Part shown: piece after piece, positions 1 to 22,865 of the stretch
Layout of the letters: each line of letters opens with the position of its first letter
Numbering within the stretch: position 1 is the stretch's first letter
Source of the DNA: a virus
Virus record (IMG/VR): IMGVR_UViG_3300025012_000291
Span: 1-22,865 of that record
Strand: one strand, 5' to 3'
Length of the DNA stretch: 22,865 bases
Translations under genes and position numbers: made by a program
The notes under the pieces: generated by a model
Databases searched by the model: none
What the model saw: the letters and a program-made list of their open reading frames with translations, nothing else
Told to the model about the DNA's origin: nothing

Positions 1-240
1 TATCAGGTCTTCTGGTCTTCAGAATATCCGGCATATCAGGTCTTCTGGTCTTCAGAATATCCGGCATATCAGGTCTTCTGGTCTTCAGAATATCCGGCAT
101 ATCAGGTCTTCTGGTCTTCAGAATATCCGGCATATCAGGTCTTCAGGATATTCAGGTCTTCAGTATATCAGGTCTTCAGGATATTCAGGTCTTCAGGATA
201 TTCAGGTCTTCAGTATATCAGGTCTTCTGGTCTTCAGAAT
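1..240. repeat. 33-bp tandem repeat array
   Basis: Four perfect head-to-tail copies of a 33-bp unit fill 1-132; each begins TATCAGGTCTTC and ends ATATCCGGCA. A diverged 33-bp copy follows at 133-165, then a 50-bp stretch (166-215) in which a 17-bp sub-unit containing ATTCAGGTCTTCAGG is reiterated, then a 25-bp partial copy (216-240). There are no spacers, so it is not CRISPR. The repeats are richer in G+C than the surroundings. The array touches the window edge, so its true length is unknown. A diverged copy lies inverted at 7379-7400. It could be an iteron-like origin or protein-binding array, or a slippage-generated minisatellite; the sequence does not decide. Confidence 0.95.
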
Positions 241-306
241 ATTCTGATATTGAGTATCATTATCAAAAGGATTCTGATATTGATTATCATTATCAAAAGG
301 ATTCTG
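241..306. repeat. 30-bp tandem repeat, two copies plus 6 bp
   Basis: Two 30-bp units (241-270 and 271-300) begin ATTCTGATATTGA and end TATCAAAAGG. They differ at one base, and a third unit starts (ATTCTG, 301-306) before the 93-bp repeat takes over. This array directly joins the 33-bp array to the candidate recombination site. The first 14 bases of the unit also occur inside the SNF2 gene at 2463-2476. Confidence 0.9.
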
Positions 307-398
307 TGCAACTCTGCCGATCAAGGCAAGTATGCAAAGTTTCAGAAGTCAGATACCAATTTTGAGTTTACAGAATTTCAGAAGTGAGATACCAATTT
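306..398 (+). repeat. 93-bp direct repeat, left copy
   Basis: This sequence matches 7660-7752 in the same orientation with no gaps and 6 mismatches. The first 33 bases are identical in both copies. The rest contains two tandem boxes (starting about 341 and 377, period 36) of the form TTCAGAAGTSAGATACCAAT, where S is C then G here but G then C in the right copy. The layout, a core with inverted arms followed by repeated boxes, resembles a tyrosine-recombinase attachment site with arm-type sites. The functional reading is inference; the repeat itself is directly visible. Confidence 0.93.
307..336. other. candidate recombinase core site, left
   Basis: A 30-bp dyad: left arm 307-318 (TGCAACTCTGCC), 6-bp spacer 319-324 (GATCAA), right arm 325-336 (GGCAAGTATGCA). 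The arms match as inverted repeats at 8 of 12 positions, including both outer TGCA and inner TGCC/GGCA blocks. Two inverted arms of 11-13 bp around a 6-8 bp spacer is the usual form of Xer/dif and integrase core sites. It does not resemble known bacterial dif sequences. An identical 30-mer is at 7661-7690, and a tyrosine recombinase is encoded between the two. Confidence 0.5.
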
Positions 399-416
399 TA
401 GATTTAAAAAAAGTAC

Positions 417-466
417 TTGACAAGTGGATTTGTATACTTTATACTTGTTTTTAATAGTAAGGTAAA
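417..466 (+). promoter_or_regulatory. promoter P1 with operator-like dyad
   Basis: TTGACA (417-422), a 17-bp spacer and TATACT (440-445) form a near-consensus sigma-70/A promoter about 48 bp upstream of the first plus-strand gene. It shares with P2 and P3 a TTTAC-like box at the end of the spacer (here TATAC, 433-437) and a GTAAA box 16 bp after the -10 (462-466). The start-to-start distance of 29 bp is the same in all three. The paired inverted pentamers straddle the expected transcription start, so a shared repressor or activator site is plausible. Confidence 0.85.
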
Positions 467-492
467 TAACAATTAATAGGAGGAGATAAAAA

Positions 493-678
493 ATGGACGA
501 TACGGATAAAATCTTAATGGGTGAAAAGATTGCTTCAGCTTTTCAACTTAAAAAAGTAGGGGATAAATATGTTACTTCTTATGGTGATAAAACAGCTTTA
601 GGAATATACTACATGTTTTTACATATTTATAATACGATACCGTTTCTATATAAGGAGATAAAGAATGAAAACTTATAA
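493..678 (+). CDS. hypothetical small protein (61 aa), first gene of the plus module
   Basis: It starts with ATG after a strong TAGGAGGAG ribosome binding site and is the first gene behind promoter P1. The protein has an acidic N-terminus, a glycine/lysine-rich middle (KVGDKYVTSYGDKTALG) and an aromatic C-terminal third that is probably helical. I recognise no domain with an assigned function; similar short proteins with a G-x-K-T-A-x-G motif seem common in phage early regions. It overlaps the next gene by 14 bp, which suggests translational coupling. The function is unknown. Confidence 0.75.
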   Translation: MDDTDKILMGEKIASAFQLKKVGDKYVTSYGDKTALGIYYMFLHIYNTIPFLYKEIKNENL

Positions 679-934
679 AGTGGAATTTATAGGAAAAACA
701 GACGGTGCAATAGGTTGTGAATGTAAAATAATATGTTTAGTAAAAGGTGAAAATGAGGTGGATGCTAACATAAACCTTTACGATAATTTTGATAATATAA
801 GAATTCTTGAAATGGTAGAATTACAAACCCCTACTGAAATAAGTGATGCAGAAGAGTTTATAAAAGGCGATTTTTTAATAACAGAGTATAGCCATGTTTT
901 AAAACCATTTGAAATAGGTTATTATAGAAAATAG
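665..934 (+). CDS. hypothetical protein (89 aa)
   Basis: ATG preceded by TAAGGAGATAAAGA inside the end of the previous gene, so the two are coupled. The sequence alternates hydrophobic and polar residues in its first 30 residues, suggesting beta strands, and has three cysteines close together (C18, C20, C24) with no later partners. The C-terminal half is acidic and then aromatic. No family is recognised. It ends in TAG, so amber is an ordinary stop here. Part of the P1 operon. Confidence 0.75.
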   Translation: MKTYKVEFIGKTDGAIGCECKIICLVKGENEVDANINLYDNFDNIRILEMVELQTPTEISDAEEFIKGDFLITEYSHVLKPFEIGYYRK

Positions 935-943
935 GAGATTAAA

Positions 944-1282
944 ATGACAAAGCACGTTTATTTATTAGTTAAAGGCAGGTTTTTAAAAGTAAAATTTGAG
1001 GAATATTATAACATAAGTACAGAGTTCCGAGAAAATATGAATTTTAGAGAAAAAGCATGGAAAGTAGTAGTTAAGCAATGGAGATCTTTATATAAAGAAA
1101 GTAGAAAAGGTATATCCCATGATAAATTGGTATATGTTAAACAATTATCAGGTGGTAGAATTATTGAATATTATGGGATAGCCCCCGTTATATATTTCAA
1201 ATTTTATAATGATCCAGATACCAATTATAGACTTGCAGACCCAGATTTTCAAAAAAAATTACTTAATAAAAAAGTACAATAA
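944..1282 (+). CDS. hypothetical basic protein (112 aa)
   Basis: ATG follows AGGAGATTAAA. The protein is lysine/arginine-rich, with an aromatic C-terminal half (about residues 60-100) and a short core like WKVVVKQWRSLYKESRKG that could bind nucleic acid, though no named domain is visible. It lies 9 bp after the previous gene and 11 bp before the next, all in the P1 operon. The function is unknown. Confidence 0.72.
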   Translation: MTKHVYLLVKGRFLKVKFEEYYNISTEFRENMNFREKAWKVVVKQWRSLYKESRKGISHDKLVYVKQLSGGRIIEYYGIAPVIYFKFYNDPDTNYRLADPDFQKKLLNKKVQ

Positions 1283-1293
1283 AGGAGACTAAA

Positions 1294-1551
1294 ATGATTA
1301 AATGGTATAGATTTTATAGTGATGCGATGCATGGGTGGGTAGCTGTTAAAAGAAAGGAATTGGAGGCATTGAATATTTTAGATAAAATCTCAGGTTATAG
1401 CTACCAACGTGGGAAAACTGTATATCTGGAGGAGGATAGAGACGCTACACTATTTTTAAACAAATTAAAAGAATTGGATATAACTTATTATTTTAAAGAA
1501 TCACATAAAGACAATTCCCCTATAAGAAGTTATGAATACTTTAAAAAATGA
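1294..1551 (+). CDS. conserved phage-type hypothetical protein (85 aa)
   Basis: ATG after AAAGGAGACTAAA. It opens with WYRFYSDAMHGWVAVKRKEL, continues with an ISGYSYQRGKTVYLEEDRDA segment and ends with PIRSYEYFKK. I recall this pattern of short proteins (W-Y ... HGW-x-VKRKELE ... SYSYQ ... VYLEEDxDA ... IRSYE) from phage and environmental-virus early regions, where it has no function assigned. The mix of strands with a terminal basic patch suggests a small folded domain. Operon member between two other unknowns. Confidence 0.78.
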   Translation: MIKWYRFYSDAMHGWVAVKRKELEALNILDKISGYSYQRGKTVYLEEDRDATLFLNKLKELDITYYFKESHKDNSPIRSYEYFKK

Positions 1552-1566
1552 AAGGATAAATGTGTA

Positions 1567-1773
1567 ATGAATAAAAGTAAAATCAAGATAGGTAAAAGAT
1601 TAATGGCTTATGATCCGAAAGGTTGTCGTCAATGGAAGTATATAGGTACAATTCAGGGAATAAAAGGGGACGAGATTACAATATATAACGAAAAGTTACC
1701 GATTGATTATAAAGTTTATTGTATGACATATAATCAGATATCAAAGTTTTTGAAAGAAAAATTATATAAATAA
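1567..1773 (+). CDS. hypothetical small basic protein (68 aa)
   Basis: Start chosen at the ATG at 1567, with a weak AAAGGA about 10 bp upstream; the upstream GTG is a less convincing alternative. Residues 15-45 (Y-D-P-K-G-C-R-Q-W-K-Y-I-G-T-I-Q-G-I) look like a compact beta barrel (Tudor/SH3-like) by pattern only. The C-terminus is basic. No family recognised. It sits in the same run of closely spaced plus-strand genes. Confidence 0.65.
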   Translation: MNKSKIKIGKRLMAYDPKGCRQWKYIGTIQGIKGDEITIYNEKLPIDYKVYCMTYNQISKFLKEKLYK

Positions 1774-1805
1774 TTAAAGCAAAGAAATAGAAAGGGAAAG
1801 GGAAA

Positions 1806-2102
1806 ATGAAATTTACATTCAAAACAACAAAACCTACAGGCAGATATAGATCCTTTGAATCTGCCTTACATGATATAAAATTAAATAAAAAAATTGTTGG
1901 TAGCATATTAGATAAAGTACCCTATACTATAGGGTTTACAATAAATAAAAAGGATATTATGGAAAATGGGAATCCTAACTGTTGTTGGAGATGGGTGCGT
2001 TTAAAGAAAGAATTCACTTCCTTGCAGGAAGCTAAAGATTTTTTAAATGCTAATATTGATAGGCTTTTAAAACAATTTGATTTACATCCTATTGAATATT
2101 AA
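1806..2102 (+). CDS. conserved phage-type hypothetical protein (98 aa)
   Basis: ATG after GAAAGGGAAAGGGAAA. The sequence (KTTKPTGRYRSFESA, IKLNKKIVGSI, then NGNPNCCWRWVRLKKEF and SLQEAKDFLNANIDRLL) resembles short early proteins I recall from phages. It looks like a curved antiparallel sheet followed by a C-terminal helix. The conserved-looking RYRSF and GNPNCxWxW blocks may form a binding site, but no activity can be assigned. It directly precedes the helicase gene. Confidence 0.75.
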   Translation: MKFTFKTTKPTGRYRSFESALHDIKLNKKIVGSILDKVPYTIGFTINKKDIMENGNPNCCWRWVRLKKEFTSLQEAKDFLNANIDRLLKQFDLHPIEY

Positions 2103-2134
2103 TTTAAACATATATGAAAGAAATGAGGTTAAAA

Positions 2135-3844
2135 ATGATTGAAATAATAGATAATGCAGGTGCTGTAAAGAGTATAGAAAAAATAATTAATATTGTTGAA
2201 AATAAGATACTAATTAAGATCCCCTATGATGTTAAAATAGTGGATTTAATCCAATCCTCTTTCGATAATAGAAAATGGAATAGTGATAAAAAAATATGGG
2301 AGATGTCTGTTAATGAACATAATATAAAAGCAATATATGACCTTTTAAAATTTGATTTTTTTATCACTAAGGAAACGTTCAATAAAGCGAAAGAATTTGA
2401 AAGTTATTTTGAGGAACAAAACAAAGTAGGTAATAAATTGATAGAAATGTCTAAAGCTAAAAATTCTGATATTGAGATACCAAAATTGAAGTATGGGGAA
2501 TTATACCCATATCAGAAAGCAGGTGTTGAATTTATAGAATATACTAATGGAAAAACTTTAATAGCTGATGCAATGGGGTGCGGTAAAACGTTACAAGCGA
2601 TAGCCTGGACATCTTTGCACCCTGAAAAAACACCTATTTTAGTTGTTTGTCCAGCAACATTAAAGATTAACTGGAAAAGGGAATTTGAACAATGGGTAGG
2701 GATGAAATCTATAATAATAGATACCAAATTTACTTTATCAGATACAATATTTAATGATACAAAAATTTATATTATAAATTATGATATTTTTAAAAAGAAA
2801 AGGGCTATACTTGAAAAATTAGATATACAAGTAATGATTTTGGATGAATGCCACAATATTAAAAACCCTAAAGCGGGCAGAAGTAAAGAAATTACAGATT
2901 TTGGAAAAAACATACCTCATATTATTGCACTAACAGGAACCCCTATTTTGAATAGACCAATAGAGATTTTTAATATTTTGAAACTATTATGCCCTGAGAA
3001 ATTCGGTAATTACTGGAATTTTGTTAAAAGATACTGTAATGCGTACCCCACAAAATGGGGTTTGAATATTACAGGGTCATCCAATATCGAAGAGTTAGCA
3101 TCATTATTAAGATCAACTGTTATGTTAAGAAGGGAGAAAAAAGATGTTCTAACAGAATTACCGGATAAAACACGAACAATCATACCCCTTGAAATTGACC
3201 TTAAACAATATAAAAAAGTAGAAGATAATTTAAAAAAATATTTGATTGAGATAAAAAATAAAACAGAAAAACAAGCTAATATTACAGTAGAACAGTTAGC
3301 TAAAATAGAATATTGTAAACAGGAAGCTGTTAAAGCAAAGATTCCATTATTTATAGAATGGGTAAATGATTTCATGGAAGTTAATAATAAATTAGTTATA
3401 TTTGCTCATCATAAGGAATTTATCGATCAATTAATGATTGAATTAAAACAGTTTAATCCTGTAAAAATTGTCGGGGGTATGGATATTGATAGTAAACAAA
3501 ATTCTATAGATAAATTTCAAGATGATAAAGATGTAAGAATAATTATTTGTAGTATGAAAGCTGCCGGTGTAGGAATCACATTAACTGCTGCTAATTATGT
3601 AGCATTTCTTGAGTTAGGATGGACCCCCGGTGATCATAACCAATGTGAAGATAGATGCCATAGAATAGGTATTAAGGACAACGTAACATGCTATTATTTC
3701 TTAGGTATAAATACTATTGAGGAAAGTATATATAATTTGATACAATCTAAACAGAAGGTGTTTAAACAGCTTATGCAGGATAATAATATAATTGAGGAAA
3801 GTACAACAAATGTTTTAGACAGTTTAATAAATCTTTATAGTTAA
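2135..3844 (+). CDS. SNF2-family helicase, SMARCAL1-like
   Basis: A superfamily 2 ATPase/DNA translocase. The start is set at the ATG at 2135 (569 aa) because AATGAGG precedes it; an in-frame ATG at 2114 would add 7 residues without a binding site. Motifs, counted from 2135: Walker A DAMGCGKT (about 145-152), motif Ia VVCPATLKINW, DEAH-like box DECH (about 237-240), TGTP (about 267-270), and a C-terminal helicase lobe with AAGVGITLTAA and QCEDRCHRIG (about 503-512). The N-terminal 80 residues (IPYD ... KWNSDKKIWEM) resemble the HARP-like region of SMARCAL1 proteins. Relatives reanneal or remodel forked DNA; here it may act in phage replication or recombination. No nuclease domain is visible. 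Confidence 0.95.
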   Translation: MIEIIDNAGAVKSIEKIINIVENKILIKIPYDVKIVDLIQSSFDNRKWNSDKKIWEMSVNEHNIKAIYDLLKFDFFITKETFNKAKEFESYFEEQNKVGNKLIEMSKAKNSDIEIPKLKYGELYPYQKAGVEFIEYTNGKTLIADAMGCGKTLQAIAWTSLHPEKTPILVVCPATLKINWKREFEQWVGMKSIIIDTKFTLSDTIFNDTKIYIINYDIFKKKRAILEKLDIQVMILDECHNIKNPKAGRSKEITDFGKNIPHIIALTGTPILNRPIEIFNILKLLCPEKFGNYWNFVKRYCNAYPTKWGLNITGSSNIEELASLLRSTVMLRREKKDVLTELPDKTRTIIPLEIDLKQYKKVEDNLKKYLIEIKNKTEKQANITVEQLAKIEYCKQEAVKAKIPLFIEWVNDFMEVNNKLVIFAHHKEFIDQLMIELKQFNPVKIVGGMDIDSKQNSIDKFQDDKDVRIIICSMKAAGVGITLTAANYVAFLELGWTPGDHNQCEDRCHRIGIKDNVTCYYFLGINTIEESIYNLIQSKQKVFKQLMQDNNIIEESTTNVLDSLINLYS

Positions 3845-3898
3845 TATAGGATTAAAATTACAAATTTTATACATAAAGCATTCAATAATAATAAATAC

Positions 3899-3947
3899 TT
3901 GACAAATACATTATTTACTTTATATTATATATTGTAGATAATGTAAA
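3899..3947 (+). promoter_or_regulatory. promoter P2 with operator-like dyad
   Basis: TTGACA (3899-3904), a 16-bp spacer and TATATT (3921-3926) follow the helicase gene. TTTAC (3914-3918) and GTAAA (3943-3947) form an inverted pentamer pair with the same 29-bp start-to-start distance as in P1 and P3. The gene at 3967 begins 20 bp later behind AAAAAGGAGA. Confidence 0.82.
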
Positions 3948-3966
3948 CAATTAAAAAGGAGATAGA

Positions 3967-4227
3967 ATGTCAGATAATTATAGTAAGCTAAAGGAAAAAG
4001 CAATAAAAGCAGGTATTGATATTGATTTAATAGTTTTTTCTGTAAATGTTGCAGATATTATTTATGAAATATCTGCTATACATTATTCAGATGATATTTC
4101 TGTTGAAAAATTAATAGAGTTAATTAGTATAGGTAAAGATGGTGCTGATAGAATAGAATGGAATATGCCTATTTATGAAGCTATAAATAATGAGGCTATA
4201 TCTATTTATGAGGAAACTGAAGAATGA
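3967..4227 (+). CDS. hypothetical acidic protein (86 aa)
   Basis: ATG after AAAAAGGAGATAGA, the first gene behind promoter P2. The protein is acidic (rich in D and E, ending EETEE), mostly helical by pattern, with a hydrophobic middle (VFSVNVADIIYEISAIHY). No family is recognised. It overlaps the next gene by 4 bp (ATGA), so the two are probably made together and may interact. Acidic small early proteins can be DNA mimics or inhibitors in other phages; that is only a possibility here. Confidence 0.75.
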   Translation: MSDNYSKLKEKAIKAGIDIDLIVFSVNVADIIYEISAIHYSDDISVEKLIELISIGKDGADRIEWNMPIYEAINNEAISIYEETEE

Positions 4228-4712
4228 GTATAATAAGATTTATAAATAGAGTTCTTATAGCCAGATGGTTATTCAGAAAGCAAAAAAGACAATTAACTAG
4301 TAAAGATAAATTTAATATTTCAATGAGTAAAATAAATTCATATATTATGAATATTAAATATTCAAATTTACCTGTAATTGTGAGAACTTTTGATTCTATG
4401 GAAAAAGAACTCATTCATGCAATTCAGCTAAGACCCTGGTTTGAAAATATTAATATAAGTGGCTATGAGTTTAACAAATTACAGGATTTACATTTATTTG
4501 AACGTATTAAGAAAGAATATATAAAAGCATTTATACTGGAAAAAATAAACTTAGAACTTAAAAAAAGTGATAGTGTTAATGATCTTAGAATCAAAACACA
4601 GTATATTAAGAAGGCATTAAATATGTCTTTAAATGCTATTGAATATCTGCCGGATGATGTTGAAATGAGGTATAAAATAATAGAGTTAGAAAAACACTTG
4701 ACAATTATATAG
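4224..4712 (+). CDS. hypothetical helical protein (162 aa)
   Basis: Starts at the ATGA overlap with the preceding gene. The N-terminal 25 residues are a basic amphipathic or hydrophobic segment (IRFINRVLIARWLFRKQKRQ) that might associate with the membrane or nucleic acid. The rest is predicted helical, with many lysines and leucines. No recognised domain. Its 3' end contains the -35 element of promoter P3. Part of the two-gene P2 unit. Confidence 0.72.
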   Translation: MSIIRFINRVLIARWLFRKQKRQLTSKDKFNISMSKINSYIMNIKYSNLPVIVRTFDSMEKELIHAIQLRPWFENINISGYEFNKLQDLHLFERIKKEYIKAFILEKINLELKKSDSVNDLRIKTQYIKKALNMSLNAIEYLPDDVEMRYKIIELEKHLTII

Positions 4713-4747
4713 GTTTACTTTATATTGTATATTACAAATAGAGTAAA
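4698..4747 (+). promoter_or_regulatory. promoter P3 with operator-like dyad
   Basis: TTGACA (4698-4703), a 17-bp spacer and TATATT (4721-4726). TTTAC (4714-4718) and GTAAA (4743-4747) are placed exactly as in P1 and P2. The -35 lies inside the end of the preceding gene, whose TAG stop is at 4710-4712. The next gene starts at GTG 4766. Confidence 0.83.
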
Positions 4748-4765
4748 TAAAAGGGGGTATAAGAA

Positions 4766-4900
4766 GTGAAAACAATAATATTAATTTTTGTAATAATAGT
4801 ATCTGTATCTGTTAGTATAGGATGGCATATTAAAAAAATTTATGATGTAATGGAATGCAGTAAAGATAATGTTGTTATAATACATAAATTAAAAAAATAA
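4766..4900 (+). CDS. small single-pass membrane protein (44 aa)
   Basis: A GTG start preceded by AAAGGGGGTAT opens a 44-codon frame ending in TAA at 4898-4900. Residues 4-19 (IILIFVIIVSVSVSIG) are a clear membrane-spanning helix, with a basic tail (HIKKIYDVME ... HKLKK) that would face the cytoplasm if the N-terminus is outside. It is the first gene behind P3. No family can be named. Small phage membrane proteins of this kind often modulate host functions, but nothing here shows which. Confidence 0.7.
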   Translation: MKTIILIFVIIVSVSVSIGWHIKKIYDVMECSKDNVVIIHKLKK

Positions 4901-4921
4901 AATTTAACAAAGGGGTATAAA

Positions 4922-5224
4922 ATGGGGTTTTCCTTTACACAAAAAGCAGGTGAAGTGGTGGATTTAATAAACATATATTGTTATAGAGAAACCGGATCAC
5001 AAAATACTTTTCTATATAAAGGGGTAAAATATTTCTTTGAAATTGATAGAAAGAGTTATCGAGATGGTAAAATTACAGGGGAGGTGTTTAGATTTAATGG
5101 TTGTGAATTAATAGGTACTCTTGAGATTAGTTCTGATGGTAAAATTAAAAAATTTACCAAAGGTAGTAGGTTTGAAAAAATAATAAGAAAAGAAAGGAGG
5201 TTTCAAAATGGAATATTTTATTAA
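4922..5224 (+). CDS. conserved phage-type hypothetical protein (100 aa)
   Basis: ATG after AAAGGGGTATAAA. It begins GFSFTQKAGEVVDLI, continues through a strand-rich middle (YKGVKYFFEIDRK, ITGEVFRF) and a DGKIKKFTKGSRFE segment. I recall proteins of this pattern (FSF-x-PKxGEVVDLI ... ITGxVY ... DGKVxRF) from phage and environmental contigs without a function. The last 17 bp overlap the next gene, whose AAAGGAGG site lies within this frame. Confidence 0.75.
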   Translation: MGFSFTQKAGEVVDLINIYCYRETGSQNTFLYKGVKYFFEIDRKSYRDGKITGEVFRFNGCELIGTLEISSDGKIKKFTKGSRFEKIIRKERRFQNGIFY

Positions 5225-5366
5225 TTTGTTAGGTATTTTTGCATTTGTAATTAGCTTTGTGAATTCAATAATAAATTTTTATGATAAAAAATATTATGAT
5301 ATGGCAGAATGGATAATAGTATCAATATTTATTTTTTACATATTAATGACAAGTCTTTTATATTAA
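5208..5366 (+). CDS. small two-helix membrane protein (52 aa)
   Basis: ATG at 5208 behind a perfect AAAGGAGG site, ending in TAA at 5364-5366. Residues 4-24 and about 35-51 are strongly hydrophobic (INLLGIFAFVISFVNSI; WIIVSIFIFYILMTSLL), separated by a short charged loop (YDKKYYDMAE), which implies a hairpin of two membrane helices. It is far below the usual gene-calling length but has the best ribosome binding site nearby. Function unknown; holin-like architecture is possible, but the location among early genes argues against lysis. Confidence 0.75.
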   Translation: MEYFINLLGIFAFVISFVNSIINFYDKKYYDMAEWIIVSIFIFYILMTSLLY

Positions 5367-5378
5367 AAGGATAAAGAG

Positions 5379-5699
5379 ATGCCTTCAAAATCGGATACTA
5401 TAACTATCAAAATAAAAGAACTCAAGAAAAGTTGTAAATTAACTGATATGCAAAAAGAAGATATAAAATTATTTTATTTCATTAATAGCTATAGTATTCA
5501 TTCTATGAGTAAGTTATTTAAAGTGAGCAGGAGATTAATACAATTTATTTTATTCCCAGAAAGACAGCAAAGATCACTTGAGTTAAGAAAAGCAAAAGGT
5601 GGTAGTATGTTTTATTATGACAAAAATAAACATACTGAGGCAACTAAAAAGCATAGAAGATATAAAAAAGAATTATATAAGAAAGGATTAATAAAATGA
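5379..5699 (+). CDS. helix-turn-helix DNA-binding protein (106 aa)
   Basis: Residues 21-58 (LTDMQKEDIKLFYF ... YSIHSMSKLFKVSRRLIQFIL) fit a helix-turn-helix: S-I-H-S-M-S-K-L-F as the first helix and VSRRLIQFIL as the recognition helix. They are followed by a very basic tail (RSLELRKAKGG ... KKHRRYKKELYKKG) able to hold DNA. I recall the HTH followed by a GGSxxYYDKxKHTE-x-HRRYK tail from phage genomes. It is the only clear sequence-specific DNA-binding candidate in the plus module, so it could bind the TTTAC/GTAAA dyads of P1-P3; that is inference. It overlaps the next gene by 4 bp. Confidence 0.8.
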   Translation: MPSKSDTITIKIKELKKSCKLTDMQKEDIKLFYFINSYSIHSMSKLFKVSRRLIQFILFPERQQRSLELRKAKGGSMFYYDKNKHTEATKKHRRYKKELYKKGLIK

Positions 5700-6175
5700 G
5701 TAGAAAACTAAGTGATGATGTTACTTTTAGATTGACCTGGTTATCCATTAAAGAACTCAGGGAAATACTTATAAAGCTAAATGACCCATATAAAAGTGAG
5801 TTATTTAATACATTAAAATATATATCAAATAATTATGAAGATTCTGATATTATTAATTTATTAAAACCTGAACCTGTAGATAAGCCGGTTTCTAAACAAT
5901 ATATCCTTGATGATTTAAAAAGATGCTATATAAAAGATAATGACAGCAATACAGTTAATATTGCTGTTAAAGGTAGGAAAAAAAGTTTTAAGAAAACTTT
6001 GAAAGAAAGGGTATTTGAATTCTTAAATAATAACGATTTAAGAGGATATATAGATGTGTTAGATGGCGGTATTATTGATATCGCTGAGAACACATATAAA
6101 ACATTAGTATCCCAATGGAATAAGGAAAATGGTATTATATCAAAAAGGGGCAGAAAATCAAAGGGAGATAAATGA
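5696..6175 (+). CDS. hypothetical protein, possible DNA-binding (159 aa)
   Basis: Starts in an ATGA overlap with the HTH gene behind AGAAAGGATTAATAA. The N-terminal half is helical and acidic. From about residue 92 the sequence is basic (VKGRKKSFKKTLKERVFEFL), followed by ENTYKTLVSQWNKENGI, which resembles the recognition part of a winged helix, and a basic tail (SKRGRKSKGDK). That suggests nucleic-acid binding but names no family. It overlaps the next gene by 4 bp, so the three genes from 5379 to 6462 form one coupled block. Confidence 0.75.
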   Translation: MSRKLSDDVTFRLTWLSIKELREILIKLNDPYKSELFNTLKYISNNYEDSDIINLLKPEPVDKPVSKQYILDDLKRCYIKDNDSNTVNIAVKGRKKSFKKTLKERVFEFLNNNDLRGYIDVLDGGIIDIAENTYKTLVSQWNKENGIISKRGRKSKGDK

Positions 6176-6462
6176 ATATTTTAAAATTGTTTAAATCAAA
6201 AAGAACGCAGCGAATAGAGGAGTTGTTAGATAATATAAAACAAGCATATCATAGAATCCTTAATATATCTGATGATTTATTGATGTGTAACATTTTATTT
6301 GATCATATAGAAAAGGATTTATTAGAAATACTTCATAGCAAACACAAGGATGAAATTATTCAGATCATTAATGATGAATACAAGTCCGTATATGATTTTT
6401 ATAAAATAAGAAAAGAAAGAACCTTATGTATTCAAAAGATGCTAATTACCATAAAGAATTGA
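6172..6462 (+). CDS. hypothetical helical protein (96 aa)
   Basis: ATGA overlap with the preceding gene; AAGGGAGATAA supplies the ribosome site. The protein is predicted almost entirely helical (RIEELLDNIKQAYHRIL ... DHIEKDLLEIL ... KDEIIQIINDEYKSVYDFY) and could be a small helical bundle or coiled coil. No recognised family or catalytic motif. Confidence 0.7.
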   Translation: MNILKLFKSKRTQRIEELLDNIKQAYHRILNISDDLLMCNILFDHIEKDLLEILHSKHKDEIIQIINDEYKSVYDFYKIRKERTLCIQKMLITIKN

Positions 6463-6470
6463 GGTATAAA

Positions 6471-6599
6471 ATGAATAAAAAAGGTATGGGTAAATATTGT
6501 TGTCATCCTGACTATGAAAAAGCCGGTGGTAATGAATATATAAGTAAATGGATATGTATAACATGTAAATCAATATTATATAAAAAGGAGATTAAATGA
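6471..6599 (+). CDS. tiny putative zinc-binding protein (42 aa)
   Basis: ATG after TTGAGGTATAAA, stop TGA overlapping the recombinase start (ATGA). Cysteines and a histidine are arranged as YCCHPDYEKAGGNEY ... WICITCK, giving a CC-H plus CxxC set that could bind one zinc ion. It ends in KKEIK, whose codons (AAAAAGGAGATTAAA) form the ribosome binding site of the tyrosine recombinase. It may be a recombination directionality or accessory factor by position alone; function unknown. Confidence 0.65.
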   Translation: MNKKGMGKYCCHPDYEKAGGNEYISKWICITCKSILYKKEIK

Positions 6600-7147
6600 T
6601 TAAGAGAAAGAACGAAAGAGATAAATACTTATTAAAAGAGGAATATATAAAATTCATAAATACTTGTCCTGATAAGTATAGGTTATTTTGGGAGGTGATA
6701 TTTAATGCGGGTTTAAGAGTTAGTGAAGGTCTTAATATTACGGGTCAGGATATAATTTGGAATGAAAACAAAATCATTATCAAGACTTTGAAAAGAAGAT
6801 ATCACCCGGCCATACCTGTAATTGTGCCACAACGAATTATCGAACAGATGAAATTATATAAAGAAAAAAAACAAATTGATGGTAGGTTATGGACGTTTTC
6901 GAGACAGTTTGCATGGCAACTCTTTAAGAGGATATGTATAAAGGCAGGTTTAAATGCTGAGTATAGTCCGCACGCATTAAGACACGCCCACGGGGTAATG
7001 ATTGCAGATATTACCAATGGTAACGTGTCTCAAATCAAGGATCGTTTAAGGCATTCAAGCACTAAGTCCACGGAGTTTTATATCCATGTATCTGAGAAAA
7101 AACAAAAGGAATTATCTCAAAAAATATCAGATTACATGGAGGTTTAA
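6596..7147 (+). CDS. compact tyrosine recombinase/integrase (183 aa)
   Basis: The catalytic signature of phage-integrase-family recombinases is complete: R41 (GLRVSEG), K66 (KTLKRR), H126-x-x-R129 (HALRHAHG), H153 (RLRHSS) and nucleophile Y162 (TEFYIHVS). At 183 aa it has the catalytic domain but only about 10 residues before it, so the usual N-terminal SAM-like core-binding domain and any arm-binding domain are absent; integrases are usually 300-400 aa. Such short forms occur in invertase-like and minimal recombinases. Two identical dif-like cores (307-336 and 7661-7690) flank the module in direct orientation, so this enzyme could excise or exchange it. The start is fixed by AAAAAGGAGATTAAATG. 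Confidence 0.93.
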   Translation: MIKRKNERDKYLLKEEYIKFINTCPDKYRLFWEVIFNAGLRVSEGLNITGQDIIWNENKIIIKTLKRRYHPAIPVIVPQRIIEQMKLYKEKKQIDGRLWTFSRQFAWQLFKRICIKAGLNAEYSPHALRHAHGVMIADITNGNVSQIKDRLRHSSTKSTEFYIHVSEKKQKELSQKISDYMEV

Positions 7148-7149
7148 AA

Positions 7150-7371
7150 ATGAATATAAATGAATATAACCAAAGAATGGGAGAAGTTTATATTAAATTT
7201 ATTAAAGAATTTAATCTTCTCAAAAAAGAAGTAAAATTATATCCTCATAGGAGGGTAAATCTTAATATATTCAGATTAAAAAAGTTACTGGACAAATTGG
7301 ATCAAATAAATGATGAAAGGGTTCTATCTACGATATCAAGAAATTTCAAATGTAACAAAAGTAAAATATAA
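7150..7371 (+). CDS. hypothetical basic protein (73 aa), last plus-strand gene
   Basis: ATG 2 bp after the recombinase stop; the ribosome site GGAGG is encoded by the last codons of the recombinase. Rich in K/R and predicted helical (YIKFIKEFNLLKKEVKL ... LKKLLDKLDQI). Basic, small and immediately downstream of a recombinase, it could be an excisionase-like factor, but it shows no recognisable winged-helix pattern. The gene ends 8 bp before the hairpin at 7379-7416. Confidence 0.7.
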   Translation: MNINEYNQRMGEVYIKFIKEFNLLKKEVKLYPHRRVNLNIFRLKKLLDKLDQINDERVLSTISRNFKCNKSKI

Positions 7372-7378
7372 GATGCAA

Positions 7379-7416
7379 GACCTGATATACCGGATATACT
7401 ACTAATATATCAGGTC
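7379..7416. repeat. hairpin made of left-end repeat sequence; possible bidirectional terminator
   Basis: Perfect 11-bp inverted arms GACCTGATATA (7379-7389) and TATATCAGGTC (7406-7416) around a 16-nt loop. It lies between the last plus-strand gene and the end of the minus-strand gene 7415-7597, so it may stop transcription from both sides, though neither side has a long T run. Read on the minus strand, 7400-7379 matches the 33-bp unit of the 1-240 array at about 20 of 22 positions (ATATCCGG ... ATATCAGGTC), so this is a remote inverted copy of that repeat. Confidence 0.7.
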
Positions 7417-7597
7417 AAATAACATTATTTATAACAAGGTTAGTACATACGCACATACTTTCTTTTAAAAGAGTCTCTATATTAGAATCCAGATGAAACT
7501 CTTTTAAATCATTCTCAATAATAAATATTATTTTTTTATTCAGAATACTACGAATAGATTGTCTTATATTATTGTTATTTAATTGATTATCAATCAT
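7415..7597 (-). CDS. hypothetical small protein (60 aa)
   Basis: Minus-strand ATG with GAGGG 7 nt upstream. The protein is asparagine/isoleucine-rich (NQLNNNNIRQSIRSIL, KKIIFIIEND) with two cysteines near the end (MCVCTN). It is the only minus-strand gene between the two 93-bp repeats. Its stop codon falls inside the hairpin arm at 7406-7416. No family recognised; the binding site favours a real gene. Confidence 0.6.
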   Translation of the reverse strand: MIDNQLNNNNIRQSIRSILNKKIIFIIENDLKEFHLDSNIETLLKESMCVCTNLVINNVI

Positions 7598-7659
7598 TTA
7601 TACCCTCAGTATACATAAAATACCACTATATATTGTGTTGCAAAAAAGATACACCACAA

Positions 7660-7752
7660 GTGCAACTCTGCCGATCAAGGCAAGTATGCAAATTATCAGA
7701 AGTGAGATACCAAAATTGAGTTTACAGAATTTCAGAAGTCAGATACCAATTT
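7660..7752 (+). repeat. 93-bp direct repeat, right copy
   Basis: Ungapped match to 306-398 with 6 mismatches and identical over the first 33 bases. It lies between the minus-strand gene 7415-7597 and the end of the minus-strand replication operon (stop at 7764-7766). Two boxes of the TTCAGAAGTSAGATACCAAT type follow the core. The copies are direct repeats 7,354 bp apart, so site-specific recombination between them would release the intervening segment as a circle and leave one copy. Confidence 0.93.
7661..7690. other. candidate recombinase core site, right
   Basis: Same 30 bases as 307-336: arm 7661-7672, spacer GATCAA 7673-7678, arm 7679-7690. Same orientation as the left site. Proposed as a site for the recombinase encoded at 6596-7147; this is inference from architecture and position. 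Confidence 0.5.
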
Positions 7753-7763
7753 CATATTTGATA

Positions 7764-8051
7764 TCAAGGGTCTGCATAATATTTATCACAGTATAAAGCT
7801 ATCTTTGCATATCTTTTAGCAGATTTCAAGCTGCTACTTAAAGAGTTGCTATTACCACTGAAATTCACACCCTCAATTATTTCAGAATTATTATTTAATT
7901 TATTTTCGGAACAAATGGGGATGTCTTTTGTCACTGTAAAATTTATAATCATGTTACCTGATTGTGACTTTTTAATAGGTTTAATTTTAAAATTTAAACA
8001 TTTAAAACAGCTTTTTTCCTTACTATCTAATACTTTATCTAATGTACTCAT
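7764..8051 (-). CDS. putative zinc-binding protein (95 aa), last gene of the minus operon
   Basis: Minus-strand ATG behind GAAAGGAACGC, overlapping the previous gene by 4 bp (ATGA). Cysteines at SCFKCLNF, DIPIC and ALYCDKYY give a C-x2-C ... C ... C set likely to hold one zinc. The serine-rich stretch (NSNSLSSSLKSAKRYA) is probably a linker followed by a helix. I recall short phage proteins with this N-terminal CxxC and C-terminal C-D-x-Y layout, without a known role. Confidence 0.75.
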   Translation of the reverse strand: MSTLDKVLDSKEKSCFKCLNFKIKPIKKSQSGNMIINFTVTKDIPICSENKLNNNSEIIEGVNFSGNSNSLSSSLKSAKRYAKIALYCDKYYADP

Positions 8052-8266
8052 TTTGCGTTCCTTTCAACTATATGTTGTAAAACATTTGTTAAATCCTCAA
8101 TAGCTAAATAAGCACTTTTAGGATTCTTATTGTATATTGGAAATTCCTTTAAAAACCATTTTAAAGTATAATCTAATCGGTCATGTCTTTTAAATCCATA
8201 TTGTCTTGATGCTGAATAAAGGTATTTGATGTAGTCTTTTTCTACCTTATTAAACTTTGTATACAT
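8048..8266 (-). CDS. hypothetical small basic protein (72 aa)
   Basis: Between the SbcC C-terminal half (2 bp upstream) and the zinc protein (4-bp overlap). A weak AAGGAA lies about 13 nt before the ATG. Predicted helical with aromatic and basic residues (YIKYLYSASRQYGFKRHDRLDYTLKWFLKEF). No recognised family. Confidence 0.68.
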   Translation of the reverse strand: MYTKFNKVEKDYIKYLYSASRQYGFKRHDRLDYTLKWFLKEFPIYNKNPKSAYLAIEDLTNVLQHIVERNAK

Positions 8267-8268
8267 TT

Positions 8269-8883
8269 TTATATTATCATTTCCTTAACCTCTGAGTATT
8301 CCCCATTATGCACAACCCCCCATACTTTATCTGCACCTTCGGCTATTTCAGGTATCTGAGAAACAATAATAAATTGTATATTAAGTTTATTACTGATCTC
8401 CTTAGTCATTTTTATTGCGTTTTCAATATTACCATGAAGAAACCTGAAAGGTTCATCCAGTATTATTATATTGTTAGATTTTGGATTCTTTATACTCCAT
8501 AAGACAATTCTAAATGCAAATGATGCAATATCTAATATACCACCCCCAACACTATTTGATGGATCAACCTCTTCACCTCGGATTAACAATTTTAGATTTG
8601 CTTCTGGTTTATTTCTTTTAATATCAAAATCTATTATAAATTTATAATCTTCTTCAAACACTGCTTGTAATGCTGTTGTTATCATACTTTCTATATATTC
8701 TTTAAGGTATGATTGTGTAAATTGACCTGCTTCAGCTACCAATGCCCTGGCCTTCTGCAAATCTTCATAATATACTTTTAGTTCCTCTAATCCATCTATT
8801 TTAGCATCATAAGATTTTTTATTAATTACATATTCAGTTTTAAATTCTAAAAATTTATCCTTTAATTCTTTAATATTTATCAT
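8269..8883 (-). CDS. sbcC: SbcC/Rad50-like ATPase, C-terminal half (204 aa)
   Basis: This carries only the C-terminal ATPase lobe of a Rad50/SbcC/T4-gp46 protein: ABC signature SVGGGILD (residues 111-118), Walker B IIILDEP (139-145) with D143/E144, and a switch region IIVSQIPEI. The first 75 residues are a short coiled coil. There is no Walker A; that is on the protein encoded at 11276-12343, so the enzyme is split between two genes about 2.4 kb apart. The full Rad50 head forms only when both lobes meet, so the two products must associate, presumably with SbcD (10201-11115), to resect DNA ends for recombination. The ATG sits in a GAGGATTTATGA overlap with the upstream gene. Confidence 0.88.
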   Translation of the reverse strand: MINIKELKDKFLEFKTEYVINKKSYDAKIDGLEELKVYYEDLQKARALVAEAGQFTQSYLKEYIESMITTALQAVFEEDYKFIIDFDIKRNKPEANLKLLIRGEEVDPSNSVGGGILDIASFAFRIVLWSIKNPKSNNIIILDEPFRFLHGNIENAIKMTKEISNKLNIQFIIVSQIPEIAEGADKVWGVVHNGEYSEVKEMII

Positions 8884-9245
8884 AAATCCTCACTATCAAA
8901 ATTTACTGTTATTTTGCATTTATTACATATCCTATTAAGTTTAGGGTCAATGCTATCAAAAATATTTGAACAACTTAAACATTCTATTTTATAGTATCTT
9001 TTATTGCATTTTTTTCTCCCCTGCCGGATTGGAAAAGATAAATTTCTATTAATAACTAACTCAGCTTTCTTTAAGACCTCATTCCAGGTGAGTTGATAAT
9101 GCTTATTTATATAAGAATATGAACATATTTTTTTATCACTTATATCATAGGAAGAATGTGTAATAGAATAGCGTGTTCCAGATACCAATTTCACATTCTG
9201 TATAAAGTCTGTTAGAAAAACTAATGACGTACCTATTGATTTCAT
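8880..9245 (-). CDS. protein with C-terminal zinc ribbon (121 aa)
   Basis: The last 35 residues contain CLSC ... CNKC (IECLSCSNIF, RICNKCKI), a four-cysteine zinc ribbon. The first 80 residues show strand-like alternation and a YINKHYQLTWNEVLKKAELV segment. It is coupled at both ends by 4-bp overlaps, between a coiled-coil protein and the SbcC C-terminal half. That position suggests a partner of the split SbcC complex, but no family is recognised. Confidence 0.75.
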   Translation of the reverse strand: MKSIGTSLVFLTDFIQNVKLVSGTRYSITHSSYDISDKKICSYSYINKHYQLTWNEVLKKAELVINRNLSFPIRQGRKKCNKRYYKIECLSCSNIFDSIDPKLNRICNKCKITVNFDSEDL

Positions 9246-9490
9246 ATAAAATTATATTTCTCTTTCAATTCGGTGTATTTATTTTCTAATTTAATTGTTA
9301 AAGATTCGATTTCTTTAATTAATTTTTGTACCATATCCTCAGCTTCTAATAAATTCTCTATACCAAAATCCTTCTTTAATGTTGATAAAAGTATTTTTTT
9401 CTGACCCCTTGCTTCTGCCAATTCGTTTCTTGATTTCTCGATACTGACTTTTACCTGTTTAATAGTTTTTTCAATCTCTGCATTATTCAT
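9242..9490 (-). CDS. small coiled-coil protein (82 aa)
   Basis: Almost the whole sequence is a heptad-rich charged helix (EIEKTIKQVKVSIEKSRNEL ... LLEAEDMVQKLIKEIESLTI). The ribosome site AAGGGAAAA precedes the ATG. It lies between the two halves of SbcC. Since the C-terminal SbcC half has only a short coiled coil, this protein may supply part of the missing descending coil; that is a structural guess. Confidence 0.72.
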   Translation of the reverse strand: MNNAEIEKTIKQVKVSIEKSRNELAEARGQKKILLSTLKKDFGIENLLEAEDMVQKLIKEIESLTIKLENKYTELKEKYNFI

Positions 9491-9676
9491 TTATTTTCCC
9501 TTTCTATGATATATTATTTTTCTCAGCAAACATTGCCTAACTCTTTTGTTTACACCATAATGACTTATATTAAATAAATTACAAAAAGAACCGTATTGAT
9601 TATAGATACAATAAGGATCACACATTTTTCTATCTTCTTTATTTATTAATATATCTATAGCTATTTTTACTTTCAT
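9491..9676 (-). CDS. small cysteine-containing protein (61 aa)
   Basis: The open frame has C-D-P-Y-C-I-Y-N and further cysteines at SFCNLF and RQCLLRK, which could bind zinc or form a small knot. The ribosome site for the ATG at 9676 is weak (GAAAG, far upstream). An internal ATG at the MCDPYC segment, with GAAGAT before it, is an alternative start giving about 44 aa. Stop abuts the next gene's ATG at 9490. Function unknown. Confidence 0.6.
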   Translation of the reverse strand: MKVKIAIDILINKEDRKMCDPYCIYNQYGSFCNLFNISHYGVNKRVRQCLLRKIIYHRKGK

Positions 9677-9680
9677 TTAT

Positions 9681-10208
9681 TTAATTACTTTCATTCTGAA
9701 TTATTATACCTAAATTCTTATCAATTGAATATTTAATAGTTCTTGTACCTTTTAATCTTGTATAAATACCATCATCTTTACATGATGAGGAACCCACATA
9801 ATTATTTTTAAATAAATCATATATAATTTGTACAATAGGTCTATCAAAAACTATACCATATTTTAGGTTAAACTCTTTTTCCATAGCTAATAATTCTGCT
9901 TGTATTCTGTGATAATTAAAATCAAAATTATTTTTTTTAAATGGTTTTACTAATTTTTGCAAACCACCATCTGTAATATAATAAGCAAGTCGCTCTTCCG
10001 GTACATACGAAACAAACATATAAGGTTCTGTTGGATAATCTATATATTTAGCAGATAATGATTCCCAAGGTCTTTCCCAAAAATGTGTAATTCTTTGAGC
10101 TTCTTGTAAAATATAAATACCAAATTTAGGTGCAAACAATCCCCCGTATTCATGTCTATAATCAATTTCTATACTTATGTTAGCTGTAATAGGTATACTT
10201 TTATTCAT
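9681..10208 (-). CDS. hypothetical protein (175 aa)
   Basis: Begins inside the end of sbcD (8-bp overlap) with GGAG from that gene as ribosome site. Aromatic-rich N-terminal half (IEIDYRHEYGGLFAPKFGIYIL ... HFWERPWESL) and a mixed C-terminal half. No motif for catalysis or metal binding stands out and no family is recognised. Its location between Mre11- and Rad50-type genes suggests a DNA-end-processing context only by association. Confidence 0.72.
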   Translation of the reverse strand: MNKSIPITANISIEIDYRHEYGGLFAPKFGIYILQEAQRITHFWERPWESLSAKYIDYPTEPYMFVSYVPEERLAYYITDGGLQKLVKPFKKNNFDFNYHRIQAELLAMEKEFNLKYGIVFDRPIVQIIYDLFKNNYVGSSSCKDDGIYTRLKGTRTIKYSIDKNLGIIIQNESN

Positions 10209-11115
10209 TTATTAACTCCAGTTCTTTTAATATTATATCTTTAACAGATTGTGCCACAGGTTGCATTAAAATATCAAGATTTTTTTTGAAATTAAGGTTT
10301 TTATCCATTGAATTATTCTTTATACTTGTTATAAATTCCTGTAATTTTTCATTATCTTTCTTTATATCTCTTGCCAATGCTTCTTTTTTGAATATCTTAT
10401 CAGCCGGTTCATGGTTGATTACTATTTTTTCAAGTGTGTATTCAAATGTATTTTCGTTAATATCTAATACATATATATGTGGTTCAAGATCGGCTTCATT
10501 AATAGTCTTCCTAACAAGACATCCACAGTTTAGTATTGTCTGATTCTTATACTGATAAAAAACCGGATGATGCCAGTCCCCTGAGACTATTATATCGTAC
10601 CCATTTTTAAACAGTTTATCTGAATGTAAATAGTCTTCTTGGCCAGGCCATACAGGTTTATCTAATATAGTACCATGAATTAATAATATATTGAACTTAT
10701 CTTTATCTTTTATTATAGGAATTTCTTCACCAAAATTACAACCATATAACTGTATATTAGTTGATAATGCCTTATCATTAACAGCCTCTAAATAACCTAA
10801 AAAATTCAATAATTTAGTAGCTGTTCTTTCCTTTGTGCGGAATCTACAATCATGCTGACCATAAACATGCAACAACTTTGTATCTTTACCTATATTATAT
10901 TTGTTGAATAATTCTATATAAGCCTCTAATAATTCAAAACTCGGCCTTGGTCCATCTGTAACATCCCCTGGTTGTAATATAAATTTACAGTCATAATGTT
11001 TAGCTATTTCAAATATTTGTTCAACTTTATTTAATTGTGTCTGAAAAAAGTTATCTACTCGATTTTCGGGGGTATTTGATCTTAAATGGAAATCACCTGT
11101 TAATATTAGTTTCAT
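10201..11115 (-). CDS. sbcD: SbcD/Mre11-like DNA nuclease (304 aa)
   Basis: Calcineurin-like phosphoesterase with the metal motifs in order: D8-x-H10 (TGDFHLR), G-D51-x-x-D54 (QPGDVTDG), GQHD at 86-89 in the place of the usual GNH(D/E), H146 (LLIHG) and GDWHH (178-182). The C-terminal part from about residue 230 is a helical cap for the Rad50 partner. Relatives (T4 gp47, E. coli SbcD) cut and resect double-strand ends with a Rad50/SbcC ATPase, here encoded in two pieces on either side. Start chosen at ATG with GAAGGG 8 nt upstream. Glutamine replacing asparagine in the third motif is visible; I believe phage members often have it, but cannot verify. Confidence 0.93.
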   Translation of the reverse strand: MKLILTGDFHLRSNTPENRVDNFFQTQLNKVEQIFEIAKHYDCKFILQPGDVTDGPRPSFELLEAYIELFNKYNIGKDTKLLHVYGQHDCRFRTKERTATKLLNFLGYLEAVNDKALSTNIQLYGCNFGEEIPIIKDKDKFNILLIHGTILDKPVWPGQEDYLHSDKLFKNGYDIIVSGDWHHPVFYQYKNQTILNCGCLVRKTINEADLEPHIYVLDINENTFEYTLEKIVINHEPADKIFKKEALARDIKKDNEKLQEFITSIKNNSMDKNLNFKKNLDILMQPVAQSVKDIILKELELINE

Positions 11116-11127
11116 TGATTTGACCCT

Positions 11128-11274
11128 TCATTTACAATAGTTACAAGGTTCTATATATATTATATGAAAATCTTCCTGTAAATTTTCTTCCACATTTTTT
11201 ATTTGTAGAGTTTCACCACAAACAGCACAATTTGTAAGTATTTTAATATATGTATCAATAGATACAGATTTCAT
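11128..11274 (-). CDS. zinc-ribbon miniprotein (48 aa)
   Basis: A minus-strand ATG follows AGGAGGTTTTAAA, one of the best ribosome sites in the window, which is itself encoded by the last four codons of the SbcC N-terminal half. The 48-residue product has two CxxC knuckles, CAVCGE at 16-21 and CNYCK at 44-48, separated by 24 residues: a minimal zinc ribbon. It sits between the SbcC N-half and SbcD. It may be an accessory subunit of the Mre11/Rad50-like complex, by position only. Confidence 0.78.
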   Translation of the reverse strand: MKSVSIDTYIKILTNCAVCGETLQIKNVEENLQEDFHIIYIEPCNYCK

Positions 11275-11275
11275 T

Positions 11276-12343
11276 TTAAAACCTCCTCATACACAAAGGA
11301 CAACCATAGTCCTTAATAATATTATTAAACTCTTTTTCATCTTTTTCTATCTTATCTTCTACTTCTTTAATCTCGATATTACCTTTATTCCATTTATCAA
11401 TTATATCAGAAATATGTGATAAATCAAGTCTTTTATTTTTTAATTTTTCATACTGTTCTTCAAATCGTATAATATAAAGCTCATCCTCAGTTACATTTTT
11501 TAATTTATCAATGATATTATCTATATTTTTTATAGATTCAATTATATATTGTGCATTTTTCAACATTTTTAAATTGGTATTATAAGTTATCCATGAGGAT
11601 TCTAAGATACCAATTTCATTATCTAAACCTTCAAATTTATATTCTAATTCTGTAATAATCTTATCTGCCTCATTAACCTCTTTTATTATATGACTCAAAG
11701 AAAATACTATAGCCTCGTCTTCTTTTGTATCTGCATCAAATTTTATTATCTTTGTAACTAATAATTCAATACCCTCTATGGATTTAAACTTTTTTAAATT
11801 TTCCTCCAATTTATCTAAATCGGTTTTTTTAAATTCAATCTCTTTGTTTATAGATAAAACTCTGGAATTGATATTAGAGATCAACTCATCAATTATATCT
11901 AATTTAACAATTTTATTGATTGTTCTACCCACCTCACCGGCAGATTCCATCAATAAGAAATGTTTATCAAATTGTGAACTTATATTTATATCCTCAATAT
12001 TTAAAATACCAGATACCTCTGAAGGTACATTACTACCTATCACATCAAAAACGGAGCTATCAATTTCGTATCTGTTAGCATTTGTATTTTTTATTCTTGA
12101 TATAATATGAGAATCTGAAGTATCCCCAATACCAACAGATACTTTACAATCATCTTTCTTATCACTTGATGTAGATTTAAAACTTAAACCACCTGGTTTA
12201 TTATTAATTAACCAGTTAAGAGACCTTAGAATTGCTGTTTTACCACAATTTGAATGACCCGTGATGACGTTTATACCTGTACAAAATTCTAAATAAGTAT
12301 TTTTATGACTTTGAAAATTTTCTATTCTTAGTGATTTAATCAT
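11276..12343 (-). CDS. sbcC: SbcC/Rad50-like ATPase, N-terminal half ending at the zinc hook (355 aa)
   Basis: The N-terminal lobe shows SLRIENFQSHKNT and Walker A GHSNCGKT (29-36), followed by globular sequence to about 150 and then about 185 residues of coiled coil. The protein stops directly after a zinc-hook motif, CPLC (348-351), with only MRRF beyond. A complete Rad50/SbcC would run back through a second coil to the signature and Walker B; these are in the separate gene at 8269-8883. The hook at the extreme C-terminus could still dimerise two molecules through one zinc. AAAGGATTGAGAA provides the start. Intact reading and a strong downstream ribosome site argue for a genuine split rather than a recent frameshift. 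Confidence 0.92.
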   Translation of the reverse strand: MIKSLRIENFQSHKNTYLEFCTGINVITGHSNCGKTAILRSLNWLINNKPGGLSFKSTSSDKKDDCKVSVGIGDTSDSHIISRIKNTNANRYEIDSSVFDVIGSNVPSEVSGILNIEDINISSQFDKHFLLMESAGEVGRTINKIVKLDIIDELISNINSRVLSINKEIEFKKTDLDKLEENLKKFKSIEGIELLVTKIIKFDADTKEDEAIVFSLSHIIKEVNEADKIITELEYKFEGLDNEIGILESSWITYNTNLKMLKNAQYIIESIKNIDNIIDKLKNVTEDELYIIRFEEQYEKLKNKRLDLSHISDIIDKWNKGNIEIKEVEDKIEKDEKEFNNIIKDYGCPLCMRRF

Positions 12344-12756
12344 TTCTCAATCCTTTTATTATGTTCTAACAATAGTATTTTATTATATTCTTTCTGACAA
12401 TAATCAGCTATCTGTTTGGCCAATCTACTTTTTTCCTGATTATCTTCAGTTATTGCCCATTTTTTATATGGACTTTCATTTAATGTGCAAGGTATAAATT
12501 CTTTATGATTTTTATTTTTGTTATCATTAGTAACTGCCCAAAAAGATATAGCGGGACATATTTTACAAAAATTATCTATATTATTATTTTCCGCTTGAAT
12601 AATTGAATACTCACAAAAAAAACAAGAATTTAGTACAATCCCCTTAAATTTAATAAATTTAAAATACTCAGATTTATGCTTGTCTGGGTGTTCAGATAAC
12701 CATAACCACATTTTATAACTTTCCAAAAATGTTTCTTTTAAAAATAATTCTTTCAT
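12340..12756 (-). CDS. conserved phage-type cysteine-rich protein (138 aa)
   Basis: Start set at the ATG at 12756, since GAGGGGGTTTGATA lies just upstream; a TTG two codons earlier is less likely. The sequence opens with a helix containing MWLWLSEHPDKHKSEY, then LNSCFFCEYS, FCKICPAISFW and FIPCTLNESPYKKW, giving a C-x2-C plus C-x2-C zinc site. I recall the W-x-W-L-x-x-HP ... SCxxCxxS ... CxxCP ... SPYxxW pattern from phage genomes, without a function. 4-bp overlap with the SbcC N-half. Confidence 0.8.
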   Translation of the reverse strand: MKELFLKETFLESYKMWLWLSEHPDKHKSEYFKFIKFKGIVLNSCFFCEYSIIQAENNNIDNFCKICPAISFWAVTNDNKNKNHKEFIPCTLNESPYKKWAITEDNQEKSRLAKQIADYCQKEYNKILLLEHNKRIEK

Positions 12757-12758
12757 TA

Positions 12759-13313
12759 TCAAACCCCCTCAAATATACCTAATTTTATAGCATTATAATT
12801 CAATCTTATAAATTCTTCTAACGATAATACAAATACTTTTTCTTTATTTATTAAAAAAGCAATTATATTTATATCATTTATTCCACAATAATCATCTATA
12901 ATTGCTTTAAATTCATAATTAAATATAACAATCTCAGGTATATTATTTCTTTTAATAATTAAAAGAATAAAGGGTCTAAGAGATCGTTCAGCATCTCTTT
13001 TAGCCTGTATCCACCATTCAGATATCTTTGAGGATTTATCAAATATCAAAAATTCAAATCCAAAAGTTTTATAATGTTTACATTCCACATGTACTTTATT
13101 TATAAAACTTATACCTTCAATATCCGTAGATGATATATCTCCAGATTGACCAGCACTATTTTTACCTCTATTAAATCTTGCAGTATACATAGCACCGGAA
13201 CCTGCTGACCTACAAAATATATCATCTCTTTTATTTTCAGACACCCACATAGATAATTTTTTACAAATTAACCTCTCAAAACTGCTTCCTTTATTTTTAC
13301 CTCCAGATTTCAT
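12759..13313 (-). CDS. PD-(D/E)XK nuclease, Holliday-junction-resolvase-like (184 aa)
   Basis: N-terminal GSSFERLICKKL (E13 within the first helix), a conserved-looking SAGSGAMYT segment, then SGDIS (D59) and VHVECKHYK (E77-C-K79). E...D...E-x-K in this order is the PD-(D/E)XK nuclease site, and the overall layout resembles archaeal Hjc-type resolvases. Lies between recA and the SbcC genes, so a role in resolving recombination or replication junctions before packaging is likely. The family could also include general phage endonucleases, so the exact substrate is inferred. Confidence 0.83.
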   Translation of the reverse strand: MKSGGKNKGSSFERLICKKLSMWVSENKRDDIFCRSAGSGAMYTARFNRGKNSAGQSGDISSTDIEGISFINKVHVECKHYKTFGFEFLIFDKSSKISEWWIQAKRDAERSLRPFILLIIKRNNIPEIVIFNYEFKAIIDDYCGINDINIIAFLINKEKVFVLSLEEFIRLNYNAIKLGIFEGV

Positions 13314-13462
13314 TTATTCTCTTCTGGTAAATTAACCTGTACAGTACACACATAACCATTTATACATTTACCACTTTCAATAGCCTTTTCTTCGGTAGTA
13401 TATATACCACCACTACAGTTTAAAAAATTATCTGTTTTATAAATATTAATATAGTTAATCAT
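13310..13462 (-). CDS. small conserved phage-type protein (50 aa)
   Basis: Minus-strand ATG behind TATAGGAGAAATA, stop TGA overlapping the next gene's ATG. The product contains YINIYKTDNF, NCSGGIYTTEEKAIESG and GYVCTVQV, a compact alpha/beta pattern I recall from many short phage proteins with S-G-G-x-Y-x-T-E-E-x-A and YVCT blocks. Function unknown. Coupled to recA upstream and the nuclease downstream. Confidence 0.75.
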   Translation of the reverse strand: MINYINIYKTDNFLNCSGGIYTTEEKAIESGKCINGYVCTVQVNLPEENK

Positions 13463-13485
13463 TATTTCTCCTATATACAGGTATA

Positions 13486-14586
13486 TTAGGTTTTACCAGT
13501 AAACATTGTACTTTCGGTATTGATATTATCTGTAGAGTTTAAAAAGTTATCAGCTATTTCTTTAAATTCATATTTTGGTTTTCTTATGATTTTGGCCGCC
13601 TCCTCAATCTTATCCCAAGTTTCTTTAACTAAGTTCTTTATTTCTTGTTCTTTATTATTGTTACTTATGAACTGTATAAAACCCTCTCGTGTAAAACTTT
13701 GGTCTTCCCATAACAGTTTAGAATTATGTGAATTTGTACAAACCTTATTATCTTTTAAAAAATCTACCATACTACCTAAATCATCAATACCGTATTCAAA
13801 AAGTATATTAAAGTTTACCTCCCTAAAAGGTTTCCAACATCTATTTTTCTTAACCTTTGCTTTTATTTCAACACCTGTAGCAATATTTCCATCTTTTATC
13901 AGCCCTTTATTGTATAACCAAATGATTTGATAAGCATAAAAATCCAACGCTTTACCACCAGCCCGCCTTTTGGTTTCGCCAAAAGTAACACCTATTGCAT
14001 CTCTAATTTGAGAAACGACAATTAAAAGTACATTTTTCTTATTTATTTTTTGTGTTAATTTTCTAAATAGTTCAGATAATTTCTTTTGTTTAGTCATGTT
14101 ATAACTTTTAGCATTAAAATCTTGTTCCAATTCTTCTTCTGTTGAGATAGCATCCAAACTATCTAAAATATAGATAACAAGATCATACTTTTCTGAAGAT
14201 TCTATTTCTTTACTTAAATCAGCATACCAATGTTCTATGGTAGGTGATTGCCTGAAATCAATAGCCTCAATAGGAACGCCAAGCAATACTGCACCATCGA
14301 CATTAAGTGCTGATTCCGTATCATTATATATCATTTTTATATCATATTTTTTTGAAATTATATAATGTGCATACATCATAACTTCAAGGCATAAAAGGCT
14401 TTTACCCAGAGCCTTGTCCCCAACTAAATTCACAATTTTACCAACCGGATAACCTTGCTCTAAGTTATTAGTTAGAGCAAGGTTAAGATTTGTACTACCA
14501 CTTGAGATATATTTTAGATCTCTTGGAGACTCTATAGATACTTTTTCTTCATCTATTTCTACCGATTCCTTCTTTTTTCTACCCAT
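13486..14586 (-). CDS. recA: RecA/UvsX-family recombinase (366 aa)
   Basis: ATP-dependent strand-exchange protein. Walker A GDKALGKS (56-63), the glutamate preceding Walker B in NDTESALN (E91), Walker B LVIYILDSLDA (136-146) with D142, and an L2-like stretch VSQIRDAIGVTFGE followed by KRRAGGKALDFYA. The N-terminal 20 residues are highly charged and the last 60 are a variable C-terminal extension. Length is near that of T4 UvsX (about 390) and bacterial RecA (about 350). It overlaps ssb by one base (TAATG) behind CAGGAG, so recombinase and SSB are made in one unit with the candidate mediator. Confidence 0.94.
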   Translation of the reverse strand: MGRKKKESVEIDEEKVSIESPRDLKYISSGSTNLNLALTNNLEQGYPVGKIVNLVGDKALGKSLLCLEVMMYAHYIISKKYDIKMIYNDTESALNVDGAVLLGVPIEAIDFRQSPTIEHWYADLSKEIESSEKYDLVIYILDSLDAISTEEELEQDFNAKSYNMTKQKKLSELFRKLTQKINKKNVLLIVVSQIRDAIGVTFGETKRRAGGKALDFYAYQIIWLYNKGLIKDGNIATGVEIKAKVKKNRCWKPFREVNFNILFEYGIDDLGSMVDFLKDNKVCTNSHNSKLLWEDQSFTREGFIQFISNNNKEQEIKNLVKETWDKIEEAAKIIRKPKYEFKEIADNFLNSTDNINTESTMFTGKT

Positions 14587-15581
14587 TATTTTGCTCCTGT
14601 TCTTTCCTTTAATCTATTCTTTAAAGATGCTATAGGATCCACAGGTTCAGTTTCTTCCTCAATTTCTATTTCATCAGATTCTTTATTATCTAATTTTTTT
14701 TCCATTGCTTCTTTAACCAATCTTTTTAACTTCTTTGTACCCATATCTGCAATTTCAGCAATTTCAAATTCTACAGATAAATATATACCTGCAATAGATT
14801 CAAGTTCCTCTCTATCCATATCGTCAATAGCTGTATCACTATTTGTAACAACACTTTGTTCTACATCAAAAGGTGGTACATCAATAGCTTCTCTTAATGT
14901 AGGTACTTCTTGCTTAGTCTCGGAATTTGTACCAAAAAAAGCATTTTTAATAGTTTCATAACTTTCAAACATTATACAATCAATAAATTGTAATATAGCA
15001 TCTAACCACTCGTCTTTCACCTCTGAGGCATTATCATCTAACTGAAAATTTTTATATTGTGAAAATTTAGCACCTTTAACTTTTTCTCTATCAAAATAAA
15101 TAGGGATACCCTGGTCAATGTTAGCAAGATTAAGTATTTCATCCATCGCAGTTTTAGGACATGACCAAATTTTAGGTACTTGTTTATCCGCAGGTAGAGT
15201 TAAATCTATCATCCAAACAAGATACCGCATTTTAGGATATAATTCTTTTGCCATTTCAGGTGATGATTCCCAAAGTTCTGCTTGCTGTTCACATATAGGA
15301 CAATTCATATTAGACATTCTTTTAAGACATAGATACTTGTCATGGTTAGCACCCACTTGTTCATGCTGATGAATAATTAAACCATATCCAAGTATATTAT
15401 CGTTTGGATGTGAAGGTAACAATCTTATCTTATGCGAACGATCCTCACCTTTCCATAATAATTTTGCACCTTCTTTTGTGAAAATATCTTTAAAAGCTAC
15501 TGCATCTGGAAATTTACCCCTATCATTATAAGCCTTTTTTAAACTATCTTGTGATGGACCTGCCCATTTTTTTCTATCCAT
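14586..15581 (-). CDS. ssb: gp32-like single-stranded DNA-binding protein (331 aa)
   Basis: Layout of a T4 gp32-type SSB rather than a bacterial OB-fold SSB. A basic N-terminal region is followed by IRLLPSHPN, then a zinc motif with H73, C85 (KYLCLKRM), C94 and C97 (NCPIC), close in spacing to the His-Cys3 zinc site of gp32. A hydrophobic core follows (MRYLVWMIDL) and a strongly acidic tail (DEIEIEEETEPVD), which in gp32 contacts other replication proteins. AAGGAGATAAAA precedes the ATG. Immediate neighbours recA and a candidate UvsY-like gene reinforce the assignment. Confidence 0.88.
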   Translation of the reverse strand: MDRKKWAGPSQDSLKKAYNDRGKFPDAVAFKDIFTKEGAKLLWKGEDRSHKIRLLPSHPNDNILGYGLIIHQHEQVGANHDKYLCLKRMSNMNCPICEQQAELWESSPEMAKELYPKMRYLVWMIDLTLPADKQVPKIWSCPKTAMDEILNLANIDQGIPIYFDREKVKGAKFSQYKNFQLDDNASEVKDEWLDAILQFIDCIMFESYETIKNAFFGTNSETKQEVPTLREAIDVPPFDVEQSVVTNSDTAIDDMDREELESIAGIYLSVEFEIAEIADMGTKKLKRLVKEAMEKKLDNKESDEIEIEEETEPVDPIASLKNRLKERTGAK

Positions 15582-15583
15582 TT

Positions 15584-16066
15584 TTATCTCCTTAATTTGT
15601 TTTGCTCATTTATCATCTTTTCTTTTAATCTTTCTTCCAATACATTGTTACTTATATTTTTTACTACTTTAGGTGTTACGTTTGCCCAATATCCTGAGAT
15701 ATAAAGTTCTACTAATAATTTTAACATATCTTTTTTCTGTTGAAAAGCATCTCTTATATATTCTTTTTCTTTTACCTCTGTACATAAATTTATATATTTT
15801 TGTTGTAAATTTTGATACTGAGGATTAGTTATTATCTCCCCCTGTATTTTTGCTTCAGTTAATTTCTTACCCTCAGCAGATGCACTTTCTCTGATGATAC
15901 CATCTAATTGTGCTGATAATTGTTCTACCAACAATTTCAAATTATCTCTTTCTCTATATAGAGGTATCAATAATTGTGCATATTGATCAAACAATACAGG
16001 TTGTCGTATACATTCTTCATCCAAATTTTCTCTATCTATTTGTAAATCAATTTTATATTCTTTCAT
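15584..16066 (-). CDS. candidate UvsY-like recombination mediator (160 aa)
   Basis: Helical protein opening IDLQIDRENLDEECIRQPVL, with coiled-coil stretches (YRERDNLKLLVEQLSAQLDG ... EVKEKEYIRDAFQQKKDMLK) and a Y-I-S-G-Y-W block. The N-terminal D-x-x-x-L-D-E-E-x-x-x-Q-P pattern recurs in phage proteins encoded beside gp32-like SSB and RecA, which I recall as candidate mediators that load the recombinase on SSB-coated DNA (role of T4 UvsY). The assignment rests on pattern memory and gene order, not on a defined motif. GGAGGG precedes the ATG; it is the first gene behind the promoter at 16185-16213. Confidence 0.65.
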   Translation of the reverse strand: MKEYKIDLQIDRENLDEECIRQPVLFDQYAQLLIPLYRERDNLKLLVEQLSAQLDGIIRESASAEGKKLTEAKIQGEIITNPQYQNLQQKYINLCTEVKEKEYIRDAFQQKKDMLKLLVELYISGYWANVTPKVVKNISNNVLEERLKEKMINEQNKLRR

Positions 16067-16085
16067 TTAACCCTCCATTAATGAA

Positions 16086-16112
16086 TGTGTATTTTTTATT
16101 AGGAAATACACA
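16086..16112. promoter_or_regulatory. leader hairpin upstream of the mediator-ssb-recA unit
   Basis: Perfect 9-bp inverted arms TGTGTATTT (16086-16094) and AAATACACA (16104-16112) with a 9-nt loop, in the leader about 20 nt ahead of the first start codon. It could be an operator for a dimeric protein or an RNA hairpin controlling translation; it lacks a following U run, so termination is unlikely. Confidence 0.5.
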
Positions 16113-16137
16113 AAACCTATCTTTTAATTATTAAAAT

Positions 16138-16153
16138 TTACATATAGCCTCCC
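16138..16153 (-). promoter_or_regulatory. start-stop minimal ORF with strong ribosome site
   Basis: On the minus strand the leader reads AAGGGAGGCTATATGTAA: a strong Shine-Dalgarno (GGGAGG, 16153-16148) 4 nt before ATG (16143-16141) immediately followed by TAA (16140-16138). It lies between the promoter and the first gene. It could be a start-stop regulatory element that holds a ribosome, or the remnant of a lost leader gene. Confidence 0.45.
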
Positions 16154-16184
16154 TTCTCTTCAATTAACAATAAATCACCTAAAA

Positions 16185-16213
16185 ATATTATCACAAATTA
16201 TCACAATTGTAAA
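16185..16213 (-). promoter_or_regulatory. promoter of the mediator-ssb-recA unit
   Basis: Minus strand TTTACA (16213-16208), 17-bp spacer, TAATAT (16190-16185). The spacer and -10 are covered by a direct repeat TTGTGATAAT/TTGTGATAAT, possibly an operator. The preceding gene (16218-16454) ends only 5 bp upstream of the -35. The 151-bp gap 16067-16217 is thus a real regulatory break in an otherwise tightly packed operon. Confidence 0.65.
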
Positions 16214-16217
16214 GAAA

Positions 16218-16454
16218 TTATTTATTTTTCTGTAGACTCTCTAACCATTTATCAATTTTTAATTTACAATCGCATTCATCTATTAAATTAAACGGAATAG
16301 CTATTTTATTAATATCACATTTATAGCATACAGTACCTGTATTTAATTCCTTATTAAATGAAAAACTACCTGAAATATCTTTACAATTAGGACATATATG
16401 ATGCCAATGATATATTATATAACCATTATATACTTTTTCAGAATAATTATTCAT
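16218..16454 (-). CDS. zinc-ribbon protein (78 aa)
   Basis: Start set at the ATG forming a TAATG overlap with the clamp-loader stop (16454); an in-frame ATG 5 codons upstream lacks any ribosome site. Knuckles HICPNCKD and TVCYKCD make a four-cysteine zinc ribbon, with an additional CDC near residue 62. Resembles the many small zinc ribbons in phage replication operons; exact role unknown. Cotranscribed with the clamp loader. Confidence 0.75.
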   Translation of the reverse strand: MNNYSEKVYNGYIIYHWHHICPNCKDISGSFSFNKELNTGTVCYKCDINKIAIPFNLIDECDCKLKIDKWLESLQKNK

Positions 16455-17383
16455 TATAAACCTACCCATGCTCTATATATAATATAAATTATTTCTGCTT
16501 TACCTGAACCGTATGTAAGTGGTGATAAAAATAAACTTAATAAATTACTGAATTTATCCATAGATTGTTGATTCTTCGCATTTTTCAAACATCCAGATAG
16601 ATAATTAGCAAAAGTTATACGAATAGTCTCCGGTTCTACATTTATATTATTATATATAGCTATTAATTCCGACCAACTGACTTTTTTATTAATAATAGCT
16701 TTTACTAAATCTATAATATCTCTTTCATTTTCAAGATCATCCGCTAACAGACTTACGCATTTTTCAAAATCTTTAACACTATTTTGTATCTGACTTAAAT
16801 TAACTAAAGCTCTTCTTGGACAACCCTCAGCTTTATATATTAGTAACTCCTCAATCTCAGGTGTTAATATAATTTTTTCTTGTATACTAACATACCTTAT
16901 CAGATCGCCTATTTCATTATCCGATAAAGATTTTAATGTATATAAATTACATCTATCCTTCAATGGTTTTATTAACTTTTGCGGGTCAGTTGTACATAAC
17001 ACAAAATAAGAGTACTTCGGTGAATCCTCAAGCATTTTTAAAAGACAGTTCATCCCCTCTTTGGAAATTTGTTGAATCTCATCCAGAATAAATACTTTAT
17101 TAGTACCCATCATTGGAGAAACAATAGCAGTATCATTTAATTGTCTAATGAAATCAATACCTGTTGAATTAGCAATATTTATTTCGATAATTTCAGAATC
17201 ATCAGCATTCAATTTTTTAGCAATTATTCTTGCAATGGTTGTTTTACCTGTGCCGGAGGGGCCTGCTAATAAAATAGCATGAGGAATGGTATTCTTATTA
17301 AATGAATATGCTATACTTTCTATTATAGTTTTATGTCCAATAATCTCAGCAAAATTCTTTGGTCTATATTTTAAATGTAACAT
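16454..17383 (-). CDS. dnaX: clamp-loader AAA+ ATPase (DnaX/gp44-like, 309 aa)
   Basis: Begins LKYRPKNFAEIIG, typical of clamp-loader large subunits, then Walker A GPSGTGKT (41-48), Walker B FILDE (98-102), sensor-1 CTTDP and a DRC motif (143-145) matching the arginine-finger SRC motif of the family. The C-terminal 100 residues are the oligomerisation collar. It lacks the zinc-binding insert of bacterial DnaX and is short like T4 gp44 (319 aa). It would open and load the clamp encoded at 21384-22427. AAAGGTAAATA precedes the ATG. No small clamp-loader subunit (gp62/HolA-like) is recognisable in the window. Confidence 0.94.
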   Translation of the reverse strand: MLHLKYRPKNFAEIIGHKTIIESIAYSFNKNTIPHAILLAGPSGTGKTTIARIIAKKLNADDSEIIEINIANSTGIDFIRQLNDTAIVSPMMGTNKVFILDEIQQISKEGMNCLLKMLEDSPKYSYFVLCTTDPQKLIKPLKDRCNLYTLKSLSDNEIGDLIRYVSIQEKIILTPEIEELLIYKAEGCPRRALVNLSQIQNSVKDFEKCVSLLADDLENERDIIDLVKAIINKKVSWSELIAIYNNINVEPETIRITFANYLSGCLKNAKNQQSMDKFSNLLSLFLSPLTYGSGKAEIIYIIYRAWVGL

Positions 17384-17400
17384 TATTTACCTTTCTATTA

Positions 17401-20400
17401 TTAGTATCCAAATATCTCTTTTGTTTCAATTGTATTATACCAATCCAATCCTATTGTTGAGGATATTTCAAGTGGTACATTTAACATAAAATCAAATTCT
17501 TTAACTGTCATTATCTCAGACATCTCTTCATACGCATATTTAGCATCCTCCTCTTTCACACAAATAACTATTTCATCGTGACAGTTGAGGTATACCCAAT
17601 AACCTCTTTCTACCAATTTATTCATTGCTCTACATACTATAGAACTTGAACTATTATGTACAATAAAATTATTTGCCATAAACCTACCACTTTCTGAATT
17701 AATTATATCATACATATCAATATATTCATCTGTAATATCAATTGATTCAATTGTCTCTGTTCTTCTTATAACCTCTGTTATTTTTTTTATTTCAATATTT
17801 TGTATTTTTTGCTGTTTTGTGTTATTCAGAAAACCTATTTCGGTTATAAAGGTTTTACAATCTTTTTTTCTAATTGATAGATTAGTTCTTTCTTTCATTT
17901 TATTTAATCTACTTTGAATACCAAATAGAAGTAGAGCATGTTGAATTTCATGTGCCATTTTTTCTGATAACTTTGGGAAATTTTTACCAAAACAAAGAAC
18001 TATATTATCCTTATTAATAGTACCATCACCATCAAAAATACCTTGCAAAAAACCCCTTAAACATTCTTTATTTCCCCAAATCCAAGTAGGTATCTCTTTT
18101 CTTAAATATTTAATCCTATGCACTAGTTCAAAACAAAATATATTTATTTTCCATATTTTTTGATTTCTATTCTTTCTTATTATTTCATAAATAGAAGGCT
18201 TACTTATTAAACTAATTTGTTCAATTAAATAATTTAAAATATTCTTTTCATGTTCAGCTATAATCCAACTAAGTTGACCTTTACCTTTTTTATATTCTAT
18301 TGACCCATCCGTAATTAATCGCCCTAAAATTACACCCAAATTAAAATCCGATAGTGACTCAAAATTAAAATAATTCTTATTTGGTGCAATTCTTTTTAAT
18401 AATCTACTTTCTACATAATTAGGTAATTGTAACTTATTATTTATTTGTTCTACCTTATCCGATAGTCTAATTCTTATATTCTTATAATTCTTTCCCTGTA
18501 ATTCTCTCGCAGTTTTCCAAATCTCAGATCCCTGCGTATTAACATAAAGTAATTTATGATCTGGACTACATTCAAAAATTTGACCATTCTGAAATTTTAT
18601 TTTTACTTTTTGTTTTTTCCCTGAATAAGCACAAGAAGCCTTAACATATTTTTTACCATCCCATATTTCAATATCTTTTTCCCTTATACAATCTTTAATA
18701 TCTATAAATCCTTTGTCTTTGATATATATTTTAGATTCCCCACTTATACAGCCTTGCACAGGCGTGTTAAGTATTTTATTAGTTGTTAATGGTGCGTATC
18801 TCCTACGGCCAGGAGGTATTTCTACATATCTTTTTTTATTATAAATTTTTAAAACCTCGTTTTGCCATATCTTTATTTCAGGATATTCGTTAAATAATTT
18901 ATCATATAATTGTTGTGCATGTTCTATAGAAATACCAAGTCTGTTAGCGGTAGATTTAGGTGTAGAACCATAAAAAGTAGGAAATACAAAACTACTTTTT
19001 GCATTAAATCTTAGTAATTTTAATAATTTTTTATCCGCATTCTTTATAACTTCTTCACCATAGATTTCTATCGCTTTACCATAATGAATATCATAACCAT
19101 CTATTATGGCTTTAATAAGATTTGTACAATTACTTAATGCTGCTATTATTCGGGCTTCTAATTGTCCTTCATCCGCAATTAATAATACATGACCAGGTGG
19201 TGCACAAATCAATTGTCTTATCTCTGGATGCTTTCTCTTATCTAAATTTTGTAAATTCAGATTATTGGATGAATTATGTACACATATTTCATTCGCAATA
19301 AAATTATTTGTATCTTCAACTTCGATATCATAAACAGGTACTTCTTGATCGAGATATTCTATACTTGTTATGTAATGGTTATATTTATTACCCCATTTTA
19401 TAGATATATTCATAGCCAACACACTATCCATCACAGATAAATTTTTTGCTTCAATATATTCACCTGACGCTAATCTTACTTTATGCTCAGGAGTTATATC
19501 TGTAAAGCCTTGTTTTCTACTACCACTACCTCTCCAGTGTAATCTAATTACTTTCTTTATTCCGGTTTGACCTGTCCATATTACTTTTTTTAATTTTAAA
19601 TTTAATTCATCATCAAAAGTATAAACAAAATCATTTACTTTAATATCTTCTATATTTATACCATCTGGATGAACTGATCTATCACAAATAGTTTGTATCT
19701 TTGTTCCTTTAGCTATACAAAGCCTACCTGTCTCTACAAAATAAAAATTAGTATGATACTTGCCATCTGGATAAACACATTCTGTATAACTCTTGAGCAT
19801 TTTACTTTCAGCACCACTATATTCTCTGTACTGAAGTAAAAGATCACAAAATAAACTACCTCTTTCAGAGAACTTATTTAATACCTCTTTATCAATTGAA
19901 ATATTACCCCGCTTAGTTTTTTTAAATGATAACTGATGCTCAATATCGAATAATATAATAGGTATATCTTTACTATTAGAATTTAATAATGGTTTTCTTC
20001 CGTGTATTGAGGTAAAAGTTTTTATACAATCCAATAAAGCAATATCGTTTTCTATTTCTTCCTTTTTCGCTGTAAATATTTTTAGTAAATTATGCCTACT
20101 ATCAGAATTAGTACATGCACCATCGAATTGCATCTTAGCTATTGATCGTGCAGTTCTTATCTGTTCGTAATATTGTTCTTTTAATTTCTTGTCATTATCT
20201 AAATAATTACTTTGTATATTATATAATCTATGTTCAAATATTGTATCTGTCCCATTATATTCAAGTAGCTCATCCACTGATATTTGTGTTAAATTACTCA
20301 TTATATGTTGAGGGTATTTTTTCCATCTAACACCAAAAGTAGCAAAGGCCAAAAAATCAAGATTCATAGTACCACGTCTACAATCTAATATATATTTTTG

Positions 20401-21384
20401 TAGCATAGTATCTTCTAAATCCTTTAACTGGATACCAAACATAGCTAATGACCATTCAGATTCAAATATAAGATTATGTATTATCTTTGTTATGCCATCT
20501 TTAGCTAATAAACTTTTTAACTTATCAAGGATAGTCTTTTCTTGAATATCGCTCCAGTATTTTATCTTTGTATAATGATCATAATAACTAACAGGGAATG
20601 TATAAGATATATTTTCATCAAAAGATATCGCAACGGATAATATACATGAATCAGGAAAATAAGGCTTAGTACCTATCGTCTCAAAATCAATAGTAAATTT
20701 ATTATATTTAATAACTATATTATCAAAGAAGTCTATAACCTCATTGAATTTTATTAATTTTTTTATCTCATAGGATTTATTCTTAGGAATACTTAATTTA
20801 ATTAACTCAGGAACTATGGAAAGATTTTCTCTTAAAACTCTCAATGTATCGGTATAATTAGTCTGTTTATCCCAATATTTTTCATCCCCCGGTATACCAT
20901 CATCTATAACTTTTTGTGGATTATATGTTGGAACTATCCAACAATTAAGATCATGTGATGGTATCTGCCATCCAGTCCACCCATGAATACCAGGTTCTGA
21001 TTGATTAAACAAAGATTTAAGAGAAGAATTACCACAAGCAATTATTACTTTAGGTTTAGCTTTTTTAATATCAATTAAAACTTTATTTCTACAAATATTT
21101 ATATAAGTATCAGTCGGCTCATCCCCCTCTTTAGGTTTACAATTAACTGCTCTATAATATCTAATCCTTGATTGATCAATACCTAATTGTCCCAATAAAT
21201 GAACAATTAGGTATATGGGTTTATTCAATAGAGAAGACTTTCCCATCAAATCCTCTCTATTAGAAGGGTACTCATTAAGAATATAAACATCTGGTGTATC
21301 ACTACCTATTGCAGGGATATCAATAGATTTACACCCCTTATGCAAATCACAATTTCGACAAATATCTTCTTCAAATAAGAACAT
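17401..21384 (-). CDS. polA: UDG-fused family A DNA polymerase with two inteins (1327 aa precursor)
   Basis: Domains in order: a family-4 uracil-DNA-glycosylase-like domain (1-165) with iron-sulfur cysteines C9, C12, C82 and C98; a 3'-5' exonuclease (D233-x-E235, N304, Y376-x3-D380); and a PolA palm/fingers domain with motif A ADEGQLEAR (D738), motif B R792-x3-K796 ... YG, and motif C CHDE (H1269-D1270-E1271). Two inteins interrupt it: 556-704 after TGRL and 879-1244 after NTPVQG; splicing would leave an 812-aa enzyme. The glycosylase HP motif is altered (TYNPQ), so it may only bind uracil. SPO1-type phage polymerases have a similar UDG fusion. The start overlaps the clamp stop (TAATG) with no separate ribosome site, so translation is probably coupled. 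Confidence 0.95.
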   Translation of the reverse strand: MFLFEEDICRNCDLHKGCKSIDIPAIGSDTPDVYILNEYPSNREDLMGKSSLLNKPIYLIVHLLGQLGIDQSRIRYYRAVNCKPKEGDEPTDTYINICRNKVLIDIKKAKPKVIIACGNSSLKSLFNQSEPGIHGWTGWQIPSHDLNCWIVPTYNPQKVIDDGIPGDEKYWDKQTNYTDTLRVLRENLSIVPELIKLSIPKNKSYEIKKLIKFNEVIDFFDNIVIKYNKFTIDFETIGTKPYFPDSCILSVAISFDENISYTFPVSYYDHYTKIKYWSDIQEKTILDKLKSLLAKDGITKIIHNLIFESEWSLAMFGIQLKDLEDTMLQKYILDCRRGTMNLDFLAFATFGVRWKKYPQHIMSNLTQISVDELLEYNGTDTIFEHRLYNIQSNYLDNDKKLKEQYYEQIRTARSIAKMQFDGACTNSDSRHNLLKIFTAKKEEIENDIALLDCIKTFTSIHGRKPLLNSNSKDIPIILFDIEHQLSFKKTKRGNISIDKEVLNKFSERGSLFCDLLLQYREYSGAESKMLKSYTECVYPDGKYHTNFYFVETGRLCIAKGTKIQTICDRSVHPDGINIEDIKVNDFVYTFDDELNLKLKKVIWTGQTGIKKVIRLHWRGSGSRKQGFTDITPEHKVRLASGEYIEAKNLSVMDSVLAMNISIKWGNKYNHYITSIEYLDQEVPVYDIEVEDTNNFIANEICVHNSSNNLNLQNLDKRKHPEIRQLICAPPGHVLLIADEGQLEARIIAALSNCTNLIKAIIDGYDIHYGKAIEIYGEEVIKNADKKLLKLLRFNAKSSFVFPTFYGSTPKSTANRLGISIEHAQQLYDKLFNEYPEIKIWQNEVLKIYNKKRYVEIPPGRRRYAPLTTNKILNTPVQGCISGESKIYIKDKGFIDIKDCIREKDIEIWDGKKYVKASCAYSGKKQKVKIKFQNGQIFECSPDHKLLYVNTQGSEIWKTARELQGKNYKNIRIRLSDKVEQINNKLQLPNYVESRLLKRIAPNKNYFNFESLSDFNLGVILGRLITDGSIEYKKGKGQLSWIIAEHEKNILNYLIEQISLISKPSIYEIIRKNRNQKIWKINIFCFELVHRIKYLRKEIPTWIWGNKECLRGFLQGIFDGDGTINKDNIVLCFGKNFPKLSEKMAHEIQHALLLFGIQSRLNKMKERTNLSIRKKDCKTFITEIGFLNNTKQQKIQNIEIKKITEVIRRTETIESIDITDEYIDMYDIINSESGRFMANNFIVHNSSSSIVCRAMNKLVERGYWVYLNCHDEIVICVKEEDAKYAYEEMSEIMTVKEFDFMLNVPLEISSTIGLDWYNTIETKEIFGY
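17653..18750 (-). mobile_element. polymerase intein 2 with LAGLIDADG homing endonuclease (366 aa)
   Basis: Residues 879-1244 of the polymerase precursor. It starts CISGESKIYI and ends NNFIVHN, followed by Ser. Splicing block B SPDH is at 940-943. The endonuclease has two LAGLIDADG helices, ILGRLITDG (1019-1027) and LQGIFDGDG (1113-1121), with acidic residues D1026 and D1120 both intact, so both splicing and homing may be active. It sits in the conserved NTPVQG/S motif of the PolA fingers-palm junction, where imprecise loss would kill the enzyme. Confidence 0.93.
19273..19719 (-). mobile_element. polymerase intein 1, mini-intein without endonuclease (149 aa)
   Basis: Residues 556-704 of the polymerase precursor. 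It begins CIAKGTKIQT, has block B TPEH (631-634) and ends VPVYDIEVEDTNNFIANEI then CVHN before Ser. C1, block-B His, penultimate His and terminal Asn are all present, so self-splicing is expected. At 149 aa it has no LAGLIDADG or HNH domain. Inserted between TGRL and SSNNLNLQN, a primer-template-binding motif of PolA. Joined exteins restore TGRLSSNNLNLQN. Confidence 0.93.
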
Positions 21385-22427
21385 TATACTATGACTGCTA
21401 TTATTATTTCAAATGAATCATTAGTATTATCACATTTAATTAATTTAATATCCTCTTCTTTATTCTTATATAACTTTATAGAATTACATATCTGAGAAGC
21501 GTCCTTTATATATCTTGAATTTAATTTAAAATTAATTGCATCTTCAGAACTATTTTCAATATTTATAAATTCACTGATGTTGTCACAACTCAGTTGTAAA
21601 TTATCTTTTGTTATATCAAATAATATATACTCACTAAATTTGTCTACCCTATCAAAGATACTTTGTACCTCAGAATCAATACTTATAAAAATAGGAATAA
21701 GTTCTTTATCATTAAATATATTTGAAAAATTAGGCATAGTAACATCTGACGATGGATGCCAATATTTTAATGCACCACCGGATAATAAAAACCCCTTTTC
21801 ATATATTTTAATCTCGGTAAAATAATCCTTAAATTTTATCATAAATTTAATACATTCAATAGGTATAAAACAATTAATTGTATCATCCACAATATTTATA
21901 CTTTTATAAATAGCAGACCTATCTGTACTATACATAGCACCTCTATTAAAAAATATACCATTCAAATGTGGAAAGGTTTTACTACAATATTTAATAGCAG
22001 TGGTTAAATTACTCATTAATTTATCTGTTATTTGAATGGTTTTAAATTCACTATTACATAAATTATCAAGATCAATAGCAGGAAATTCGGAATTTTTAAT
22101 TGATTTAAGAATAAACTTATTCTTTTTACCATACCTAATAATAATATTATTATTAGTATCCTGCTCAAAAAGAATTTCATCATCATCAGATAAAGTACCT
22201 AAAAACTTTGTCAAATCAGAACTCAAAATACATCCTATAAAAGATTTATATGTACCAGAAATATCCGATACCTCAGCTATTGATGTCCCATTATAGGATT
22301 GAATTTTATAATTGTCTTCCGATATAGCTACAAAATTCAGAAATTCATAATAGATAATAAGATTATTAGACTTTACAGCATTAAAAGCAGGTACTTCAAT
22401 CAATTTTTTCAAATCCGATACTTTCAT
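21384..22427 (-). CDS. dnaN: sliding clamp, DnaN/beta-like (347 aa)
   Basis: Length and pattern fit a beta clamp: an N-terminal helix MKVSDLKKLI, FPAIDLD (115-121) at the start of the second domain, and STDRSAIYK (167-175) in the place of the bacterial TDGHRLA motif, followed by repeating strand-rich sequence to the end. Divergent from cellular DnaN, and the C-terminus (EIIIAVIV) lacks the usual MPM-R-L. It would encircle DNA and hold the polymerase encoded immediately downstream (one-base TAATG overlap). AAAAAGGGGATTAA precedes the ATG. The assignment is supported by its place before polymerase and clamp loader. Confidence 0.85.
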   Translation of the reverse strand: MKVSDLKKLIEVPAFNAVKSNNLIIYYEFLNFVAISEDNYKIQSYNGTSIAEVSDISGTYKSFIGCILSSDLTKFLGTLSDDDEILFEQDTNNNIIIRYGKKNKFILKSIKNSEFPAIDLDNLCNSEFKTIQITDKLMSNLTTAIKYCSKTFPHLNGIFFNRGAMYSTDRSAIYKSINIVDDTINCFIPIECIKFMIKFKDYFTEIKIYEKGFLLSGGALKYWHPSSDVTMPNFSNIFNDKELIPIFISIDSEVQSIFDRVDKFSEYILFDITKDNLQLSCDNISEFINIENSSEDAINFKLNSRYIKDASQICNSIKLYKNKEEDIKLIKCDNTNDSFEIIIAVIV

Positions 22428-22487
22428 TTAATCCCCTTTTTAAAATGAAAAATTGTTAATTATCTAATATCTTGTTCTCATCCCTTG

Positions 22488-22496
22488 ATTATAACA
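22488..22496 (-). promoter_or_regulatory. extended -10 promoter of the clamp-polymerase operon
   Basis: Minus strand TGTTATAAT (22496-22488): consensus -10 with the TGn extension, 61 bp before the clamp start codon. No good -35 is seen 16-18 bp upstream, as usual for extended -10 promoters. It begins 4 bp after the 20-bp stem of the structured element. Confidence 0.65.
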
Positions 22497-22500
22497 TTTT

Positions 22501-22632
22501 ATTAAATATTGGGATACATATAAGAAGGCTAAAGCAATAGTGGCTCCTATCCGTGAGGTGCTTTAACGAGGTGAACGCCCCGACTAATTTCCGCCTATTC
22601 TTCATAGGTTACTATGTATCCCAATATTTAAT
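22501..22632 (-). ncRNA. candidate structured RNA between primase and clamp
   Basis: A perfect 20-bp inverted repeat (22501-22520 with 22613-22632) closes a 92-nt interior that is clearly richer in G+C than the flanks. Folded by eye on the minus strand, the interior gives a hairpin CGGGG-CGUUCA-CCUCG, a helix UAAAGC/GCUUUA enclosing GAUAG-GAGCCA-CUAUU, and either CCUAU-GAAGA-AUAGG or a longer pairing of AAGAA-UA-GGC with GCCUUCUU. Two helices contain G-U pairs on the minus strand that would be A-C mismatches on the plus strand. Its own promoter lies just upstream. No class is recognised; it could be a regulatory leader, a replication primer or origin RNA, or a palindromic mobile remnant. Confidence 0.6.
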
Positions 22633-22633
22633 T

Positions 22634-22662
22634 AATCTATCATTTATTTATTAAATTGTCAA
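22634..22662 (-). promoter_or_regulatory. promoter for the structured RNA
   Basis: Minus strand TTGACA (22662-22657), 17-bp spacer ending TGA, then TAGATT (22639-22634): a perfect -35 and a TGn-extended -10. The -35 lies within the last codons of the primase gene. Transcription would begin about 22627, inside the 5' arm of the structured element. Confidence 0.65.
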
Positions 22663-22865
22663 TATCTATTTTTGTTAAATCCGCAGGGTCTTTATCCGCA
22701 TAAGGGATTCTAATAGCTTTTACATTTATAAATGTTGATAAATAATTTGCTATTTCATTGGCCTCTTTCCATGTATTATTATTTTCCAAATCATTATCAA
22801 ATAATATAATAGTCTTCTTAGCATTCAATCCTATAATAAGTTTTAATTGTTCCTCAGTAGTTTTA
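22640..22865 (-). CDS. dnaG: DnaG-like primase, C-terminal part (partial)
   Basis: The frame is open to the window edge, so only about the last 74 residues are seen and the start is outside. KKTIILFDNDLENNNTWKEA carries the D-x-D of a TOPRIM domain and YADKDPADL its second conserved acidic motif, as in DnaG-type primases. It ends at TGA 22642-22640. Being truncated, a primase-helicase fusion cannot be excluded. Primase directly upstream of clamp, polymerase and loader completes a replisome cluster. Confidence 0.78.
   Translation of the reverse strand, partial: KTTEEQLKLIIGLNAKKTIILFDNDLENNNTWKEANEIANYLSTFINVKAIRIPYADKDPADLTKIDIDNLINK

Follow-up and report, generated by a model that had tools for sequence, protein, structure and literature searches.

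Models of Rad50, part of a machine for the repair of DNA breaks, have a single chain that leaves the ATPase head, turns at the zinc hook and returns. The viral DNA analysed here, IMG/VR record IMGVR_UViG_3300025012_000291 (22,865 nucleotides, hereafter the window), encodes SbcC/Rad50 on two separate genes, and the first of them stops just past the hook motif. The locus thus raises the question whether it is a broken gene or a working split and, if a split, what stands in for the absent return strand.

Results

Parts of the window locus

The initial annotation had put Walker A, one coil and a CPLC hook on a 355-aa protein, the signature and Walker B on a 204-aa protein, and the break four residues past the hook. 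The reading frames bear all of this out. The two lobes lie on two genes rather than one polypeptide, and the first chain ends CPLCMRRF.

11276..12343, minus strand: N-chain (SbcC/Rad50), 355 aa, with ABC lobe I, outgoing coil and C-terminal CxxC (reading frame, Pfam, PHROG and structure profiles)
12236..12259, minus strand: GHSNCGKT, Walker A, N-chain residues 29-36 (position from the sequence)
11291..11302, minus strand: CPLC, putative half-hook, N-chain residues 348-351, four residues before the stop
10201..11115, minus strand: SbcD/Mre11-like nuclease subunit, 304 aa (Pfam, PHROG)
9242..9490, minus strand: mini-coil (m), 82 aa, a predicted two-helix coil and conserved third chain
8269..8883, minus strand: C-chain (SbcC/Rad50), 204 aa, with a short coil and ABC lobe II
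8539..8550, minus strand: VGGG, signature position, C-chain residues 112-115 (position and alignments)
8449..8469, minus strand: IIILDEP, Walker B, C-chain residues 139-145 (position and alignment)
13486..14586, minus strand: phage RecA homologue, upstream of the module

On the minus strand from 12343 to 8269, the order is the N-chain, a 48-aa frame, SbcD, 175-aa and 61-aa frames, the mini-coil, a 121-aa frame and the C-chain, with spacings of -7 to +13 bases. A part in the complex for the zinc-ribbon and unknown in-between genes is not supported, as compact relatives leave no space for them. The N-chain, SbcD, mini-coil and C-chain genes can overlap directly there (e.g. L007), so the window genes between the halves are mostly outside the module. 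The recA neighbourhood is common to other phages and to bacterial chromosomes.

Elsewhere in the window, a 1327-aa DNA polymerase A (17401-21384, minus strand) carries a UDG-like N-terminal domain and intein splicing matches, one region of which has a LAGLIDADG domain. At the contig end, 33-bp tandem repeats run for 5.4-5.9 copies (1-227).

Probable halves of one Rad50-like head

The N-half matches Pfam AAA_23 (E 2e-16) and PHROG phrog_16465 (E 1e-25), and its family profile finds Rad50 5f3w among solved structures (E 3e-22). Judged by these matches, it is a Rad50-like ABC lobe I with Walker A. Its AlphaFold2 model (pLDDT 80.7) agrees over the first ~180 residues, which match Rad50 and SMC heads.

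The C-half matches phrog_15167 (E 1e-21) and, below threshold only, Pfam SMC_N, and its family profile finds Rad50 3qkr_B (E 6e-18). By these profiles and its alignment, it is a Rad50-like ABC lobe II that carries the signature and a Walker B in which D143 is invariant and E144 near-invariant. PF13558 does not match the window C-half, and this half as a single-protein query found no relative in viral contigs. No TIGR00618 row was listed for any of the four split halves scanned. The window SbcD matches Metallophos (E 8e-10) and phrog_100 (E 3e-13), and an SbcD is present at all 68 nonredundant complete loci described below.

Both CxxC cysteines are invariant in the N-chain alignment A7. The motif ends the N-chain in the window and in all 161 complete loci, a count in which CxxC within the last 45 aa is part of the definition. 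The hook is not universal among split N-chains, given Microbacterium phage Magritte, whose N-chain (L224) lacks the terminal CxxC although its mini-coil and C-chain are present. Two further N-chain genes are irregular. One (L043, 9001-10387) is interrupted by ~490 bases between two parts, possibly an intron or an insert, and the other, in a draft genome (L090, 7965-9421), lies in two adjoining frames.

Recurrence in phages and bacterial chromosomes

A survey of homologous phages had been suggested as a check, and it finds the same split in 56 complete viral loci. Viral contigs were scanned twice, yielding 43 and 27 loci that partly share contigs, and a scan of genome contigs gave 45. Pieces of records (L001, L003-L006) were set aside before counting, and loci at contig ends are reported as cut. 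Among the 73 viral and phage loci, the window included, the 56 complete split pairs all have the mini-coil and one locus, L050, encodes a single chain. That leaves 16 loci with an N-chain only (7), a C-chain only (5) or fragments (4), most of them truncated at a contig end.

Bacillus phage vB_BboS-125, Microcystis phage Mvi-JY20 and a 485-kb uncultured phage each carry the N-chain, SbcD, mini-coil and C-chain. In phage Magritte the parts are scattered, with the N-chain near 93.8 kb, Mre11 at 119.7 kb, the mini-coil at 127.2 kb and the C-chain at 0.3-0.9 kb.

The initial annotation missed that the same system is chromosomal in bacteria. The 45 genome-contig loci comprise 36 complete pairs, 36 of 36 with the mini-coil, two cut loci and seven other proteins. 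The single chains of 601-603 aa with weak N-half matches (L124-L130) were dropped as different proteins. In the complete genome of Alkalihalophilus pseudofirmus OF4, the order is recA, SbcD, N-chain, mini-coil, C-chain and rny. Over 38 split genome loci, recA is upstream in 34, and recA and rny flank the module in 29.

At E <= 1e-20 the C-half profile has a match in at least 49 of the 299 Bacillota genomes sampled; all but one of the matching frames are 155-282 aa long. The carriers mostly have an SbcD-N-m-C operon, often beside recA. It also finds at least 16 of 249 genomes in the order of G001 and at least 25 of 341 in the class of G003; these three larger searches scored 9-12 candidates per genome, so their counts are lower bounds. 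The class of G056 gave 19 of 20.

From the 299-genome sample, 40 of 52 places were fetched, of which 37 are complete, all with the mini-coil. The remaining three are a cut locus (L132), a C-chain with mini-coil only (L170) and a fusion (L131). A further 40 regions gave 32 complete loci, 31 with the mini-coil, two cut loci and six with the C-chain alone. Altogether, 161 loci are complete, 56 viral and 105 from bacterial genomes, and 160 have the mini-coil. They are not all independent, with 68 nonredundant among those known when mini-coil lengths were compared. The split is thus a widespread variant and not a peculiarity of one phage.

In most of the carriers checked, the split form apparently stands in for canonical SbcC. 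A long TIGR00618 match, in a frame of 1032-1148 aa, is found in 5 of 28 carrier genomes; the curated TIGR00618 cut-off is passed in none of the 28, yet by only 1 of 14 controls. PF13558 exceeds its cut-off in 7 of 28 carriers, the same five and two more, versus 12 of 14 controls. Those two (G012, G025) have PF13558 in frames of 1073 and 1399 aa without a long TIGR00618 match, and their canonical SbcC status is ambiguous. The other 21 carriers have neither.

Separated operons, a fusion and the head tree

In six genomes in the class of G003 (L196, L203, L205, L206, L207, L209), the C-chain gene stands alone next to rny with no N-chain gene there. It lies between rny and a gene that, from the sequence of four of the loci, we take to be folD. 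The N-chain is found elsewhere in all six, and the distant locus reads SbcD, N-chain, mini-coil in all six. Two of these genomes have both genes on one contig, at distances of 1.1 Mb (G781) and 0.33 Mb (G837).

The opposite arrangement occurs at L131 (G072:C6:150000-160000), where SbcD, lobe I and lobe II are fused in 700 aa and the coil and CxxC are lost. No mini-coil is found within its 10 kb.

A tree of the two head lobes, made by a quick method from 99 rows, sets 88 split rows and the L131 re-fusion apart from 10 single-chain rows by one separating branch (SH-aLRT 98), and L131 nests inside the split group. The split rows were reduced from 126 to 88 by leaving out incomplete N- or C-chains, L043, L090 and near-identical rows. 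The single-chain rows are SbcC of E. coli, two Bacillus and one Sutcliffiella together with six phage forms. The split forms are one group on this head tree. A single origin is not proved, since the single-chain sampling is thin and has no archaeal Rad50.

Covariation and the N-chain coil

Covariation between the chains was computed from 122 triples of N-chain, mini-coil and C-chain with an effective number of 91. They come from longer-arm loci (CxxC at 400-520) and are mostly bacterial with some phage rows; six were joined across loci and the window is not included. The ranking leaves out column pairs less than six apart within one chain. Among the pairs listed, the top score (z 8.9) belongs to N218-C16 in A. 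pseudofirmus numbering. Their charges are opposite in 92 of the 93 rows where both are charged. Mapped on the head tree, the signs change 13 and 14 times; all six independent pairs agree (p 0.03).

That the N and C halves assemble is well supported by these alignments, because the column pair that covaries most strongly has one residue in each chain, with charges opposite and swapped. Eight of the 12 most anticorrelated pairs between the coils (218-16, 204-30, 179-46, 199-29, 196-29, 189-42, 180-51 and 171-51, N-chain first) have position sums of 222-234, which points to an antiparallel coil over about N171-218. The 23 window-type rows gave no covariation signal; in the alignment, the start of the window C-chain falls at roughly the place expected for C16.

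The N-chain coil may fold back in the AlphaFold2 model, and the CxxC need not sit at the apex. The model contains a turn flanked by two helices of much the same length, 188-261 and 267-346. On this reading, the terminal CxxC would be a local zinc site near the head and the C-chain would add only the last part of the return. In its favour, pairing of the C-chain coil is confined to about the first 50 coil residues, and this coil changes little in length as the N-chain lengthens. Against it, the break at 262-266 is predicted at low confidence, and self-covariation of the N-chain coil has no antidiagonal (hairpin) ridge, its best score there being 8.2 versus 9.7 on parallel diagonals. The CPxCG-type ending also resembles a Rad50 hook. 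We consider the fold-back possible but rather unlikely.

The same self-covariation in the 122 triples peaks at offsets of ~47-48, 55 and 95 residues, suggesting an internal coil repeat.

The mini-coil

The AlphaFold2 model of the mini-coil (pLDDT 94) has two helices, 3-42 and 47-78 (40 and 32 residues), joined by a four-residue turn. Among 7138 frames from the viral and phage loci and the window, a mini-coil profile matches 66, each at a different locus; among 584 frames from eight single-chain loci it matches none at E <= 0.01, the best value being 0.013. Outside the true mini-coils it has two matches at E 4e-3, an N-chain coil (L118) and an antisense frame (L112). At L200 only the end of the mini-coil is kept, and a near-identical sister (L208) has the whole. 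A mini-coil fusion to the C-chain, suspected from long open frames in G905 and G906, proved to be overlapping frames.

No family in Pfam, PHROGs or NCBIfam contains the mini-coil; the searches gave sub-threshold coiled-coil matches only and no PHROG. Foldseek with the model has no match at E <= 0.001. The profile search against structures has only a weak and composition-prone Rad50-coil match (6zff, E 0.007).

The mini-coil is 75-111 aa long (median 83) while the N-chain CxxC lies anywhere from 222 to 505, and the mini-coil and N-chain lengths do not correlate (rho 0.06, p 0.67). The C-chain signature position shifts slightly with N-chain length (rho 0.62, about 15 residues). Since the mini-coil is constant and the C-chain shift slight, the two together cannot pair one-to-one with the whole outgoing coil. 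In the window, we estimate about 200 N-chain coil residues versus about 72 in the mini-coil and about 45 in the C-chain. In the 122 triples, covariation of the mini-coil with either chain does not rise above the positive (noise) tail.

The suggestion that the 82-aa protein completes the returning coil is thus borne out in part. It accompanies the split almost without exception and remains beside the N-chain in all six broken operons, while the completion itself is unproven, with no length relation and no placement from covariation. The constant length and the lack of resolved covariation would also suit a regulator or an assembly factor that is merely co-expressed. Such a role is harder to reconcile with its presence in 160 of 161 complete loci, its place beside the distant N-chain and its absence at the coil-less fusion, and we regard it as doubtful, though a real possibility. 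The mini-coil has the look of a third subunit belonging to the N-chain coil; it is a conserved third partner whose position on the N-chain we infer.

Discussion

Two readings deny the split itself. One is that the halves are unrelated ATPases with no joint head. We found no support for it; lobe I matches N parts and lobe II C parts of Rad50, and the charges at N218 and C16 are opposite almost throughout, so this is highly improbable. The other, that one true chain is hidden by a frameshift, by misassembly or by gene decay, would have precedent in the single broken copies (L090, L043), but it is next to inconceivable where the break falls just past CxxC in 161 loci, SbcD or mini-coil genes often lie between, both lobes are conserved, the halves are far apart in six genomes and the split recurs in complete genomes (e.g. 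L098). The initial annotation had named a read-error break as what would overturn a functional split; instead, recurrence, one tree group, covariation between the chains and halves encodable far apart all argue for a complex assembled from pieces.

The window thus very probably encodes a phage version of an SbcC/Rad50 made of three chains and acting together with SbcD. The N-chain holds lobe I, an outgoing coil and half of a putative CxxC hook, and the C-chain a short coil and lobe II. The short coil would lie antiparallel on the head-proximal N-chain coil and join the lobes into one ABC head, a contact seen in the longer-armed, mostly bacterial homologues and transferred to the window by homology.

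Two such heads would enclose ATP between them and act as the gate of an SbcD dimer that would process DNA ends or hairpins. Two N-chains may meet through their terminal CxxC around zinc. The mini-coil may pack on the stretch of N-chain coil beyond the reach of the C-chain and stiffen it, replacing the missing return strand. Consistent with a mini-coil that follows the coil, the coil-less fusion has none within its 10 kb and the eight single-chain loci have no match at E <= 0.01.

A broader statement, to which we give an even chance, is that nature has a heteromeric SbcC/Rad50 whose third subunit is obligate and as yet unnamed. Its open-ended N-chain would stop at the hook, its C-chain could come from a gene a megabase off and the mini-coil would stand in place of the return strand. 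It would be the only SbcCD in many Bacillota, so that the paired return coil, regarded as central to Rad50, could be either dispensable or supplied in trans.

The natural cut lies at the hook, and the cut form extends across much of the sampled Bacillota and diverse phages. Head, outgoing arm, hook and return arm would be deletable or swappable as separate genes. The analysis also identifies a conserved small protein without an assigned function. Moreover, the two halves separately match phrog_16465, labelled 'exonuclease', and phrog_15167, labelled 'ATPase'; neither printed label says that these are halves of one ATPase, and the split accounts for both entries as the two parts of a single machine.

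No description of a split SbcC/Rad50 was found in the open-access literature searched, including the accessible parts of PMC3175470, PMC6375668, PMC7824862, PMC1193525, PMC6452273, PMC12153180 and PMC4605624; subscription papers and preprints were mostly outside the search, and an earlier description may exist elsewhere. The accessible part of PMC3175470 treats the Mimivirus-type Mre11/Rad50 fusions, in which the gene boundary is rearranged by fusion, and describes no split at the hook. Both systems rearrange the Mre11/Rad50 boundary, by fusion there and by splitting here, with L131 as a fusion within the split group.

Phage T4 gp46/gp47 and T5 D13/D12 are likewise Rad50/Mre11 pairs adjoining replication genes. 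Their ATPase is a single chain (560 and 612 aa in the fetched relatives), has no mini-coil match and falls on the other side of the tree.

Rad50 head structures with separate N and C chains (1f2t/1f2u, 1ii8, 3qkr) are a precedent for a two-chain head. The P. furiosus crystals 1f2t/1f2u have the N and C parts as separate chains as here, though that split was made in the laboratory, close to the head and without hook or mini-coil.

The split system shares with SbcCD and Mre11-Rad50 the homologous lobes I and II, the coil, the CxxC and the SbcD partner. It differs in having a head built from two gene products, a chain that stops at the CxxC and an added conserved mini-coil, and in encoding no long return strand.

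Follow-up and report, generated by a model that had tools for sequence, protein, structure and literature searches.

An uncultured, AT-rich phage has, between its primase and sliding clamp genes, a short non-coding segment closed by perfect inverted repeats. We asked whether this segment acts as a structured RNA or is an inverted repeat of significance only at the DNA level. The window analyzed here is the whole virus record (IMG/VR IMGVR_UViG_3300025012_000291; 22,865 bp), which has a G+C content of 27.5% and a non-coding share of 7.4%. A preliminary description of the locus had proposed a promoter-driven RNA with several internal helices.

The primase-clamp gap contains a non-random inverted repeat

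The gene products around the segment and the parts of the inverted repeat itself are as follows.

22640..22865, minus strand: DnaG-type primase, its C-terminal 74 aa (the gene runs off the contig; phrog_47, E=1e-5)
21384..22427, minus strand: DnaN-like sliding clamp (347 aa; phrog_947, E=1e-15)
17401..21384, minus strand: PolA-type DNA polymerase with two intein insertions
22501..22632, minus strand: whole hairpin element, 132 nt, comprising a 20-bp closing stem and a 92-nt interior
22613..22632, minus strand: 5' arm of the closing stem, 5'-ATTAAATATTGGGATACATA
22501..22520, minus strand: 3' arm of the closing stem, 5'-TATGTATCCCAATATTTAAT

Gene identification thus agrees with the preliminary description in placing the element beside a primase, a clamp and a PolA-type polymerase. 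Reading along the minus strand, the end of the primase gene (stop codon TGA, 22642-22640) is followed by a 212-bp gap that holds the element, then by the DnaN-like clamp and PolA with its two inteins, and beyond PolA by genes for a clamp loader, an SSB-like protein, a UvsX/RecA recombinase and SbcC/D-like proteins. The primase fragment is 38-44% identical to the primases of related phages. The PolA insertions are a mini-intein near residues 556-704 and a LAGLIDADG-bearing intein near residues 879-1246, both absent from the polymerases of the relatives.

An inverted-repeat search recovered the perfect 20-bp stem around a 92-nt spacer that had been described (arms 22501-22520 and 22613-22632); the arms can be extended to 23 nt at 96% identity. 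This is the longest exact inverted repeat of the contig, the runner-up having 15 bp. In 100 dinucleotide shuffles of the whole contig, with loops of up to 200 allowed, the longest exact arm was 16 bp, and the 20-bp repeat is therefore not due to chance. The element is real and non-random. Its interior is also set apart by composition, as had been noted earlier: the G+C content is 46.7% against 27.5% for the contig, a value reached by only 0.11% of the contig's 92-nt windows. A single minus-strand ORF of 38 aa runs through the interior; its score is lower than those of the contig's genuine coding fragments, and codon usage rules it out as a gene.

Inverted repeats of about 20 bp are typical of invertible promoters, and the contig encodes an integrase/tyrosine recombinase (6596-7147). 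A recombinase of this kind might flip the interior by way of the 20-bp repeats. We consider this very improbable: a promoter was looked for in the interior and none was found, 92 bp is short for an invertible segment, and the recombinase gene lies 15 kb away.

Two further repeats in the window are of separate interest. The dnaN start codon and an AAGGGG ribosome site lie within a minus-strand hairpin (22422-22450) formed by an 8-bp inverted repeat, TTTCATTT/AAATGAAA, which might serve as a translational operator; it was not evident by eye in the sequences upstream of the relatives' dnaN genes. Tandem repeats occupy the left end of the contig (1-306): a 33-bp unit, TATCAGGTCTTCTGGTCTTCAGAATATCCGGCA, is repeated 5.4 times, and there are in addition a sub-repeat of 17 bp and a repeat of 30 bp. 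These precede a strong promoter at 417 and could be iterons or mark an assembly break at a repeat.

A promoter abuts the stem

Three promoter motifs of the minus strand bear on how the element might be transcribed.

22657..22662, minus strand: -35 hexamer TTGACA, within the last primase codons
22634..22642, minus strand: extended -10, TGATAGATT; its TGA doubles as the stop codon of primase, and the +1 is predicted at 22627
22488..22496, minus strand: possible second -10, TGTTATAAT, which has no -35 and is a frequent motif in the contig

The upstream promoter claimed to stand directly ahead of the element is borne out by motif matching. It is the best promoter of the minus strand, correctly placed and of sigma-70 type (TTGACA-17-TGATAGATT), with TTGACA at 22662-22657, a 17-nt spacer, TAGATT at 22639-22634 and the TG of the extended -10 at 22642-22641, and 2 nt separate its end from the stem. 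A perfect TTGACA combined with a good -10 occurs at only four sites in the contig (417+, 3899+, 4698+ and 22662-), all of them just ahead of genes and on the coding strand. The second promoter that had been proposed, TGTTATAAT at 22496, fared less well. TGnTATAAT occurs eight times in the contig, mostly within genes, and the copy after the element, with no -35, does not rise above this background. Nor was a terminator found after the element, between it and dnaN, and the idea of a stand-alone transcript is accordingly not borne out.

Since the predicted +1 falls 5 nt inside the stem, an RNA initiated at this promoter would keep 15 of the 20 pairs, and all 20 would form only in read-through transcripts. 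At the level of sequence, a potential stabilizing stem (15 bp after the predicted +1) and a potential RNase III substrate (20 perfect pairs in read-through RNA) are thus both present.

The structural signal comes from the closing stem

The whole element folds more stably than shuffled sequences, with z=-4.5 on the minus strand and z=-2.5 on the plus strand. Taken alone, the 92-nt interior does no better than its shuffles on either strand (z=+0.33 minus, z=+1.04 plus), and the signal therefore comes from the closing stem alone. With an interior z of +0.33, the element lacks the stability beyond composition, interior included, expected of a structured RNA class, and the several interior helices described earlier do not exceed chance. 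The following interior features are predictions of the folding model that have no statistical support.

22594..22608, minus strand: hairpin A, CCUAU-GAAGA-AUAGG, no better than shuffles
22568..22581, minus strand: hairpin B, GGGG-CGUUCA-CCUC, no better than shuffles
22528..22567, minus strand: arm C, predicted only, with a possible three-way junction of AAAGCA/UGCUUU with CC-UCAC-GG and AUAG-GAGCCA-CUAU

The three-way junction of arm C belongs to a suboptimal fold (-19.3 against -19.6 kcal/mol). The preference for the minus strand that had been read from G-U pairs also falls away. The stem is entirely Watson-Crick, with zero G-U pairs and zero bulges; it is identical on both strands and so cannot distinguish between them, and the interior is significant on neither. 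A perfect Watson-Crick stem fits inverted repeats that act at the DNA level at least as well as it fits an RNA stem under selection.

Searches for homologues return only the element itself

The impression that the element belongs to no known RNA class was upheld by Rfam, no family of which matched the window at its gathering score. A permissive scan gave chance-level matches only, such as SQ1002_RNA at 14.1 bits against a gathering score of 128. No tRNA or tmRNA was detected. BLASTN against phages and plasmids found no homologue, the only matches being AT-rich and promoter-like (two microvirus intergenic regions and one unannotated phage). An exact 20-mer and an exact 16-mer from the interior were each absent from IMG/VR; another 16-mer occurred there at seven unrelated loci, including two ordinary terminators (AAAGCACCTCACGGTGCTTTTTT). 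A covariance model built from the single sequence and run against 110 loci, six virus records and four bacterial genomes recovered only the element itself and one chance hit (E=1.6). The inverted-repeat pair TTGGGATACATA-N70-100-TATGTATCCCAA had no match in 84,980 GTDB bacterial and archaeal genomes. Used as a single query, the clamp protein matched nothing among phages and IMG/VR, and a second genome scan with PolA gave distant relatives only.

As no second copy of the element was found, covariation and conservation are not measurable, and as no relative was found, a new RNA class cannot be claimed. The element appears, as far as the collections show, to be restricted to this phage lineage.

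Two other long inverted repeats occur in other phage contigs, a perfect 23-bp repeat with a 147-nt spacer at locus L048 (279-471), the 3' arm of which includes the likely start codon of the next gene, and a perfect 29-bp repeat with a 128-nt spacer at locus L038 (11878-12063). Their contexts differ from that of the element and their sequences are unrelated to it, and both were rejected as relatives.

The element resembles the phi29-type packaging RNA (RF00044) in size, in its paired ends and in its predicted multi-helix interior, but that RNA belongs to phages with protein-primed replication, whereas this phage replicates with DnaG, DnaN and PolA. Identification as a packaging RNA was dropped: RF00044 matched neither the contig nor its four nearest relatives, a search in which the controls were silent as well.

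Related phages carry other cargo in the same interval

In gene order, the replication module is similar to those of two phages, Edwardsiella phage ZHS and Vibrio phage SSP002, with proteins that are about 30% identical. The nearest relatives are four IMG/VR contigs (L091-L094), with polymerases 51-52% identical to PolA outside the inteins. BLAST and the single-sequence covariance model, applied to the whole records, showed the element to be absent from all four. Three of them have a NUMOD/HNH-type ORF between primase and clamp and the remaining one has two other ORFs; the type was assigned by sequence resemblance, Pfam HNH/NUMOD3 being found only for a second such ORF located after polA on the contig of L091. 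The NUMOD/HNH-type ORFs of the interval overlap both neighboring genes or nearly so. Cargo ORFs of the interval were located at:

L091, 4480-5100
L094, 8391-8954
L092, 7891-8950

Because the relatives carry different ORFs here and lack the element, the primase-clamp interval is best described as a cargo site. The interval of our phage was also considered as a remnant of the relatives' endonuclease ORFs, an idea discarded for want of protein similarity.

A site that accepts insertions, as the NUMOD/HNH-type ORFs of close relatives without the element indicate, suits the main rival to a leader or small RNA, namely that the element is a DNA-level inverted repeat, a MITE-like or other small non-autonomous insertion in a permissive intergenic site, with no phage function beyond carriage. 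Like MITEs, the element has perfect terminal inverted repeats (20 bp perfect, 23 bp at 96%) and a short non-coding interior of foreign composition. It differs from them in having no known parent element and in being present only once in the contig, where a MITE would be expected in multiple copies. No other copy was found in GTDB genomes (by the end pattern), phages or plasmids, an absence that falls short of proof. There is also no clear target duplication, the ends lying in AT-rich sequence with a palindromic TTAA, and the promoter abuts the stem exactly. On balance we regard such an insertion as unlikely, although it is an explanation to be taken seriously.

The absence of the element from four relatives with the same replication genes bears also on the origin or primer role proposed earlier. 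At the DNA level, an extruded or exposed hairpin could serve as an origin, as a primosome site or as a primer site; alternatively, RNA made from the promoter could prime replication. Genes for primase, clamp, polymerase, clamp loader, SSB and recombinase surround it, and an origin might reasonably be laid out as a large hairpin that has a promoter at its base. However, GC skew shows no switch here, although the contig ends about 200 bp away and the other side is unreadable; over the contig its sign goes with the strand of the genes and reverses, near 7.4 kb, only where the genes turn round. There are no iterons around the element, and its arm motif matches at chance level. With no positive support, a role in replication at this site seems improbable.

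At least five TTGACA-N16-TATACT sites occur in G001, the closest of the long relatives, most of them shortly upstream of small ORFs. The presence of similar promoters in G001 indicates that the TTGACA-type promoter is in use in the clade. Five near-identical promoters of the form TTGACA-N16-TATACTAATAAT lie at 35242, 35638, 37798, 42537 and 45831 (loci L120 and L121), and probably form one coordinated set. A further promoter (TTGACAATTTAA...) is located just after polA.

As a check on the method, a fold scan of the non-coding gaps of relatives recovered a true tRNA-Gln in G001 (L119:11011-11085); it has the anticodon TTG and is adjoined by a TATATACTATATAC tandem repeat. At L119:19881-19960 G001 also has a promoter-led 66-nt RNA candidate with three hairpins (z=-3.5; Rfam matches at chance level only), which are enclosed by a 7-bp closing stem, GCGGTCA...TGACCGC. 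The plan is similar to that of the element, but the two have no sequence in common and the covariance model does not match the candidate, which on these comparisons would be a lead and not a homologue.

This second promoter-led, three-hairpin candidate lends some color to the idea that the element is a new class of structured phage RNA whose targets, in trans, would be mRNAs of host or phage or a host defense, in a role comparable to that of lambda PreS or OOP. Such an RNA might have its own promoter in the replication operon, be freed by RNase III and act on replication or on the host. The promoter, the G+C-rich, multi-arm predicted fold and the lack of an Rfam family are in keeping with this. 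Against it, the interior is not above shuffles, no homologue was found, the G001 candidate is unrelated in sequence and unmatched by the model, and antisense pairing with the contig's own genes gives no signal, duplex energies with its 36 translation starts being no different from those of shuffles. We judge a trans-acting RNA class to be improbable, and a phage-specific RNA freed by RNase III equally so.

Discussion

The reading we favor, tentatively and as a possibility that falls a little short of probable, is that the element is a promoter-driven structured leader or small RNA that heads the dnaN-polA transcription unit. The stem is far above chance, the whole element folds at z=-4.5 on the minus strand, the promoter abuts the stem, the interior is non-coding and G+C-rich, and dnaN follows with no intervening terminator; stable RNAs are often G+C-rich in AT-rich genomes. 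Against this reading, the interior is no stabler than shuffles, no homologue was found in the collections searched, even where the polymerases are 52% identical, and there is no antisense signal.

In a leader of this kind, the sigma-70-type promoter overlapping the primase stop codon would start a minus-strand RNA at about 22627. The first 15 nt of the transcript would pair with bases lying about 107-121 nt further downstream. The 5' end of this RNA would thus be double-stranded, and after a multi-arm interior richer in G+C the transcript would run on, without a terminator, into dnaN and polA. The paired 5' end may shield the clamp and polymerase message from 5'-end-dependent decay. The uninterrupted 20-bp duplex, which would form in RNA reading through from primase, is a candidate for cleavage by RNase III, and a cut there could separate the primase mRNA from the clamp/polymerase mRNA and free an RNA of about 100-130 nt. 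Both steps draw on known nuclease behavior: RNase E acts more slowly on RNAs with a base-paired 5' end, and duplexes free of interruptions tend to be cut by RNase III (PMC3997798).

The nearest parallels to such a leader are the ompA-type leaders with a 5'-terminal stem, which the element resembles in its paired predicted 5' end, and the intergenic hairpins processed by RNase III, which like the element place an uninterrupted duplex between two genes of the same strand. The ompA-type leaders have a small loop, whereas the predicted stem of the element closes around 92 nt with several predicted arms. Among phage RNAs, the OOP RNA of lambda ends at a terminator, and none is seen after the element. 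The element is like lambda OOP and PreS as a predicted small, promoter-driven phage RNA in a replication context, with no sequence or Rfam relation to either. PreS is a lambda small RNA that targets the host dnaN, and OOP comes from the lambda replication region (PMC12197685). PreS thus acts on a host gene, whereas the element merely adjoins the phage's own dnaN.

At present the element is an orphan candidate, mainly useful as a seed should a second copy appear. If it is an inverted-repeat insertion, the primase-clamp gap of these phages accepts non-coding cargo besides endonuclease-type genes. If it is a functional RNA, it would join a small number of phage RNAs known from within replication operons, and would allow a direct test of how expression of a phage's primase is uncoupled from that of its clamp and polymerase.
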